In this document: positions 1 to 64,000 of the stretch, one piece after another
Layout of the letters: each line of letters begins with the position of its first letter
Numbering within the stretch: the stretch's first letter is position 1
From: Acutalibacter sp. 1XD8-33
GTDB taxonomy: Bacteria; Bacillota; Clostridia; Oscillospirales; Acutalibacteraceae
DNA length: 64,000 nucleotides
Direction: 5' to 3'
NCBI RefSeq assembly: GCF_003612555.1
Contig: NZ_RAZF01000002.1
Span: forward strand, 1-64,000
The notes under the pieces: generated by a model
What the model saw: the letters and a program-made list of their open reading frames with translations, nothing else
Database searches by the model: none
Told to the model about the DNA's origin: nothing
Program-made: the position numbers and the translations under genes

Positions 1-112
1 CAAAAATTATGCTGACTTTTTTATTTTGGGGCTTGACACCTATTTGCAGGTTTGCAAAGTAGCGCACGACCCACCGTTCCCGCCAACCTGGTACAGTTGA
101 CTTCATCGTTCA

Positions 113-2977
113 TTATACAAAGAATCCATCAGTATCAAAGAGATGGTTAAGTTCCTCGCTGGTTTGTGCATGAGAAACTTTATCCCTGACAGCACTTTTC
201 GACATGTCCAGTCGCTTGTATTTATAAGTTCCCGATGCCTGTTTCATTTGGCGAATTAGTTGGATTCTGCCAAGTCCAGGATTTTGTCTTGCATATTCTG
301 CAAATCCTTTTGCCTTGCTAAGATTATCATCAAGGTCTGCGCGGTGAGGTTCTAAAATATCAATGACATATTTCGAAACAGGGTCTCTACGCACAATGAT
401 AAAGTCTGGGTATGCAGGCTTCATTTCCCCATCCATTTCGTAAGGGATGCAAAGAGACCATGCACCTCTGGAGGGGTTACGAATAAAACAGACAAAGCCA
501 TCCTGCGCCTGTTCTTCTTCAAGCGTTCCGATTTCCCATGTGTTCAACTTTAATATAGCGATTCCTGTTGCATCGCTGACAAACAAATGATCTCGATACG
601 CTTTTCCGCCTGCTTCGTGTGGAACCTGAATTGTTTCCGGTAAACGGAAATTGTGCTTGCTTACCACATCCCCGTCAGATACAATAGTATCATATTGTCT
701 GCGTATCTTCTCATCAACGCTCGTAGCAATATGACGGCGATAATCATCGTTCAAGCGGTGGAAACGTTGCTGAGCATAGGTGTGCAGTTTATTCATGCTG
801 TCTTCATCGGCGACAAATAGAATGACATCTACCTTGAATCCATTGGGATCATCTTCATCTATATATTTGTTGCCATAAATATTTCCGATACCCTCATTGC
901 CGAGTTTACTTTCCGCAATGCGAAACTGCCTGTCCACATCTGTGTCTGTAGTTGTGAAAAGGTTATGCACATAGTAGTTATCAACAGTTTCCCCGAATGC
1001 ATCAAAAATCTGTGTTGCCAACTTGAACTGCTTGACCTGTAGCACAAGGTCATCGTATTCTCCGCAGGTTTTCAAATCTTCCACATAGTTGTGAATCATA
1101 TCCGCAATCTCGGATTGTACTTCTCTGATTGCCATGCGATGCAAACCAGACATAGTAAGCAAGTGTGCCATTTTAAAGAGAGATGTCAGGTAGTTGTTAA
1201 TTCGCACAACTCTAACATTGTAGGAGAGAAGACCCGCGTCATTGATGAATTTCATAACCTCTTCGCGGTCGAATAAATCAACTGGGGTTTCCTGATCTGC
1301 TTCATCTGCATTCTCGCCTGCAGAAGATTCTGCCACTGGAGCCGATATCCCGTTGTCGGCTGTTGATGTAGCGTCAGTAGCTTGAATATCGGAAGATTCA
1401 ACCATTGAACTAAAACTGGAACTCTCAGCTGTATTCACTGCTGGAGGGCTTATCTCACTAACAGGCTTTGCTGCACCTGTTCCGCCTTGACTTTGGGAAT
1501 CTGTTGTAGTAGCTTCATCTTGTTCTGTTGTGCCACCCGAAATATCGAGTGAAAGCTGTCCAGGCATATTGTTATTTGGCTTTTTTCTACCAGGCCTGAC
1601 CGTCAAGGTATCGTATCGCCTTTGATTGGGAGTTTCCCCATACACATCTGTTGGTATATCGCCACCCTCTGCACTTTGCAAAGCATCTACGACATCCTTA
1701 ACCGTATCCTCATTAAAGTGCGGCAAAAACAGATGAACATCATTCAACACTTCATCTACTGTGATGTGCATCTGCATCGGTGTTCTGACCATTCTGCCGA
1801 GCAGCTGTGCAATGTAGGTGGCATCGCTGGCGTGCTTGAAGGACATCATAGTTTCTGCCCTTGGGCAGTCCCATCCAGTGGAAAGATTCTCCTTGAAAAA
1901 TACTACACGGATATTCCTATCCTCGGAGATATCTGACGGTTCCACATAGCGCACATCCAGTCCGCCCACCGTAATTGTTCCCTTTTCGCCGAAAGTATGC
2001 ACAACTTGTCCAGCGTCAAAGCGGAAACCAGTGCGTTCCTCGATTTTCTGCAAGCAGTCCTGTAAATCCGTATCTGTAAGTTTGCCATTGCTGCCGTTCA
2101 GTACCTGTATAACAAAAACAGGGTTTACATAGGCATAGTGCTGTTCTTGGCAATACTGTGTCCAATGTTGCCATTTTTCCTGCCAATCATCGGCGGCGGC
2201 TTGTAGAATAGCCATATCCTTGTTTACGGTACTTTCTTCCGGGTAGGTAATCACAATGCGGTCTTTCAGCAGGCCTGACGCCCGCACCTCATCTGCTGTG
2301 ACAATAGATTTGTGTATCGTTGAGGAAGTCCCCTCCACCAAGACATTAAAACGCTGGGGGGTGGCAGACATCCCGATTACCAGAGGCATCGGAGGTATCT
2401 TATCTTCCTCACTGCCTTTCAGGAATTTTTGCATGATGGTCGTTGCCTTGCCAGCTTCTCTGCCCTGCATCCCACGATGTGCTTCGTCAATGATAAAATA
2501 GAGACGGTCACTCTTTTCCCTTGCAGTATTAGCGATGGTCTGCCAAATCGTGTATGTGCGTCCATCTCCATTTTTTGTGAGTTTGGATGTCTTTGACAAT
2601 TTCTGCGTGTTCAAGAAGTAAATATGGCCGTCCTCGAACAACTCCATATCAAAGGAATCCTCACTGACCGTCACACACCGCCCAAGGCGGATTCTATCTG
2701 CCTTGGCATCGATTTTCAGTTTGGACTGCTCATTCAGTTGCGGCGAGTCCGACAGCCAAATCACAATGGCGTTCTGCTGTTCCATATAGGATTCATCCCC
2801 AAAGAAAATACTTTCAATCAAGGATGCCATGATAATTGTTTTGCCCGCACCCGTGGGTGCAGTAAAGGAAACCACCTGCGGAGCGTGTGTCCTATGGTAG
2901 CTGCCGAGGGCTTCTGCTGTTTTCAAGCGGATGTCCACAAGCGCCCGTTTTTGAAATGGAAATAATTCTACTTTCAT
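113..2977 (-). CDS. Type III restriction-like Res subunit (DEAH helicase/nuclease)
   Basis: This 954-residue protein should translocate on DNA using ATP and cut it together with the Mod protein encoded just upstream. Seen: a Walker A PTGAGKT at residues 41-47, a helicase motif II DEAH in FIIDEAHRG near residue 160, and SATPQRF near residue 205. A Ser/Thr/Ala-rich low-complexity linker lies at about residues 490-590 and joins the helicase to the C-terminal part. Near the C-terminus PDFII followed by VIDILEPH resembles a PD-(D/E)XK nuclease core, but the expected lysine is not obvious. The ATG has a good GGGAG ribosome site 6 nt upstream. It is the last gene of a four-gene operon, 2 nt after mod. 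The Res assignment is firm; active cleavage is inferred. Confidence 0.88.
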   Translation of the reverse strand: MKVELFPFQKRALVDIRLKTAEALGSYHRTHAPQVVSFTAPTGAGKTIIMASLIESIFFGDESYMEQQNAIVIWLSDSPQLNEQSKLKIDAKADRIRLGRCVTVSEDSFDMELFEDGHIYFLNTQKLSKTSKLTKNGDGRTYTIWQTIANTAREKSDRLYFIIDEAHRGMQGREAGKATTIMQKFLKGSEEDKIPPMPLVIGMSATPQRFNVLVEGTSSTIHKSIVTADEVRASGLLKDRIVITYPEESTVNKDMAILQAAADDWQEKWQHWTQYCQEQHYAYVNPVFVIQVLNGSNGKLTDTDLQDCLQKIEERTGFRFDAGQVVHTFGEKGTITVGGLDVRYVEPSDISEDRNIRVVFFKENLSTGWDCPRAETMMSFKHASDATYIAQLLGRMVRTPMQMHITVDEVLNDVHLFLPHFNEDTVKDVVDALQSAEGGDIPTDVYGETPNQRRYDTLTVRPGRKKPNNNMPGQLSLDISGGTTEQDEATTTDSQSQGGTGAAKPVSEISPPAVNTAESSSFSSMVESSDIQATDATSTADNGISAPVAESSAGENADEADQETPVDLFDREEVMKFINDAGLLSYNVRVVRINNYLTSLFKMAHLLTMSGLHRMAIREVQSEIADMIHNYVEDLKTCGEYDDLVLQVKQFKLATQIFDAFGETVDNYYVHNLFTTTDTDVDRQFRIAESKLGNEGIGNIYGNKYIDEDDPNGFKVDVILFVADEDSMNKLHTYAQQRFHRLNDDYRRHIATSVDEKIRRQYDTIVSDGDVVSKHNFRLPETIQVPHEAGGKAYRDHLFVSDATGIAILKLNTWEIGTLEEEQAQDGFVCFIRNPSRGAWSLCIPYEMDGEMKPAYPDFIIVRRDPVSKYVIDILEPHRADLDDNLSKAKGFAEYARQNPGLGRIQLIRQMKQASGTYKYKRLDMSKSAVRDKVSHAQTSEELNHLFDTDGFFV

Positions 2978-2979
2978 GT

Positions 2980-5103
2980 TTATCTCCCCGTGTTAATGCG
3001 GAAATTGTCCAAATAATCCCTGTAAAGCTGGTAGCAGTCCTTACCGTCATAGTTGCGGATCATCTCACGGTAGGCCGTCTCTGAATCCGTCACAATGAAT
3101 ATCGTTTGAATCTCCGAGTATTTGCGAATCTCATTATCAAACTCGGAATAGAAAGTTTCATCAATCAGAACCGCCATCTTGTTTTCTGGTAGGAGCAACA
3201 TAGGCGGCAGTTCCTCTGTATTCAAAACCGGACATTTCCCAATTGCTCTACCCTTCATCCAGAGAACAGGCAGCAACTCCGCAAACTGTTTTCCAAGCGC
3301 AACAGATGTCTTGTCAAGAAAACTAAGTTTGAAAAAAGCGGCGTTAGCCTTGAATCCATCTGACATAGGAATATCGCTACCAAAGTAGTTTCCACTGAGA
3401 GGATTGCCGTTTATATCATGCCCCTCAATACTGCATACTGTGCGCGGCCAGTTTACATATCTGGCAATACCGAGTTTTTCCCATTCTTCGTCCCCAGGTT
3501 GGTAGCCTTGTGCGGTTAGAGCCGTTGCTTCATCTGCCGAGACCTCATTATTTGTGACCATGATACAACGGCGATGTCCACCGTCTTCGGCGTTAAGAAG
3601 ATTGACAGCATGAAGGGTAGTGCCAGAACCAGAAAAGAAGTCAAGGATAAGAGCATGGGTTTTACTTTTCAATGAGAAATTTATACAATCATGTACGGCA
3701 TAAAGTGACTTTGGAAAAGTGAATTTTTGACCACCAATAATATTCCGTAGCATCGTAGAGCCATAAACACTTGCATCATGTCTATCCCGCACCCATATTG
3801 TCCGAGGATTTTGAACTGAGTCAAAATCCCCAGTTTTTTGCGCTACTACATAAGCGCCAGAATCATCTGTTCCGAGAATTTCTAAGAGGCCATTTTCAAT
3901 TTGTTCCATCTGTTTGTCTTTCAACATGACAATACTGCATTGCTGAGTAGTCGCATTAAACTGACCAGCCTTAACGCGATGTTCCGCCATTCGTTTCCTT
4001 AGTGTATCTTGTCCTACTTGCCACCGCCCCTCAACATTGTTTTTTCTTAATGGCCAGCAGATAACAGCACTGCTGGGAAGCGTTGACGGCCAAGGAATGT
4101 TGTTGCGGTTTTCTTCCAAAGCAAGTGAATCTCCAACATACAAAATCTTATGAGTTTCCTTATCCACATAAATAGGATAAAACAGATTTGGCCTGTCAGA
4201 ACGGAGAGCTGCAGTTCCTCGGCGGAGTAAGCTATTCCATATTGTTATAGTCTGTTCTGATTCATCATCCTCATCATTGGACAATAACATATTGTCATTA
4301 ACCTGTTCAATTGTGTGATTTCCCATGAAAACATAAAAGAAGTATTCACCTGCCCTGGAAAACTGCCCCGGTCTTGTGGACCCTTTTTTATTGGTCATTG
4401 CAGAAATCATCTGAATCTTTGCCTCTTTGAATATCTCCTCAAGCAGACAACCCAAGTGCAGGTATTCTTTTTCATCTATGGTGGCGATTAACACCGAATC
4501 TGTAGGATTAAGCAATTTTTTCGCCAATCGTAACCGTTTCTCCATCATGGACAGCCATTTACTGTGTCGGTACTGATCGTTTCCGTCTACATAATCATTA
4601 TTGTATTTCCAGTCCTTCGCCCCCGTGTTGTAGGGCGGGTCAATATAGATGCAATCCACTTTCCCGGCGTAGAGATATTCCAGTAACTGAAGGGCGTGGT
4701 AATTGTCGGCTTCAATCAGCGTATGCCAAAGGTCACTGTCTGGTGCATTCTCGACCGCATCAATCGGCGTAAGTGTCGGGTAAATTGGCTCACCAAATTC
4801 CGCAACAACTACAATCTCATCGAGCCTGAAGGTTTTTTGCTCATGCGTTTCTCTGCGATCACAGATTGTATTGTCACCATCAATGCGCAGAACCGTGTAG
4901 ATGTCACTGACGTACCCGGTTTTTAGAGCAACCTTGGAGCCAACTCGAATCGGCATACTATAAAGCGGTGTACATTCCGGCAGATGTTCCTCAAACACAA
5001 GGCCGAACTTTTTCTGCTCGATTAGTTTATCAGTTTCTTGCAGAATCCGCTCCCGGAGTATCGGGTCATCTATCTGCTGGATCAAATCCTGTAAGAGTGC
5101 CAT
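2980..5103 (-). CDS. Type III-like DNA adenine methyltransferase (Mod)
   Basis: This protein should transfer a methyl group from AdoMet to adenine and supply target recognition for the Res protein. The catalytic motif DPPYNTG lies near residue 155 and the AdoMet-binding DFFSGSGTT near residue 488. That order, catalysis before AdoMet, is typical of beta-class N6-adenine methyltransferases, including type III Mod. The about 300 residues between the motifs are the expected place for the target recognition domain. An N-terminal extension of about 130 residues precedes the methylase fold. I chose the ATG at 5103 because a GAGG site lies 8 nt upstream; a GTG at 5112 is possible. It sits 10 nt after the three-cysteine gene and directly before res. 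Confidence 0.9.
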   Translation of the reverse strand: MALLQDLIQQIDDPILRERILQETDKLIEQKKFGLVFEEHLPECTPLYSMPIRVGSKVALKTGYVSDIYTVLRIDGDNTICDRRETHEQKTFRLDEIVVVAEFGEPIYPTLTPIDAVENAPDSDLWHTLIEADNYHALQLLEYLYAGKVDCIYIDPPYNTGAKDWKYNNDYVDGNDQYRHSKWLSMMEKRLRLAKKLLNPTDSVLIATIDEKEYLHLGCLLEEIFKEAKIQMISAMTNKKGSTRPGQFSRAGEYFFYVFMGNHTIEQVNDNMLLSNDEDDESEQTITIWNSLLRRGTAALRSDRPNLFYPIYVDKETHKILYVGDSLALEENRNNIPWPSTLPSSAVICWPLRKNNVEGRWQVGQDTLRKRMAEHRVKAGQFNATTQQCSIVMLKDKQMEQIENGLLEILGTDDSGAYVVAQKTGDFDSVQNPRTIWVRDRHDASVYGSTMLRNIIGGQKFTFPKSLYAVHDCINFSLKSKTHALILDFFSGSGTTLHAVNLLNAEDGGHRRCIMVTNNEVSADEATALTAQGYQPGDEEWEKLGIARYVNWPRTVCSIEGHDINGNPLSGNYFGSDIPMSDGFKANAAFFKLSFLDKTSVALGKQFAELLPVLWMKGRAIGKCPVLNTEELPPMLLLPENKMAVLIDETFYSEFDNEIRKYSEIQTIFIVTDSETAYREMIRNYDGKDCYQLYRDYLDNFRINTGR

Positions 5104-5113
5104 AGCTTGCACC

Positions 5114-5890
5114 TCATCCTTCAGTAATCGTCTTTTCCTTTATGTGATACTGAATGCCATGTTCCTCACAGAAGAAAATGACCTTCGCTGCACATTTGTT
5201 ATAAAAATCCTTGTGTTCCTCATAGGAACTTGCGGTCTTATTGTAATTTGTTCTTCCAAAAATAATTCGGTCAACGAAACTAACGGCCTCCAGCAACTCT
5301 TGTAAATCTTGCTCTGCCATATTTGGAGTTGGATATGGTTCCATGCTTATCCATGTCTTGCATCCGGCATTATGTAGTGCTTTCAATGCTTCCAGCCGGT
5401 CTTTATAGGGTGCTGCCCCCGGTTCCATCTTCTTTCTATACTCTTCATCCAATGAGATGAGTGTTATGCCGTACTCATTTTCATCTGAAAGTTCAGCCAG
5501 CGATATGGGAAGAATTCCTTTTGTCAGCACTGTGCATTTGATTCCGGCAGCATTCAACTTTTTGATTGATGCGATTGCCATGTCTGCGATCTCCTGATAT
5601 CCATACATGAACGGGTCAGTAGTAAAACACAGCTGCACGGACACAATCTTTCCCTTTAATCTCGGAATTTCTTTATCAAGGAGTTCAAGCGTGTTCAATA
5701 CGAGCCTTGGACTGCGCCAGTCTTCATAGTCTTTTATTTGCCCGAAACGCTTTTTTTGTAAAAAGGCGTAGCAAGGGAACAGGCAGCCATGAGAACAGCC
5801 CAGCACAAAATTCATTGTATAATCGCCATACTCCACGCCCGTTTTGTAAAGCATAGTTTTTCTTTGTACATAGCCAGTCACTTTACTCAT
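5114..5890 (-). CDS. Radical-SAM-like three-cysteine protein
   Basis: This 258-residue protein resembles the spore-photoproduct-lyase-like branch of radical SAM enzymes. The cysteine motif near residue 32 reads CSHGCLFPC, which is CX3CX3C rather than the canonical CX3CX2C. The following TDPFMYGYQ, TVLTKG and WISMEPYPTPN segments fit the TIM-barrel strands of such proteins. Its ATG overlaps the stop of the upstream partner gene as ATGA, so the two are probably translationally coupled. The pairing matches the family pair known as three-Cys-motif protein plus TcmP. Its substrate is unknown. The spacing change may still allow an iron-sulfur cluster, but that is inference. Confidence 0.78.
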   Translation of the reverse strand: MSKVTGYVQRKTMLYKTGVEYGDYTMNFVLGCSHGCLFPCYAFLQKKRFGQIKDYEDWRSPRLVLNTLELLDKEIPRLKGKIVSVQLCFTTDPFMYGYQEIADMAIASIKKLNAAGIKCTVLTKGILPISLAELSDENEYGITLISLDEEYRKKMEPGAAPYKDRLEALKALHNAGCKTWISMEPYPTPNMAEQDLQELLEAVSFVDRIIFGRTNYNKTASSYEEHKDFYNKCAAKVIFFCEEHGIQYHIKEKTITEG

Positions 5891-7056
5891 AGTGCGGGCG
5901 TTCCTTTCTGAAACGAAACAACAGTGTGCCTTTTTCCATCCTTGGAATCAACGGCAGTGCTGAATATCGCTCCATATGTGTTTTTCAGTTCATTCCGTAT
6001 TTCCTGTCTAAATCCGTCAGACGGAAAAATCGGATGATAATCCAAAAGCTGCCATAATGACTCAAGTGGCACATTTTTCTGGCCAGAAAATGATTTTTGC
6101 AAATATTTTGCAATGTCTGTCACAAAAAAGCAGGACTCGTCCGTTGCAGGCACAAGAAAACCCTCATTGCCAAAATCAAACGATAACTGGTACTGACCAC
6201 CGTGCGTGTCTTTAGTTGAGGACTTTCCTCCGAAAGTTTTCCATGCCACCTGTTTATATAGCTTGAAGCCTTCGATATGGCTGGTACAATGAATCAAACT
6301 GTACAACTGTGAATTTTGCGTATTGAAAAATGGAAATGCACCCACAAAATATCTGCGTTGACCTTTTAGCTCTTGTATGATTTCTTCCACCCGTTCTTCA
6401 TATGCCTCTTTGTCGCTGCCAAATGGAATTAGTTTCTCAAAGTCAGTGAGATAGGTGTTTTCATATTTTTCCTTCGCAGCTTCCCGCCTTACCTGCGAAA
6501 TTGCTCGTACTGTATCCGAGACCATGTGGTTAATCATGACCTCGCCCCAATTTCTTAAAAACGGGATAAGCACAGGCCAGTTGATAGATGCATCATACGG
6601 ATCGTAAAACAGAAAATAGTGCAGATGCTGACGACCATACAACTGAGGACCTATCGTCTCTAATAGTTCATCCCGATCTTTGGCAGTTGCGATGATTCTA
6701 AAATTCCCTTCGTCAGCGGGAAGATGTTTTTTAAGTTCGTCCACTTTCTCTTGAGAATTATCATTCAAATATATCTGGATCTGTTTCTGCGGATAGGTGC
6801 GGGCAACATCAAGAAGCGCCTTAGCAACCCGAACAGGCGTCCCTTCGACAACTTCCCCATTATGTGTATAAACGCCGCTATTACACATACAGTCGATAAA
6901 CACCAATCCATAGCAGGAACTATTTAGCATCAGCTTTTGCGCCCAAGCTTTTATGTACTCCTCTACCAGTTTGAATTTCATGATGGTGTGAGGACTTGCC
7001 TTACTTATTATTTTACTATTGTTACTGCTTGACATAAACTCCCTCACATTCTTCAT
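5887..7056 (-). CDS. tcmP: Three-Cys-motif partner protein (TcmP-like)
   Basis: This 389-residue protein matches the TcmP family, whose members sit next to three-cysteine radical-SAM-like proteins. Recognisable is the N-terminal block SPHTIMKFKLVEEYIKAW, followed by FIDCMCNSGVY, which looks like the first strand and glycine loop of a Rossmann-type methyltransferase fold. The catalytic role of the family is not established to my knowledge. It is the first gene of the operon that continues into the three-cysteine protein, mod and res. The start is uncertain: an ATG at 7035 has a GAGGGAG sequence immediately upstream, while the ATG at 7056 has no clear ribosome site. Confidence 0.8.
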   Translation of the reverse strand: MKNVREFMSSSNNSKIISKASPHTIMKFKLVEEYIKAWAQKLMLNSSCYGLVFIDCMCNSGVYTHNGEVVEGTPVRVAKALLDVARTYPQKQIQIYLNDNSQEKVDELKKHLPADEGNFRIIATAKDRDELLETIGPQLYGRQHLHYFLFYDPYDASINWPVLIPFLRNWGEVMINHMVSDTVRAISQVRREAAKEKYENTYLTDFEKLIPFGSDKEAYEERVEEIIQELKGQRRYFVGAFPFFNTQNSQLYSLIHCTSHIEGFKLYKQVAWKTFGGKSSTKDTHGGQYQLSFDFGNEGFLVPATDESCFFVTDIAKYLQKSFSGQKNVPLESLWQLLDYHPIFPSDGFRQEIRNELKNTYGAIFSTAVDSKDGKRHTVVSFQKGTPAL

Positions 7057-7244
7057 TTGATTTCACAATATCAAAATCAAATCCACCATGCTATTTCAGC
7101 ATCAATCGGCCAAAGACGCTTACCCGTACTTAAATTAACAAACACTTCTATAATCTACTATACCACATAACACGACTGATTTCCAGAACCCCCAGCAATT
7201 TTCCTCATGTTTTCAGATATTCTACCCATTTGTAACGCATAAAA

Positions 7245-7286
7245 CGCCAGAGGGAGCCTTGCCTTATAACAAGTCTCCCCCTGGTG
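7245..7286 (-). terminator. Likely terminator behind tnpV
   Basis: Read on the minus strand, CCAGGGGGAG pairs with CTCCCTCTGG around an inner CTTG/CAAG stem, and the hairpin is followed by GTTTTAT. It lies about 45 nt past the tnpV stop codon and ahead of the TcmP operon, so it would separate the two transcription units. Confidence 0.55.
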
Positions 7287-7329
7287 TTCATGGTCTCCTG
7301 TTGGCGCATTTGCCAGAGTTTTGAACCTA

Positions 7330-7716
7330 TCAAACGTTACTCATCTCGCTCTTGATGATTTCCTCTGCACGGTTCACAATACTGTTCATGGCTCTGACCC
7401 ATTCCCATTGCGATTGGCGCTTCAAATCCTCCGTCACGCCCTCGGTGGTTGCCATCTGCTGGATGATAAGCCGATAACGCTCCTGTACCTGTTCGTTCAG
7501 GTCGGCAAGATAGGTGTGTAGCTTGCCCGTCAAGATTAGATGATTGAGCAGGAGAGGATTTGTTTTTTCCATATACGCCTTGTGCATCCACCCCCATTTC
7601 CCGATGGGACGGTCATCGTCCTCTGAAAGCTCGATAGCCGGAATGTAGTAGTCCCCGACAAGGACATAATCAAGTCCACTCGCTTCATCATGGATTCTCG
7701 GTTTTAATTCGTTCAT
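7330..7716 (-). CDS. tnpV: TnpV-like transposon protein
   Basis: This 128-residue protein matches the TnpV family carried by Tn4451-type mobilizable transposons of Clostridia. It has the typical opening (NELKPRIHDEASGLDYVLVG) with the DYYIPAIEL segment following, and an acidic, helical C-terminal half. Its function in transposition is not defined. A TTTCCTCCGT/ACGGAGGAAA ribosome site lies just before the ATG. It follows the recombinase remnant in the same direction, as expected in the ancestral element, and appears intact although the recombinase is broken. Confidence 0.75.
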   Translation of the reverse strand: MNELKPRIHDEASGLDYVLVGDYYIPAIELSEDDDRPIGKWGWMHKAYMEKTNPLLLNHLILTGKLHTYLADLNEQVQERYRLIIQQMATTEGVTEDLKRQSQWEWVRAMNSIVNRAEEIIKSEMSNV

Positions 7717-7850
7717 TGTGTTTTCCTCCGTTATTTTCGGTAGCCGCTACCGTTAATACGATGTTTGGCATAAAGTTGTTTCTGTCTGTGGTACAAATCA
7801 ACTTTGTCGGAGGTAACAGGGATGCTATGTCCTGCATGTAATGTCATTCT

Positions 7851-8178
7851 TTATGAGAGGGTGTCATTAAAAACATTCTTGAATACAGCAAAATCATTCT
7901 CGCCCTTGGCGCTGTCCACATCATCATTGATGGCAATAAAGCGGACATCATAAGCGGGAAAGATGAAATCCTGTAAACGTCCCATATAGAAATATTCCCT
8001 GCCCAGACGGGACAGGTCTTTGACGATCAGGGTGGAGACTGAATAGTCCTCCACATATTTCATCATTTCCAAAAACCCGGGCCTTTGAAAATTTGCCCTG
8101 AGAATCCGTCGTCCACGAAAAACATAGTGTTTCTAAAGCCGTGTGCTGCCGCATATTTGGACAATAGAGCCTTTTGGT
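7851..8178 (-). pseudogene. Serine recombinase, middle fragment (TnpX-like)
   Basis: Read on the minus strand from 8178, the translation QKALLSKYAAAHGFRNTMFF continues with VDDGFSG, the usual N-terminal domain of large serine recombinases. A run of five T where six are needed shifts the frame near 8070-8077. The next frame then gives EMMKYVEDYSVSTLIVKDLS and LGREYFYMG, ending at FKNVFNDTLS. The first about 30 residues, with the catalytic-serine region, are missing here and are found on the plus strand at 9514-9603, so an inversion separated the two parts. The large C-terminal DNA-binding part is absent. The gene is dead. Confidence 0.8.
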
Positions 8179-8451
8179 GAGGAATGTGTATGTGTCCAGA
8201 GTATATCCTATTCGCTTCTCTGCAAATGGTTCCGCTCTGCTGTCCTGCCGCTGGACAAGTCCCTGGAAACGGTGCTCTTATTCCGGGATGAGTTAAAACG
8301 CTGTTCCGTCTGCGGGCAGCCGTTCCGCCCCGGTTCTAACCGGGCCAAATACTGCAAGTCCTGTGCGGCGAAGGTTCACCGCCGGCAGAAAACGGACAGC
8401 GACCGGAAAAGGCGGCTGGCATGCGGACAATTAGAGTCGAAAAAGCATTGA
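8176..8451 (+). pseudogene. Cysteine-rich VLP-type protein, C-terminal fragment
   Basis: From the glycine codon at 8176 the plus strand reads GEECVCVQSISYSLLCKWF, then a zinc-ribbon-like RCSVCGQPFRPGSNRAKYCK with SCAAKVHRR after it. This is the C-terminal part of a small cysteine-rich (VLP) protein common in mobile elements of Clostridia. Its first 30 residues, ending ...CIALDNG, lie on the minus strand at 9602-9691. An open frame starting upstream at 8143 only looks like a gene because it reads across the inversion junction. Confidence 0.75.
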
Positions 8452-8825
8452 ATTTACTGCTGTTTTAAGCTGCTGTCAATGGGCGTGAGGGATAAATCTC
8501 CTGCGCCCCTCATAAACCTGCTTTTAACCGTCCGCAGAAGGATTTTCACCTAAATTGGAAAATCCCATTTAGGTGCGGTTTCTATTCTGCCGGTTTATCG
8601 GTTTATTACATATCCTGCCTGTATGGGATTTGCCAATACTGGATTTTCAGAGACTGGAAAACCTGACGTTCCAGACAACCCTGTCCCTCTCTTTCAGACG
8701 CTGGATTTCCAGACCTTTCTGGCAGCCCATATTTAGACGGAAATAAAAGAAAAGAAGTTAATAACAAAATAGTCAATATCAATCAAATCAATCTAAGGGG
8801 ATGGATTGATGGAAGGGAGTGTGCT
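8452..8825. other. Non-coding spacer with one hairpin
   Basis: I see no gene in these 374 bases. CACCTAAAT at 8547-8555 pairs perfectly with ATTTAGGTG at 8567-8575 around an 11-nt loop, and could terminate transcription of the cysteine-rich gene. The 120 bases before the RepA-like gene are AT-rich and may hold its promoter, but no convincing -35/-10 pair stands out. Confidence 0.5.
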
Positions 8826-9191
8826 ATGCAAAAACATTTTTTGATACCTTACAAGGAGGACAGCGGCGTACCGCCCTATCTGCCCTTTCCACGTTTTCTG
8901 ATACCATTGGATTTATCCAATGATGCAAAGGTTCTGTACGCCCTGCTCTTTGACCGGGCAGGCATTTCCAGGGAGAACGGCTACATAGACCCGAACGGCC
9001 GGATCCGTCTTTATTTTACAGTGGAAGAAGCAAAGGAAAAACTGCACCGTAGCCGCCAGGTGGTGACAAGGGCTTTTCAGGAACTGGAGCGCAGCGGCCT
9101 GATTGTCCGCTGGAAACAAGGGCTTGGCCGTCCGGCGGTCATTACGCTGAATATTTTGCCTGCAAGGAAGGAGGGAGATGCGATTGTGTAA
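8826..9191 (+). CDS. RepA-like replication initiator, N-terminal domain protein
   Basis: This 121-residue protein resembles the N-terminal winged-helix domain of RepA_N-type replication initiators that are found in clostridial mobile elements. Seen: PRFLIPLDLSNDAKVLYALL, then LFDRAGISRENGYIDPNGRI, and a helix-turn-helix-like stretch HRSRQVVTRAFQELERSGLI. It lacks the long C-terminal part of full RepA proteins, so it may be only a regulator or a residual initiator. It lies inside the inverted segment; in the ancestral layout it would have been co-directional with tnpV and the recombinase. Confidence 0.7.
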   Translation: MQKHFLIPYKEDSGVPPYLPFPRFLIPLDLSNDAKVLYALLFDRAGISRENGYIDPNGRIRLYFTVEEAKEKLHRSRQVVTRAFQELERSGLIVRWKQGLGRPAVITLNILPARKEGDAIV

Positions 9192-9423
9192 ACCTGCAGA
9201 TATGAACGAACTTCCTAAATATTTGAAGCCGGAAATTGCCGAGCGGGTGGCGGAGCATTTCAAGAACGGCATCTTTGAGTTTGAATTCAGCAGGGAAGAA
9301 CTAATTGAAATTGAAGGAAACACCGTCTACCATACGATTCCCCATTATGCGGAGGAAGGGGCGGAAAGCGTGCTGGATAAGCTGCGCCGCATCATGGCCG
9401 GGAATTTGGAGGAAACAGAATGA
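9178..9423 (+). CDS. Small mobile-element protein (TnpW-like?)
   Basis: An 81-residue acidic protein that overlaps the end of the RepA-like gene. The segment GNTVYHTIPHYAEEGAESVL with DKLRRIM after it recalls the C-terminal pattern of TnpW-type transposon proteins, but the match is weak. The start at 9178 follows AAGGAGGG closely; an ATG at 9202 is an alternative. No function can be given. It lies directly ahead of the recombinase start fragment, as tnpW-like genes do in such elements. Confidence 0.5.
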   Translation: MRLCKPADMNELPKYLKPEIAERVAEHFKNGIFEFEFSREELIEIEGNTVYHTIPHYAEEGAESVLDKLRRIMAGNLEETE

Positions 9424-9462
9424 AACCTGCTGAAAAAAGAGAAACAACGCGATATAATATAG

Positions 9463-9691
<229 letters not shown>

Positions 9692-9909
9692 GACCGGAAT
9701 CTTTTTATGGATAGTAACACCTCCTTCCATACGAAAAAGTATCCCTCTACATATTCAGTACATTTTTAGGGCAAATTGTGGGGGGCAGCTTGAAAAATTC
9801 ACAAAAAATTCAGATTTGAAACATATGAACACTCCCTACAGAACAAAATTCCCTCTATATATCCGTTCATTTTCTCCTCAAAAATTGCCGTCTGTGTTTA
9901 GTTATTTAC

Positions 9910-9946
9910 AAAAAATCCGCCGCAGGTTTTCCTGCAACGGATTTTA
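9910..9946 (-). terminator. Terminator of the response-regulator-like gene
   Basis: On the minus strand AAAATCCG and GCAGG pair with CCTGC and CGGATTTT around an AAAA loop with a small internal bulge, followed by TTTTTTG. The left arm overlaps the stop codon of the response-regulator-like gene. Confidence 0.75.
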
Positions 9947-10432
9947 TGGACTTGGCTGGTATTCAAATTTATATCCGACACCAGCAACGCTTTTGATATA
10001 ATCGGACACATCCGGCGAGATTTTCAGTTTCTTCCGCATATTGCTGATATGGTTGTTGACAGCTTTTCGTGAGTAGTAAGAATAATCCTCATTCCACACA
10101 AAATCAATAATCATCTCATAGGTGAACACCCGCTTTGGATTTCGAATCAGCAATGCCAGTATATCAAACTCCTTAGCTGTCAGATTGACAGTCTGATCCT
10201 GAACCCGTACAAGCCTTTGCTCCAGGCATACGTACAGGTTGCCCTCCTGAAATTCAGTTAATGATGGATTGTTGCTACGAAGGTATGAAGGAAAACGTGG
10301 AACACAGTTTCCCTCATATTCCCGGACAAATTCAGTCAGTTCTTTTTTTCTTCCAGCATTAAGAACCGCAAATAACTTCTCACCAATCTGTCTGCCGGAT
10401 TCGGATATATCTAATACAACTAATTTCCCATG
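9944..10432 (-). pseudogene. OmpR-type winged-helix protein without start codon
   Basis: From 10432 to 9944 the frame is open and reads GKLVVLDISESGRQIGEKLF, an acidic middle part, then a full OmpR/PhoB winged-helix domain: NLTAKEFDILALLIRNPKRV, YYSRKAVNNHISNMRKKLKI and VAGVGYKFEY. No receiver domain with phospho-acceptor aspartate is present, and the frame is closed by TAA before any ATG, GTG or TTG appears near the expected start. Translation could begin at the internal ATG at 10153, giving only the second half of the DNA-binding domain. I regard it as a start-less remnant of a regulator and keep open that a rare start codon is used. Confidence 0.55.
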
Positions 10433-10475
10433 TTACCCCCCTCCTGTTCATTCTGAATATTTCGTTGCTTACCCT

Positions 10476-11111
10476 CTAATTTCCTGCGACCTGCAAGTCA
10501 CCTTTCTTCAATCGAAAGATAACATCTGCCTGCTTTGCAAGCTCATTGGAGTGCGTGACGATAACCACGCATTTATTCATCTGATGGGCACATTCTTTCA
10601 AAATTGCCGTGATTTCTGCTGCTGTATCTTCATCAAGGTTGCCTGTCGGCTCATCGGCAAGGATGACCTTTGCATCAGAAGCTAACGCACGGGCAATCGC
10701 TACACGCTGTTGCTGACCGCCAGAAAGTTTCAGAACATTTCGTTTGCTTTCTTCTTCGGTCAGTCCCACACGCTCTAAAATAGGCTGTGGCGGCAGTTTT
10801 GAAGTGAGAGCTACATTCTCTTTTGGTGTTAGATAGTCAATCAGATTGTAGCTCTGAAAGATAAAGGCTACATTATTTTTACGATGTGCCGCAAGACCTG
10901 TAATTTCAATGTCTTGTCCATCAAAAAGGATTTGACCCTCAAGAGGACTGTCCAACCCACCAAGCAGGGAAAGCAGCGTTGTCTTTCCGCAACCACTCGG
11001 TCCAAGTATGGCGTACATTTTCCCTGCGTCCAATTCGGCACTCACGCCTTTTAACACATTTCGCTTGTTATCATAGGAGTAGCGAACTCCTTTTATTTCC
11101 ATAATACTCAT
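10476..11111 (-). CDS. ABC exporter ATPase (MacB/LolD type)
   Basis: This 211-residue ATPase should power the two FtsX-type permeases encoded directly upstream. Walker A is GPSGCGKTT, the signature is LSGGQQQR and Walker B is VILADEPTGNLDEDT. The DEPTGNLD pattern is typical of the MacB/LolD/BceA group. I chose the ATG at 11111 (MSIMEIKGVRYSYD), which has AAGGAGG 9 nt upstream. An upstream in-frame start at 11177 would overlap the permease gene. It is the last gene of the operon started by the promoter at 13849. Confidence 0.9.
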   Translation of the reverse strand: MSIMEIKGVRYSYDNKRNVLKGVSAELDAGKMYAILGPSGCGKTTLLSLLGGLDSPLEGQILFDGQDIEITGLAAHRKNNVAFIFQSYNLIDYLTPKENVALTSKLPPQPILERVGLTEEESKRNVLKLSGGQQQRVAIARALASDAKVILADEPTGNLDEDTAAEITAILKECAHQMNKCVVIVTHSNELAKQADVIFRLKKGDLQVAGN

Positions 11112-11125
11112 CGTTTTATACCTCC

Positions 11126-12427
11126 TTAGCTCATCTTTGAAAGAATATCTCTCGGCTTCAAACGGAACACCGTCCACGATGCAAGTACCACCGAAGCGGC
11201 AATAATGGCAATACCAATAAGGTATAGAGGCAACAGATATGTCGCTGAAATTTCAACATTAAGCGTTGCTGCACTTGTTGTTACTCTGGACACCAGAAAT
11301 TCACTTGCTTTTCCTGCAATCAGACCGCCAAAGAAAACAGAAGTTGCAAAGGCGACAATCGCTACAGTCACCGTTTCCACAAAAAATTGTCCGATAATAC
11401 CCATCTTGCTCTTGCCGATAGACAGGTAAACGCCAATCTCTTTTTTACGCCCTCTAATCCAAAGAGTTAAAAGAAGTGTCAGTACAAGAGAGCTTACAAC
11501 CACGATAATCACGATGATAGTGTTTACTAAGCTCTGCAAAGTTTCAAGCGGTGCTTGTACGACCTCATATTCATCCGTATCAATGCTGAGTTTCAAGGAT
11601 TTCCCACGAAGCTCTGACAAGTTCTTTACTTTATCATAGACATTTTGGATGCTTACAGGGTCTTCCACATAAATATCAATCTGTGTATAACCATCTATCT
11701 TACGACCAAAGTTTTCAAACATTGTCGTGTAGTCCACATAGCCGCAGTTTGCTGGTATGTCCGATACAGAAAAACCTCCGTTTCCAGAAGTACCCTCCGT
11801 ACCATCAAAAATACCAATGATTTCAAGCTTCACATTGCTGTCAGAGTCAAGACAGTACATTGTCATTATATCGCCCACAGACAGCTTATTGTAATCCGCA
11901 AGCTCTTTTGAAATCATCACAACATACTTATCCTCGGGAGTGATGTGCCTGCCATCCACAAGGCTATATTTTCCGCTTTCAAAATCAGAACTTTTTTCAG
12001 AGGAAAGAGCTGCCGTATAAGCAGACGACTCTCCATAAGGGGTGTAGCTCAAATTAAATGCCGCAGGTAAATACTCAAAGTCTACACCTGCTCCCCAAAA
12101 TCCTCTCGGATTGTCAGAGTTATAATCTACAACGCCGTCTACCTTTGAAATGGCATCTAAAATCTCTGGGGTAATGTAATCGCCATTGTAGGTATAGGTC
12201 ATACCGTATCCGTCTTGGCTCGAATCGTATTGGTTGGTAGGGTCAATTTCCAAAAATAATTTACCGCCGATAGCTGTCTGCACATCCTCAGTCGCTCCCT
12301 CGGATGCATCACGGATTGCCAAACCTGTCAGAAGAAAGGTCGAAATAATCGCTAATACCAAAAACAAAATCAATGTCTTTACTTTCTGCCTAATGCAGTA
12401 AAGAAAAGCTCTATTTACAAAATTCAT
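11126..12427 (-). CDS. ABC exporter permease (FtsX/MacB type)
   Basis: A 433-residue membrane protein with one N-terminal helix (residues about 13-32, FLVLAIISTFLLTGLAI), a large extracytoplasmic MacB-like domain of about 250 residues and three C-terminal helices (TIIVIIVVVSSLVLTLLLTL and two more). This is the FtsX/MacB topology. It is expected to act as mechanotransmitter or exporter with the following ATPase and with the paralogous permease upstream. It ends in LKPRDILSKMS, almost the same as the other permease (LKPREILTKMS), supporting a heterodimer. The substrate is unknown. Confidence 0.88.
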   Translation of the reverse strand: MNFVNRAFLYCIRQKVKTLILFLVLAIISTFLLTGLAIRDASEGATEDVQTAIGGKLFLEIDPTNQYDSSQDGYGMTYTYNGDYITPEILDAISKVDGVVDYNSDNPRGFWGAGVDFEYLPAAFNLSYTPYGESSAYTAALSSEKSSDFESGKYSLVDGRHITPEDKYVVMISKELADYNKLSVGDIMTMYCLDSDSNVKLEIIGIFDGTEGTSGNGGFSVSDIPANCGYVDYTTMFENFGRKIDGYTQIDIYVEDPVSIQNVYDKVKNLSELRGKSLKLSIDTDEYEVVQAPLETLQSLVNTIIVIIVVVSSLVLTLLLTLWIRGRKKEIGVYLSIGKSKMGIIGQFFVETVTVAIVAFATSVFFGGLIAGKASEFLVSRVTTSAATLNVEISATYLLPLYLIGIAIIAASVVLASWTVFRLKPRDILSKMS

Positions 12428-12441
12428 TATGCATATCCTCC

Positions 12442-13821
12442 TTAGCTCATTTTTGTCAGTATCTCTCTTGGTTTCAGCTTCAAGATAGAAGCCGATGAGA
12501 GCAGTACAGAAAGCACAACTACGATAAGCTGGCCTTCATATATCAGCAGAGTTTTTCCAATACCCAGAGTGAGATAACTGTCGATATTTACTGCATCGCT
12601 TATTCCGCTTTGCAATACCGCACTGCTTATAAGATTAGGCTGAAAATCTGCAAGCAGATAATTACCTAAGTTATGGCTTATTTTAAAGCTCACAGCATAA
12701 GAGAACAGAAAGGCGGCGGCAGCGACAAACAGTACCTCTAACAGAAATTGCTTTATGATTTCCCCCTTTGGGATACCTGCTCCTAAAAGGATGCCTGCTT
12801 CTGGTATGCGACCTCTGATACGCAAAGTTAAAATCAAAGTCAAAATAGCGGCACTCACTATGGAAACACACGCCAACAGGATTTTTATTAAATCCCCTAA
12901 AGAAGCAAGACTATCGGCAATTTTGGAATACTGAAAATCGTTAGTGCGGATAAAATGTGTTTTCCAATCAATTTCCTCTATCTGCTGCACCTTAGATACA
13001 ATCTCATCCAGTGTCTTAGGGTCGGTCACATAAAAACCAACCTCGCCTGTATAAACAGACGGCTCGCTTGCGGCAAGCTGTGTCAAAACATCAATACTTG
13101 CGTAAATACGATTTTCTTGTCTGCCTGCGGTTGCTGTTACATTCGCATCAGCTTCCAGAATATCGTATATTCCGACAATCGTTACACCTGCCTCTTTTCT
13201 TTCCCCAGACCACACATCAATGTACTCGCCGTCAGCTTCTCCAAGTTCGGACGATGACAGGACAATTTTATCTCCAACAGACAAGCCATTTACAGCCGCC
13301 ACCTCAGAGCTTATCAAAACGGCGTTTGTATCTGCTTCAGTAATGTGTCTGCCTGCGGCAAGAGCCAGTACCTCGTCTACAAAATCTGTTTCCAATGCAG
13401 AGTAGCAAAGTGCTGTAACTGCTCCCATATTGTTATCCTCAGTGTGTTTCTCTCCGTGGATAAAAGTAATGGGATTGCCTTGAGCAAGTTGTTCGCCCTT
13501 GGCATATCCATAATTGATAGGATTGTGGTATGCAATATCGCCACAACTTTGTATCTGCTTTATCTCATTATCAGTAATACGGATATGATTTTCCGTAACT
13601 GTCATTTCGCCGTTTTCATCTGATACGACGCCTGTACTTGCCCTTAGATAAAAGGCAGCTCCTAAAGCTCCTCGAATGTCGCTCGCTAATTTCTCGGAGG
13701 CGGTAAGAAGCGTAAAACAGGAAATGAGAAAGGTCGAAACGACCAGTATGAGCAGAAAGATACTGATGGCATTTCCTTTTTTGCGGAGCAGATACAGACC
13801 TGCCCGCCTTTTATAATCCAT
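12442..13821 (-). CDS. ABC exporter permease (FtsX/MacB type), first of pair
   Basis: A 459-residue paralogue of the following permease with the same layout: one N-terminal helix (ISIFLLILVVSTFLISCF), a large external domain, and three C-terminal helices. It begins the ABC operon, 14 nt before the second permease, and has an AAGGAGATG ribosome site. Its promoter carries the direct repeats shared with the two-component operon, so it is probably induced by that system. Exporters of this kind often handle peptides or antimicrobial compounds; that role is inference here. Confidence 0.88.
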   Translation of the reverse strand: MDYKRRAGLYLLRKKGNAISIFLLILVVSTFLISCFTLLTASEKLASDIRGALGAAFYLRASTGVVSDENGEMTVTENHIRITDNEIKQIQSCGDIAYHNPINYGYAKGEQLAQGNPITFIHGEKHTEDNNMGAVTALCYSALETDFVDEVLALAAGRHITEADTNAVLISSEVAAVNGLSVGDKIVLSSSELGEADGEYIDVWSGERKEAGVTIVGIYDILEADANVTATAGRQENRIYASIDVLTQLAASEPSVYTGEVGFYVTDPKTLDEIVSKVQQIEEIDWKTHFIRTNDFQYSKIADSLASLGDLIKILLACVSIVSAAILTLILTLRIRGRIPEAGILLGAGIPKGEIIKQFLLEVLFVAAAAFLFSYAVSFKISHNLGNYLLADFQPNLISSAVLQSGISDAVNIDSYLTLGIGKTLLIYEGQLIVVVLSVLLSSASILKLKPREILTKMS

Positions 13822-13848
13822 TTAGGCTTCATCTCCTTTCTGCTGACA

Positions 13849-13880
13849 ATCATATCTTTTTTTGATTAGTTTTTGGTTAG
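13849..13880 (-). promoter_or_regulatory. Promoter with response-regulator operator, ABC operon
   Basis: GATTAGTTTTTGGTTAG at 13864-13880 contains two TTAG half-sites with an 11-bp period. On the minus strand it lies 9 nt upstream of a -10-like TATGAT (13849-13854). The promoter of the two-component operon has the same repeat at the same distance. Such 11-bp direct repeats in place of a -35 box are typical of OmpR/PhoB-family activators. Confidence 0.65.
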
Positions 13881-13916
13881 CATTTGGTATGCGTTTCATT
13901 CGTTTTTAGAGATGCA

Positions 13917-13947
13917 AAGGAGCCGCCAGATAACTGACGGCTTCCTT
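13917..13947 (-). terminator. Terminator behind the histidine kinase gene
   Basis: On the minus strand AAGGAAGCCG pairs with CGGCTCCTT around a 12-nt loop (one base bulged). It lies 12 nt after the kinase stop codon and ahead of the ABC promoter. The T-run is poor, so termination may be partial. Confidence 0.5.
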
Positions 13948-13958
13948 AGAAGATGATT

Positions 13959-15326
13959 TTAATTTAATTTCAGATAGAACGCAACACCGTTGTCGGTATT
14001 CGAAATTTTGTATTCCATTCCGTGTAGGTCAAGAATAGTTTTTACAATGTATAAACCCAGACCGCTTCCGCCTGTGGCTTTGCTGCGGGATTTGTCCGCC
14101 CTATAAAACGGCGTAAACATATTTTCCAAATTATCCTCGTCTAAAAATACGCCTGTATTTTCTACAACCAAAATGTGCGTATCCATGTCATAATCTACAT
14201 AAACCTTAGCATCTGCTTTAGAGTGACGGATGGCGTTGCCGATGATGTTGGATAACGCCTTACCGAACAGGTTGCAGTTGACTGACACACTTATATCTTC
14301 GGAGATATTCTGAAAAATAGCAATGTCTTTTTCAGTCGCCAAAGGCTGCAACTCCGTAACTACTTTACTTACCATATCAGCTAAAGAAAGTGTTTCCAAA
14401 GAGCTGCCGATGTTCATTGTTTCCATTTTGGTAATAGATAGTATCTCTTTAACTAAGTATTCGATGTCCTCAGCGGATTTTAGTGCCTGCGGCAGATATT
14501 TGTCGTGGTTCTGGTAATCTCCAAAACCTAATATCATATTCTCAAGCTGACCTTTCAGAATAGTCAACGGTGTTTTCAGCTCGTGGGAAACAGCCGCAAA
14601 AAAATTCCTATGCTGTTCCTCCAACCTTTGAAATTTCTTAACATCTTTGGTTAGCTGCTGATTTGCCGTTTCCAGTTCTTCCATTGTACTTTGCAGCCTT
14701 GCCGCCATTGTATTCAGACTGGAAGAAAGTACGCCGATTTCGTCCTTGCGGTCTGTATCACACCTCCAAGTCATATCAAGTTCAGTCATTCGCTTGGAAA
14801 TCTGACTGATTTTTGCAATCGGTGCAACAATCACTCGGCTGCAAATGAAAGCACTTAGGGCAGAGAGAAGCAGAATGACCGTCAATACTAACGGAATAAA
14901 GCGGAGCAGCAGACTGAACAGTTCACTTGCCGTTTTGGAAAGAGAAATAACAGAAAGCGTATAGCTTGCCTTATCTTCAGAAAAGGTTACATCTGTTGTA
15001 TAGGTCTGTGCTGTTGACAGGTCGTCGCCAATGTTGTCAAAATCTCCGAAAGTAACGCTGTTCTTTTCATTTCCTAACATCGCCACGGCATTGTTTTCAA
15101 TACAGAAATTTGTAATCAGAGTTGTTCCGTCCTCATAGTTTTTGTTTTCCAGAGCAGAGAACAACGCTCCCGCATTGGTTTCAAATTGTTTGCTGCCTGT
15201 GAGCTGATAACTTTGTGGCACGAATATAAGGACAATGCCGTATATCAAAATGCTACACAAGGTCAATGCGGTAAAGACCCACAGGAACACTTTTGCACTT
15301 AGTGAGTTACTGATTTTCTTTCGCAA
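13959..15326 (-). CDS. Sensor histidine kinase
   Basis: A 455-residue membrane kinase with two transmembrane helices (about residues 10-33 and 140-163), an external domain of about 105 residues between them, a HAMP domain, a HisKA domain with the phospho-acceptor in FFAAVSHELKTPL, and a HATPase domain with GNAIRHSK and GGSGLGLYIVKTIL. It should phosphorylate the regulator encoded upstream. The start is a TTG at 15326 that overlaps the regulator gene by 20 nt, preceded by a GGGGTGGG stretch. The signal sensed is unknown. Confidence 0.9.
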   Translation of the reverse strand: MRKKISNSLSAKVFLWVFTALTLCSILIYGIVLIFVPQSYQLTGSKQFETNAGALFSALENKNYEDGTTLITNFCIENNAVAMLGNEKNSVTFGDFDNIGDDLSTAQTYTTDVTFSEDKASYTLSVISLSKTASELFSLLLRFIPLVLTVILLLSALSAFICSRVIVAPIAKISQISKRMTELDMTWRCDTDRKDEIGVLSSSLNTMAARLQSTMEELETANQQLTKDVKKFQRLEEQHRNFFAAVSHELKTPLTILKGQLENMILGFGDYQNHDKYLPQALKSAEDIEYLVKEILSITKMETMNIGSSLETLSLADMVSKVVTELQPLATEKDIAIFQNISEDISVSVNCNLFGKALSNIIGNAIRHSKADAKVYVDYDMDTHILVVENTGVFLDEDNLENMFTPFYRADKSRSKATGGSGLGLYIVKTILDLHGMEYKISNTDNGVAFYLKLN

Positions 15327-15981
15327 TTTTGTATCCCACCCCTCTGACAGTTTCTATGTAATCCACGCCTAACTTTTTTCGCAAATTCATAATGTGGAAG
15401 TTGACACTTTTTCCCTCGCCGATAAATTCATATCCCCACACAAGGTTGAGCAGCTCATCTCTTGTGAATACTCGTCCTTGATTTTTAAGGAACAAGAGTA
15501 AAATATCAAACTCGGATTGCGTAAGAATGACCTCTGCACCTGCTACAAGAACTTGCCTTTGCTTGGCACTTATCTGAAGTTCCTTATATCGGATAATGTC
15601 TGTACCCATATCCGTTGTTTCTGTTCTTCTAAGCAATGCTTCCACACGCTTTAGTACCAGTTTGATAGAAAAGGGCTTTGTGATATAGTCATCTGCCAAT
15701 AAATCAAAACCTTTTATCTGGTCATCCTCTGTATCAAAGGCAGTCAAAAGGATAATTGGTGTCTGTGCTTCTTGTCGTACCATTTCGCAAACAGCATATC
15801 CGTTGATTTTCGGTAACATAATATCCAAAAGGATAAGGTCTATATGGTGGGTATGAAAAGTATTGATACCCTCCAGACCATCCGATGCGGTCACAACTTT
15901 ATAGCCGCAAGCCCTAAGTGGCTCGGCTAAGATGTTTTGTATTGCAATTTCATCTTCAATAATCAGTATTGTCTTTGCCAT
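15307..15981 (-). CDS. OmpR-family response regulator
   Basis: A 224-residue regulator: receiver domain with IIEDE and the phosphorylation site in LILLDIMLPKINGY (about residue 52), then a winged-helix DNA-binding domain ending in ETVRGVGYKI. I chose the ATG at 15981 (MAKTILIIEDE), which has GGAGG 9 nt upstream, over an in-frame TTG 15 nt earlier. It is followed without a gap by its kinase. It most likely binds the TTAG direct repeats in its own promoter and in that of the ABC exporter. Confidence 0.92.
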   Translation of the reverse strand: MAKTILIIEDEIAIQNILAEPLRACGYKVVTASDGLEGINTFHTHHIDLILLDIMLPKINGYAVCEMVRQEAQTPIILLTAFDTEDDQIKGFDLLADDYITKPFSIKLVLKRVEALLRRTETTDMGTDIIRYKELQISAKQRQVLVAGAEVILTQSEFDILLLFLKNQGRVFTRDELLNLVWGYEFIGEGKSVNFHIMNLRKKLGVDYIETVRGVGYKIAKENQ

Positions 15982-16000
15982 ATCTGAAACCTCCAATTTG

Positions 16001-16032
16001 ATTATACTAAGGCTTGGTTAGTTTTTGATTAG
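16001..16032 (-). promoter_or_regulatory. Promoter with response-regulator operator, two-component operon
   Basis: A minus-strand TATAAT (16001-16006) is preceded, 9 nt upstream, by GGTTAGTTTTTGATTAG (16016-16032), two TTAG half-sites 11 bp apart. A third, weaker TTTTTTCG follows. Sequence and spacing match the element before the ABC operon, which points to autoregulation. Confidence 0.68.
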
Positions 16033-16131
16033 TTTTTTCGATTTTCTTATTATAGACATTTAAATGAATAATAGCAATAGATTTTACAATTAGCGGTTAA
16101 CAGGAATTCACGATACAGTTCGCAAGCAATG

Positions 16132-16264
16132 CAATCTTCCGTAAGATTGCGTATTTAACAGAAATCCCGTCCCCGGAATTTCTGCTAAATGCTTGTTGGT
16201 GACATGTCCCCCAACCCCTGAGATCATCACCTGCGGTGATGGCTGCGCGTTCCGTTGGAACGCT
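16132..16264. other. Cluster of four palindromes at the edge of the acquired region
   Basis: Within 133 non-coding bases there are perfect arms GCAATCTT/AAGATTGC (16132-16151), a near-perfect AGAAAT.../...ATTTCT (16161-16184), ATCACC/GGTGAT (16227-16241) and GCGTTCC/GGAACGC (16248-16264). Such clusters occur at transfer origins or ends of mobile elements, and in attenuators. No relaxase gene is present in the window, so the role is open. The rest of 15997-16591 holds a promoter at each side and no gene. Confidence 0.4.
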
Positions 16265-16297
16265 GGAAATCAAAAACTAAATAGAAAGACAAAAGAA

Positions 16298-16345
16298 AAC
16301 TGCTATGCAATCGGATAACCCTTTTGCATAGCAGTTATTCTTTTT
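16298..16345. terminator. Bidirectional terminator at the GC boundary
   Basis: AACTGCTATGCAA (16298-16310) pairs perfectly with TTGCATAGCAGTT (16324-16336), a 13-bp stem. T-rich sequence follows on the plus strand (ATTCTTTTT) and on the minus strand (TTCTTTTG). It separates the AT-rich acquired part from the GC-rich backbone. Confidence 0.7.
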
Positions 16346-16506
16346 CCGTTTACCTGGCATTCGTCACAAATTTTGCAATATTTCCTTATGGACTACCGCC
16401 ATTGCGGGAACCCCCTCTTTTGAGCCTTTAAGGGCAAGTTTTAGAAATTTTTTAACTTTTTTGTAGTCTTGACGTTCGGCGGCCGTTTTCCTTTTTCGGG
16501 AAGTCC

Positions 16507-16535
16507 TTGAAGATCAAGGGCTTTTCTGCTATAAT
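16507..16535 (+). promoter_or_regulatory. Promoter of the glycosyltransferase operon
   Basis: TTGAAG (16507-16512) and TATAAT (16530-16535) are separated by 17 bp, a good sigma-A promoter about 55 nt upstream of the GT2 start codon. Confidence 0.65.
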
Positions 16536-16591
16536 AAGGAAAATGTCTTTCGCCATAGCAACAGCGATCCAGATAGGAGATGTAGAAAGCC

Positions 16592-17578
16592 TTGGAAATT
16601 TCCTCCCCCATCCTGCTGTCCCTCATTGCCCCCTGTATGAACGAGGCCGAAAATGTGGCCGCGTTTCAGGCGGAGGCTCTCCGGGAATTCAGCGGTGTTC
16701 CTTTTGAGATCATCTTTGTAGACGATGGCTCTCAGGACGACACTCTTGCCCAGCTCCACCGGCTTTACGAGGAAAAAGCCTGCCCCATCCAGATTGTCAG
16801 CTTTTCCCGGAATTTCGGAAAAGAAGCCGCCATGCTGGCGGGGATGCGTGTTGCCAGGGGCGAACTGCTCTCCATTGTGGACGCGGACCTCCAGCAGCCC
16901 CTCTCTGTGGTGAAAGAAATGGTACGCCTGCTTCAAAAGGATTCCCTTTGCGACTGTGTTGCCGCCTATCAGGAACGCCGGGACGAGGGCGCTTTACAGC
17001 GGGGATTGAAATCCACTTTCTACCGGGTGATCAACCGCTTTTCCGAGGTAGACTTTGTGGCCAATGCCAGCGATTTCCGCACCTTCCGCCGGCCTGTGGC
17101 CGAAGCGCTGCTTTCTATGGCCGAAACCCATCGCTTCTCTAAGGGGCTCTTCTCCTGGGTAGGCTTTCCCACCCAGTATATTCCCTATACAGCCCGTACC
17201 CGGGAGCATGGTCAGACCAAGTGGTCCCTGCCAAAGCTCTTTCGCTACGCTTGGGAAGGGATCCTCAGCTTTTCCACCATTCCCATCAAAATGGCCATCT
17301 ATCTGGGCCTCGTCTGCGCGGCTTTCTCCATGGGATATCTTCTGGTGGTGCTGGTGCAGAAGCTGGCCTTTTCCATCGATGTGCCCGGTTACGCCACTAT
17401 TGTCTGCCTGGTGCTTTTTCTAGGGGGGCTGCAATTATTCTTCTTGGGAATTTTAGGGGAATATATCGGGCGCATCTATATTCAGGTAAAGCGTCGCCCG
17501 CCTTATATTGTGCGGGAGCACCTCACCTCTCCAGAACCGCTCGAAAAGGAGGGTTCCCCCGATGCTGTGGAAAAATAA
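16592..17578 (+). CDS. GT2 glycosyltransferase (GtrB/DPM1 type)
   Basis: A 328-residue enzyme that should move a sugar from a nucleotide donor to a polyisoprenyl phosphate on the cytoplasmic face of the membrane. Seen: LIAPCMNEAENV, the DDGS motif in FVDDGSQDDT, VDADLQQP, and two C-terminal transmembrane helices (about residues 228-250 and 265-287), the layout of GtrB/ArnC/DPM1-like enzymes. The start is a TTG with AGGAGA 11 nt upstream. It is followed, with overlap, by two polytopic proteins that could use the lipid-linked sugar outside the cell. Confidence 0.88.
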   Translation: MEISSPILLSLIAPCMNEAENVAAFQAEALREFSGVPFEIIFVDDGSQDDTLAQLHRLYEEKACPIQIVSFSRNFGKEAAMLAGMRVARGELLSIVDADLQQPLSVVKEMVRLLQKDSLCDCVAAYQERRDEGALQRGLKSTFYRVINRFSEVDFVANASDFRTFRRPVAEALLSMAETHRFSKGLFSWVGFPTQYIPYTARTREHGQTKWSLPKLFRYAWEGILSFSTIPIKMAIYLGLVCAAFSMGYLLVVLVQKLAFSIDVPGYATIVCLVLFLGGLQLFFLGILGEYIGRIYIQVKRRPPYIVREHLTSPEPLEKEGSPDAVEK

Positions 17579-19415
17579 GGTAAAATCCATTTGGATCTCA
17601 GGTTCCTGGGCCGGGCCCGTTCTCTTTTTCCTGGCCGGGCTGGGCGTTCTGCTACTCACGGCCCAGATCACCGTCTACTGCGACGACTACTGGTACGGGA
17701 TTTTTTTCCGGGAGGGTTGGGAGAAATTCTGGGAGCTCACGGTCTGGCACTATCAAAACTTCAACGGCCGGGCCTTTGTGCACCTGATGGCTCAGCTGGT
17801 CCTTCTGTTTGATACCAAGCTCTTCGTAGTACTGAACCCTTTGATGCTTTCCCTGGTGTTTCTTCTGGGCCAGCGCTTGCAGGACAAAAGCAGCTCCTGG
17901 CCCACGCTGTTGCTTACCGCTGGGCTGGGGATCCTCTCTGTGCTGGCCCTGCCCCTGGAATACCTCTCTACTTCTATCCTGTGGATCTCCGCCGCATTTA
18001 ATTATCTCTTTCCCCTATGCTTCCTTTTCCTTACCTTCTGGCTTTACCGCCGGGATTTCCCCGGACCCTGGGCCTTTGCCGGACTGTGCCTGATGAGCCT
18101 CCTCTCTGGGGCCACCACCGAACAGAGTGGCCTGGCCGCTGTGGTCTGCCTGGGGGGATGGGGGCTGCTGGGCCTGCTCCGTAAGACCCTTTCCCCCTGG
18201 CGGGCCCTCCTCCCCGGCGGGCTGGCCTCTTTGGGCTACGCCACCATCATCCTGGCCCCAGGCACCTGGGTCCGGGTGGGCAGGGAGATCGGCGGCGGCG
18301 TGACCCGGGTGTTCCAGGGGGACGAGCTGCTGTTCCGGTTCCGGCTGTCCATGCGCTTTTTCACCGGCAGCGATGGCGTGCCCGCCCTGTTCGCGGCCTT
18401 CGCCCTGCTCTGGGGGCTCCACTGGGCCCTCTGCCGCCAAAAGCGCCCCCTCTGGGGCCTGCTGGGCCCCGGCGCGGCGGTTCTATACCTGCTTCTGCTG
18501 GGAAGTCAACACTACTTTCTGGCGGAGCTGTTCACGGTGCTCTGCTTTACGGCTTCGGCAGTTTTCTGCCTGCTCTCTCCGGAAACCACGGTCCGGGGGC
18601 TCTTGCTCTCTGGAATGTTGGCTGCGCAGATGGTTATGCTTTTGAACCGCTCCGCCGCGCCTCGCACCGCTATTCCCGCCATTTTGCTGCTACTCACTGT
18701 GTGCGCCTCTCTCCTGGCGGAGTCCCTCTCGGCTTTTCTTGGGCTGATTCCCCGGCTCTCCGCCTGGGTTTCGCCTCTGCTAGCGGTTTTGGGCCTTTTC
18801 TGCCTGCTTCCCTTTTTCCTGCCCACCTTCCAGGGCTACGCCAAAAACGCCCCCGCCTTTCGGGATAACGAGCGGGAGCTGCGGGACCGATCAGATGACG
18901 TCATTCTGCTTAACGCGGACCTGGACCCCCGGTTTGCTCACTATTCCTACCTGTTCTCCGACAGCTACCTGCAAAACGCCATGGACTACTACGGGGTGAC
19001 GGACGAGAAAATCCAGTATACCAGCTCCCAGGGGAAGGTTGCCGGCACCTATTCCTTCCGGGCGGGCCTGCCGGTCATCGAGCAGGACGGCAAGCTCTGC
19101 GCCGCCCTGCTGGGCACGGTGGAGATGTGCGGGGGAGAGGGCCATTGGGAGGGAAAGAGCAGCGGCACGGCGGTCTCTCTGGGGGACAAATCCTACCTGA
19201 TTCAGAACAACGGCCGAGTGTTCGGCTGGGACCCCGCCGCCAAACAGCGGCTGGAGCTTTTGGAAACGGTAGATATCTTTATTCCCTACTATACCTACTA
19301 TGTCCCCATCGACGACCTCAGCCGCCTGTTTTCCATCTCCTTTTCCTACCATCCAGAGGAAAATATCTATTATATCTCCACCGGAAACTCTGAAAGCAAA
19401 GAGGCGATTTCATGA
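17562..19415 (+). CDS. Polytopic membrane protein, DUF6056/GtrII-like
   Basis: A 617-residue membrane protein with about ten or more hydrophobic helices. Near the N-terminus YCDDYWYGIFFREGW and NFNGRAFVHL form the acidic-loop and NGR..H pattern of the DUF6056/GtrII group, which has a GT-C-like fold. It would transfer sugars from a polyprenyl carrier to a surface polymer; that is inference. The C-terminal about 150 residues are soluble. The ATG at 17562 is preceded by AAGGAGGG and overlaps the GT2 gene by 17 nt, so the genes are coupled. Confidence 0.72.
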   Translation: MLWKNKVKSIWISGSWAGPVLFFLAGLGVLLLTAQITVYCDDYWYGIFFREGWEKFWELTVWHYQNFNGRAFVHLMAQLVLLFDTKLFVVLNPLMLSLVFLLGQRLQDKSSSWPTLLLTAGLGILSVLALPLEYLSTSILWISAAFNYLFPLCFLFLTFWLYRRDFPGPWAFAGLCLMSLLSGATTEQSGLAAVVCLGGWGLLGLLRKTLSPWRALLPGGLASLGYATIILAPGTWVRVGREIGGGVTRVFQGDELLFRFRLSMRFFTGSDGVPALFAAFALLWGLHWALCRQKRPLWGLLGPGAAVLYLLLLGSQHYFLAELFTVLCFTASAVFCLLSPETTVRGLLLSGMLAAQMVMLLNRSAAPRTAIPAILLLLTVCASLLAESLSAFLGLIPRLSAWVSPLLAVLGLFCLLPFFLPTFQGYAKNAPAFRDNERELRDRSDDVILLNADLDPRFAHYSYLFSDSYLQNAMDYYGVTDEKIQYTSSQGKVAGTYSFRAGLPVIEQDGKLCAALLGTVEMCGGEGHWEGKSSGTAVSLGDKSYLIQNNGRVFGWDPAAKQRLELLETVDIFIPYYTYYVPIDDLSRLFSISFSYHPEENIYYISTGNSESKEAIS

Positions 19416-21280
19416 AGAATTCTGAGAAACGGGGCCACTGGCTGCTGTGGCTGGGGCTTGCGGTCTTGGTAGCGGCAATGCTCCTCCAGTTTGCAGTGAA
19501 CTGCAATATTACCGTCTATTCCGGCGACTACAAATATGCCACCTTCTTCCGGAATGGCCTCTCCGGATTTGTACGGAATACCATCGACCACTACAAGTCC
19601 ACCAACGGCCGGTGGTTCGTACACATCCTCATCCCTATCGTGCTCTTGGCGGATACCAAGCTCTTCGCCTTTCTTAGCCCCTTGTTCACAGCAGGCATTT
19701 TCCTTCTGGGCCTTCGGATGCTCAACCGGGACATGAGGAAAGCCCCCTGGCTGCTGGCCGCTGGGCTGGGGTTGCTGTCCCTTCTGGGCAGCGAGGTCCA
19801 ATATCTGCGCATGAGCCTCTACTGGATTGCCGCCTACTTCAACTATGCCTTTCCCCTGATTTTCCCTCTGGGGGTTGTGGCGGCGATGGACCGGGGCAGG
19901 CCTTTCTCTCCCTGGGCCTTTGCCGGAATTTCGGTTTGCGCCTTTTTCGCCGGAGCAGGCACCGAACAGTGCGGCCTTATTTCTCTGATTCTCATCTGGG
20001 GCTTCTGGCTGTTGCGCCTGCGGGGCAACAGGGAAGATCTCAATGATGCCTCTCCTTCCCCTGAAAGCGCCGTCCCTTCCAAGGCCCGAAGAAATCCCTG
20101 GCTCCTTCTGCCACTGCTCACTAGCGCGGGGTATCTTACTATTCTTCTGGCCCCCGGAAGCCGGGCCCGGGTGTCACGGGGCATCGACGGTGGGATCTTC
20201 AGCGTATTGGACCCAGAAGTCTTTCTGAGCCGCTTTTTTGATGTGATGCATTACCTCTGTGGCTTCTGGTTCTGGAATCTGCTCTTCACTGGCCTCTGCC
20301 TGATTGTGGGCCTGCTCTGCCTCACCAGCCGAGACTTGCCCCGGCATCTCCTCTCCGGCCTGCCTGCCGGGATTCTGGCGGTAACACTGGCCGTAGCAGG
20401 CTGGGAGCCAGCTCTGGCCGTGTTCACCGTGCTCTATACCCTCTATCTTGCGGTTACATTTCTTTTCTTTCCCAGGTATCAGGCTACGGGGCTGCTACTT
20501 TTGGGCGCGGGGGCTTCGGTGATGATGCTCACCATCACCACCCTGTACTATGCCCGCACCTTTTTCCCCTGCCTGATTCTCTGCTTAATCGCCGCCTGGA
20601 GCTTGCTTTTTCGCCTGCTGGACCAGTGTCCCCTGGTCCCCGGAGCTGTGGCCTGCTGTCTGTTGGCGGCAGTCTGTGTGGCACGCTACGTTCCCATCTA
20701 CCAGGGCTACGCCAAGAATCACCAAGTAGTCGTCCGGAATCTTCAGGCCGTGGAGGAGAGCCGCTCCACCGGAGAGCTTACCCTCTGCATTGACATGGAC
20801 CCAGACTACCGCTTTAACATGTTCTATGAGGGCAGCTATTTCCTAACCCATTTTCTGAAATATTACCGCCTTCCCAGCGACATCCACATCACCTTTACCA
20901 GCGAGGAATGGAAGGTAAGCAAGGTGCATATCAACGGCCAGGAGAGCACTTTTCCCAGCCTGGAAAAGGACGGTAAATTGCTGCTGCCCATTGAATTTGT
21001 GTTTCAGTCTGCCGGGGGAACCTGCGTGTACGACTGGTCCAATTACACCTATGATATCACTTGGCAGAACGCGGCCTACATCCTCTATGAGAACGGCAAG
21101 CTAATGGAGTATTCCAATGGGTGCGGCTACCTAAAGGATGAGAACTGCCAGTATGTTCGTCCCTTCTCTGAGACCTATACGCTGCTCTACCTCTCGGAAG
21201 AGGATTTTGCCCGGTGCTTTGGCATCACCTTTGACTATGACCCGGCAGAAAATGTCTATCTGCTCGCCGGAACCCAATGA
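19412..21280 (+). CDS. Polytopic membrane protein, DUF6056/GtrII-like, paralogue
   Basis: A 622-residue paralogue of the preceding protein with the same order of parts: N-terminal helix, GDYKYATFFRNG and STNGRWFVH, many helices, then a soluble C-terminal domain. The second acidic residue of the DDY motif is replaced (SGDYKY), so catalysis or acceptor may differ. Its ATG overlaps the preceding stop as ATGA. It ends the operon before the terminator at 21311. The two proteins may act in sequence or as a pair. Confidence 0.72.
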   Translation: MKNSEKRGHWLLWLGLAVLVAAMLLQFAVNCNITVYSGDYKYATFFRNGLSGFVRNTIDHYKSTNGRWFVHILIPIVLLADTKLFAFLSPLFTAGIFLLGLRMLNRDMRKAPWLLAAGLGLLSLLGSEVQYLRMSLYWIAAYFNYAFPLIFPLGVVAAMDRGRPFSPWAFAGISVCAFFAGAGTEQCGLISLILIWGFWLLRLRGNREDLNDASPSPESAVPSKARRNPWLLLPLLTSAGYLTILLAPGSRARVSRGIDGGIFSVLDPEVFLSRFFDVMHYLCGFWFWNLLFTGLCLIVGLLCLTSRDLPRHLLSGLPAGILAVTLAVAGWEPALAVFTVLYTLYLAVTFLFFPRYQATGLLLLGAGASVMMLTITTLYYARTFFPCLILCLIAAWSLLFRLLDQCPLVPGAVACCLLAAVCVARYVPIYQGYAKNHQVVVRNLQAVEESRSTGELTLCIDMDPDYRFNMFYEGSYFLTHFLKYYRLPSDIHITFTSEEWKVSKVHINGQESTFPSLEKDGKLLLPIEFVFQSAGGTCVYDWSNYTYDITWQNAAYILYENGKLMEYSNGCGYLKDENCQYVRPFSETYTLLYLSEEDFARCFGITFDYDPAENVYLLAGTQ

Positions 21281-21310
21281 ACGCGGCCTTTGTTTTCCAT
21301 AAATAGAAAA

Positions 21311-21348
21311 GCAGACTCCCCGTTTGGGGGAGCCTGTTTTTTTTATGA
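21311..21348 (+). terminator. Terminator of the glycosyltransferase operon
   Basis: CAGACTCCCC pairs with GGGGAGCCTG (one mismatch, loop GTTTG) and is followed by eight T. It begins 30 nt after the last stop codon. Confidence 0.85.
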
Positions 21349-21357
21349 ATTCTCTGG

Positions 21358-21440
21358 TTAAGAATCCCTATTTACCGATTCTTAAGCTGGCGGCTATGCC
21401 GCTGGTTCAAAAGAGAAAAAAGCAAAGGTTTCTTTTGACC
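21358..21440. repeat. Three-hairpin element, copy a
   Basis: Three consecutive hairpins: TTAAGAATC/GATTCTTAA (21358-21385), GCGGC/GCCGC (21390-21402) and GGTTCAAAAGA/TCTTTTGACC (21404-21440, one bulge). The joining bases AAGCTGG and TGGTTCAAAAGAG recur in copy b at 26355-26433 on the other strand, while the stem sequences differ. The remaining bases to 21490 show no gene. Confidence 0.65.
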
Positions 21441-21490
21441 CGTGTTACCTATATCGTTCGGAAGAAACAGAATGGTTTTTCTGAACCCCA

Positions 21491-22198
21491 CTAATTATCT
21501 CCTCCCAGCCAATATACACTTCCGTTGTCTATGGTGTAACCCATTCTTTTATACAGGTCCAGAGCTTCTTCGTCCCACACCGGAATATGCACAAAAGGAG
21601 CGAAATCGTTTTCCAAACACCAGCTGGTAATATGAGCCACCAAAGCCTCGTCAATCCCCATGCCCTGGCAGTCGGGAGAGACGGCCAGCAACCCAATTCC
21701 CCCCTCTGGGTAGAGCCCCACCGTACCTGCCAGACGGCCGTTCTGATAAGCCCCCTGGAGCATACCGGTACGCAAGGCATCCTGGATTTCCTCCGTACCC
21801 AGAGCCTCGCCAAAGGCCTCCAGGACCTCCTCCGACTGGTCCGGAGTCAACGCCCGCAGCTCAATGTTCCGGGTTTGGGGCGGGTCCAGTTCCAGATAGG
21901 CGGCGGCTCGGCACTCCATGCTCCGCCAGCCCAGCCGGTCCTCCAGCAGGCGGGCCGTCTCCAGATGGTGCACCGCCACCTGAGAGGCCTGCCCCAGCCC
22001 GTGGCACAGGGCCTCTGCGGCCTGCTGGTTTTCCGCCGCCAATAGATAAACCTGGCTGGACCGAATATATACTAGCGCGCCGTCCTCCCGTACTGCTGCC
22101 ACGGTTCCAATTTCCCGGCGCAGGGCTTCCATCACGTCCATATACAAAAGGGGGCTCCTCCCCAGATAGGAGTACGCCCGCTGCGCCAACTCCTGCAT
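21491..22198 (-). CDS. GNAT family N-acetyltransferase
   Basis: A 235-residue protein with a C-terminal GNAT domain: GTVGLYPEGGIGLLAVSPD followed by the acetyl-CoA loop CQGMGIDEAL (Q/RxxGxG/A) and the terminal LYKRMGYTIDNGSVYWLGGD. The N-terminal about 100 residues form a second, degenerate domain, as in two-domain GNATs. The substrate is unknown. I chose the ATG at 22198 because the gene then starts 7 nt after the nucleosidase stop, fitting an operon with mtnN. Confidence 0.82.
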   Translation of the reverse strand: MQELAQRAYSYLGRSPLLYMDVMEALRREIGTVAAVREDGALVYIRSSQVYLLAAENQQAAEALCHGLGQASQVAVHHLETARLLEDRLGWRSMECRAAAYLELDPPQTRNIELRALTPDQSEEVLEAFGEALGTEEIQDALRTGMLQGAYQNGRLAGTVGLYPEGGIGLLAVSPDCQGMGIDEALVAHITSWCLENDFAPFVHIPVWDEEALDLYKRMGYTIDNGSVYWLGGDN

Positions 22199-22205
22199 AG
22201 CGCGC

Positions 22206-22919
22206 TTATAGCCTGGGCAGGGCCCTAGCCAGCAGCCGGGCCGATTTGTCCGCGCTCTCCCTGGCAAAGGTGGGGAAGTCCACCGGGGAGTCGTCGTTGG
22301 CGTTGTCGGAGATGGCCCGGAGCACCGCGAAGGGCACCCCGTTCATGTAGCAGGCCTGGGCGGTGCTGGCCCCCTCCATCTCCACGGCCTTGGCCCCAAA
22401 GGTGGCCCCCAACCAGCGGTTCTTCTCCCGGTCCGCCACAAAGGTGTCTCCTGTGGCGATGACGCCCATATGTGCCCCGCCATAGATGCTTCCCGCTTCC
22501 TCCAGCAGGACGGCGGCCGCCTGTTTGTCGCTCTCCAGCATGATGAAGGATTCCTCCCCCTCGCCCCGGCAGATGGTGATATTACCCAGAGGATCCCCCA
22601 GCGGGGTGGAGTCAAAGTCGTGCTGCACCAGAGCGCTGGCGATCACCAGATCGCCGATGCCAACCCCCACGCCCCCGGCCACGCCGATGTTGATCACCAG
22701 CCGGGGGTGATAGGTGGAAATCATGATCTGAGCACACACGGCGGAGTTCACCTTACCTGGGCTACACTGGGCCACCACGCAGTCCACGCCGTCCAGAATA
22801 CCCCGGTGAAATACCAGCCCGGCAATCTCCTCCCGGCCGGACTCCTCCATATGGGCGATCAGCTCCTTGACCTCTACCGCCATAGCTCCAATGATTCCGA
22901 TTGGTTTTTTGTTCTCCAT
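22206..22919 (-). CDS. mtnN: 5'-methylthioadenosine/S-adenosylhomocysteine nucleosidase
   Basis: A 237-residue enzyme that hydrolyses MTA and SAH to adenine and the thio-ribose, salvaging methyl-donor waste. Conserved: GIIGAMAVEVKEL at the start, INIGVAGGV, and the purine-binding VEMEGAS with FAVLRAISDNAND near the end; the catalytic residues (Glu near residue 12 and Asp in SDNAND) are present. I chose the ATG at 22919 (MENKKPIG), the length typical of the family. It lies 31 nt after the YcxB-like gene. Confidence 0.93.
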   Translation of the reverse strand: MENKKPIGIIGAMAVEVKELIAHMEESGREEIAGLVFHRGILDGVDCVVAQCSPGKVNSAVCAQIMISTYHPRLVINIGVAGGVGVGIGDLVIASALVQHDFDSTPLGDPLGNITICRGEGEESFIMLESDKQAAAVLLEEAGSIYGGAHMGVIATGDTFVADREKNRWLGATFGAKAVEMEGASTAQACYMNGVPFAVLRAISDNANDDSPVDFPTFARESADKSARLLARALPRL

Positions 22920-22950
22920 CTTTCTCGTCCCTTTCCGTTTGCAATTCAAT

Positions 22951-24225
22951 TTACTGTTTTCCGGTTTTTTCCCGAATAAACTTCTCAAAGTCCTCAAATT
23001 CACCCCGGGAAAAGCCATACTGATCTATCATATATGCGTTATCCGGCCCATAATACAAATAAAAATATTGACCCCGGCGGCGCACATCGGTAATCTGAAA
23101 ATAGGGCAATACATTGGCGGACTGAATTCCCGACACCCGGAAAGCCTCGGGATAGAAGCTGAAATGGGCCGTCTCAGACATGCCGCGGCCAAAGACCTTT
23201 CGCTGGATTTTCTCTATATTGTTGGGCATAGAAATGATTTTATAAGCATAATAGACCGTTACTCCGGCTGCGGCCAGCCGCATCCACCACTCCGTTTTCA
23301 TCAAAAAGGCGGAAACCACCATAATCAGGCACAGCAGCATTCCGAAAATCAGCTCGCCCACGTTTTTGAAGTAGGCATGATAAATGCTGAAATGATGAAT
23401 GGCCTCTTTTGTGCAATCGGTAGAGTTGATAAACACCGCCTCGCCGTCCACTTGATTGCTTCCATGGGTTTTGTGATATTCTGAAAGCTGCTCCGCCAGC
23501 TGGGCCTTTTTCTTCTTATCTATTTTCCCCCTCACCGGCACATAGATAATGGGCGCGATCACCGCGATCAACAACAGCGCCACCAGCGCTAAACTGCTGT
23601 ACGCTCCCGCCACATCCGGCTCAGGCTTTTCCAGAATCTGTGTGAACGTGACCGAGTCTACCAGATCCAGCAGCAGTTCCGTCTGCTCTTGGGAAATAGG
23701 CTCCTCTCCGTTATACAGGTCGATGCTCAGGCTATGTCCATTTTTGATGGTCCCATAGAGGCGCTCGTGCATTTCCTGGTTGCCTCCGGCATCTAGCTGA
23801 ATCCAGAAAAACAAATTCTGGCCGCTCTCCTGCCACCCTTTTGTTATGGCCACGTCCGGATTTTCCGACTGCGTCATCTTGTCCAGAAGTTCTGTCCTTT
23901 CTTCTTCAGAAAGCAGGGTCAGGTCGTGGACCCGTTTGGTCGTATCCGACTCCTTCTGCATCACGCTGATGTTGGCTTTCCCTTCTTTGGGGATCAGGTT
24001 CACCAGCACCCCCATTTCGTCGTACTCTCTCAGTCTGGCGGAAGGGTCGGACACCCCCGCCAGCGCCCACGCCGGATCCTCCTCTTCCAACTCCGGACCC
24101 AGCTGGTAGAAGCCCTCTGGAATTTCCAGGGTGAAATCCAGTCCCACCCAGGTTTCCGCGCTGGCCGGCATAGGTAGCGCCACCAGCAACAGCACCGCCA
24201 GCAGTACCATCATCGTTTTTTTCAA
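22951..24225 (-). CDS. Secreted/membrane protein with YcxB-like C-terminal domain
   Basis: A 424-residue protein with a signal peptide (KKTMMVLLAVLLLVALPMPA then SAE), an external domain of about 210 residues, one helix near residue 215 (SLALVALLLIAVIAPIIYV), two more near 285-330 and a cytoplasmic C-terminus (FSFYPEAFRV...QITDVRRRG) like the YcxB PH-like domain. I chose the TTG at 24225 with AAGGG 7 nt upstream; a minus-strand TATAAT lies at 24522-24527. The function is unknown. Confidence 0.72.
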   Translation of the reverse strand: MKKTMMVLLAVLLLVALPMPASAETWVGLDFTLEIPEGFYQLGPELEEEDPAWALAGVSDPSARLREYDEMGVLVNLIPKEGKANISVMQKESDTTKRVHDLTLLSEEERTELLDKMTQSENPDVAITKGWQESGQNLFFWIQLDAGGNQEMHERLYGTIKNGHSLSIDLYNGEEPISQEQTELLLDLVDSVTFTQILEKPEPDVAGAYSSLALVALLLIAVIAPIIYVPVRGKIDKKKKAQLAEQLSEYHKTHGSNQVDGEAVFINSTDCTKEAIHHFSIYHAYFKNVGELIFGMLLCLIMVVSAFLMKTEWWMRLAAAGVTVYYAYKIISMPNNIEKIQRKVFGRGMSETAHFSFYPEAFRVSGIQSANVLPYFQITDVRRRGQYFYLYYGPDNAYMIDQYGFSRGEFEDFEKFIREKTGKQ

Positions 24226-24410
24226 TCCCGCACCCTTCTTTCCTAAAATTTGCATCATTGGAATGCCGCAGAAGTATTCCCGCCGCCCGGGACAGGAATA
24301 CCAAAAACCGGGGGCGCGAACGCCCCAGGCCTCCGATCTCCATGGCACAACCCACAAGCCGCCGGAATAGGCCGGCCAGATCCTGCGGACATTATGGCAC
24401 AATTTCATGG

Positions 24411-24468
24411 GAGTTTTCTCCAGATTTTGCGAAGCAAAACGAGCGCTTCGCGCGATGGGAGAAAACTC
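24411..24468. repeat. Three-way-junction palindrome, copy c
   Basis: An outer stem GAGTTTTCTCC/GGAGAAAACTC (24411-24421 with 24458-24468, perfect) encloses TTTTGC-GAA-GCAAAA and GCGC-TTC-GCGC. The arrangement GAGTTTT..TTTTGC..GCAAAAC..AAAACTCA recurs at 33898-33952 in the ribosomal operon. It lies in the leader of the YcxB-like gene. Apart from this and the promoters, 24226-24701 holds no gene. Confidence 0.6.
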
Positions 24469-24607
24469 ATGAGGCACAACGAAGCCGGGCCTTCTTTTTG
24501 CACTCTCTTGACGTTGTGTCCATTATATCATATCTTCCCTAGCGAAGGAAAGACATTTTGTAAATATTCTTTTCCCGTCTTTCGGCAAAGTTCTTCCTTT
24601 TATTCTC

Positions 24608-24636
24608 TTGACGAATTCCACAGAAAGGCGTAAAAT
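24608..24636 (+). promoter_or_regulatory. Promoter of the SDR/acetyltransferase pair
   Basis: TTGACG (24608-24613) and TAAAAT (24631-24636) are separated by 17 bp, about 65 nt before the SDR start codon. Confidence 0.6.
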
Positions 24637-24701
24637 TTAAGGCAAGGACAGAAAGCCGTCTGATTTATGCTCCCATCTTGAAAGAAATGAGGGAAACAGC
24701 T

Positions 24702-25463
24702 ATGGTTACAGCAGTCATTACCGGCGCTTCCAGCGGATTGGGCAAAGAATACATCAACGCTATTATCTCCCAATATCCCAGTGTAGATGCCTTCTGGCTG
24801 GTTGCCCGGCGCAAAGAGCTTCTGCGGGAAATTGCCGAGGAACATCGGGACAAAACCATTGCCGCCATTTCGTTGGACCTTTCCAAGGAAGAAAGCCTGG
24901 ATCTTTTTGACCAACTGCTCAAGGAAAACAGCCCTGAAATCAAGGTATTGGTAAACAATGCGGGGTATGGTAAATGCGATGATTTTTTCTCTTCCAACCG
25001 CCGTTCTCAGACCGGCATGGTGGACCTGAACTGTCGGGCCCTTACCGCCTTGACCCGCCTGTGCCTGCCCTATATGCTGGATGACAGTTTGATTCTGAAC
25101 ATTTCCTCGATTGCCGCCTTTGCTCCCACGCCGCGGATGTCGGTGTACAGCGCTTCCAAAGCCTTTGTGCTGGCTTTTTCCAAAGCCCTCCACGACGAGC
25201 TGCGTCCCAGGGGCATCAAGGTGCTGGCCGTATGCCCAGGGCCTATGGACACTGAATTCTGGCGCGTAGCCAATGTGCCAGAAGGCAAATCCAGGCTCAT
25301 CGATAAGCTGCCCCGGGTCTCTCCTAAGGAGGTGGCTGAGGGCTCTCTGCGGGCCGCCAAACGGGGAAAGATGGTCTATACCCGGAGTTTTTTCTATAAA
25401 TTATACCGGTTGTTGGCCAAGCTCCTGCCCCACGGCTTCATTATGGAATTTACGGAGATTTAG
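24702..25463 (+). CDS. Short-chain dehydrogenase/reductase
   Basis: A 253-residue NAD(P)-dependent oxidoreductase. Cofactor motif TGASSGLG at residues 7-14, NNAGYG near residue 88, and catalytic Ser/YSASK near residue 150 are all present. It belongs to the classical SDR group that acts on lipids or steroids as well as small ketones; the substrate cannot be told. I chose the ATG at 24702, which has GAGGG 8 nt upstream. The acetyltransferase follows after 2 nt in the same transcript. Confidence 0.88.
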   Translation: MVTAVITGASSGLGKEYINAIISQYPSVDAFWLVARRKELLREIAEEHRDKTIAAISLDLSKEESLDLFDQLLKENSPEIKVLVNNAGYGKCDDFFSSNRRSQTGMVDLNCRALTALTRLCLPYMLDDSLILNISSIAAFAPTPRMSVYSASKAFVLAFSKALHDELRPRGIKVLAVCPGPMDTEFWRVANVPEGKSRLIDKLPRVSPKEVAEGSLRAAKRGKMVYTRSFFYKLYRLLAKLLPHGFIMEFTEI

Positions 25464-25465
25464 CC

Positions 25466-26014
25466 ATGCAATATCGTATTTGTGCCCAGGAGGGCTCCGT
25501 TTCCCTCCGCCCTTTGGAGTCACAGGATTCGCCCCTCCTTCTGCACTGGCTCACCGATTCTCGGAACCTGGCCTATTGGGAGGGAGAAAGCGCGGTGTTC
25601 ACCCCAGAGCGGATTCAGGAGGATTTCTACCACGACGAGTGGAACGCTTCCCGCTGCATCATTCAATATGAGGGGCGGGATATTGGCTACGCCCAGGCCT
25701 ATCTGCTGGACGGGGAGATGTTCGCGGAGTACCAGTACCCCCGGACGGACCTGCGTACCTTTGGCATCGACCAGTTCATCAGCGTGCCAGAGCTATGGGG
25801 CCAGGGCATCGGCCGGCGGTTCATCCGGCTGCCCTGCGGCTGGCTTCGGGACTGTGGCGGCGCCCAGGCCGTGGTGCTAGATCCCCACGCGGACAATCCC
25901 CGGGCCATCCGTTGCTACGAGGCCTGCGGCTTCCGGAAGGTGAAGCTCCTCCCCCGCCACGAGCTCCACAACGGCGTGCTGGTGGACTGCTGGCTGATGG
26001 CCCTCGAGCTTTAA
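25466..26014 (+). CDS. AAC(6')-like aminoglycoside N-acetyltransferase homologue
   Basis: A 182-residue GNAT protein resembling the AAC(6')-Ie/Im group of aminoglycoside 6'-acetyltransferases. Blocks shared with that group as I remember it: SLRPLESQDSPLLLHWLTD at the N-terminus, YGxxQAYLLDGE-like centre, YPRTDLRTFGIDQFI, GQGIGRRFI (acetyl-CoA loop), LDPHADNPRAIRCYEACGF and LPRHELHNG..DCWLM. The match covers the full length, so acetylation of an aminoglycoside or a related amino-sugar compound is plausible. Whether it gives resistance is not shown. It is chromosomal, GC-rich like its neighbours, and shows no mobile context. Confidence 0.78.
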   Translation: MQYRICAQEGSVSLRPLESQDSPLLLHWLTDSRNLAYWEGESAVFTPERIQEDFYHDEWNASRCIIQYEGRDIGYAQAYLLDGEMFAEYQYPRTDLRTFGIDQFISVPELWGQGIGRRFIRLPCGWLRDCGGAQAVVLDPHADNPRAIRCYEACGFRKVKLLPRHELHNGVLVDCWLMALEL

Positions 26015-26019
26015 GGTCA

Positions 26020-26320
26020 TGGGGTTTCACCCCACACCCCACAAACTTTTTGAAAAGAAGTTTAAGACGTTACCTTCGGTAAGTCTCAAAAACTTTTACC
26101 CACTCCTCGCTTTGCTCGTCGTGAACGTTTTATGTTGTTTGACAAGCTAACCGAACAACCGTAAAAGTTTCGTCAACCTTTTCAAAGGTTGCGGAGGTTT
26201 GGAGGCAGAGCCTCCAAGGTCTTTCCCTTGACCTGAAACACCCGAGAAGCGCATTTTTTGAGGGTGAATTGGCACGAAGTGCCAAGGGGGAACTTTTTGC
26301 AAGAAAAAAAGTTCCCTAGA
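26020..26320. repeat. Mosaic of dispersed intergenic repeats, copy R1
   Basis: This gene-free stretch is built of modules that recur elsewhere in the window. ACCTTCGGTAAGTCTCAAAA is repeated inverted at 45260-45300. GGAGGC-AGA-GCCTCC followed by AAGGTCTT (26201-26223) is one of six covarying hairpins. GAATTGGCACGAAGTGCCAA recurs at about 59622. GCTAACCGAACAACCG recurs at about 61931. No open reading frame explains it. Confidence 0.7.
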
Positions 26321-26354
26321 AGCGTGCCCAAGCTCCTTATATGGTTAACGCAGC

Positions 26355-26433
26355 TCAAAAGAGGTAGAATACCTCTTTTGAACCAGGCAGTGCAGCTGCC
26401 CAGCTTGAAAATCAGTATATGCTGATTTTCAAG
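26355..26433. repeat. Three-hairpin element, copy b
   Basis: Perfect stems TCAAAAGAGGT/ACCTCTTTTGA (26355-26381), GGCAG/CTGCC (26386-26400) and CTTGAAAATCAG/CTGATTTTCAAG (26404-26433). Read on the minus strand the order and linkers match copy a at 21358-21440, with different stem sequences. Confidence 0.7.
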
Positions 26434-26492
26434 TGCGTTTACTATTGGTGATACAGGCCCTCAGCCGGAGTCATGGATACTCACTCGGCTCA

Positions 26493-26543
26493 GCCAAACA
26501 AAAAAGCGCGCTCCCGCTGTGGGAACGCGCTTTTTTGTTTGGC
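26493..26543 (-). terminator. Terminator of the ribosomal superoperon
   Basis: GCCAAACAAAAAAGCGCG pairs with CGCGCTTTTTTGTTTGGC, extended by TCCC/GGGA with one bulge, around GCTGT. The arm itself supplies the T-run on the minus strand. It begins 11 nt after the rplQ stop codon and is a strong, probably bidirectional terminator. Confidence 0.88.
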
Positions 26544-26554
26544 TATGTGCAAAC

Positions 26555-26896
26555 TTATACCAGCTCAAGAATAGCCATCTCGGCGGCGTCGCCCCGGCGG
26601 GGGCCAAGCCTCGTCACCCTGGTGTAGCCGCCGTTGCGGTCGGCATACTTAGGGGCGATGGTGTTGAACAGCTTCGAAGCCGCGCTCTCCTTGGTGACAA
26701 AGCTCATCACCAGGCGCTTGTTGTGCAGGTTGCTGTCCTTGGCAATGGTGATCATCTTCTCGGCCAGAGCCTGCACTTCTTTGGCGCGGGTGGCCGTAGT
26801 CTCAATTTTGCCGTTTTCAAAGAAGAATGTTACCATCCCTCGCAGCATGGCGGTCCTGTGGGCCGTGTTGCGGCCCAGCTTTCTGGTTCCCGGCAT
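26555..26896 (-). CDS. rplQ: Ribosomal protein L17
   Basis: A 113-residue protein of the large subunit, located near the exit of the peptide tunnel. It has the conserved start [20 protein letters not shown] and the end of the short bacterial form ([20 protein letters not shown]). It is the last gene of the superoperon, 21 nt after rpoA, and is directly followed by the terminator. Confidence 0.97.
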
Positions 26897-26917
26897 GATA
26901 TTCCCTCCTATCTGTGC

Positions 26918-27871
26918 TTATTCATCGTCTTTGCGCAGGCTGAAGCCCAGAGAAGCCAGCTTCCACACGACCTCTTCCAGCGACTTGCGCCCCAGGTTGC
27001 GGACCTTCATCATGTCATCCTCAGACTTGTTGATCAGGTCCTCCACATTATTGATCCCGGCGCGCTTGAGGCAGTTGAAGGAACGGACCGACAGATCCAG
27101 CTCTTCAATGGTCATCTCTAGCACCTTCTCTTTGCCGCCCTCGTCCTTTTCCACCATGATCTCCGTGCTCTTGCCCTTGTCGGACAGGTCCACAAAGAGA
27201 TTCAGGTGGTCCGTGAGGACCTTTGCCGCCAGGGAGACGGCCTCCTGCGCGTTGATTACCCCGTTGGTCCAAACCTCCAGGGTCAGCTTGTCATAGTCTA
27301 TGCTCTGGCCCACGCGGGTGCTTTCCACGTTGAAATTCACCTTGAGTACCGGTGTATAAATGGAATCGACCGCAATCTCGCCAATAACGCCCTCAGGCAT
27401 ATTCTGCTTATTGCGTTCGTTCGAGACATAGCCCCTTCCCTTATCCAGGGTAAGCTCCATATAGAGCTTCGCCCCCTCCCCCAGGGTGGCAATATGCAGG
27501 TCTGGATTCAGCACCTCGACCTCGCTGTCCGCCTTGATGGACGCGGCGGTAACCTTGCAGGGCCCCTCCGCAGAGATCTCCACTGTCTTGGGCCCGTCGC
27601 AATAGAGCTTTGCCACAATGCCCTTAATATTCAGCACAATCTCGGTTACGTCCTCTTTTACCCCCGGGATAGTGGAAAATTCATGGAGCACACCGTCAAT
27701 CTTAATGGATTTGACGGCCACACCCGGCAGGCTGGAAAGCAACACCCTGCGAAGAGAATTGCCCAGCGTGGTACCAAAGCCCCTTTCCAGGGGTTCCACC
27801 ACAAACTTACCATAGGTGCCGTTATCCAGAATTTCCGCAATTTCAATTTTGGGTCTTTCTATCTCAATCAT
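26918..27871 (-). CDS. rpoA: RNA polymerase alpha subunit
   Basis: A 317-residue subunit that starts RNA polymerase assembly and contacts activators and UP elements. The N-terminal dimerisation domain carries [20 protein letters not shown], and the C-terminal domain has [20 protein letters not shown] and [12 protein letters not shown] chose the ATG at 27871 ([10 protein letters not shown]) with GGAGG 7 nt upstream; the reading frame stays open for 73 codons before it, but these are not rpoA-like. A 318-nt spacer separates it from rpsD. Confidence 0.97.
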
Positions 27872-28189
27872 CCGCGATCCTCCTTTACACAGGCAACTGA
27901 ACGGCTGCTTCTTCCTATTCGCTTTGCCGGTCTTTTCCGGCACGTTTTTCTTAGAATCTGTACCATTAGAATTCGCGCAATGGTTTTCGAGCTTGTTTTG
28001 GACACTGACGAGGCGTGACAGCGCGGGAAATCTGTCGATTTTCGAGTTTTCACAACAGTGCCAGCACTCAAAACAGCCGGAAAACAGCACGCTATATTCT
28101 ATCGGTACGGCTTCTTAGGATTGCACGGAACTCATAGCAATAGGACACCATATACGTCCCCTTTGGCAAAACCCTATCGCTATAAATTC
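27872..28189 (-). other. rpsD-rpoA spacer, no gene
   Basis: A long spacer for this operon. On the minus strand it holds a hairpin TGCCGG/CCGGCA (27925-27942) near the rpoA ribosome site, and ATAGG.../...CCTAT-like pairing near rpsD. A secondary promoter or processing site is possible, but I see no clear -35/-10 pair. Confidence 0.4.
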
Positions 28190-28816
28190 TTACTTGGAGT
28201 ACAACTCGACGATAAGCGTCTCGTCCACTTCAAGATCGATTTCCTCGCGAGTAGGCAGCGCCGAAACGGTCGCCTGTGCGTTGGCAGCGTCCACATCCAG
28301 CCACTTGGGCACGGGCCGGGCGGAGTTGGCCTCTAAAACGGCCTTAAACTTGTCGCTTTGGCGGCTCTTATCCTTGATTGCCACCATTTCGCCGGACTTG
28401 CAGAGATAAGAGGGGATATCCACCTTCTTGCCGTTTACAGTGAAATGGCCGTGCACCACCAGCTGGCGGGCTTCCGCCCGAGAGCTGGCCCAGCCGCAGC
28501 GGTAGACCACATTGTCCAACCGGCTTTCCAGCAGGATCAAAAGGTTGTCGCCGGCCTTACCGGGCATGGTGGTTGCCATCTCATAGTAGTGATGGAACTG
28601 GCCCTCTAAAACGCCATAGAACCGGCGGGTCATCTGCTTGGCGCGCAACTGCATACCATATTCCGATGCCTTCTTGCGGCCCTGGCCATGCTGTCCAGGG
28701 GCATAAGCCCGGCGGGAAATGGCGCACTTGTCAGTGTAGCAGCGCTCGCCCTTCAGGAACAGCTTCTGTCCCTCGCGGCGGCACAGCTTGCAAACGGCTT
28801 CTGTATATCTTGCCAT
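28190..28816 (-). CDS. rpsD: Ribosomal protein S4 (zinc form)
   Basis: A 208-residue small-subunit assembly protein. The N-terminus carries [18 protein letters not shown] and then DKC, the four cysteines of the zinc-binding C+ form. The S4 RNA-binding domain is at [20 protein letters not shown]. It lies inside the alpha operon, between rpsK and rpoA, which is usual in Clostridia. Confidence 0.97.
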
Positions 28817-28844
28817 ATTCTGAGTAACCTCCTATGATGGGTTT

Positions 28845-29243
28845 TTACACACGCCGTCTCTTGGGCGGGCGGCAGCCGTTGTGGGGGATGGGGGTCACGT
28901 CTTTGATCATGCTCACGTCCAGCCCAGCGGCCTGCAATGCGCGGATAGCAGCTTCCCGTCCGGCGCCAGGTCCCTTTACAAACACCTCTACAGACTTCAT
29001 GCCGTGCTCCATCGCCAGCTTGGCGGCGGTTTCCGCAGCGGTCTGAGCGGCGAAAGGAGTGGACTTGCGGGAGCCTCTGAAGCCCAGTTCGCCAGAACTG
29101 GCCCAAGAAATCGCGTTGCCCTGGGTGTCTGTGATGGTCACGATGGTGTTGTTGAAGGTGGACTGAATATGGGCCGCGCCGCGCTCAATATTTTTGCGCT
29201 CACGGCGGCGGCGCACGGTACCTTTGGTGGTCTTTTGTGCCAT
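28845..29243 (-). CDS. rpsK: Ribosomal protein S11
   Basis: A 132-residue protein of the platform of the small subunit near the mRNA exit site. Typical segments: [29 protein letters not shown], and the C-terminal [18 protein letters not shown]. It lies 15 nt after rpsM. Confidence 0.97.
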
Positions 29244-29258
29244 TTTGTGAATCCCTCC

Positions 29259-29627
29259 TTACTTCTTCTTGTTAGCCATGGTCTTGCGGGGACCTTTGCG
29301 GGTGCGGGCGTTGGTCTTGGTGCGCTGGCCTCTTACAGGCAGGCCCTTGCGATGGCGCACGCCCCGATAGCAGCCAATCTCCACCAGGCGCTTGATGTCA
29401 AAGGCCACATCCCGGCGCAGGTCGCCCTCCACATGACAGTTCTTGTCAATATAATCGCGGAGCTTTGCGGCGTCGTCCTCAGAGAGGTCCCGCACGCGGA
29501 TGTCCGGGTTTACGCCGGTGGCGGCGCAGATATTGGTGGCAGTTTTGCGGCCTATGCCGTAGATATAGGTAAGCGCGATCTCAATGCGCTTGTCTCTTGG
29601 CAGGTCTATGCCGGAAATTCGAGCCAT
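29259..29627 (-). CDS. rpsM: Ribosomal protein S13
   Basis: A 122-residue small-subunit head protein that contacts the P-site tRNA and L5. It has [28 protein letters not shown], and the basic tail [20 protein letters not shown]. It follows rpmJ in the usual order. Confidence 0.97.
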
Positions 29628-29669
29628 ATTACATGACCATTCCTTTCTTCTGTTTTACGGATCTGCGGC

Positions 29670-29783
29670 TTAACCCTGCCGCTGCTTGTGCTTGGGATTG
29701 TCACAGATGACCATGACCTTGCCCTTGCGCTTGATAATCTTGCACTTCTCACACATCTTTTTCACAGAAGGACGTACCTTCAT
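29670..29783 (-). CDS. rpmJ: Ribosomal protein L36
   Basis: A 37-residue protein, [20 protein letters not shown] at the start and [10 protein letters not shown] at the end. The zinc ligands C-x2-C, C and H are all present, so this is the zinc-containing form. It lies between infA and rpsM, as expected. Confidence 0.96.
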
Positions 29784-29927
29784 GGATATCACTTTCCTTT
29801 CTCAGCGAAGGATGCCGCTGGTATAGGATGGGCTCTCGCCCATATTCGCTTTGCGGTGAGCGGTCCCGGCGGACCACTTTCGTCACTTTACCATAAGCTC
29901 CACAAAACGGCCGCTTCCTATGTGGCC

Positions 29928-30146
29928 CTACTTGGAACGCCAGGTGATGCGCCCCTTTGTCAAATCATAGGGAGACATCTCCATAGTCACTCTGTCACCG
30001 GGCAAAATGCGGATAAAATTCATGCGCAGCTTGCCGGAAATGTGGGCCAGCACCGTGTGCCCGTTTTGCAGCTCAACCTGAAACGTCGCGTTGGGCAAGG
30101 CTTCCTTTACCACGCCCTGCACCTCAATTACGTCCTGCTTTGACAT
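29928..30146 (-). CDS. infA: Translation initiation factor IF-1
   Basis: A 72-residue OB-fold protein that occupies the A site during initiation. [20 protein letters not shown] and [20 protein letters not shown] are typical, ending in [10 protein letters not shown] chose the ATG at 30146; the longer open frame has no homology before it. Confidence 0.96.
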
Positions 30147-30207
30147 ATCAATAACCTCCGTATACGGTAACGCTATGCTTTTTCTGGCTGTCCCCCGACG
30201 GCCTCTC

Positions 30208-30456
30208 TCAAGGCCTCCCAGTGGACATCTCGCCCAGGGCTGCCCGGAGTTTTCTGTTCGAGCCCAGGCAGGCCTCCGGCACCTGCCTCCCCGTAGGGGC
30301 CAGATGCTTCGGGTTTTTCCGCTTGGGTCTTTCCAGGGGCCTTTCCTTGCCATCGCATATCAGGGCCCAGCCGCCCTTCAGGGCCAGCACAGCTAAAAGG
30401 CTACCTTTGTCCCGGCCCGCCTTGGACCGTACCACTTGGCCGCGTTTCAGCTCCAT
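30208..30456 (-). CDS. KOW-domain RNA-binding protein (L14e-like)
   Basis: An 82-residue protein beginning [20 protein letters not shown], a KOW motif, and containing [20 protein letters not shown]. It belongs to the small KOW family found between map and infA in many Clostridia. A ribosome-associated role is likely from the position and the motif, but has not been proved to my knowledge. Confidence 0.88.
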
Positions 30457-30466
30457 GGCGCCCTCC

Positions 30467-31219
30467 TCAATCAGGTAGGGTCAATATGACCGGCCCGTCA
30501 GGGGTAATGGCAACCGTGTGCTCGAAATGGGCGGAAAGGCTGCCGTCTTTGGTTACAACCGTCCAGCCATCGCCCTTAATCTCGATCTCACGGCGGCCCA
30601 GGTTTATCATAGGCTCAATGGCTATCACCATGCCTGCCGTCAGTCTCACGCCCCTTCCGGGCGTGCCGTAATTGGGAACGCTTGGGTCTTCGTGCATCTT
30701 CGCACCTACTCCGTGGCCGGTAAACTCTCGTACCACCGAGTAACTGCGAGCTTCGACATACTCCTGCACCGCGTGGCCGATATCGCCCAGACGTCTGCCC
30801 GGGCGGGCCTGCTCGATCCCCAGAAACAGGGATTTTTCGGTGGCGTCCAAAAGTGCCTTTGCTTCTTCCGCGATCTCTCCACAGGGGAAGGTCCAGGCGT
30901 TGTCTCCGTGAAAGCCCTGATAGCAGGCCCCCACGTCTATGCTGACAATATCGCCTCTCTTCAAAATGACACTTTTCTTGGGTATGCCATGGATCACCAC
31001 ATTATTTACCGAAATACAGGTGCTGGCGGGGTAGCCGTCGTATCCGAGAAAGCTGGGGACCGCACCCTCCGACTCAATATAGCGTCGGACCTCTTTGTCG
31101 ATCTCCCAGGTAGAAATCCCCGGTTCCACCGCCTCACCGGCCAGGCGCAGCGCCTTTTGGGAAATGACTCCCGCCTTGCGCATCACAGACAGCTCCCGGC
31201 TGGTTTTCAGCACGATCAT
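30467..31219 (-). CDS. map: Methionine aminopeptidase, type I
   Basis: A 250-residue dinuclear metalloprotease that removes the initiator methionine. The metal ligands are visible: Asp in SIDVGACYQGFHGDNAW (two), His in EFTGHGVGAKMHEDP, Glu in IAIEPMI and Glu in SAHFEHTVAIT. Its ATG overlaps the adk stop as ATGA. It lacks the N-terminal zinc-finger extension seen in some type I enzymes. Confidence 0.96.
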   Translation of the reverse strand: MIVLKTSRELSVMRKAGVISQKALRLAGEAVEPGISTWEIDKEVRRYIESEGAVPSFLGYDGYPASTCISVNNVVIHGIPKKSVILKRGDIVSIDVGACYQGFHGDNAWTFPCGEIAEEAKALLDATEKSLFLGIEQARPGRRLGDIGHAVQEYVEARSYSVVREFTGHGVGAKMHEDPSVPNYGTPGRGVRLTAGMVIAIEPMINLGRREIEIKGDGWTVVTKDGSLSAHFEHTVAITPDGPVILTLPD

Positions 31220-31854
31220 GTCAGGTCCTCCAGGGCCTCCAGCACCATGCGGGTGGTGTCCTCCACCTTGTCTTGGCCGTGGACAACCCGCAGCTTGCCC
31301 TGTTTGCTGTAATATTCTTTCAGGGGCTCTGTCTGGGTGTGGTACACCTGCAACCGCTCCTTTACCGTATCCGGGTGGTCATCCTTGCGCTGAACGAGGG
31401 CGCCCGCGCAGGCGTCACATTTGCCCTCCTCCTTGGGCTGCTTATAGAGCACATGGTAGGAAGAGCCGCATTTCTCGCAGACGCGGCGTCCGGACATGCG
31501 GGTCACGATATCTTCGTCTGCCACTTCGATATCCAGCACAACGTCGATCTCGGCCCCCATCTGGTCCAGAGCCTCGGCCTGGGGAATGGTGCGGGGAAAG
31601 CCATCGAGGATGAAGCCGTTTTTGCAGTCGTCCTCTTTCATGCGGTCCTTGATGATGCCAATAAGAATCTCATCAGGCACCAGCTGGCCGCTCTCCATAT
31701 AGGTTTTGGCCTTCAGCCCCATCTCCGTGCCGTTCTTCAGCGCTTCGCGCAGAATATTGCCCGTAGAAATTGTGGGTATTTTTTTAGTCTCGCAGATAAT
31801 CTCGGCCTGGGTGCCCTTTCCGGCTCCCGGAGCCCCTAACAGAATCAGCTTCAT
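31216..31854 (-). CDS. adk: Adenylate kinase (zinc-lid form)
   Basis: A 212-residue enzyme that interconverts AMP, ATP and ADP. P-loop GAPGAGKGTQA at residues 7-17, GFPRTIPQAEALD, and a lid with CEKCGSSYH and CDACAG, the four-cysteine zinc lid of Gram-positive enzymes. I prefer the ATG at 31854 (MKLILLG); an ATG 9 nt upstream is possible, because the ribosome site AAAGGA lies close to both. Confidence 0.96.
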   Translation of the reverse strand: MKLILLGAPGAGKGTQAEIICETKKIPTISTGNILREALKNGTEMGLKAKTYMESGQLVPDEILIGIIKDRMKEDDCKNGFILDGFPRTIPQAEALDQMGAEIDVVLDIEVADEDIVTRMSGRRVCEKCGSSYHVLYKQPKEEGKCDACAGALVQRKDDHPDTVKERLQVYHTQTEPLKEYYSKQGKLRVVHGQDKVEDTTRMVLEALEDLT

Positions 31855-31934
31855 ACCTATCATCTCATCCTTTCTTCTCAGGGGCGGGTCTGGCGGCGGG
31901 GATATCCCCGCCCAGCCTCGCCAAAAATCTGTTC

Positions 31935-33248
31935 TTAATCCAGGAAGCCTTTATAGTGGCGCATCATCATCTGGGACTCCAGCTGCTTCACCGTCTCAAG
32001 AGCCACGCCCACGATAATGATCACGGAAGTGCCGCCCAAGGACAGGCCGTACATTCCTGTGATATTGGTGAAGATGATGGGAATGAGGGCCACAAAGGCC
32101 AAAAACAGTGCGCCGATCAGAGTTACCTTAGATAGAATCTTGGCAATGAACTCCGCTGTGGGCTTGCCGGGACGCATCCCGGGCACCGTGCCGTTGTTCT
32201 GGCGGAGATTATTGGCCATTTCCAGGGGGTTATACTGAACAGACATATAGAAGTAGGCGAACATGATAATCAGCAGGAAATAGAGAATGGTATAGAGCCA
32301 GCCTGTGCTGGAAAAGGCGTCCATAAAGGCCTTGCCGAAGCCCTCCGAGGGGTTCCAGAAGAACTTGATGAACTGGGGGATGCCCAGGATGGCGTTGGCA
32401 AAGATCACGGGCATGACGCCGCTCATGGCGACCTTTACCGGCATATAGGTGCTCTGACCGCCGTACATCTTCCGGCCAACCACTTTTTTGGCGTACTGCA
32501 CCGGAATCCGGCGCTCAGCCTCGTTCATGAACACGATAACCCAGATCACTACCAGGAACAAGATGATGAACAAGGGCGCCAGCACCAGATATTGCCCACT
32601 GGTAGAGGGACTAGTGAGGCCCAGATTGAAATATTGCCACACGCCACCGAAAGTAACGGGCAGGCGGGCCACAATACCGGCAAAAAGGATGATGGAGATG
32701 CCGTTTCCGATGCCCTTGTCATTGATCTGCTCGCCCATCCACATCACCAGGGCGGTGCCCGCGGTAAAGGCCAGGACAATCACCAGGCCCACAAAGAACC
32801 CGGCAAAACCGTTGGTGATCTTTACCACGCCCGCGTTGGACCGCAGGTAGAAATAGTAGGCGATGCCTTGGATGAGGCCCAAGCCCACCGTCACATAGCG
32901 GGTAATGGTGGCAATCTTCTTCCGGCCAGTTTCCCCTTCTTTCTGAAGGCGCTCCAGAGCCGGGATGGCAATGGTCATCAGCTGCATAATAATCGAGCTG
33001 TTGATATAGGGAGTGATGCCCATAGCGAACAGCGAGGCGTAGGAAAACGCGCCGCCGGTGAGCATGTTGATATAGCCCAGAGCCGTGTTTTCGCTGGCGG
33101 CGGACATCAAGTTTGACAGGGCCGCGGCGTCCAGGAACGGCACAGGAATCACCGAGCCGAAGCGGAACACCACAATAATCAACAGGGTATACAGCATCTT
33201 CTTGCGCAGGTCCGGAATCCGCCAGGCGTTCTTGATTGTGTTAAGCAA
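31935..33248 (-). CDS. secY: Preprotein translocase subunit SecY
   Basis: A 437-residue channel protein with ten transmembrane helices. It starts with TIKNAWRIPDLRKKMLYTLL and contains the plug region and the cytoplasmic loops with NEAERRIPVQYAKKVVGRKM, followed by the C-terminal NNGTVPGMRPGKPTAEFI. It lies between rplO (1 nt gap) and adk, the standard place. Confidence 0.97.
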   Translation of the reverse strand: MLNTIKNAWRIPDLRKKMLYTLLIIVVFRFGSVIPVPFLDAAALSNLMSAASENTALGYINMLTGGAFSYASLFAMGITPYINSSIIMQLMTIAIPALERLQKEGETGRKKIATITRYVTVGLGLIQGIAYYFYLRSNAGVVKITNGFAGFFVGLVIVLAFTAGTALVMWMGEQINDKGIGNGISIILFAGIVARLPVTFGGVWQYFNLGLTSPSTSGQYLVLAPLFIILFLVVIWVIVFMNEAERRIPVQYAKKVVGRKMYGGQSTYMPVKVAMSGVMPVIFANAILGIPQFIKFFWNPSEGFGKAFMDAFSSTGWLYTILYFLLIIMFAYFYMSVQYNPLEMANNLRQNNGTVPGMRPGKPTAEFIAKILSKVTLIGALFLAFVALIPIIFTNITGMYGLSLGGTSVIIIVGVALETVKQLESQMMMRHYKGFLD

Positions 33249-33249
33249 C

Positions 33250-33690
33250 TCAGACCACCTCGGCTTTCCCGCCCGCGGCCTCTATCTTGGCCTTTGCCGC
33301 TTCGGAAAAAGCGTCCGCCTTCACGGTCAGCTTCTTTGTCAGCTCGCCGCTGGCAAGGATTTTCAGGGCGTCGCCGCTCTTCTTCAGAATGCCGGCCTCC
33401 TTGAGCGCCTGCACGTCCACCTGGGCGCCGTCCTCGAAGCAGTTCAGGCTGCCCACATTCACAGAGACGACCTCTTTGGCGAAGATATTGTTAAACCCTC
33501 TCTTGGGAATACGCCGCTGCAAAGGCATCTGACCGCCTTCAAATCCCGGGCGCATTCCGTGGCCCGCCCGCGCCTTTTGGCCTTTATGGCCCTTACCGGC
33601 GGTTTTGCCGTTGCCAGAGCCGTGGCCCCGGCCAATTCGCTTGGCATCCTTGGTGGCGCCCGGCGCCGCCGTAAGCTGGTTTAGCTTCAT
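33250..33690 (-). CDS. rplO: Ribosomal protein L15
   Basis: A 146-residue large-subunit protein with the glycine/lysine-rich N-terminus [40 protein letters not shown], and a globular C-terminal domain ending in [11 protein letters not shown]. It lies between rpmD and secY. Confidence 0.97.
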
Positions 33691-33711
33691 ACTAACGCAC
33701 CTCCTTCACGC

Positions 33712-33879
33712 TTATTTGCTAACCTCGATCAGATGGCCGATCTTTTTCACCTTGCCCTGGGTCTGGTCGTTGTCCGGCTGTTCTTTGCAGTCGCCGACCT
33801 TAAAGAGCCCCAGCGCGTGGGCCGTTGCAATCTGGTCCTTTTTGCTGCCGATCAGGCTCTTGATCAGTTTTACTTTCAT
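33712..33879 (-). CDS. rpmD: Ribosomal protein L30
   Basis: A 55-residue protein, MKVKLIKSLIGSKKDQIATA then HALGLFKVGD. The length and sequence are those of bacterial L30. I chose the ATG at 33879; the upstream 25 codons come from the hairpin-rich spacer. Confidence 0.95.
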   Translation of the reverse strand: MKVKLIKSLIGSKKDQIATAHALGLFKVGDCKEQPDNDQTQGKVKKIGHLIEVSK

Positions 33880-33897
33880 AGATTCGACTTCCTTTCT

Positions 33898-33976
33898 GAG
33901 TTTTGTGGTTTTGCGCCAGCAAAACCGAAGCCTTGCTGATAAAACAAAACTCACGGTTGAAAACGGATTTTCAACC
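33898..33976. repeat. Nested palindromes in the rpsE-rpmD spacer (copy d)
   Basis: Outer arms GAGTTTTGT/ACAAAACTC (33898-33906, 33944-33952) enclose GGTTTTGC/GCAAAACC (33907-33926). Next to it GGTTGAAAA/TTTTCAACC (33955-33976) forms a separate perfect hairpin. The nested part has the same architecture as the element at 24411-24468. Confidence 0.65.
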
Positions 33977-33987
33977 TGGCCCCGGCC

Positions 33988-34494
33988 TTACAGAATTTCC
34001 TTGACCTGCTTGCCCCGGATGGCGGCCACCTCTTCGGCGGTGCGCAGCTGGGTGAGGCCGGCCAGGGTGGCGCGGACCACATTGCAGGGATTATTGGAGC
34101 GCAGCGCCTTTGTACGGATGTCCTTGATGCCCGCGCTCTCTACCACCGCGCGCACAGGGCCGCCGGCGATAACGCCAGTACCAGGAGCGGCGGGCTTCAG
34201 AATCACCTTGCCGGCGCCAAACTCGCCCACAATCTCATGGGGAATGGTGCTGCCGCGCAGGGCCACATGATATAGGTTCTTCTTGGCGTCCTCAATACCC
34301 TTGCGGATGGCGTCGGGCACCTCGGCGGCCTTGCCAATGCCAAAGCCCACCGTGCCTTTGCCGTCACCGACCACCACCAGGGCGGAGAATTTCATGACGC
34401 GACCGCCCTTTACGGTTTTCGATACACGATTAATGGCCACAACGCGCTCCTGCATCTCTACGCCATTGGGGTCAAAATTCCTTTCACTAGCCAA
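33988..34494 (-). CDS. rpsE: Ribosomal protein S5
   Basis: A 168-residue small-subunit protein important for decoding accuracy. It contains [20 protein letters not shown], the [20 protein letters not shown] double-stranded RNA-binding domain, and [18 protein letters not shown] 108-nt hairpin-bearing spacer separates it from rpmD. Confidence 0.97.
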
Positions 34495-34511
34495 ACTCTT
34501 TTCCTCCTCGC

Positions 34512-34871
34512 TTAGAAGTTGAGGCCACCCTCGCGGGCGCCTTCGGCCAACTCTTTTACCCGGCCATGGAAGATATAGCCCCCGCGGTCAAAGACCACAG
34601 TGCTGACGCCCTTCTCCAGGGCTCTCTCGGCAATCGCCTTGCCCACCTTGCGGGCCGCTTCTTTGTTGCCGCCAGGGCCCTCAAAGCCCTTCTCCAGGCT
34701 GGATGCGGCGCACAAAGTACGTCCGGTTACATCGTCGATCACCTGGGCGTAGATATTCGCGGAGGAGCGGAACACGTTCAGCCGGGGGCGCTCCGCGGTG
34801 CCCGAAATTTTGCCCCGCACCCTTTTATGGCGGCGCAGGCGCGCTTTGTTGGTATCCGGTTTATTTACCAT
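34512..34871 (-). CDS. rplR: Ribosomal protein L18
   Basis: A 119-residue 5S rRNA-binding protein with [20 protein letters not shown] and [17 protein letters not shown], ending in [20 protein letters not shown]. It normally follows rplF closely; here 358 non-coding bases lie between the two. Confidence 0.97.
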
Positions 34872-35229
34872 TTCGATTTACCCTTCTTTCCTTCAACGCT
34901 TGATACGTTAAAACTCGCAGATTTTTGGGGGCGATTGTGGGGCCACTGGCAGACGCTCACCCCAGGCCCACAACCTTTGAAAAGGGCGCTGGTCTCCAAA
35001 TAGGGACCGACCCGACCGAAGTGGCAGCTGGGACAGACGAAACTTTCCATTCGCTCCCAAAAATGTGCCAAGTCCAGGCTTGCCGCCCGACGGCGGACTT
35101 CCAGAACTGCGGACTGGCATGGCCGATCTCTCTCAGGCCAAGAGTTTGCCGGTACTTTTCCCCAGGAAAAGGCAATCGCTTCTCGATTGTGGCAAACTCG
35201 GAAAGATAATTTTACGAACCTGCGTAAAA
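34872..35229. repeat. Repeat-bearing block inside the spc operon
   Basis: No ribosomal gene is missing, yet rplF and rplR are 358 bp apart. The block contains GCCACTGGCAGACGCTCACC and ACAACCTTTGAAAAGG, words shared with the dispersed repeats at 45 kb, 52.8 kb and 59.5 kb. It also has palindromes AAGTCC...GGACTT enclosing GCCG/CGGC, TTTTCC/GGAAAA within GTTTGCC...GGCAAAC, and TTTTACG/CGTAAAA (about 35209-35229) just behind the rplF stop codon. Confidence 0.6.
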
Positions 35230-35778
35230 TTAACCTTTCGCGCCCTTGCCGGCCTTGCCTTCCTTATGCCGCACATACTCTCCCTGATAGCGGATGCCCT
35301 TACCCTTGTAAGGCTCCGGCGGACGCTTCTCCCGGACCTCCGCAGCGAACTGGCCTACCTTCTGCTTGTCAATGCCGGAGATGATGATGGTATTGGCGTT
35401 GGGAGCCTCGATCTTGATGTCCTCATTCTCGGAGACCACTACCTGATGGGAGTAGCCCAGGTTCATCACCAGGTCCTTGCCCTGCTTCTGCACACGGTAG
35501 CCTACGCCCTGAACCTCTAGGGTTTTCGAGAATCCCTCGGTCACGCCCACTACCATGTTGTGGATCAGCGTGCGGGTCAGACCATGGAGGGAACGGGACT
35601 CCTTCTGGTCGTCCGGACGGGTTACCAGTACTTCCGTCCCTTCCTGGGCAATCGCCATCTTCGGGTTAAACTTCTGAGAAAGGGTTCCCTTGGGCCCCTT
35701 TACGGTCACTTCGCTGCCGTCAATCTTTACTTCGACTCCAGCGGGAATATTTATGGGTTTTCTTCCAATTCTCGACAT
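35230..35778 (-). CDS. rplF: Ribosomal protein L6
   Basis: A 182-residue large-subunit protein near the factor-binding site. It has SRIGRKPINIPAGVEVKIDG, VKGPKGTLSQKF and the C-terminal signature EVREKRPPEPYKGKGIRYQG. It is followed by the unusual repeat-bearing spacer. Confidence 0.97.
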   Translation of the reverse strand: MSRIGRKPINIPAGVEVKIDGSEVTVKGPKGTLSQKFNPKMAIAQEGTEVLVTRPDDQKESRSLHGLTRTLIHNMVVGVTEGFSKTLEVQGVGYRVQKQGKDLVMNLGYSHQVVVSENEDIKIEAPNANTIIISGIDKQKVGQFAAEVREKRPPEPYKGKGIRYQGEYVRHKEGKAGKGAKG

Positions 35779-35797
35779 ACTTGCCGCACCCCCTTCT

Positions 35798-36196
35798 TTA
35801 CCAAATAAACGCCAGCACTTCGCCGCCGACGTTTTCCTGCCTTGCGGCCCGGTCCGTCATCACTCCCCTGGAAGTGGAGACAATGGCCACGCCCAGGCCC
35901 TTCATGACCTTGGGCAGCTCAGCCGCGCTGGAATAAATCCGCAGACCCGGCTTGGAAACTCTTTTCAGACCCTTGATGACAGGGGTTCTTCCCTCGGCGT
36001 ATTTCAGAGAAATAGTGATGATTCCCTGCTTGCCGTCCTCTTTTACAGAGTAGTGCCGCACGTAGCCCTCTTCCACCAGAATCTGGCAGATGGCTTTCTT
36101 CATGTTGCTGGCGGGCACTTCCACAGTATCATGCTTTGCGGCCTGCGCGTTGCGAATCCGCGTCAAGAGGTCCGCGATGGTATCTGTAACTTGCAT
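35798..36196 (-). CDS. rpsH: Ribosomal protein S8
   Basis: A 132-residue 16S rRNA-binding protein: [20 protein letters not shown] at the start and [20 protein letters not shown] near the end. In well-studied bacteria S8 is the translational repressor of the spc operon. Confidence 0.97.
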
Positions 36197-36250
36197 GAAT
36201 ATGCCACTTTCCTTTCTCGCTTAATCTCGGCTTTCCTTCAAAAATGCCGG

Positions 36251-36436
36251 TTACCAGCTTGCCTTCTTCACGCCGGGAATCTCGCCCTTGTAGGCCAGCT
36301 CGCGGAAGCAGATCCGGCAGATGCCGAACTTGCGCAGGTAAGCATGGGGCCTGCCGCAGATTTTGCAGCGGTTATACTGGCGGGTGGAAAACTTCGCGGG
36401 CCTTTTCTGCCTGATCTTCATTGATGTCTTTGCCAC
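36251..36436 (-). CDS. rpsN: Ribosomal protein S14, zinc type
   Basis: A 61-residue S14 of the short, zinc-containing (type Z) form: [20 protein letters not shown] carries both C-x2-C pairs, and it ends [11 protein letters not shown]. It lies between rplE and rpsH. Confidence 0.97.
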
Positions 36437-36450
36437 AAAATGTCCCTCCC

Positions 36451-36990
36451 TTATCTGGTGAACGGAGCGCCCATGAGAGTCAGGAACTCCCGGGCCTCCT
36501 CGTCGGTCTTTGCGGTGGTGACAAAGCAGATATCCATGCCCCGCACCTTATCCACCTTGTCATAGTCGATTTCAGGGAAAATCAGCTGCTCGCGGATTCC
36601 CATGTTGTAATTGCCCCGTCCATCGAAGGAATTGGGGTTAATCCCCCGGAAGTCGCGGACGCGGGGCAGGGCCGCGTTGAAGAGGCGGTCCAGAAACTCA
36701 TACATCCGCTCGCCCCGCAGGGTCACCTTTACGCCGATGGGCATACCCTCGCGCACCTTAAAGTTGGCCACGCTCTTCTTGGCCTTGCAGACCACAGGCT
36801 TCTGGCCGGTGATCTTCATCAGGTCGCCGCTGATGGCGTCGATGGCCTTGGAGTTCTCCTTGGCCTCGCCCGCGCCCACGTTGATCACGATCTTGTCCAG
36901 CTTGGGAATCTGCATCACGCTCTTATAGCCGAACTTCTTCATCAGCGCGGGGGCAACCTCCGCCTTATACATGTCTTTCAGTCTAGCCAT
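36451..36990 (-). CDS. rplE: Ribosomal protein L5
   Basis: A 179-residue 5S rRNA-binding protein: [37 protein letters not shown], and [21 protein letters not shown] chose the ATG at 36990; the 116 codons open before it are a shadow frame over rplX. Confidence 0.97.
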
Positions 36991-37007
36991 ATTCTCGTTT
37001 TCCTCCC

Positions 37008-37328
37008 TTACAGCGACTCGCCGCATTTTCTGCAAATGCGCTCTTTGGTGCCGTCCTGCAGGACCTTGTGTCCCACCCGGGTGGGCTTGCCGCAGCGGGG
37101 GCAGACAACCTGCACCTTGCAGGCATAGATGGCGCTCTCGGCCTTGATAATGCCGCCGGGCTCTCCCATGCGGCGGGGCTTTACATGCTTCTGCACGAAA
37201 TTCGCGTTCTCCACGATCACCTTGCCCTCTTTGGGGCTCACCTGCATGACCTTGCCCTTCTTGCCCCGGTCCTTGCCGCTGATAATCATCACGGTGTCGC
37301 CGGTCTTTACGTGTACTTTGCTGTTCAT
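37008..37328 (-). CDS. rplX: Ribosomal protein L24
   Basis: A 106-residue KOW-domain assembly initiator: [20 protein letters not shown] then [10 protein letters not shown]. The C-terminus carries [11 protein letters not shown] and CRKCGESL, two C-x2-C pairs that could bind zinc. Confidence 0.97.
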
Positions 37329-37344
37329 ATTCCCTCAACCTCCA

Positions 37345-37713
37345 TCAAAGCACTTCCGGGGCCAGCGACAGGATCTTGAGATATTCCTTGTCGCGCAGCT
37401 CGCGGGCCACGGGCCCAAAAATGCGGGTGCCCCTGGGGTTTTTGTCCTCGCGGATGATGACGGCCGCGTTCTCGTCGAAGCGGATGTAGGTGCCGTCGTC
37501 CCGGCGCACGCCGGAGGCGGAACGGACGATCACCGCCTTGACCACTTCGCCTTTTTTCACCACGCCGCCGGGGGCCGCCTTCTTTACGGAAGCCACCACC
37601 ACGTCGCCGATATTGGCATACCTCCTGCCGGTGCCGCCCAAAACGCGAATGCACATCAGCTCCTTCGCGCCGGTGTTATCGGCAACCTTGAGGTAAGACT
37701 GCTGTTGAATCAC
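37345..37713 (-). CDS. rplN: Ribosomal protein L14
   Basis: A 122-residue protein at the subunit interface: [20 protein letters not shown] at the start, [20 protein letters not shown] in the middle, and [20 protein letters not shown] at the end. Confidence 0.97.
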
Positions 37714-37751
37714 AGTGTGTTCCTCCTTTTCACTAAAGGCTCAGCCGTTGC

Positions 37752-38009
37752 TTACTTCGCCTTTTCGATGATCTCCACCAGCCGCCATCTCTTGTCCTTG
37801 GAGATAGGCCGGGTTTCCATGATGCGCACGCGGTCGCCTACATTGCACTGGTTCTCCTGGTCGTGGGCCTTGCGCTTTACCGTCCGCTTTATGATCTTTC
37901 CGTAGATGGGGTGCTTCACGCTGTCTTGAATGGCAACCACCACGGTCTTATCCATCTTGTTGCTGACAACCCGCCCAACAGCGGTTTTTCTCATGCTTCT
38001 CTCGCTCAC
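37752..38009 (-). CDS. rpsQ: Ribosomal protein S17
   Basis: An 85-residue OB-fold protein of the small subunit: [20 protein letters not shown], then [18 protein letters not shown], and [21 protein letters not shown] chose the GTG at 38009, which has GGGAGG 8 nt upstream; the next ATG lies five codons downstream. Confidence 0.96.
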
Positions 38010-38028
38010 TTCTATATCCTCCCTTCCC

Positions 38029-38232
38029 TTAAGCGTTTCCGGCATGGAGCTCGTTCTCGCGGATGACCGTCTTAACCCGGGCGATATCCTTCTTTACTGC
38101 CGAAATGCGCATGGGGTTGTCGAGCTGATTGATAGCGAGCTGGAAACGCAGGTTGAAAAGCTCTGCCTTTAAGTCGGACAGCTTTGTGTTCAGCTCGTCG
38201 GCTGTCAATTCTCTGATCTCTGAAGCCTTCAT
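38029..38232 (-). CDS. rpmC: Ribosomal protein L29
   Basis: A 67-residue helical protein next to the peptide exit tunnel: [20 protein letters not shown] and [20 protein letters not shown]. Its ATG overlaps the rplP stop as ATGA. Confidence 0.96.
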
Positions 38233-38651
38233 GACTGCGCCTCCGTTTCTTTCATGACGAATTTGCACTTGATGGGCAGCTTGGCCGCGGCCAGCCGCAG
38301 GGCCTCCCGGGCGGTGGCCTCGGGCACTTCGCCCAGCTCAAACATCACCCGGCCGGGCTTTACCACGGCTACCCAGTATTCGGGCGAACCTTTACCAGAA
38401 CCCATTCGGGTTTCAGCGGGCTTCTGGGTTACAGGCTTGTCGGGGAAGATCTTAATCCAGACCTTTCCAAAACGCTTGCAGTAACGGGTCATGGCCACAC
38501 GGGCAGCCTCGATCTGGTTACTGGTAATCCAGGCGGGCTCCAGAGCCTGCAGGCCGTACTGGCCATAAGTCACCTTGTTGCCGCGCATGGCCTTGCCCTT
38601 CATGCGGCCTCTCTGCACTCTGCGGTATTTCACGCGCTTGGGCATCAGCAT
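38229..38651 (-). CDS. rplP: Ribosomal protein L16
   Basis: A 140-residue protein at the A-site tRNA region: [20 protein letters not shown], then [20 protein letters not shown] and [20 protein letters not shown]. It starts directly after the rpsC stop; an ATG two codons in is an alternative start. Confidence 0.97.
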
Positions 38652-39416
38652 TTACCTGCGCCCCCCTTCCCTGTTGTTTCCCCTTCTGTCGTTGCGGTCC
38701 CGGCGGGGTCCCCGGTCGTCCCGGCGGGGACGGTCGCTGCGGTCCCCACGAGGGCCGCGGTCCTGACGTCCACTGCTCTCCCGGTTGTCATTGAGCACCT
38801 CGCCCTTATACAGCCACACCTTCACGCCGATACGGCCATAGGTGGTGTTTGCCTCGGCAAAGCCGTAGTCAATGTCCGCGCGCAGAGTCTGCAGGGGGAT
38901 GGTGCCGTCGTGGTACTCCTCGCTGCGGGCGATTTCCGCGCCGCCCAGGCGGCCGCTGACCTTGGTCTTAATGCCCTTGGCGCCCAGGCGCATGCTCCGG
39001 CCGATGCAGCCCTTCATGGCCCGACGGAAAGAGATGCGGCGCTCCAGCTGGGAGGCAATGTTCTCGGCCACCAGCTGGGCGTTCATGTCCGGCTGGCGAA
39101 CCTCCACAATATTGATCACCACAGGCTTTCCAAGCATCTTCTCGCACTGCTGGCGCAGCTTTTCGATCTCCGCGCCGCCCTTGCCGATCACCATGCCGGG
39201 CTTGGCGCAATGGATGTGCACCCGCACCTTAGAGGCATCCCGCTCGATCTCGATCTTGGGGATACCTGCGGAATAAAGCTGCTTTTTCAGGGTTTTGCGC
39301 AGGTTGTAGTCCTCTACCAGGGTGTCACCGAACACGTTGTCCTTGGCAAACCAGCGGGAATCCCAGTCTTTTATTACTCCCACGCGAAGGCCGTGGGGAT
39401 TCACTTTCTGGCCCAT
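38652..39416 (-). CDS. rpsC: Ribosomal protein S3 with long charged tail
   Basis: A 254-residue mRNA-entry protein. The KH domain ([20 protein letters not shown]) and the C-terminal S3 domain ending VWLYKGEVL are normal. After residue 210 comes an Arg/Asp/Gly-rich tail of about 44 residues ([20 protein letters not shown] and similar), longer than the tail of most S3 proteins. Such tails are probably disordered and RNA-binding. Confidence 0.97.
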
Positions 39417-39429
39417 AATTTCCCTCCTC

Positions 39430-39765
39430 TTACTCTTTCTCCGCCACGACGATGGTGATGTGGCTGGTACGCTTCAAAATCCTGTGGGCCCTGCCGTGGT
39501 CCTTGGGGCGGATCCTCTTGAGGATGGGCCCGGGGGTCACATAGCATTTGGACACATACAGGCTGCTCTTGTCCATCTGATGGTTGATCTCCGCGTTGGA
39601 AACGGCGGATTTCAGGAGCTTTTGAAGGTCCTCGCAGGCGGCCTTGGGGGTGTTTTCCAAAATAGCCGCGGCCAGATCCACGGGCTTATTGCGGATAAGG
39701 TCCAGCACCAGGCCCACCTTGCGGGGAGAGATTCGGGTATAATTCAGCGTAGCTTTCGCTTCCAT
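39430..39765 (-). CDS. rplV: Ribosomal protein L22
   Basis: A 111-residue protein lining the exit tunnel: [20 protein letters not shown] at the start and [20 protein letters not shown] with HITIVV at the end, which includes the hairpin tip that enters the tunnel. Confidence 0.97.
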
Positions 39766-39785
39766 TTCTCACTCTCTCCTTTCCC

Positions 39786-40058
39786 TTATTTACCGGTTTT
39801 CGAGCCGGTGTGGCCCTTAAAGGTCCTGGTGGGGGCGAACTCGCCCAGCTTGTGGCCTACCATGTCCTCGGTGATATACACCGGCACATGCTTGCGGCCG
39901 TCGTGCACCGCGATGGTGTGGCCCACGAAATCCGGAAAGATCATGGAAGCCCTGCTCCAGGTCTTAACGATCTTCTTTTCCCCGGCCTCGTTCATGGCCT
40001 GGATCCTTTTCAGCAGCACGGGCTGTACAAAAGGTCCCTTTTTCAGACTTCTGCTCAT
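39786..40058 (-). CDS. rpsS: Ribosomal protein S19
   Basis: A 90-residue small-subunit head protein: [20 protein letters not shown] and [20 protein letters not shown], then [15 protein letters not shown]. It lies between rplB and rplV. Confidence 0.97.
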
Positions 40059-40083
40059 GGTAACTTATGCTCCTTTCCCGTGC

Positions 40084-40917
40084 TTACTTGCCGTTACGGC
40101 GGCGAACGATGAACTTGTCGCTGCTCTTATGATGCTTACGGGTCTTGTAACCCAACGCCGGCTTGCCCCAAGGGGTCACAGGACCGGGACGGCCCACAGG
40201 GCTCTTGCCCTCGCCGCCGCCGTGGGGGTGGTCGTTGGGGTTCATAACCGAGCCGCGCACGGTGGGACGCCACCCCATGTGGCGTTTGCGGCCGGCCTTG
40301 CCGATCTTCACGTTCTCGTGGTCGATATTGGAGACCTGGCCGATGGAGGCCATGCAGTTCTCAGGCACGTTGCGCAGCTCGCCGGAGGGCAGGCGCAACA
40401 GGGCCATGCCGTTCTCCTTGGCCATCAGCTGGGCCATGATGCCGGCGGAACGGGCCAGCTGGGCACCCTTGCCGGGGTAAAGCTCCACATTGTGGATGAA
40501 GGTGCCGGTGGGGATGTTCTTCAGGGGCAGGGCGTTGCCGGGCTTGATGTCAGCCTCGGCGCCGGAGACAATCTTGTCGCCTACCTTGATGCCATGAGGG
40601 GCGATGATATACCGCTTCTCCCCATCCTCATATTCCACCAGGGCGATAAACGCGGAACGGTTGGGATCGTATTCCACAGTCTGCACCGTGGCGGGCATAT
40701 CGTGCTTCTGGCGCTTGAAATCAATAATCCGGTACTTTTTCCGATTGCCGCCGCCCCGGTGGCGGACGGTGATCCTGCCGTAGCTGTTGCGGCCGGATTT
40801 ATTGCCAAGAGGGGCCAGCAGGCTCTTCTCCGGGCCGCCCTTCGAGAGGGCCGTATAGTCCGTGACAGACATATTGCGCCTGGCCGCCGTTGTCGGCTTA
40901 TAATTCTTAATTGCCAT
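40084..40917 (-). CDS. rplB: Ribosomal protein L2
   Basis: A 277-residue core protein near the peptidyl transferase centre. Conserved: [17 protein letters not shown], the Zn-independent AHIGKAGR-like [20 protein letters not shown], and [20 protein letters not shown] with the catalytic-region histidine. Confidence 0.97.
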
Positions 40918-40958
40918 TGCTGTTGTTCACTCTCCTAATAGATAAACTGCCGGGCCTC

Positions 40959-41249
40959 TTAGACCATGCTCTCGAAGAACTCGATGGTCTTGCTCTCTTC
41001 TGTCAGGGTAACTACAGCCTTCTTCCAGCTCTTGGTGTAGCCCTGGTAACGGCCCTGGCGGCGCAGCCGGCCGCGTACGTGGAGGGTGTTCACCTTGCTG
41101 ACCTTTACGCCAAAGGCAGCCTCCACAGCCCGTTTCACGTCGATCTTTGTGGCGGCTTTGTCCACCTCGAAGGTGTATTTCTTCTGGGTGTTGCCGTCCA
41201 TGGTCTTTTCGGTGATGATGGGGCGGATGATGATGTCGTGGGCCTCCAT
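40959..41249 (-). CDS. rplW: Ribosomal protein L23
   Basis: A 96-residue protein at the tunnel exit and docking site for trigger factor: DIIIRPIITEKTMDGNTQKK at the start and KVSKVNTLHVRGRLRRQGRY in the middle. Start and rplD stop share one base (TAATG). Confidence 0.97.
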   Translation of the reverse strand: MEAHDIIIRPIITEKTMDGNTQKKYTFEVDKAATKIDVKRAVEAAFGVKVSKVNTLHVRGRLRRQGRYQGYTKSWKKAVVTLTEESKTIEFFESMV

Positions 41250-41872
41250 TATGCGTACACCTCCTCAATCTTCTGCACAGCGCCCTGCACAACGATGAAC
41301 TTGTCTGCGCCCAGAATGTCGTACACGTTCAGGGTGTTCACCTGGGCGGTTTTTACGCCGGGAATATTCGCGGCGCTTTTGATGACTTTCTCGTCCACGG
41401 CGTCCAGCACAATGAGGGCTTTCTTTTCGCTTCCCACCGCCTTGAGCATGGCGGCGATATCCTTGGTCTTGTAGTTCTCGCAGGCGATCTTGTCGATCAC
41501 GATCATCTCGCCGTCCAGAACCTTGGAGGAGAGCGCGGACTTCATTGCCAGCCTGCGCACCTTCTTGTTCAGGGCGTACCGGTAGCACCGGGGCTTGGGG
41601 GCGAACACAATGCCGCCGTGGGTCCACTGAGGGGCCCGGGTGCTGCCCTGGCGGGCCCGGCCGGTGCCCTTCTGCCGCCAAGGCTTGCGGCCGCCGCCGG
41701 AAACTTCGCTTCTGGTCAGGGCGGACTGGGTGCCCTGGCGCTGGTTGGCCAGATAATTCTTGACCATATCGTTCATTACAGGGACATTGGGCTCAATGCC
41801 GAAAACCGCGTCGGAAAGCTCCTGCCTGCCGACCTCTTTGCCCTGCATATTCAAAACCGCTACTTCAGCCAT
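41249..41872 (-). CDS. rplD: Ribosomal protein L4
   Basis: A 207-residue protein whose loop reaches the exit tunnel: MAEVAVLNMQGKEVGRQELS and SEVSGGGRKPWRQKGTGRAR then QGSTRAPQW. In E. coli L4 also represses the S10 operon through the leader RNA. I chose the ATG at 41872; the open frame before it is a shadow over rplC. Confidence 0.97.
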   Translation of the reverse strand: MAEVAVLNMQGKEVGRQELSDAVFGIEPNVPVMNDMVKNYLANQRQGTQSALTRSEVSGGGRKPWRQKGTGRARQGSTRAPQWTHGGIVFAPKPRCYRYALNKKVRRLAMKSALSSKVLDGEMIVIDKIACENYKTKDIAAMLKAVGSEKKALIVLDAVDEKVIKSAANIPGVKTAQVNTLNVYDILGADKFIVVQGAVQKIEEVYA

Positions 41873-41889
41873 TCTTCTTCCTCCTCCCC

Positions 41890-42522
41890 TTACGCTTTCA
41901 CGCTGTCGCGCAGGATCACGATGCCGCCGTTGGGGCCGGGCACGGCGCCCTTGATGGCGATCAGATTGTTCTCCACGTCCACCTTGGCCACCGTGAGGTT
42001 CTGCACAGTAACAGTTTCCGCGCCCAGATGCCCGGCCATCTTCAGGCCCTTCCAAACCCGGGAGGGGCTGGAGCACGCGCCGTTGGAGCCACCATGGCGG
42101 GCCACAGGGCCGGAACCGTGGGTTTCCTTCAGCCGGTGAAAGTTCCACCGCTTGATAACGCCGGCATAGCCTTTTCCCTTGCTGCGGCCGGTCACGTCCA
42201 CACGCTCGCCAGCCTCAAAAGCGTCGGCCTTGATCAGGTCGCCCACATTCACCGTGCTGACATCGTCCAGGCGAAGCTCGCGCAGCGTCTTTTTGGGGGC
42301 CACGTCGCCCTTTTTGAAGTGTCCGGTCATGGGCTTGTTCACCCGCTGGGACTTCTGATCGCCAAAGCCAATCTGCACAGCGTCATAGCCGTCGTTTTCC
42401 ACAGTTTTCTTCTGCGTGACTACGCAGGGGCCGGCCTCGACCACGGTAACGGGGATAACCTTGCCCTTGTCGTCGAAGATCTGCGTCATGCCGATCTTCT
42501 TTCCAATGATCCCTTTTTTCAT
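41890..42522 (-). CDS. rplC: Ribosomal protein L3
   Basis: A 210-residue core protein: [20 protein letters not shown] at the start, [20 protein letters not shown], and [20 protein letters not shown] followed by [13 protein letters not shown]. The glutamine that is often methylated in proteobacterial L3 is not relevant here. A hairpin-bearing spacer separates it from rpsJ. Confidence 0.97.
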
Positions 42523-42544
42523 TGTCTCTTTCCTTTCTTCTCCT

Positions 42545-42601
42545 GGAGTTTGCAGGCAAACTCCCTCAGGTTATTGGTCGATAAGCAGAACGCTTATCGA
42601 C
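42545..42601. repeat. Two perfect hairpins in the rpsJ-rplC spacer
   Basis: GGAGTTTGC-AG-GCAAACTCC (42545-42564) and GTCGATAAGC-AGAAC-GCTTATCGAC (42577-42601) are both perfect. Neither is followed by a T-run on the minus strand, so they look like RNA structures for processing or control rather than terminators. Confidence 0.7.
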
Positions 42602-42642
42602 ATGACCCTCCGCTGCTATCGGTTGGTTGGAATCGAAAACGT

Positions 42643-42954
42643 TTAGAGCTTGATCTCGATTTCAACGCCGGCGGGGAGCTCCAGGCCCATCATGGCTTCC
42701 ACAGTCTTGTTGCTGGGCCGGAGAATGTCGATCAGTCTTTTATGGGTGCGCGTCTCGAACTGTTCCCGGCTATCCTTATATTTGTGGACAGCGCGGAGAA
42801 TAGTGATGATCTGCTTCTCAGTGGGCAGAGGCACAGGTCCGGAAACCCGGGCGCCGGTGCGCTTGGCCGTGGCCACAATCTTCTCCGCCGACTGGTCCAC
42901 CAGCTGGTGGTCGTACCCTTTCAGTCTGATCCTGATTTTTTCTTTGACTGCCAT
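42643..42954 (-). CDS. rpsJ: Ribosomal protein S10
   Basis: A 103-residue small-subunit protein that also acts in transcription antitermination as Nus[41 protein letters not shown] and [20 protein letters not shown]. It is the first gene of the superoperon. Confidence 0.97.
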
Positions 42955-43285
42955 TTGAATAACCGCCTCCTAATCGTTCGTTGGGCGTTTCTGCTTTTTT
43001 CAACACTGTCCCGGGTGTTCCCACAGCAGACATAGAAAAACCGGAAATCCGCACACCTTCGCGTAACGGACCCCGGGGACAGAGTCGAAACTCACAAGCT
43101 GACCTAAAGCGGCGCACAAGACGGCCTGCCGGGGCACCCCGGTGGTTCCCGCCGCTTCAAAATCCATTCGCCCGGTTTAAAATCGGACATACTCCACGGA
43201 AAAACCGGCCGGGGCTCTCCACCCCTGGGCCGCAACCTCCCGCTTCAACGCATATCAAGGGCTTTCGCCCATTTGGCAATCGTAC
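42955..43285 (-). promoter_or_regulatory. Long leader of the ribosomal superoperon
   Basis: About 330 nt lie between the predicted start of transcription and rpsJ. No gene is visible. The sequence is GC-rich, with many possible stems. Ribosomal leaders of this size often carry a binding site for L4 or another ribosomal protein; I cannot identify a known leader motif. Confidence 0.45.
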
Positions 43286-43291
43286 TAAAGT

Positions 43292-43320
43292 ATATTACCA
43301 CAAGGCCTTGTGTTTTGCAA
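43292..43320 (-). promoter_or_regulatory. Promoter of the ribosomal superoperon
   Basis: On the minus strand TTGCAA (43315-43320) and TAATAT (43292-43297) are exactly 17 bp apart. The -35 box lies inside an inverted repeat AAGGCCTTG...CAAGGCCTT (43302-43325). Confidence 0.6.
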
Positions 43321-43339
43321 GGCCTTTTTCAAAAAAAAT

Positions 43340-44065
43340 TTACATTTTTTCATTTGTATCCGCCTTGTGGAGCATGGGATCCTCCGGGCGGAACAGTTTG
43401 TATCCCGGATGCCGTCCTGTCACCCGGTAATAGCCCCGCAGATCAATAAGTTTCTGAATATTTTCCCGGCTGATGTCGTAACTGCCGCCTAAAATCACCG
43501 CGTTAATAGTGATTTTTGCCCACAGTTCCAGACTTTCCATACGGTAAAAGGCCGTGAGCACGTCACTGCCTACCGCCAGGGCGCCGTGGTTCTCCAGCAG
43601 CATTACGTCGTGCTCTTCCAGATAGGGCTCAATGGCGTCCGGCACCTCGCTGGTGGAGGGCGTGCCATAAGGAGTCAGGGGCACAGAGCCGATGACCGCC
43701 ACGTCCTCTATCATATTATACATGTCCATGGCCTTGTGGGCCACCGCAAAACCCGTAGCCCCCGGCGGGTGGGCATGGATGACGCTCTGCACGTCCGGCC
43801 GCTTTTCATAGCAGCGCAGGTGCATTTTGATCTCGCTGGAAGGCCGGTAACCCTCCTCCGCCTCCAAGAGCCGGCCCCCGGCATCCAGAAGCACCAGCTT
43901 TTCCGGAGTAATAAACGCCTTGCTGATTCCTGTGGGCGTAGCCAGAATCCGGCCATCCTCCAGCCTGGCGCTTACATTGCCGTCGTTGGCCGCCACCCAA
44001 CCCAGCTGCCACATCTTGTGGCAGACATCGCAGATCTGTTCCTTGATCTCCTTGAAAATTTCCAT
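43340..44065 (-). CDS. Class II aldolase/adducin family protein (FucA/AraD-like)
   Basis: A 241-residue enzyme of the zinc-dependent class II aldolase/epimerase family that includes L-fuculose-phosphate aldolase and ribulose-phosphate 4-epimerase. The metal-binding HAHPPGATGFA, NDGNVSARL and ENHGALAVG are visible. The substrate is probably a sugar-1-phosphate ketose. It is divergent from the AraC regulator at 44220, which may control it, and could supply the cleavage step for the sugar locus to the right. Confidence 0.85.
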   Translation of the reverse strand: MEIFKEIKEQICDVCHKMWQLGWVAANDGNVSARLEDGRILATPTGISKAFITPEKLVLLDAGGRLLEAEEGYRPSSEIKMHLRCYEKRPDVQSVIHAHPPGATGFAVAHKAMDMYNMIEDVAVIGSVPLTPYGTPSTSEVPDAIEPYLEEHDVMLLENHGALAVGSDVLTAFYRMESLELWAKITINAVILGGSYDISRENIQKLIDLRGYYRVTGRHPGYKLFRPEDPMLHKADTNEKM

Positions 44066-44122
44066 GGCCGCGGGAGCCGCTCCCTCATGGGCGCCGGGAA
44101 CTGCCCCCTGCCTCCCCTCTTA

Positions 44123-44151
44123 TTGACAAAGTTGGATTTTCATGCTATGGT
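44123..44151 (+). promoter_or_regulatory. Possible promoter of the AraC regulator
   Basis: TTGACA (44123-44128) and TATGGT (44146-44151) are 17 bp apart in the divergent spacer, about 70 nt before the regulator start codon. A TATAAT further down (about 44182) is a second candidate -10 box. Confidence 0.45.
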
Positions 44152-44219
44152 TAAACCAAGTTAATATAGAATTCCGATGATATTATAATCTACACTCCTT
44201 GTAGAAATCTTGGTGGATT

Positions 44220-45134
44220 ATGCCATACAGCTTGGAGAATATTCACCTTTTGAGGCTTTGTGTTATGAATTATCATTCCCTATACGAGAATAAACGCCGG
44301 GGCACCTTTGATTTTCCCATTGAGCTCTACTATGTTGACAGCGTCTCCCCTCGCTATCAAATGCCTCTGCACTGGCATCTGGAATACGAGCTGATCCAAA
44401 TTATAGAGGGCGGGTTCACCCTGTCCCTGGGCGGCGGGACCTTCCCCATGGGGCCGGGGGACTGCGCCTGGGTCGGCGGCGGCATGGTCCATGGCGGGGC
44501 GCCTCAGGACTGCGTCTATGAATGCGTGGTCTTTGACCTGGGCAGTCTGCTTCAGGACACGCCGGTCTGTGCCAGAAGCGCGGCGGAATTTCTCTCTGAT
44601 GAGACAGAGTGCAGCGGAGTTTTTCCGAAGGGCGGAGTTCAGGCCCAGCTGGCAAACCGCCTTTTTGAGGCCATGGAAAAGGAGGCGCCGGGCTATGAGT
44701 GGACCACCGTAGGGCTCATGTGGCAGCTGATGGGCAGTCTGGTTGGGAGAAGGTCCCGGCCTCAGAATCCTCCCCCCAGCCGGAAGAAAACGCTGCGTCT
44801 GAAAAATGTGTTGGCCTATATCCGGGACGGCTTTGACCGCCCCATCACCCTGGACGAGCTGGCGGCCGTGGCGGGGATGGCTCCAAAATACTTTTGCCGG
44901 GCCTTTGCTCAGATGACCGGGAAAACTCCCATCGAATACCTGAATTACTATCGGATCGAACAGGCTGGGGAGCAGCTGGCCTTTACAGAGGACTCTGTCA
45001 CGGAGATCGCCCTGAACTGCGGCTTCAACGACATGAGCTACTTTTCCCGGACCTTTTCCCGGTATAAGGGCATGTCTCCCACAGCGTACCGGAAACAGCA
45101 CGCGGCGGGAAGAACGGCGAGATCACGGGGCTGA
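44220..45134 (+). CDS. AraC-family transcriptional regulator with cupin sensor domain
   Basis: A 304-residue regulator. The N-terminal cupin part has MPLHWHLEYELIQIIEGGFT and GPGDCAWVGGGMVHGG, typical of a ligand pocket. The C-terminal double helix-turn-helix reads ITLDELAAVAGMAPKYFCRA and VTEIALNCGFNDMSYFSRTF. It likely senses a sugar and controls the divergent aldolase and/or the sulfatase. The ATG at 44265 (MNYHSLYENKRRG) is an alternative start that fits the cupin family better. Confidence 0.88.
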   Translation: MPYSLENIHLLRLCVMNYHSLYENKRRGTFDFPIELYYVDSVSPRYQMPLHWHLEYELIQIIEGGFTLSLGGGTFPMGPGDCAWVGGGMVHGGAPQDCVYECVVFDLGSLLQDTPVCARSAAEFLSDETECSGVFPKGGVQAQLANRLFEAMEKEAPGYEWTTVGLMWQLMGSLVGRRSRPQNPPPSRKKTLRLKNVLAYIRDGFDRPITLDELAAVAGMAPKYFCRAFAQMTGKTPIEYLNYYRIEQAGEQLAFTEDSVTEIALNCGFNDMSYFSRTFSRYKGMSPTAYRKQHAAGRTARSRG

Positions 45135-45172
45135 GAGTGTGTATGTTTTTTGAGTATTGGAAGTCCTACGGC

Positions 45173-45420
45173 AAGACCGTGGGACGCTGTCCCACACCCA
45201 GCAACCTTTGAAAAGGTTGACGAAACTTTTACGCTGGTTAGCTGAGTGCGAAAAAGCCAACCAGCGTAAAAGTTTTTGAGACTTACCGAAGGTAACGTGT
45301 TCAACTTCTTTTCAAAAAGTTTGGTGGGGTTCTTAGGGGGCGACAATCGCCAGTGGCGATTTCCCGTCGCCGACCGAACCGGCAGGTGAGAAAAAACCCT
45401 GAGCTGCCAGCGGCCGTAAC
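45173..45420. repeat. Mosaic of dispersed intergenic repeats, copy R2 (inverted)
   Basis: Contains GTGGGAC-GCT-GTCCCAC (45179-45195) next to AAGACC, a copy of the covarying hairpin. About 60 bases at 45264-45332 match R1 (about 26038-26100) in inverse orientation with few differences. GACCGAACCGGCAGGTGAG (about 45371-45389) recurs at 59540 and, inverted, at 61813 and 52768. Nothing else is coded in 45135-45533. Confidence 0.7.
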
Positions 45421-45470
45421 CATCGTCCCTCAAAAACTCGTTTGGGACGCTGGCATTTTCCGAAAATTCA

Positions 45471-45499
45471 TTGTTTTCCTGGGCGCTTTATGGTATACT
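45471..45499 (+). promoter_or_regulatory. Promoter of the sulfatase gene
   Basis: TTGTTT (45471-45476) and TATACT (45494-45499) are 17 bp apart, 34 nt before the sulfatase start codon. Confidence 0.6.
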
Positions 45500-45533
45500 T
45501 TCTAAAAATATAGTTGCGCCAGGAGGTATTTTT

Positions 45534-46997
45534 ATGCGCGTGATCCTGTTCGACATCGACACGCTCCGCAGCGATCATCTGGGCTGCTACGGCTATGGCC
45601 GGGACACCTCTCCCGCCATTGACTCCATTGCCCGGGAAGGAGTGCGCTTCGACAACTACTACTGCCCCAACGCTCCCTGCCTGCCCTCTCGGGCCTCTCT
45701 TATCACAGGACGCTACGGCATCCGCAATGGCGTTGTGGGCCACGGGGGCACGGCGGCTGACCTGCGTTTACAGGGAGAAAGCCGCCATTTCCAGGATGAT
45801 TGCAGCAGAAACGGCCTGTTCATGCAGTTCCGCCAGGCGGGGATGCACACCGTCTCTTTCTCCACCTTTGCAGAGCGTCACTCTGCCTGGTGGTTCAACG
45901 CCGGCTTCAACGAGTGCTGCAACGTGGGTAAATGCGGGGGCGAATCCGCCGAAGAGGTCACCCCCCATGTGCTGGATTGGCTCCACCGTAACGGCGCCGG
46001 GGACAGCTGGTTCCTCCACGTCCACTACTGGGATCCCCATACCCCCTACCGGGCCCCGGAGGCCTTTGGCAACCCCTTTGCAGACACCCCTCTGCCAGAT
46101 AGTTGGATTAACGAGGATGTTTTCGCACAGCATCTCCTGCATGTAGGACCCCATGGGGCCAACGAGATCAACATGTGGGACGACACCCAGTTCCCCCAGT
46201 ATCCCCGCCACCCGGGAAGCCTGGGCAATCTCCAGGATGTAAAGGCCATGATCGACAACTATGACTGCGGCGTGCGCTGGACAGACGATAACATCGCCCA
46301 GATTCTGGATCTGGTGAAAGAGCTGGGCATATATGAAGATCTGGCTGTGATCGTCACCTCGGACCACGGGGAAAACCTGGGGGAGCTGGGGCTCTATGGA
46401 GAGCATGGCACCGCCGACGAACCTACCTGCCACATTCCCATGATTATCAAGTGGCCCGGCGGACAGAAGGGCTTTGTGGACAAGGGCTTCCACGACAACG
46501 TGGACCTGGCCCCTACTATCCAAGAACTGCTGGGCACGAAATTCCTGGGAAACTATGACTACGACGGCCTCTCCTACGCCAGGACCCTGCTGGAGGGCAC
46601 GGACTGCTCTAAGGACTCTGTTGTGCTCACCCAGTGCTGCCATGTGTGCCAGCGGGCGGCCCGCTTCGGGGACTATCTGTATCTGCGCACGGTCCATGGC
46701 GGCTACCATCTGTTCCCCCAGGAGATGCTTTTCAATATAAAAGAGGATCCCCACCAGCTCCACAATCTGGCGAAAGAGCGCCCGGACCTCTGTGACAGGG
46801 GAGCCCGGCTGATCCTGAATTGGACCGAGGACATGATGAAGAAGTCCGACTCCGATACGGACCCCATGTGGACCGTGATGCGGGAGGGAGGGCCGGAACA
46901 CGCCCGGGGAATGCTGGAGCCCTATATCCGCCGTCTGGAGGGCACCCCCCGGGCAGACCAGATCCCCCTGCTGCGGAAGATGTATCCGAATGGCTGA
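45534..46997 (+). CDS. Sulfatase (Cys-type, alkaline-phosphatase superfamily)
   Basis: A 487-residue hydrolase for sulfate esters. The formylglycine signature is CLPSR (Cys near residue 49), so the active enzyme needs oxidation of that cysteine by anSME or FGE, which is not in this window. Metal-binding Asp residues lie in FDIDTLRSDH and in VTSDHGENLGELGLYGEHG. No signal peptide is visible, so it probably acts in the cytoplasm on imported sulfated sugars. The ATG has AGGAGG 7 nt upstream. It starts a plus-strand gene series with its own promoter. Confidence 0.9.
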   Translation: MRVILFDIDTLRSDHLGCYGYGRDTSPAIDSIAREGVRFDNYYCPNAPCLPSRASLITGRYGIRNGVVGHGGTAADLRLQGESRHFQDDCSRNGLFMQFRQAGMHTVSFSTFAERHSAWWFNAGFNECCNVGKCGGESAEEVTPHVLDWLHRNGAGDSWFLHVHYWDPHTPYRAPEAFGNPFADTPLPDSWINEDVFAQHLLHVGPHGANEINMWDDTQFPQYPRHPGSLGNLQDVKAMIDNYDCGVRWTDDNIAQILDLVKELGIYEDLAVIVTSDHGENLGELGLYGEHGTADEPTCHIPMIIKWPGGQKGFVDKGFHDNVDLAPTIQELLGTKFLGNYDYDGLSYARTLLEGTDCSKDSVVLTQCCHVCQRAARFGDYLYLRTVHGGYHLFPQEMLFNIKEDPHQLHNLAKERPDLCDRGARLILNWTEDMMKKSDSDTDPMWTVMREGGPEHARGMLEPYIRRLEGTPRADQIPLLRKMYPNG

Positions 46998-47023
46998 CCG
47001 GTTTTTAGGAAAGGGGGAAGCCC

Positions 47024-48490
47024 GTGAACAGGGAAAATCCGGACAGAAAGAGCGGAAGAATACGGTTTCCCGTTTTGGCCATACTGGCTCTGCTAGGCGC
47101 TTTCGTCCTGCTGCTGTGGCTATCTACCCATACGGACGGTGGCGTTGAAGGCTTCCAGGCTCTGCCGGAACCTTCGGAGGCGAAACTCCAGTGGGCGTTC
47201 GTCACCCGGGACGGCGGGGAACTCTCTGAATACGGATGCCTTCTGCCGGATGCCGGACGGCTGGAGGATCTGGCCGGGATGCCAGTGGAGATTACTGTGT
47301 GTACGGCGGACAAGTTTATGAACCTGATTGCCGCCGGCGCGCCAGTGGACGTGGCCACCCGGTGCTATGCGGACCCTAAGCTCAAGCGCTTTGAAACCTC
47401 CGGAAAGACAGAAAACCTCCAGCAGCTGCTGGACCGAGAGCTTCCGGGGTTCCAGCTTCCTTCCAAATTTCGAGACTGGTGCGGAAACACCAAGGGCGAT
47501 GTATACGCCTATCCCCACACAATCTCTATCGGCCGGCCAGCGGAGGTCCCATCCGCAGGGGTGGTAATGCTGGCCAATAAACAGCTTTTGGAGGCTTACT
47601 CTATTTCGCTGGACAGTTTTTCCCAAAAGGAAGCGGCTGTGAATGCGCTGAAAACCATCCGCAAGGCAGAACCACAGGTCATTCCCAGCTATATTGACCT
47701 AATCTCCTTACAGCAGATGTTCGGGGCCAGGACCGTAAACGAAAAGGGAGTCTGGCAAGACAAATTTTCTCAAGAGGAAACTTTAGAGGCTTTGGAATTC
47801 ATGAACTGCCTCTATCGGGAACGGCTACTCAGCCGGGATGTATTCACCATGACCCAAGGCTATCTGCTTTCCCAGCTCCGGGAGGAAAAGGTGTTCCTGG
47901 TCTCTACCGGCCCTCTTTATCCTCTGCTCCAGGCTCTTCCAGAGGACGATCCCCTTTGGGAGGTCTATGAAATTGTGGGGCCCATTGTTCCGGATTCCGG
48001 CAAGCCCTTTCAGTTCCAGCAAAACTACGATGAGCAGTATGCTTCCACTATTTTTTTGACGGGCAGCGATTTTCCCAAAGTACAGGTGCGGCTGCTTCTG
48101 TGGTTCTACTGCCAAAACATGGAACCCAGCCCGGAACAGCGGCAGGCTGCGGATGCCGGCGGCCTCGGCACGGTATTGGAAGCCGGAACCGGAACCCCTG
48201 CCCCAAAGGCTGTAGGCGGGATCTATGAGGAATACGCTCAGCCAGAGATCCCCTACGAAATCCTCTTCTCTCACTATGCGGACACCCGTTTGGCCAACAT
48301 TTTTGAATCGGTAGAGAGCTATCGAAGCGCCCAGGAAGTGCGTATCATTACGTCCACCCCAGAGAGCGAGGTAGAGCAGATCTACCGAGAGACCCTTCTG
48401 GAAATGGAAAACCGGAACAGCGGGCTGTTGGTACAGTGGAAACAGAATAAATACTGGCAGGCCACCCTACTGGCAGCTCCAGAAGAATAA
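47024..48490 (+). CDS. Membrane-anchored solute-binding-protein-like protein
   Basis: A 488-residue protein with an N-terminal basic stretch and one transmembrane helix (FPVLAILALLGAFVLLLWL) but no lipobox cysteine. The rest looks like a type 1 extracellular solute-binding fold: AGAPVDVATRCYADPKLKRF, DVYAYPHTISIGRP, TMTQGYLLSQLREEKVFLVS. It starts with a GTG after AAGGGGG, 26 nt after the sulfatase. It may be a sensor or auxiliary receptor for the ABC importer. The assignment to the binding-protein fold rests on pattern only. Confidence 0.55.
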   Translation: MNRENPDRKSGRIRFPVLAILALLGAFVLLLWLSTHTDGGVEGFQALPEPSEAKLQWAFVTRDGGELSEYGCLLPDAGRLEDLAGMPVEITVCTADKFMNLIAAGAPVDVATRCYADPKLKRFETSGKTENLQQLLDRELPGFQLPSKFRDWCGNTKGDVYAYPHTISIGRPAEVPSAGVVMLANKQLLEAYSISLDSFSQKEAAVNALKTIRKAEPQVIPSYIDLISLQQMFGARTVNEKGVWQDKFSQEETLEALEFMNCLYRERLLSRDVFTMTQGYLLSQLREEKVFLVSTGPLYPLLQALPEDDPLWEVYEIVGPIVPDSGKPFQFQQNYDEQYASTIFLTGSDFPKVQVRLLLWFYCQNMEPSPEQRQAADAGGLGTVLEAGTGTPAPKAVGGIYEEYAQPEIPYEILFSHYADTRLANIFESVESYRSAQEVRIITSTPESEVEQIYRETLLEMENRNSGLLVQWKQNKYWQATLLAAPEE

Positions 48491-48676
48491 AACCTCATTC
48501 CCCTGATGCGGATTCTCATCCCAGCAGAGGAATTTTTTGTGCGCTTTTTTCTGTTAGAAAAACCAAATTTGTATTTTCACACAATTCTTTCTCAAAAAAT
48601 CCCAGATTATTGAAAATACAGCAAAAAATGTTAACAAATCTTAAATTGGAACATTTTTAAAGCGTCCCTTTCACGT

Positions 48677-48682
48677 TATAAT
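48677..48682 (+). promoter_or_regulatory. -10 box of the sugar ABC operon
   Basis: A consensus TATAAT about 70 nt before the first permease gene, in an otherwise AT-rich spacer (48491-48753) without a gene. The -35 region (TTTTTA) is weak, so an activator such as YesN is plausible. Confidence 0.5.
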
Positions 48683-48753
48683 AAATCCGCTATAGAATCA
48701 AGGGTCTGGGCTCCGTCTGGGGCGCCGGTCCCTACGGAAAGGGTGCGAGGCAT

Positions 48754-49707
48754 ATGGCGGCGAAAGCGGCCGGTGAAAAACTGAGCAAGAAAGAAATCCT
48801 GGTGTCCACCTGGCGGCGGATTATCCGCAACTGGGGGCTCTACCTGCTGTTGCTTCCAGCGGTGGTGCTTTTGTTTATGTTCACGTACATTCCCATGTAC
48901 GGCATACAAATCGCCTTCAAGGATTTCACTCCCAAAATGGGCATCGAAGGAAGCCCTTGGGTGGGTTTTGGGCATTTCCAAACCTTTTTTAATTCCTTTC
49001 AGGTGAAATCTCTGTTTACCAATACCATATCCCTTAGCCTCTACAGCCTGATCGCCGGTTTCCCCTTCCCCATCATTCTGGCTCTGGCTATGAACCAAAT
49101 CCGGGTGAAACGCTTCAAGCAAACCCTCCAGGTGGCCACCTACCTGCCCCACTTTATCTCCACGGTGGTTATGGTGGGTATGTTGCTGGTGTGGCTCTCT
49201 CCCAGCAGTGGGCTTTATGGCAACCTGGCGAAGCTCTTTGGCGTCCAGGACCCGCCCAACATTTTGGGCATGGCGGGCGCTTTCCAGAGCATCTATGTAT
49301 GGAGCGATGTGTGGCAGCACGCGGGCTGGGACAGCATCATCTACATAGCGGCTCTGGCTGCAGTGGACCCCTCCCTTTATGAGGCGGCCACGGTGGACGG
49401 CGCCGGGAAATGGCAGAAAATCAAGTATATCGACATTCCCTTCCTGCTGCCCACAGCGGTAATCCTGCTGATCATGCGGGCCGGCAACATCATGAACGTA
49501 GGTTTTGAAAAGGTGTACCTGATGCAGAACCCTCTGAACACCATGGTGAGTGAGATCATTGCCACCTATGTGTACAAAATCGGCATTATCAGCAATCAGT
49601 ACAGTCTTTCCGCCGCTGTAGGCCTGTTTAACAACGTGATCAACTTTGTGTTGCTGTTGCTGGTGAATCAGGCTTCTAAGAAAATGGGCGACACCAGCCT
49701 GTTCTAA
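48754..49707 (+). CDS. Sugar ABC transporter permease (LplB/YteP type)
   Basis: A 317-residue permease with six helices. The first helix region is LYLLLLPAVVLLFMFTYIPM. The EAA loop reads DPSLYEAATVDGAGKWQKIK, which contacts the ATPase. No ATPase gene is present in the operon, so a shared MsmX-like ATPase from elsewhere must serve it. It is followed by the second permease after 23 nt. Confidence 0.92.
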   Translation: MAAKAAGEKLSKKEILVSTWRRIIRNWGLYLLLLPAVVLLFMFTYIPMYGIQIAFKDFTPKMGIEGSPWVGFGHFQTFFNSFQVKSLFTNTISLSLYSLIAGFPFPIILALAMNQIRVKRFKQTLQVATYLPHFISTVVMVGMLLVWLSPSSGLYGNLAKLFGVQDPPNILGMAGAFQSIYVWSDVWQHAGWDSIIYIAALAAVDPSLYEAATVDGAGKWQKIKYIDIPFLLPTAVILLIMRAGNIMNVGFEKVYLMQNPLNTMVSEIIATYVYKIGIISNQYSLSAAVGLFNNVINFVLLLLVNQASKKMGDTSLF

Positions 49708-49730
49708 GCAATTATATAGGAGGGATTTAT

Positions 49731-50633
49731 ATGGCCAGCCTGGGTTCCATCAAGCGCCAGGTAACTCGGAACGACTTGATTTTCAATATCATTCTCTATG
49801 GGATAAGCGTTCTGATACTTCTCGTTGTGATCTACCCGCTCTATTTCATCATCATCGCGTCCTTTAGCAATCCCACTGAAGTGGCCAACGGCAAGGTTTG
49901 GTTTGTGCCCAGCCAATTCACTGTGGACGGCTATAAGGAGATCATGCGCCATCCGGAGCTCTGGATTGGCTATCGGAACACCATCGTCTACACGGTGCTG
50001 GGCACAGTGATCGGTCTAGCGGTAAACATTCCCGCTGCCTACGCCCTGTCCCGCCGGGATCTGGTAGGGCGCAAGCTCATCACCTTCTTCTTCATCTTCA
50101 CCATGTTCTTCAACGGCGGTCTGATCCCCACCTACTTCACTATCCGGGATTTCGGCCTGTACGATACTCTCTGGGTGATGGTGCTGCCTTTCTCAGTGGT
50201 GGTGTATCACATCATCATTGCCCGCACTTTCTTTGACAGCAGTCTGCCCCAGGGCATTCTGGATGCCGCCCAGATCGACGGCTGCGGAAATCTGCGATTC
50301 TTCTTCCAGATCGCCCTGCCTCTGTCTAAAGCGGTTCTGGCGGTAATTGCCCTGTATACTGCGGTGTCCCAGTGGAACGCCTATTTCAACGCCCTGGTAT
50401 ACATTCGCAACGAGGACCTGAAGCCCCTGCAGCTGGTAATCCGGAACATCCTCATTACCAACCAGGCCATGGCCGGCACCGGCGACGGTCTGGCCGCCCA
50501 GGAGGCCCGCCGGCTCTCCGAGCTGATGAAGTACGCGGTCATTATCATCAGCACCGTGCCCATCATGTGTGTATATCCCTTTGTGCAGAAGTACTTCAGC
50601 CAAGGCGTGATGATCGGCGCGATCAAGGGCTAA
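49731..50633 (+). CDS. Sugar ABC transporter permease (LplC/YtcP type)
   Basis: A 300-residue permease with six helices (for example SVLILLVVIYPLYFIIIASF) and an EAA loop LPQGILDAAQIDGCGNLRFF, shifted from the usual EAA..DGA by a cysteine. It ends YFSQGVMIGAIKG, typical of this family. It forms the channel with the preceding protein. Confidence 0.92.
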   Translation: MASLGSIKRQVTRNDLIFNIILYGISVLILLVVIYPLYFIIIASFSNPTEVANGKVWFVPSQFTVDGYKEIMRHPELWIGYRNTIVYTVLGTVIGLAVNIPAAYALSRRDLVGRKLITFFFIFTMFFNGGLIPTYFTIRDFGLYDTLWVMVLPFSVVVYHIIIARTFFDSSLPQGILDAAQIDGCGNLRFFFQIALPLSKAVLAVIALYTAVSQWNAYFNALVYIRNEDLKPLQLVIRNILITNQAMAGTGDGLAAQEARRLSELMKYAVIIISTVPIMCVYPFVQKYFSQGVMIGAIKG

Positions 50634-50711
50634 TCTTGTGACATCCCGGCTGGGAGGTATCCCAGCCGCTGTCAAATAAATTATCTGTGACATTGAAAGG
50701 AGCAGAAAATC

Positions 50712-52409
50712 ATGAAGCAAAATTGGAAAAAGGTTCTGGGTCTGCTGTTGGCTCTGTGCCTGGTGGCTTCCCTGTTCGCGGCCTGCGGCGGAAACGACAC
50801 CAGCAGCACCTCCTCCAGCGGCGGCGAGAGCAGCGCCTCCAGCAAGGAGGAGGGCGGCGAGTCCTCTGAAGAAGGCGGCGAGAGCGGAGCGGAGGCTGGA
50901 GATTCCAACTTCAACGCCACCGGCTATCCCATCGTCAACGAGCCCGTCAGCCTGACCTTCCTGTATGTGAAGGGCGCCAGCCTGCGGGATCTCAACGAGA
51001 ACGGCATGTTCCAGGAGATGGAGAAAACCACCAACGTGCACATCGACTGGCAGTATGCGGGCGATGCCGACTGGGCTGAGCAGAAGTCTCTGCTGCTGGC
51101 CGGCGGCGACCTGCCGGACGTGTTCTTCGGCGACAACAGCCTGGGCGACATGGACATCCTCACCAACCTGGACCTGTTCGTTCCCATTGAGGAGTACATC
51201 GACAAGTACTGCCCCAATATCAAGGCCGCCTATGACGCGGAGCCCATCATGCGCAAGATGGTCACCCAGCCCGACGGGCATATCTACACCTTGAACAGCA
51301 AGCTGCCTCTGCGGCCCAAGGCCTGCGACATCCCCTTCATCAACCAGAAGTGGCTTGACAATCTGAACCTGAAAATGCCCACCACTGTGGACGAGTGGTA
51401 CAATGTCCTCAAGGCCTTTAAAGAGCAGGATGCCAACGGCAACGGCGACCCCAACGACGAGGTTCCCCTCAGCGGCAGCGGCAAGGGCGATATGTTCGAC
51501 TGGATCCGCTACATCAACCCCTGGGGCATCACCGACAGCCTGGAGACCAACTATCTGGCCTTGGAACAGGAGACCGGCGAGCCCATCTTCATCCCTGCTG
51601 ACGAGCGCTACAAAGAGGCTGTGCAGTTCTTTGAGAAGCTCTATGCCGAGGGCATTATGGACCAGGAGTACTTTACCCAAGACGGCAGCCAGTCTGACGC
51701 CAAGCTGAAGAACGAAGAGGTTTCCCTGGTTGGCACCGGCATCGCCTGGGAGGTCAGCTCCGCCACCAACCCCCATTCCGACGAGTATGTGCCCATGCCG
51801 CCTCTGGCCGGACCCCGGGGCGACCGCTATGTCCGCGGCAACGACGGCATCATCATCTACCGCCGGAACAACTTCACTGTGACCACCGCCTGCGAGCAGC
51901 CTGAGGTTGCCATGCGCTGGGCCGATTACTACTCCTCTGACGACATCTCTGTCCAGTCCTACTGGGGCCCCTTCGGCGAGGCGCTGGAGAAGGCCGACGA
52001 CGGCACCATCACCTTCCTGGATCCCCCCGAGGGCAAGAGCGGCGACGTGTGGTACTGGGAGATCACCTGCCGCGACTACGGCCCCAAGTATGTCTCTCCT
52101 GAGACCGAGGCCAAGATCCAGCTGCCCGCCGGCAGCGGCGACGGCGCCAAGCTGGCCTGCGACGAGGACTTCAAGGAGTTCGTGGCGAAGCCCTATCCCG
52201 TTGTGAACTACACTCCCGAGCAGATGGACGAGATCTCTAAGCTCACCGTGGACATCTACAAGTATGTGAAGGAGTGCTGGGCCAACTGGATCGTGAACGG
52301 CGGCATCGACAAGGACTGGGACGGCTACATCGCCCAGCTGAATCAGATGGGCCTGGAGCGGCTGATGGAAATCTATCAGGAGGCCCTGGACGCCTATAAC
52401 GCTGGTTAA
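50712..52409 (+). CDS. Sugar ABC transporter solute-binding lipoprotein (LplA type)
   Basis: A 565-residue extracellular lipoprotein. The signal peptide ends in the lipobox LFAAC (Cys 25), followed by a Ser/Glu/Gly-rich linker (about residues 28-62). The mature part has the family features of large LplA-like oligosaccharide receptors: GDLPDVFFGDNSLGDMDILT and VSSATNPHSDEYVPMPPLAG. It should bind an oligosaccharide for the two permeases. Its ribosome site is AAAGGAG. Confidence 0.92.
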   Translation: MKQNWKKVLGLLLALCLVASLFAACGGNDTSSTSSSGGESSASSKEEGGESSEEGGESGAEAGDSNFNATGYPIVNEPVSLTFLYVKGASLRDLNENGMFQEMEKTTNVHIDWQYAGDADWAEQKSLLLAGGDLPDVFFGDNSLGDMDILTNLDLFVPIEEYIDKYCPNIKAAYDAEPIMRKMVTQPDGHIYTLNSKLPLRPKACDIPFINQKWLDNLNLKMPTTVDEWYNVLKAFKEQDANGNGDPNDEVPLSGSGKGDMFDWIRYINPWGITDSLETNYLALEQETGEPIFIPADERYKEAVQFFEKLYAEGIMDQEYFTQDGSQSDAKLKNEEVSLVGTGIAWEVSSATNPHSDEYVPMPPLAGPRGDRYVRGNDGIIIYRRNNFTVTTACEQPEVAMRWADYYSSDDISVQSYWGPFGEALEKADDGTITFLDPPEGKSGDVWYWEITCRDYGPKYVSPETEAKIQLPAGSGDGAKLACDEDFKEFVAKPYPVVNYTPEQMDEISKLTVDIYKYVKECWANWIVNGGIDKDWDGYIAQLNQMGLERLMEIYQEALDAYNAG

Positions 52410-52459
52410 CCTTAAGGAAAGAACCGCCCTGGCGGTTTGAATGGAACAGAACAGGAAGG

Positions 52460-52481
52460 AGCCCGGATTTGATTCCGGGCT
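52460..52481 (+). terminator. Hairpin behind the sugar ABC operon
   Basis: AGCCCGGA-TTTGAT-TCCGGGCT is a perfect 8-bp stem followed by CTCTCCTT. A second hairpin AACCGCC-CT-GGCGGTT (52422-52437) lies just before it. The T-run is weak, so part of the transcript may read on. Confidence 0.6.
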
Positions 52482-52559
52482 CTCTCCTTAAATTAAAAAG
52501 CGAGATTTTTATGAGTTTTTTGAGGGGAACGCGCGGGACAGCTAGGCGAACGGGCACAG

Positions 52560-52968
52560 GGCTAGGCGGGAACTTTTGGCTGGGATCCTGCGCACGGCGC
52601 TGGCTTTCTCCGGAAAGAGGAAACTTTTTTCTCAGTTGCAAAAGAGATTCATCTCGCACAGCGAGATGAACTCTCCGTTTCCTCTTGGCGTTGCGCGCCA
52701 ATTCACCTTCAAAAAATGCGCTTCTCAGGAGTTTAAGGGCAAGACCTTGAGGGCTGCGCGAGTCTCGCCTGCCGGCTCGGTCGGTTCGCGGCGTGTCTGC
52801 CACTAGCAGACGCTCACCCCTCAAACTCCCCGCCAGCTTAAGACCAGCTGGACCGGTCAATGTTGTTCCGTAAGACGTTCACGACGAGCAAAGCGAGGAG
52901 TGGGTAAAGTTTTCGTCCACCTTTTTCAAAAGGTGGCAGGGGTTTGGGGATGGAGTCCCCAAGGTCTT
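52560..52968. repeat. Mosaic of dispersed intergenic repeats, copy R3
   Basis: Contains CATCTCGCACAGCGAGATG, which recurs inverted with changes at about 59661-59684. TCGCCTGCCGGCTCGGTCGG at about 52766 and CGTTCACGACGAGCAAAGCG at about 52875 (inverse of 26100-26130) are also shared. GGGGATGGAGTCCCC followed by AAGGTCTT (52946-52968) is a copy of the covarying hairpin, directly before the ribosome site of the next gene. No gene is seen in 52410-52989. Confidence 0.7.
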
Positions 52969-52989
52969 AAAAAGAAGGAGGATTCAACT

Positions 52990-54066
52990 ATGCAAAAGAA
53001 AATCTGGCGCATTGGCAGCGTAGGCATTGGTGGGATTTCCCGGGGCGTGCACCTGCCCGGCATCGCCAACAGCCCGGATCTGCAATTAGTCGCCGTATGC
53101 GACATCAAGCCCGAGCGCATGGAGTATGCCCGGGAGACCTACGGCATCGACGAGGCCCACTGCTTCGCCGACTACCATGATCTGATCAACTGCCCGGACG
53201 TGGACGCCATCGACATCTCCACCTCCAACAACGCCCATTTCGAGGTGGCCAAGGCCGCCATCGAGGCCGGAAAGCCCTATTCTATCGAGAAGCCTGTCAC
53301 CATGACAGCAGAGGAGGCCGACATCCTGGCCCGGATGACCGCGGAAAAGGGTCTGCCCAATATGGTGTGCTTCTCTTACCGGTTTAAGGCTGCGGCTCGC
53401 TATATGAAGGACATTCTGGAGAAGGGCTCCATCGGCCAAATCTACCACGTCTATATGCAGTATCTTCAGGCTGGCGGCGGACCGGAATGGGACCTGCCCC
53501 GGTCCTGGCGGTATATCAAAGAACTCACCGGCACCGGCGCTTTAGGCGACCTCGGCTGCCATGCATTGGATTTGGTAAGCTTTGTCACCGGCAAGGATTA
53601 CGTAAAGGCAGTAGGCCACGCGGACACCTTCACCAAAATGCGCAGACTGGAAGAAGGCGAGGGCCTGGGCCCGGTGGATGTGGACGATTTCTGCAATTAC
53701 CTGATGGAGATGGAGGACGGCATCGCCGCCGACTTCGAGATCACCCGCTTTGCCTATGGCCGGGGAAATTATCAGCGCCTGGAGATCTACGGAAGCAAAG
53801 GCGCGGTGGTCTACACCCTGGATGCCAAGGCCCCCGGTGTGGATGAAATTGAGGTGTGCATTGGCCCTGTTGTAGGCCGTGTGGGAGCCTTTACCACCCT
53901 GCCTATTCCAGACCGCTTCCGTACAGACCAGATGCAGTCTTTCGCGGACATTCTGAACGGGGTAGGAGATGGCAAAGCCGCTACCATCAAGGAGGGCTGC
54001 CATATCCAGCACGCCCTGGAGAGCATTATCAAGTCTGCCGAAGAGCAGAAGTGGCTGCCGGTTTAA
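52990..54066 (+). CDS. Gfo/Idh/MocA-family oxidoreductase
   Basis: A 358-residue NAD(P)-dependent sugar or inositol dehydrogenase. The Rossmann part reads GSVGIGGISRGVHLPGIANS and the catalytic EKP lies in YSIEKPVTM. The C-terminal sheet domain follows. I chose the ATG at 52990 with AAGGAGG 7 nt upstream. A paralogue with very similar N-terminus begins at 63691. It probably oxidises a sugar taken up by the ABC importer. Confidence 0.9.
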   Translation: MQKKIWRIGSVGIGGISRGVHLPGIANSPDLQLVAVCDIKPERMEYARETYGIDEAHCFADYHDLINCPDVDAIDISTSNNAHFEVAKAAIEAGKPYSIEKPVTMTAEEADILARMTAEKGLPNMVCFSYRFKAAARYMKDILEKGSIGQIYHVYMQYLQAGGGPEWDLPRSWRYIKELTGTGALGDLGCHALDLVSFVTGKDYVKAVGHADTFTKMRRLEEGEGLGPVDVDDFCNYLMEMEDGIAADFEITRFAYGRGNYQRLEIYGSKGAVVYTLDAKAPGVDEIEVCIGPVVGRVGAFTTLPIPDRFRTDQMQSFADILNGVGDGKAATIKEGCHIQHALESIIKSAEEQKWLPV

Positions 54067-54071
54067 GGCGG

Positions 54072-54106
54072 CGATTGGCCGGCTAATTAGCACCCGGTTT
54101 TTTTGC
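54072..54106 (+). terminator. Possible terminator of the oxidoreductase gene
   Basis: GCCGG and the nearby CCCGG can pair around CTAATTAG, followed by TTTTTTTG. It lies between two convergent genes, where a terminator is expected. The stem is imperfect. Confidence 0.5.
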
Positions 54107-55643
54107 CCCCCCTCCCCGAGGGGTTGCTGGTAACTAGGCTGGTAGGGGAAGCCTTGTAGTATTGTTTGAACGCCCGAGAAAAAGAATAGACGCTTTCATA
54201 GCCCACCAGATGGGCCACCTCCTTGATCTTGATAGAGGGGTCCTCTTCAATCAGGCGCTTGGCCTCCCGCATTCGGATGCTGGCCAGGTACTCGGAGAAA
54301 CTCTGGTGGGCCTGTTCTTTAAAAAATTTGCTGAAATAAGTATAGCTCATGTTGACGGCGGCAGCCACGTCTTTCATACTGATGTCCTGATTATAGTGCC
54401 GCTCCATATAGCTGATGGCCCGAGTAATCACATACCGGTTTTTATCCGTCTCCACCTCGATTTGCTGCTGAAGTCGATAGAGAAGCTCCTGAAAATAGCT
54501 TCGCAGCTCATCTAGGCTGGCAAACAAGGTAAAGCTCTTCGGCCGCCCCAGGTCCATCTGCAGGGATGTGGCCAACTGGTGAATCTGGTCGCTGAAACCA
54601 TTGTAAAAGTCCAGAATATCTCCCAAAGCGGCCTGGCGGGTGGAGACAAACTCTATTGTGAAAATTTCGTTGAGGTCGGCGTATATCTGGCCAAAATTAC
54701 GGCTTTGAAACGCCGCCTGAATTCTTCTGGAGGCTTTGTGAAATAGGCCTTCGGGGCTGCGCTCCGGCTTTTCGGGAACCTCCCCCGCCATCTTCACCGT
54801 GAAGTCCTGGATGATCTGGTAGGCCAAAGCATATCCGGCTTGACGATGAAGTTCCGGAAACTGTGCCAAGTCTCCGCCCGCTTGGCTGACACCGCACCGG
54901 CAAGCAAGACCGTTCTCAGCGGCAAAAACGCAAAAAGCCTCCAAATAGGCCCGCAGGCATTCCGGATCCTCTTGGGAATTCACCAGCAGAACTGGGTCCT
55001 GGTTTACATCCTGAAAATACCGAAAGACAGGCCCGCCCTCCTGGGGCTCCTTCTGAGAAAACTGCCGGAACAGCTCGAAAAGCCGTTCGTCTGAAGAGCC
55101 ACCGGAAAACAGCGCCACAAAGAAAGCGGAATTCTCCAGGCCTTCCGGCCGGGCAGAAACCTGCGACCCCATCAACATGGAATTGCAGTATTTCCCGGCC
55201 TGATAGCTTAGGGTGGCCTGATTCTGCGCGGACTGCGCCTCGCCCGGATCCAAATTGCCGCAGATATTCCCAATGCACCTTTGGATGATCTCCTTGAGTT
55301 GGAGGAGTTTTACGGGCTTTAGCAGATAGTCCGTGACACCGGAGAGAATGGCGCTGCGCATATAGTCGTAATAGCTGTAGCCGCTGAGCACCACCAACTG
55401 AATCTGAGGGAACTCTTTATGTACAGTGTCGATCAGCTCCAGGCCAGATTGGTAGGGCATCTGCACGTCGGTAATCAGAATATCCACCCGCTTTTTCCGG
55501 ATGACTGCCAAGGCCTCCCGGGCCGTACCCGCCGTAAGAACCGGCGCAAGGCCCAAGTCCCCGTCCTGGTTCACATACTCCAGTTTCTTTACCATCGCAC
55601 TGCGCAGCAGGGGATCGTCGTCTACAATCAACACTTGAATCAC
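54087..55643 (-). CDS. YesN-type response regulator with AraC output domain
   Basis: A 518-residue regulator. The receiver domain has VDDDPLL and the acceptor Asp in ILITDVQMPYQSGLELI. A long central helical part follows, then a C-terminal AraC-type double helix-turn-helix (ISMKDVAAAVNMSYTYFSKF and IKEVAHLVGYESVYSFSRAF). With the YesM kinase it forms the usual Gram-positive sensor for extracellular sugars and most likely activates the neighbouring importer and catabolic genes. Confidence 0.93.
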   Translation of the reverse strand: MIQVLIVDDDPLLRSAMVKKLEYVNQDGDLGLAPVLTAGTAREALAVIRKKRVDILITDVQMPYQSGLELIDTVHKEFPQIQLVVLSGYSYYDYMRSAILSGVTDYLLKPVKLLQLKEIIQRCIGNICGNLDPGEAQSAQNQATLSYQAGKYCNSMLMGSQVSARPEGLENSAFFVALFSGGSSDERLFELFRQFSQKEPQEGGPVFRYFQDVNQDPVLLVNSQEDPECLRAYLEAFCVFAAENGLACRCGVSQAGGDLAQFPELHRQAGYALAYQIIQDFTVKMAGEVPEKPERSPEGLFHKASRRIQAAFQSRNFGQIYADLNEIFTIEFVSTRQAALGDILDFYNGFSDQIHQLATSLQMDLGRPKSFTLFASLDELRSYFQELLYRLQQQIEVETDKNRYVITRAISYMERHYNQDISMKDVAAAVNMSYTYFSKFFKEQAHQSFSEYLASIRMREAKRLIEEDPSIKIKEVAHLVGYESVYSFSRAFKQYYKASPTSLVTSNPSGRGGKKTGC

Positions 55644-55657
55644 TTCAAATCACCACC

Positions 55658-57397
55658 TTAGTTTTTGAAAATCAAGAACACACTGGTATGTCCGCCAGGA
55701 GCGCCGCGCAGAAAGATTCTTCCCTGGCCGGCATAAAACAGTTGAAGCCGCTGGTTGATATTTTCCAGGCCGATGCTGCCCTTTCGCTTCTCCTCTTTCA
55801 AGACCGGAGACGGACTGGCAAAGGCCTCGTTCATCCGGCGGGCCTGCTCCGGCGGAATTCCCTGGCCATTGTCCCGAACCCGAAGTATCAGAAATCCCCT
55901 TTGGGCCCGGGCAGTAATCACCACCTCCCGACGGGCCTCGGGAGGAAGCTGGGCAAAACCATGGATAAAGGCGTTTTCCACCACCGGCTGTAGGAGCAGC
56001 CGTAGCACCTGCACGCCCAGAAGGGCCAGAGGCACATGGACCCGCAACACAATAGAGGAGCCATAGCGACAGCGTTGAAGGTTCACATAGTTTCTGGTGT
56101 ACTCCACCTCTTCCCCCAGAGAAAGAAACATCCCCGGCCTGGCGGTATTATAGCGGAGCATCTGGGCAAAATCTCCCATATAGTCCGCAATTTCATATTC
56201 CCCATTCAGGGCCAGCTTGCCGGAAAACATATCCAGGGTGTTGTATATAAAGTGCGGGTTGATCTGAAGCAGCAGGGCCTGAAGCTGCACATCCTTATAG
56301 GCTGTTTCCTGCTGAATTTTCTCCCGCATCAGGGAATGAATCTCCGTGAGGGTGTCGTTAAACTGGATGCCGATTTCCCCCAGCTCATATAGGCGGGAAA
56401 TTTCCAATTTACCGCTGAAACCAGAGGCGGCGATGTCCTCCATGTCATAAGCGTAAGCCTGAAGGCGCACTACAATCACACGGAGCATATAATAAAAGCT
56501 CAGAAGGAACAGCACAGAAACCGTCAGAACCGCTAGAATGGCCACAAACGAGCTTTCCAGCAGAATCTGCCGGTCTGAAGAGGAAAATGCCAGACCCAGC
56601 CGAAGAGGCAAGCGGCTGGCCAGGGCGCTCAAATACAGCACCGGCTGCCGGTCCTGTAGAAACTGAGACTCTTCCGGAAACACAAATCCCTCTTCCAGCA
56701 CCACATTGGACATATAGGGCCTGTTTTCGCCGTCCAGCAGAAAAAAAGCCCGCTGGGTGTCCTGAGACACAAGAAATTCCTGAAACAGAGCCGACGATTT
56801 TACTTTTGCTACAACATACCCCACCCGCCGGCCATAGGGGGAAGCAATGGCATGGATAAAATAGAAATCCTGCCGCAGATAATTCTCCAGGGAGTTTCGC
56901 ACAATTCCTTCTGAGGAATAATACCACCCACCGTCGGGATTTTCGGTCAGAAATTCTTCCAACGCTCTAATCTGGGTGGTAGAGCCATGCTTAATGATGC
57001 TCTCCCCATTGGGAAGGGTGCGGTTTTGGGTGATAATCCAAAGCCGCTGGATGGGCGGAGAGGCAGAGTCAGCGGCGCTTTGCAGGATAGGCCGCACGGT
57101 CTGGCTGTATTCCTCGAAGGAGGAAGCGTCGTTAAAGGAACGGGAAAGGAAAGTGGCCAAGTTGCTGTTATAAGCCAGAGCGCAGGCAATCGTTTCAACA
57201 GAATCTAGTTTTTCATTGATATTTTGCTCCATAGAGTGTAAAATGTAATTCCCGTCCTGGAGAAGCTGTTCGTTCGCTTGCCTGGTAAAGGAGTGCAGGT
57301 TATAGAATACCAAAAACAGGAACGGAGCCGCCACCAGCCCCATAAATCCCGCCGTAATCAGGTGGGAGATCTTCACCCGCCGGGAAACACGCTTCAT
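55658..57397 (-). CDS. YesM-type sensor histidine kinase
   Basis: A 579-residue membrane kinase with helices at about residues 11-31 (ITAGFMGLVAAPFLFLVFYN) and 275-297, an extracellular sensor of about 245 residues between them, a HAMP-like region, the His-kinase motif LQINPHFIYNTLD, and a HATPase domain with RVRDNGQGIPPEQ. I chose the ATG at 57397, with AAAGGGG 7 nt upstream. It precedes the YesN gene by 14 nt. Confidence 0.93.
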   Translation of the reverse strand: MKRVSRRVKISHLITAGFMGLVAAPFLFLVFYNLHSFTRQANEQLLQDGNYILHSMEQNINEKLDSVETIACALAYNSNLATFLSRSFNDASSFEEYSQTVRPILQSAADSASPPIQRLWIITQNRTLPNGESIIKHGSTTQIRALEEFLTENPDGGWYYSSEGIVRNSLENYLRQDFYFIHAIASPYGRRVGYVVAKVKSSALFQEFLVSQDTQRAFFLLDGENRPYMSNVVLEEGFVFPEESQFLQDRQPVLYLSALASRLPLRLGLAFSSSDRQILLESSFVAILAVLTVSVLFLLSFYYMLRVIVVRLQAYAYDMEDIAASGFSGKLEISRLYELGEIGIQFNDTLTEIHSLMREKIQQETAYKDVQLQALLLQINPHFIYNTLDMFSGKLALNGEYEIADYMGDFAQMLRYNTARPGMFLSLGEEVEYTRNYVNLQRCRYGSSIVLRVHVPLALLGVQVLRLLLQPVVENAFIHGFAQLPPEARREVVITARAQRGFLILRVRDNGQGIPPEQARRMNEAFASPSPVLKEEKRKGSIGLENINQRLQLFYAGQGRIFLRGAPGGHTSVFLIFKN

Positions 57398-57441
57398 TCT
57401 CTGGCCCCTTTCTCCAAAAAGCATACTTTATATTAAGCGTA

Positions 57442-57471
57442 TTGACGGTCCGAATGTACGCTCCATATACA
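57442..57471 (+). promoter_or_regulatory. Possible promoter of the second AraC regulator
   Basis: TTGACG (57442-57447) and TATACA (57466-57471) with an 18-bp spacer, 80 nt before the AraC gene. It overlaps the divergent YesM promoter, so only one may be used at a time. Confidence 0.4.
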
Positions 57472-57499
57472 TTATAGCATGGCACTCTTCACAAATCAA
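57471..57499 (-). promoter_or_regulatory. Promoter of yesM-yesN
   Basis: On the minus strand TTGATT (57494-57499) and TATAAT (57471-57476) are exactly 17 bp apart, about 75 nt before the YesM start codon. Confidence 0.65.
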
Positions 57500-57552
57500 G
57501 CGAAAAACGCTCCGAACTCTTAGTTAAAATAGCCCGAAGGAGGTTTTTGCAT

Positions 57553-58437
57553 ATGGAATATCTCGCAAACCTGACCACCCTGCCCCATGTAAGTTTTCTC
57601 AATCGGTTCGCCCCCAAATCCCAGTGGACCCATTTCCGCCGCCGGAATGGAGAATTTATCCTCTACTACCTGATAGAAGGGGCGATGCACCTGCGGGAGG
57701 AAGAGGTCGAATATTCCCTTAGCCCGGGAGACGTCTTTCTTTTACAGCCAGGGCTTGTTCACGAAGGTACTCGGCCCGCCCTTTGCGACTATTATTTTGT
57801 TCATTTCAGCAATCTTACTCTGTTGCCTTTGGAATCTCCACCGGAAGAGTCTTTGATTGTTCCCTATGCCGGAGATGGAGAGGTGAAGTTCGACCTGGAG
57901 CGCTGCCTGCTGCCCAAGCTCTCCCATATGGAAAGCCCGGAGGTCCGCGCCCGGTTAAGCGGGTATTTCCAAGAGGCCGTCACCGCCGCCAGAGAGGGAT
58001 CTCAAAACTACCGAACCCTCTGGGCCTGCAAGCTCCTGGAAATCCTGATGGCCGTATCTCAAAACAGTGCCCGGTCTACCTTGACGGAGGACGGTAGCCA
58101 GCTCCCCGCTAGAACTCTGCGCCGCCTGGAGGAGCTCACTGCCTACTTAAACCGCCACTATGGGGACAAGATCACCGGAAAGCAGCTGGAATCCATGGTG
58201 GGGATGAATTTCGACTACCTGAACCGAATTTTCCGCCGCCTCAACGGCCGCTCTATTTTCCAATATCTCACCTGGGTGCGGATTAACCGAGCCAAGGAGC
58301 TGCTGGCCACCACGGATATGAAGCTCTGGGAAATTGCGGCGGAAACGGGGTTTTCCGACCAGTTCTACTTCAGTCGCCAGTTCAAAAAGCACACCGGCAT
58401 GCCGCCGGCTTTTTATGCCCGGGGCCGCTCCCGGTAA
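57553..58437 (+). CDS. AraC-family transcriptional regulator, second
   Basis: A 294-residue regulator with an N-terminal cupin sensor (FILYYLIEGAMHLREEEVEY, SLSPGDVFLLQPGLVHEG) and a C-terminal AraC domain (ITGKQLESMVGMNFDYLNRI, LWEIAAETGFSDQFYFSRQF). I chose the ATG at 57553, with GGAGG 9 nt upstream. It likely controls the downstream ThuA-aldolase-kinase genes. Confidence 0.9.
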   Translation: MEYLANLTTLPHVSFLNRFAPKSQWTHFRRRNGEFILYYLIEGAMHLREEEVEYSLSPGDVFLLQPGLVHEGTRPALCDYYFVHFSNLTLLPLESPPEESLIVPYAGDGEVKFDLERCLLPKLSHMESPEVRARLSGYFQEAVTAAREGSQNYRTLWACKLLEILMAVSQNSARSTLTEDGSQLPARTLRRLEELTAYLNRHYGDKITGKQLESMVGMNFDYLNRIFRRLNGRSIFQYLTWVRINRAKELLATTDMKLWEIAAETGFSDQFYFSRQFKKHTGMPPAFYARGRSR

Positions 58438-58529
58438 GGCCAAGACCCCTCGGGGACAGGAATCGGCGTCAGGTCGGAAATCTCCAAAAAAAAGCTGAAT
58501 TCTCTATTCCTTTTATAGCACTTACACTG

Positions 58530-58535
58530 TATAAT
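58530..58535 (+). promoter_or_regulatory. -10 box before the ThuA-like gene
   Basis: A consensus TATAAT 82 nt upstream of the start codon. The -35 sequence (TTCCTT) is poor, which suggests activation by an AraC-type regulator. Confidence 0.45.
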
Positions 58536-58617
58536 GGAGAAAAACCACCGCAGAAGAGGGCGATTTTGCCGAAAACAAATCCACCCCCAGTATTCAATCA
58601 TGAAAAGGAGTGCTACT

Positions 58618-59382
58618 ATGCCTATCAACGTAACAGTGTGGAACGAGTATTTGCACGAGGTCCAGTTCCCCGAGGTGGCGGAGGTCTATCCCCAGGGAAT
58701 CCACGGCTGCATCGCCGACTTTCTGAACAAAGCGGGCATGAACGCCCGCACCGCAACCCTAAAAGAGCCTGAGCATGGTCTGACCCAGGAGGTTTTGGAC
58801 AATACCGACGTGCTGATCTGGTGGGGGCACATGGCCCATCACCAGGTGGAGGACGAGATCGTAGACCGGGTGTACAACCGGATTCTGGATGGTATGGGCC
58901 TTATCGTGCTCCACTCCGGCCACGCCTCCAAGATCTTCCGCAAGGTTTGCGGCACGGACACCTGGAAACTGAAGTGGCGGGAGGACGGCGAGAAGGAGAT
59001 CCTGTGGGTCATCGACCCCAGCCATCCCATTGTGGACGGCCTGGACGAGAAGATCATCATCCCCCACGAGGAGATGTACGGCGAGCGGTTTGACATCCCC
59101 CAGCCGGACGAGCTGGTGTTCATCAGCTGGTTCGAGGGCGGCGAGGTGTTCCGCAGCGGCTGCTGCTACCACCGGGGCAAGGGCAAGATCTTTTACTTCC
59201 GGCCCGGTCACGAGGTGTTCCCCATCTACCACCAGCCCGAGATCCAGAAGGTCATCACTAACGCCGTGAAGTGGGCCGCGCCCATCCGGTTCCCCAACAC
59301 CACCTTTGGCAATCCCCCGCCGGTGGTGGAGATCAAGGCGCAGCTGGAGCACAGCATCCAGGGCCTGCACGAGCAGAAGTAA
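58618..59382 (+). CDS. ThuA-like (glutamine-amidotransferase fold) protein
   Basis: A 254-residue protein of the ThuA family, known from trehalose utilisation loci. Seen: [60 protein letters not shown], and [20 protein letters not shown]. ThuA-type proteins appear with Gfo/Idh/MocA dehydrogenases in pathways that oxidise sugars at C3; both occur here. I chose the ATG at 58618, with AAAGGAG 7 nt upstream. Confidence 0.85.
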
Positions 59383-59389
59383 TTTTTTG

Positions 59390-59930
59390 AGGGTGAAGGG
59401 GGGCGTGGCGGGCGCGGCAGCTCGTCCAGGAGCACCGGCTTGGGCGGGCGAGTTGGCTCGGCACATTGGCCGGTCCAGCTGGCCTTAAGCTGGCGCGGGT
59501 GTGGGGGTGAGCGTCTGCCAGTGGCAGACAAGCTGCGAACCGACCGAACCGGCAGGTGAGACTCGCGGAGCCCCACGGTCTTATCTCTTGACCTTAACAC
59601 CTGAGAAGCGTATTTTTTGAAGGTGAATTGGCACGAAGTGCCAAGAGGGGACGGAGAGTTCATCTCGTCACACGAGATGAAACTCTTTTGCAACTGAGAA
59701 AAAAGTCCCCTGGAAACCGGAAATTGCCAGCGCTTTCAGGAACTTTCCGACTGTTGCACAGTCGGAACAGGGGGCCCCCGACGAGGGTCCCCTACGCAAA
59801 ACGTCCCACTGGGACGTTTTGCTACCCTCCTGCGTTGTTTTCTCAGGTGTTTCAGGTCAAGGGCAAGACCTTGGGGTTTCACCCCAAACCCCACAAACTT
59901 TTACTCTGGTTAGCTTGTCAAAAAAATTGG
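59390..59930. repeat. Mosaic of dispersed intergenic repeats, copy R4
   Basis: Carries GCCAGTGGCAGAC (about 59515), CCGACCGAACCGGCAGGTGAG-like sequence (about 59540), GTGAATTGGCACGAAGTGCC (about 59622), CATCTCG/CGAGATG (59661-59684), and AAGACCTTGGGGTTTCACCC (59865-59889), which is the covarying hairpin in inverse orientation. All have counterparts in R1-R5. No gene is seen in 59383-59942. Confidence 0.7.
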
Positions 59931-59942
59931 AGGAGTGATATC

Positions 59943-60794
59943 ATGCCATTGGCAAAGGTGAAAGACGTTCTGACCCACGCCACGGAAAACCGCTACGGCG
60001 TGGTGGCTGTGAACGTGTTCAACTACGAGACGGTAAAATGGGTGGCTCAGGCGGCGGAGCAGGAGCGCGTCCCGGTGATCATCCAGCTATATCCCGGGTT
60101 TGAGAGCTACATCGCCCTGGAGCATATCGCGGCCATCGCCAAGGATTTCGCGGCCAAATCGCCGGTTCCGGTGGCGGTGCATCTGGACCATTCCGCCAGC
60201 TACGAGATCGCGGTCAGCGGCATCAGGGCCGGGTTCCCCTCCGTGATGGTGGACGGCTCCGCCCTGCCCTACGAGGAGAATCTGGCGGTGACCGCTGCCG
60301 TGGTGCGCACAGCCTCGGTCTTTGACATCGACGTGGAGGCGGAGCTGGGCCATGTGGGCTCCGGCGCGCGGCTGGAGGACATCACCGACTCCGCCAAATA
60401 TACCGACGTGGCCCAGGCCAAGGAATTTGTGGAAAAGACCGGCTGCGGCTCTCTGGCCGTGGCGGTGGGCAACGCCCATGGGGAGTACATACAGACCCCC
60501 AACCTTGATTTTGACCGGATCGCGGCCCTGCGCAAGGCCTTGCCCGTGCCCCTGGTGCTCCACGGCTGCTCCGACATCCCCCACGACCAGCTCCAGGAGA
60601 GCGTGCGCCTGGGCATGAGCAAGTTCAATATCGCCACAGAGTATTTCCGGGCCTGCTATGGGAGCATCTCCAAGGCCATGGAGGCCGGCCCCAAGGGCGG
60701 GATGCCCGGGCTGATGATGGAGGCCGCCCAGGGAGCCATCGACTTCGTCCGGGGCAAGATGCGCCTTCTGAATCCCAACGGCTTTTCCCTGTGA
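59943..60794 (+). CDS. Class II fructose-bisphosphate aldolase family protein
   Basis: A 283-residue zinc aldolase of the FBA/TagY/GatY family. Zinc and phosphate motifs are visible: HLDHSASYEIAVSGIRAG, GNAHGEY, LHGCSD, SKFNIATE. FBA-family aldolases usually have LHGGS; the second glycine is Cys here (LHGCS), which may affect phosphate binding. It should cleave a ketose phosphate made by the neighbouring PfkB kinase. The ATG has GGAGG 7 nt upstream. Confidence 0.9.
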   Translation: MPLAKVKDVLTHATENRYGVVAVNVFNYETVKWVAQAAEQERVPVIIQLYPGFESYIALEHIAAIAKDFAAKSPVPVAVHLDHSASYEIAVSGIRAGFPSVMVDGSALPYEENLAVTAAVVRTASVFDIDVEAELGHVGSGARLEDITDSAKYTDVAQAKEFVEKTGCGSLAVAVGNAHGEYIQTPNLDFDRIAALRKALPVPLVLHGCSDIPHDQLQESVRLGMSKFNIATEYFRACYGSISKAMEAGPKGGMPGLMMEAAQGAIDFVRGKMRLLNPNGFSL

Positions 60795-60808
60795 TGGAGG
60801 ATTCCAGC

Positions 60809-61771
60809 GTGAAACAATTTGAGATTGCCGGATACGACATGCCCTGCGTGGATCTGGCCGTGAATGTGGACGTGTTCCCCAAGCCCAACGGCGGCACCGG
60901 GGTGAACGCCCTGAGCTGGCAGGGCGGGGGCAAGGTGGCCTCCGGCATGACGGCCGCGGCCCGGCTGGGGGCAAAATGCGCCATCCTGGGGGCCGTGGGC
61001 AGCGACGACTACGGCCGCTTCTGCCAGAAGGATTTCCAGCGCCACGGGGTGGATATCTCCAACCTGCTCTGCCGGGAGGGGAAGACCACCTCCCTCTCCA
61101 TCGTCATCAGCGACCGGGAGACGGCGGGCCGCAGCATCGTCTACCGCCACGGCTCCGCCCAGCCTCCCGTGCCGGAGGAGTTGGATGAGGAGATCCTGCA
61201 GAGCTGCCAGTGGTTTTTCATCTCTCATGTGACGGGGGTGGCTATGTCCGCCGTGGAGAGGGCCAAGGCCTCCGGGGCGAAGATCCTGGTGGACGCGGAC
61301 TCCTACTCCTCGGAGCTGATGGAGCATATTGACCTGATCGACGTGTTCATTGGCTCGGAGTTCTGCTACGATGTGCTCTTCCACGACCAGAATTATGCGG
61401 AGAACTGCAGGGTCCTCTGCGAAAAGGGCCCCTCCACGGTGATTTTCACCTTCGGGCCCAGGGGCTGCGCCGGGTTCAGCCAGGACTGTGGAGGCTTCCG
61501 CCTGCCCGCCCATCAGGTGCCCGTGGTGGACACCACCGGGGCCGGGGACGTGTTCCACGGGGCCTATCTGGCCGGGGCGGTCCGGGGGCTGAATTCCGTG
61601 GAATCCGCCAAGCTTGCCACAGCCGCCGCCTGCATCAAGTGCACCCGCATGGGCGGACGGGCCGGCGTACCGGACTGGGACACCGCCCAGGAACTCCTGA
61701 AAACCGGCCGGGTGGATTATACCGAAATCGACAGGCGCGCCGCCTTCTACGCGGAACGGCTGCAGGTCTAA
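60809..61771 (+). CDS. PfkB-family carbohydrate kinase
   Basis: A 320-residue ribokinase-type enzyme. Signature 1 is GGGKVASGMTAAARLGAKCA and signature 2 is DTTGAGDVFHGAYLAG, with the catalytic Asp. It should phosphorylate a ketose, ketohexose or ketohexose phosphate ahead of the aldolase. I chose the GTG at 60809 with GGAGG 8 nt upstream; an ATG at 60794 overlaps the aldolase stop. The aldolase and the kinase form one transcription unit. Confidence 0.9.
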   Translation: MKQFEIAGYDMPCVDLAVNVDVFPKPNGGTGVNALSWQGGGKVASGMTAAARLGAKCAILGAVGSDDYGRFCQKDFQRHGVDISNLLCREGKTTSLSIVISDRETAGRSIVYRHGSAQPPVPEELDEEILQSCQWFFISHVTGVAMSAVERAKASGAKILVDADSYSSELMEHIDLIDVFIGSEFCYDVLFHDQNYAENCRVLCEKGPSTVIFTFGPRGCAGFSQDCGGFRLPAHQVPVVDTTGAGDVFHGAYLAGAVRGLNSVESAKLATAAACIKCTRMGGRAGVPDWDTAQELLKTGRVDYTEIDRRAAFYAERLQV

Positions 61772-62030
61772 GGCCTTGGGGGCGCCGCTCCCAAACCCCT
61801 GCCAGGGGCCTGTCTCACCTGCCGGTTCGGTCGGGTCAGAACAATCGCCACAGGCGATTTTCCCCGCCCCTGGAGCGTGCAATGTCACTCCTCATTTCAT
61901 TCGTCGCGAACGTTTTATGTGTTTTGACGAGCTAACCGAACAACCGAAAAAGTTTTGCAAACTTCGCTCTGCGAAGTCTTAGCTTTCTTCAAAAGCTCGC
62001 AGGGTGTGCCTTAGCAGCGTCCCACGACCT
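61772..62030. repeat. Mosaic of dispersed intergenic repeats, copy R5
   Basis: Begins with AAGGCCTTGGGGGCGCCGCT and CCCAAAC, a degenerate copy of the covarying hairpin. Then CTCACCTGCCGGTTCGGTCG (about 61813), ACAATCGCCACAGGCGATTT, CACTCCTCATTTCATTCGTC and GCTAACCGAACAACCG follow, as in R1 and R2. No gene is seen in 61772-62099. Confidence 0.7.
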
Positions 62031-62099
62031 TGCCGGAATGCGCGTTTCTTTGCGCATGGAGGCCTCATATATACATACAAAAAGAAAGAAGGGAACCGA

Positions 62100-63485
62100 A
62101 TGAATAAGCCCACTGTTGTGCTGGGCGTGGCGCCCACCAAGCGGGGCTTCCTCAGCATGGAGGAGGCCAAGCGTCAGAAAGACGCTTTCATGGCGGTGAT
62201 CCGCACCGTCAAGCCCGATTCCGTCCGGATCGTGGATATCGACGATCTCTGCGAAAACGGTATTCTGTTTGAGACCGGAAAGATCGAGGCTGTGGTGGAG
62301 AAATTCCGGGACGCCCGGATCGACGCCCTCTTCCTGCCCCACTGCGATTTCGGCGAGGAGCAGTGCGCCGCCGGAGTGGCCGCCGCCCTGAAGGTGCCCA
62401 CCCTCATGTGGGGGGCCAGGGACGAGCGCCCCAATACCGACCAGAGCCGGGGCCGGGATACCCAGTGCGGCATGTTCGCCTGCACCAAGGTCCTGCGCCG
62501 GTTCGGGGTCCAGTACAGCTACATCTGGAACTGCGAGACCCAGAGCGAGGACTTCCGCCAGGGCTTCGAGAACTTCATCCGAGTTGCGGCGGTGGTCAAG
62601 ACCGTGAAAACCCTGCGCATCGCCAAGTTCGGGGCCCGGCCCCAGCCCTTTATGAGCGTCATGGCAAACGAGGGGGACCTGGCTACCAAGCTGGGCGTCA
62701 CCGTGATCCCCGTGTCCCCCAACGCCGTGGCCGCCCGGGCGGACCGGCTGATGGAGGAGAACACCCCAGGCTACGCTGCCTGCCGGGAGGATTTCAAATC
62801 CCGGTTCGACGCCAGCGGCACCCCGGAGGAGACCGTGGACCGGATCGCCGCCCTGAAGCTGGCTGTCAAGGAGCTCATGGAGGAGAACCGCTGCACCGCC
62901 GGGGCCATGGAGTGCTGGAGCGCGGCCTCCATTTTTGGGGCTCCCGTGTGCGCCGTGCTGGGCGAGCTCTCCGACCTGGGCCTGCCCCTGGCCTGCGAGA
63001 CGGACGTGAACGGCGCGGTGACCATGGCTATGCTCCAGGCGGCGGCTTTGGGAGAGGACGCGGTGTTCCTGGCGGACCTGACCATCCGCCATCCGGAAAA
63101 CGACAACGCCGAGCTGCTCTGGCACTGCGGGCCCTTCCCCTATTCTCTCAGGGACCCCGTCTGCGCCGCGGGCCTGACCGGGGGCCAGGAGCGCTTCCCC
63201 CTGAAAAAGGGCGGCATCACCCTCTGCCGGTTCGACGAGGCGGACGGGGACTACTACCTCTTCGGCGGAGAGGGCAAGGCCGTGGACGGGCCGGAAACCA
63301 CCGGCACCTATGTGTGGTTCGAGACGGACAACTGGAAGCGCTGGGAGGAGAAGCTCATGTTCGGGCCCTATATCCACCATGTGGGCGGCGTGTACGGCAA
63401 TTACAAGGCCGTGCTCCGGGAGGCCGCCCGGTATCTGGGGCTGATCTTCGACGACGCGGACCAGCAGGGGATTCACAGCTTATAA
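62100..63485 (+). CDS. L-fucose/L-arabinose isomerase family protein
   Basis: A 461-residue protein of the fucose/arabinose isomerase family that interconverts aldoses and ketoses. VLGVAPTKRGFLSMEEAKRQ, VPTLMWGARDERPNTDQSRG (the phosphate/substrate strand region), and LACETDVNGAVTMAML with acidic metal ligands fit the family. It is shorter than classic FucI (about 590) and AraA (about 500). The substrate is unknown; the product would suit the PfkB kinase just upstream. The ATG has AAGAAGGG 6 nt upstream. Confidence 0.8.
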   Translation: MNKPTVVLGVAPTKRGFLSMEEAKRQKDAFMAVIRTVKPDSVRIVDIDDLCENGILFETGKIEAVVEKFRDARIDALFLPHCDFGEEQCAAGVAAALKVPTLMWGARDERPNTDQSRGRDTQCGMFACTKVLRRFGVQYSYIWNCETQSEDFRQGFENFIRVAAVVKTVKTLRIAKFGARPQPFMSVMANEGDLATKLGVTVIPVSPNAVAARADRLMEENTPGYAACREDFKSRFDASGTPEETVDRIAALKLAVKELMEENRCTAGAMECWSAASIFGAPVCAVLGELSDLGLPLACETDVNGAVTMAMLQAAALGEDAVFLADLTIRHPENDNAELLWHCGPFPYSLRDPVCAAGLTGGQERFPLKKGGITLCRFDEADGDYYLFGGEGKAVDGPETTGTYVWFETDNWKRWEEKLMFGPYIHHVGGVYGNYKAVLREAARYLGLIFDDADQQGIHSL

Positions 63486-63690
63486 TAGACCTCTTGCGAA
63501 ATTGGCTAAAGCAGTCAAAATTGCGCGGTCCAGGGGCGGCAAACTTGGCCTTGCCAAGTTTCGGCCCCATGGTAGGGTTTGGGGCAAAGCCCCAAGGTCT
63601 TGCCGTAGGGGGCGTTTTTTGCCCCCGGAGGCCCATAAATACTCAATAATTTTATTTTCGCAAGAACTCTAATCATTGGGAGGACTGACT
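63486..63690. repeat. Palindrome-rich spacer, copy R7
   Basis: AAACTTGGC-CTT-GCCAAGTTT (63541-63561), TTGGGGC-AAA-GCCCCAA followed by GGTCTT (63579-63601), and GGGGGC/GCCCCC (63608-63626) are perfect. The middle one belongs to the covarying-hairpin family. No gene is seen. Confidence 0.65.
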
Positions 63691-64000
63691 ATGGAAAAGA
63701 AAATCATCCGCGTGGGCTCCGTGGGCCTGGGCGGCATCTGGAACGGCGTGCACCAGCCGGGCATTGACCGTAGCCCCGACCTGGAGCTCACCGCCATCTG
63801 CGATATTGACGAGAAGAAGCTCAACGAGACCGGCGAGCGCCTGGGCATCGACCCGGCCCACCGCTTTCTGGACTACCACGACCTGATCAACTGCCCGGAC
63901 GTGGACGCGGTGGACATCTGCACCCCCAACGACGTGCACTTCCCCGTGGCTATGGCCGCCGTGGAGGCGGGCAAGCCCTACGATGTGGAGAAGCCCGTCA
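63691..64000 (+). CDS. Gfo/Idh/MocA-family oxidoreductase, cut by window end
   Basis: The first 103 residues of a second Gfo/Idh/MocA dehydrogenase: MEKKIIRVGSVGLGGIWNGV, then CDIDEKKLNETGERLGIDPA and the EKP motif in YDVEKPV. It is clearly a paralogue of the gene at 52990 (same spacing, same HDLINCPDVDA block). The ATG follows GGGAGGACTGACT. The rest of the gene lies outside the window. Confidence 0.88.
   Translation, partial: MEKKIIRVGSVGLGGIWNGVHQPGIDRSPDLELTAICDIDEKKLNETGERLGIDPAHRFLDYHDLINCPDVDAVDICTPNDVHFPVAMAAVEAGKPYDVEKPV

Follow-up and report, generated by a model that had tools for sequence, protein, structure and literature searches.

The locus studied here resembles two kinds of described system. 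In type III restriction-modification (R-M), mod and res genes stand next to each other on one strand, and in the PADLOC entries PDC-M30 and PDC-M41 (TcmP + DUF5131) a TcmP-family protein likewise adjoins a three-cysteine partner; the latter are listed as defence candidates and are as yet unproven. A TcmP-type pairing is thus already on record, yet our literature search found no experimental test of TcmP + DUF5131 and no combination of type III R-M with TcmP, so that the earlier note on this DNA, which knew of no described system of this composition, was right about the combination and not about the pair. In Radical SAM mobile pair proteins A and B (TIGR04470/TIGR04471), the partner is another radical SAM protein.

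Gene content and layout of the operon

The window, the whole stretch of 64,000 nucleotides analysed from the gut bacterium Acutalibacter sp. 1XD8-33, carries tcmP, a radical SAM gene (rSAM), mod and res as intact open reading frames in one tight row, all on the minus strand:

113..2977, minus: Res, helicase/nuclease subunit, 954 aa (PF04851, 1.1e-14)
344..409, minus: Res C-terminal PD...DILEPH, the same in all 10 rSAM-linked Res of alignment A4
2980..5112, minus: Mod, type III-like DNA methyltransferase (PF01555, 2.3e-21)
3622..3642, minus: Mod FxGxG motif, DFFSGSG (alignment A5)
3763..4395 (limits approximate), minus: Mod variable region, presumed target recognition domain, between DPPY and FxGxG (A5)
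4630..4641, minus: Mod DPPY motif, invariant across all 12 Mods of A5
5114..5890, minus: rSAM, spore photoproduct lyase-like, 258 aa (PF04055, 2e-14)
5771..5797, minus: three-cysteine cluster motif C32-x3-C36-x3-C40, then Y41 (alignments A1, A7)
5887..7056, minus: tcmP (TcmP1 type), 389 aa (TIGR04474, 1.4e-30)
6874..6897, minus: TcmP motif I, IDCMCNSG (alignments A2, A3, A6)

The close spacing reported earlier is confirmed, from a 4 nt overlap between the TcmP and rSAM frames to a gap of at most 10 nt. Mod and Res are 2 nt apart, and rSAM and Mod are separated by 1 nt if Mod begins at a GTG or by 10 nt if it begins at an ATG. Counted from the GTG at 5112, Mod has 710 aa; the ATG at 5103 is its likely start, and the majority of aligned Mod relatives begin at the equivalent position. 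The four genes are probably cotranscribed. A promoter scan performed no better than chance (17 found, 14.2 expected). All four genes are under purifying selection, with dN/dS of 0.06-0.13 against loci L003 and L004 and a single exception, Mod against L004 (0.22), a comparison in which the recognition region has been replaced.

Mod and Res follow the type III pattern in their gene order, in the order of the Mod motifs (DPPY, the variable region, then FxGxG) and in the helicase motifs of Res, where TAPTGAGKT (Walker A) and DEAH do not vary among the 10 Res of A4. The PADLOC model MTase_III PDLC03645 matches Mod at full length (2e-149 over 1-708/709). In contrast to type III R-M, Res resembles the REase_III models only weakly (PADLOC REase_III, 1e-7, a partial match), and two or three additional genes stand ahead of mod. 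Its C-terminal PDF...DILEPH places E-x-H where PD-(D/E)xK nucleases carry E-x-K, and no match to PF19778 was found at E<=1; ILEPH is also present in five of seven further Res loci.

Because the window begins at a contig edge, the DNA past Res is visible only in locus L002, which is 99% identical and has a recombinase-like ORF downstream (named by eye). Mobile-element DNA adjoins the operon in the form of TnpV (Pfam search). Where tested, the genes after Res are defence-like (AIPR, Swt1-type HEPN).

The radical SAM protein and its TcmP partner

With 54.5 bits against PF04055 (cut-off 29.5), rSAM belongs to the radical SAM superfamily, but it carries CX3CX3C instead of the canonical CX3CX2C. The three-cysteine motif is invariant in 11 of 11 rows of A1, window included, and CX3CX3C is found in all 23 non-DUF5131 rows of A7. 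This separates the protein from the partner in PDC-M30/M41, which is DUF5131, whereas here it is a PF04055 protein with CX3CX3C in a type III-like operon. Against the DUF5131 component rSAM gives only E = 0.018 (M41B) and 14 bits (PF07505, cut-off 28.9), whereas a DUF5131-like protein of L081 matches M41B at 1e-117. Neither of the two CX3CX3C enzymes tested is recognised by the PADLOC-DB 2.0.0 partner models. The TcmP side is closer: TcmP2 of the relative L008 matches PDC-M41A at 7e-89, and the window's TcmP has moderate matches to M30A (1.2e-17) and M41A (1.4e-9). Similarity of rSAM to TIGR04470 and TIGR04471 is weak (33.7 and 20.2 bits) and falls far short of the cut-offs (410 and 355). PDB sequence searches with alignments A1, A2, A3 and A7 of the TcmP and rSAM families returned only weak matches, which we took as unrelated.

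The predicted structure of rSAM (pLDDT 93, pTM 0.90) has spore photoproduct lyase at Foldseek ranks 1-4 (TM 0.63-0.68), and TYW1 is also among its fold matches. A profile alignment shows that rSAM and the lyase have the C-x3-C...CY cluster region and a T(S/T)DP motif in common. The two differ in that rSAM has CX3CX3C and is without the N-terminal lyase region, and the lyase model PF20903 gave no match to rSAM (Pfam, E<=1). The hydrogen-donor cysteine of the lyase, given as C141 in B. subtilis in a passage of PMC3742179, aligns with F89; we dropped C88 as its exact counterpart, since it is offset by one residue in that alignment. This cysteine is also missing from four of the five lyases inspected (10 aligned).

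TcmP scores 107.1 bits against TIGR04474 (curated cut-off 53) and can be assigned to that family. Its AlphaFold2 model (pLDDT 85.8, pTM 0.85) predicts a class I methyltransferase-like fold, with a C-terminal HHH-EE region that may be winged-helix-like. In the PDB the model matches methyltransferases (Trm1, RlmJ, TYW4, MnmM and CmoA among them), at fold level only (TM about 0.2-0.5); in a viral fold library many named matches are methyltransferases as well, and none is named TcmP among the 50 matches listed. To judge from its sequence, the SAM motif of TcmP1 is degenerate: the first Gly of GxG is lost from motif I, which in TcmP2 reads IDAFAGTG. An extra TcmP paralogue is frequent in related loci; a second TcmP or intact TcmP2 was sought elsewhere in the window's own genome and was not found. 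Plasmid searches gave 14 records with TcmP2 and no records with the window's TcmP.

A methyltransferase fold paired with a radical SAM enzyme could place, or build further on, a second base modification in host DNA that would serve as an extra self mark. In the synthesis of the tRNA base wybutosine a methyltransferase acts first and the radical SAM enzyme TYW1 next, and TYW1 and TYW4 are both among the fold matches here; the pair also stands near methyltransferase genes, as described below. We nevertheless consider this reading unlikely, given the degenerate TcmP1 motif, the persistence of Mod/Res lineages without the pair, and a pair that is unchanged when the Mod recognition region and the R-M type change. 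The earlier proposal of a DNA modification supplied by the pair to type III R-M is possible at most, and is not supported by our results.

Recurrence and modularity of the pair

Among 16 TcmP-relative loci in genome contigs, hosted mostly by Lachnospiraceae and other Clostridia, rSAM adjoins TcmP (or TcmP2) in 15 of the 15 testable loci and Mod comes next in 12 of the 14 in which this could be tested. IMG/VR provided 37 loci, of which nine came from contigs already present and were left out; Mod stands behind the TcmP/rSAM pair in seven of the remaining 28. In MT836112.1, Mod and Res lie behind rSAM, but the TcmP is of a different class. Divergence of rSAM tracks that of Res across 11 loci (r = 0.905, 0 of 10,000 permutations as high), a result that physical linkage by itself would produce. 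The earlier note had held that the link would be chance if the pair stood beside Mod/Res only here; the four genes instead recur in the same order, as a co-diverging unit, in other genomes. With this gene set present again in other bacteria, the link between the pair and Mod/Res is real, and we reject chance adjacency.

The families are not always together, however. In a family-level sample of 398 genomes, rSAM was found in eight (E <= 1e-30) and this Res in nine (E <= 1e-60), with both only in the window's own genome; the linkage is therefore a property of some lineages and not of the families. Of the eight further genomes in which Res had a match, all but G279 supplied a locus; in six of these seven loci the DNA upstream of Mod lacks the pair (Res is broken in one, L150), and L146 ends 244 nt upstream of Mod. 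Conversely, the pair occurs without Mod/Res in L011 and L014, and with no R-M gene seen nearby in L064, L068 and L087. Elsewhere the pair stands beside type I, C5-methylase or GmrSD genes. On the rSAM tree, from which L115 and L129 (near-identical) and any locus lacking a visible CX3CX3C rSAM were left out, type III linkage takes six changes (five without contig-cut loci), at least three of them forced by starred branches, and loci with type I, GmrSD or SNF2/Mod/ResIII partners are interspersed among the type III-linked ones. No R-M neighbours were seen for the deeper CX3CX3C lineages. The Mod variable region differs between the window and L004 and is common to some other loci; this recognition region is swapped between loci while TcmP and rSAM are unchanged.

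Of 15 genomes with the CX3CX3C type of pair, 9 have a DNA methyltransferase gene no more than 5 kb away from it, as has 1 of 14 with the DUF5131 type (p = 0.004, rising to 0.014 for the pooled samples when the distance is set to 10 kb); this count omits G055 (short contig) and keeps short-contig genomes of the DUF5131 type. With both flanks at least 5 kb long, the figures are 6 of 11 and 0 of 7 (p = 0.025). The starting point for distances was rSAM in the family genomes; in other genomes it was the TcmP match. The phylum-wide sample alone gives 3 of 9 against 1 of 14 (p = 0.15). CX3CX3C-type pairs frequently have DNA methyltransferase or other defence genes close by, clearly so in the family sample and not significantly in the phylum-wide sample alone.

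The pair might also be explained as ordinary mobile cargo inserted into R-M operons with no functional link, as its occurrence without Mod/Res or any nearby R-M gene and the mobile-element DNA beside the operon (TnpV, the recombinase-like ORF in L002) would allow. Gene order, strand and tight gaps are, however, held across about 30% protein divergence in several genera, and the R-M association is recurrent, which makes this explanation quite improbable.

The variety of R-M types beside the pair would fit a general problem such as blocked restriction sites. Here rSAM would break a base C-C bond, removing restriction-blocking phage modifications or reversing damage, with TcmP as a guide to DNA; spore photoproduct lyase as the top fold match and the common C-x3-C...CY and T(S/T)DP motifs point in this direction. 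Against it, the lyase hydrogen donor falls on F89, with C88 one residue off, and the pair also adjoins GmrSD, a family that an excerpt of PMC12409352 describes as attacking modified DNA. On balance we regard such removal or repair as very improbable. A more specific version, in which an R-M radical enzyme with lyase-like chemistry, guided by TcmP as a DNA binder derived from a methyltransferase, strips or breaks phage base groups such as C5 substituents and makes camouflaged DNA cuttable, is a long shot; if true, it would constitute an anti-camouflage arm of restriction found in R-M operons of several types.

A candidate second anti-phage layer

The reading we prefer, to which we give about an even chance, is that a semi-independent TcmP/rSAM pair, embedded in a type III-like R-M operon, acts on nucleic acid as a second anti-phage layer. 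Mod would set specificity and the self mark, and Res would translocate and cut DNA. TcmP, with its predicted methyltransferase fold and winged-helix-like tail, would most likely bind nucleic acid and present it to rSAM, and this relative of spore photoproduct lyase would then change or break a base or nucleotide. The pair stays the same across changes of the Mod recognition region and of the R-M partner type, so it most likely acts regardless of Mod's site, and it would be produced together with restriction. The degenerate SAM motif of TcmP1, with no intact TcmP2 found in the window's genome, runs counter to this proposal, as do the single joint occurrence of rSAM and this Res among the 398 genomes, the weak methyltransferase association in the phylum-wide sample alone, the deeper CX3CX3C lineages with no R-M neighbour seen and the fold-level character of the TcmP structure matches.

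TcmP and its three-cysteine partner form a recurring pair for which we found no reaction in the literature. In this operon the pair is tied, by fixed order and co-divergence, to a restriction system with a measurable phenotype, which therefore offers a direct experimental handle on it. If the pair acts on DNA, radical chemistry would be built into restriction.

The four-gene operon and its recurrence

The operon comprises four genes, listed in transcription order:

7056-5887, minus strand: TcmP, first gene, intact; family TIGR04474
5890-5114, minus strand: radical SAM protein (rSAM), second gene, intact; family PF04055
5112-2980, minus strand: Mod, third gene, intact; full-length match to the PADLOC type III methyltransferase
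2977-113, minus strand: Res, fourth gene, intact; ResIII helicase

TcmP and rSAM share 4 nt, and Mod and Res are spaced by 2 nt. An alternative GTG start of Mod lies 1 nt past the rSAM end; the ATG at 5103 is the start equivalent in most aligned Mod relatives and leaves a 10-nt gap. Matches of Res to type III nuclease models are weak. The PD...DILEPH motif of this Res subfamily (window 344-409) has a histidine where PD-(D/E)xK nucleases usually have lysine, and the ILEPH stretch is also present in five Res loci without the TcmP/rSAM pair (L144, L145, L147, L148 and L149). Base 1 of the window is the contig start; in L002, a 99%-identical locus, the DNA runs on beyond Res to an ORF named recombinase-like from its sequence by eye. 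This ORF and the transposon protein TnpV, encoded upstream of the window operon, make it probable that the operon is part of a mobile element.

With the window's TcmP as query, genome_contigs yielded 16 relatives. rSAM lies behind TcmP in all 15 with a long enough contig (that of L015 stops 188 nt past TcmP), Mod is next in 12 of 14 (leaving out the contig-cut L005 and L015), and Res follows in all 10 loci having Mod and sufficient contig. According to record titles, these loci come from Blautia, Faecalicatena, Muricomes, Eisenbergiella, 'Lactobacillus rogosae' and further Lachnospiraceae and Clostridia, with the Mod-free ones from Saccharofermentans (L011) and a Chloroflexi MAG (L014). Many of these loci differ in their flanking genes; one upstream gene is common to L008, L009 and L010, and TnpV to the window, L002 and L003. 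Among 28 IMG/VR loci examined, seven have Mod behind rSAM, including L096 and L097, whose rSAMs are identical to those of L008 and L016. MT836112.1, an unannotated faecal contig filed as phage, has genes for an HTH-like protein and a different class of TcmP, together with rSAM, Mod, Res and a protein that combines Swt1-type HEPN and SNF2 domains. Mod of L094 (11509-13623) is broken into three ORFs, with TcmP, rSAM and Res open.

The PADLOC phage-defence candidates PDC-M30 and PDC-M41 pair TcmP with DUF5131, the one-system status of both components being read from the model names. Sections of PMC10855318 describe candidates of this type as derived by 'guilt-by-embedding' and lacking experimental validation, and report a panel of 100 strains in which 32 P. 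aeruginosa strains were predicted to have PDC-M30. The PDC partner models do not pick up the window's rSAM (E = 0.018; 0.001 for that of L008). We found no description of TcmP/rSAM combined with type III R-M in the open-licence literature; one may exist in other publications.

Inheritance as a unit and modular assembly

The four genes are inherited together as a unit, yet the set is built from modules. Identities of rSAM and Res are correlated (r = 0.905, n = 11 loci), a value that none of 10,000 permutations reached. In the Res tree, 12 of 13 rSAM-linked Res proteins form one group (support 87), with the long-branched Res of L117 outside it. In all four genes, comparison of the window with L003 and L004 shows far less non-synonymous than synonymous change. 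The Mod proteins of the window and L004 share only 73% identity, versus 91-92% for rSAM and Res, because the block between the DPPY and FxGxG motifs, flanking the presumed recognition region, has been replaced. Across the 398 genomes of the family sample, rSAM is present in 8 and window-type Res in 9, and the two occur together only in the window's own genome. Neither TcmP nor rSAM is found in the DNA upstream of Mod at six of seven other Res loci fetched (L144, L145, L147, L148, L149 and L150, the last with a broken Res); at the seventh, L146, the contig extends only 244 nt beyond Mod on that side.

Other partners of the pair

Pairs with an rSAM like the window's (CX3CX3C type) have HsdM, HsdS and HsdR nearby in L065, HsdM and HsdR in L060, HsdM in L056 and L121, two C5-methylase genes in L061, and GmrSD in L101 (and, by resemblance, in L104). 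A ResIII/N6_N4 methylase/SNF2 set stands beside the pair in L057 (5712-13075, all three genes matched) and L066 (10482-17999, SNF2 and methylase matched, the third by resemblance). On the 52-row rSAM tree, type III linkage requires 6 changes, or 5 without contig-cut rows, and well-supported branches force at least 3 of these. Loci with type I, GmrSD or SNF2-set partners lie among the type III-linked ones, and L061 falls outside, among loci without an R-M neighbour.

Of the CX3CX3C-type genomes, 9/15 have a DNA methyltransferase (scored by PF02384, PF01555 or PF00145) no farther than 5 kb away, versus 1/14 of those with a DUF5131-like three-cysteine partner (p = 0.004; p = 0.006 without genome G056, whose matches are weak). 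The counts are 9/15 versus 2/14 within 10 kb (p = 0.014), and 6/11 versus 0/7 when 5 kb of contig is required on both sides in both groups (p = 0.025). The nine genomes include all six usable ones of the family sample, and the phylum-wide sample alone gives 3/9 versus 1/14 within 5 kb (p = 0.15). The 32 other TIGR04474 loci of the phylum-wide sample divide into 9 with a CX3CX3C partner, 14 with a DUF5131-like partner, 2 with a different three-cysteine protein adjoining or near TcmP, and 7 without visible partner (one contig edge, four fragments, two of ~400 aa). A third kind of three-cysteine neighbour, a CPYDCAYCY protein, adjoins TcmP or lies one ORF away in L077 (8100-9044; no PADLOC match) and L092 (8165-9400). 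TcmP with a CX3CX2C radical SAM gene occurs beside BREX genes on a Nostoc plasmid and with no listed R-M genes nearby on two haloarchaeal plasmids, and TcmP-Gp37/Gp68 is beside Abi genes on a Leisingera plasmid. A table in PMC12445080 places a TcmP gene directly behind Hna in Sinorhizobium meliloti.

Predicted structures and proposed working

The best four solved-structure matches of the predicted, confident rSAM model (pLDDT 93) are spore photoproduct lyases, and profile alignment against ten lyases gives probabilities of 81-85%. The cluster region and T(S/T)DP motif are in common, and the lyase H-donor cysteine, as given in part of PMC3742179, aligns with F89, neighbour of C88. The cluster motif is CX3CX3C in every close relative aligned. 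The TcmP model (pLDDT 85.8) resembles class I methyltransferases; many of its top matches are RNA-modifying enzymes, and its C-terminal three-helix, two-strand region is read as winged-helix-like.

The window's TcmP has lost the first glycine of motif I and so may not bind SAM; this motif is intact in 10/10 aligned copies of a second TcmP. This extra gene lies between TcmP1 and rSAM in 11 of 15 loci (L006-L014, L016 and L017; that of L008 matches PDC-M41A at 7e-89). It is absent from that position in the window, L002, L003, L004 and L005, and no copy turned up when the window's genome was searched. A small conserved gene (SYKKLWK-L/I-LID, XRE-like by eye) precedes TcmP in L095 (7758-7988), L101 (7781-8011) and L058 (12129-12389), and the R-M genes instead in L057 (13085-13300); no such ORF is among those listed upstream of the window's TcmP. 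A divergent gene of ~645 aa lies upstream of several operons (L008 6712-8643, L095 5702-7630, L106 5664-7640); two of these three match an IrrE-like peptidase family (PF06114) weakly, and the third has no Pfam match.

The gene after Res is AIPR in L008 (16852-18597) and a Swt1-type HEPN with SNF2 domains in L117 (13878-15410) and L164 (10106-12895, the MT836112.1 locus), consistent with an operon that combines R-M with additional defence layers. The R-M part probably works like known type III systems. TcmP and rSAM stay constant while specificity and R-M type change, which argues against the pair acting at Mod's site. Hypermodification of host DNA by the pair is unlikely, its hitchhiking with the R-M genes more so, and de-modification or repair marginally less probable again. 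All three rank below a site-independent action, favoured by this constancy together with the defence-like genes after Res: we give an even chance that TcmP and rSAM form a nucleic-acid-acting pair that would add a second layer to R-M.
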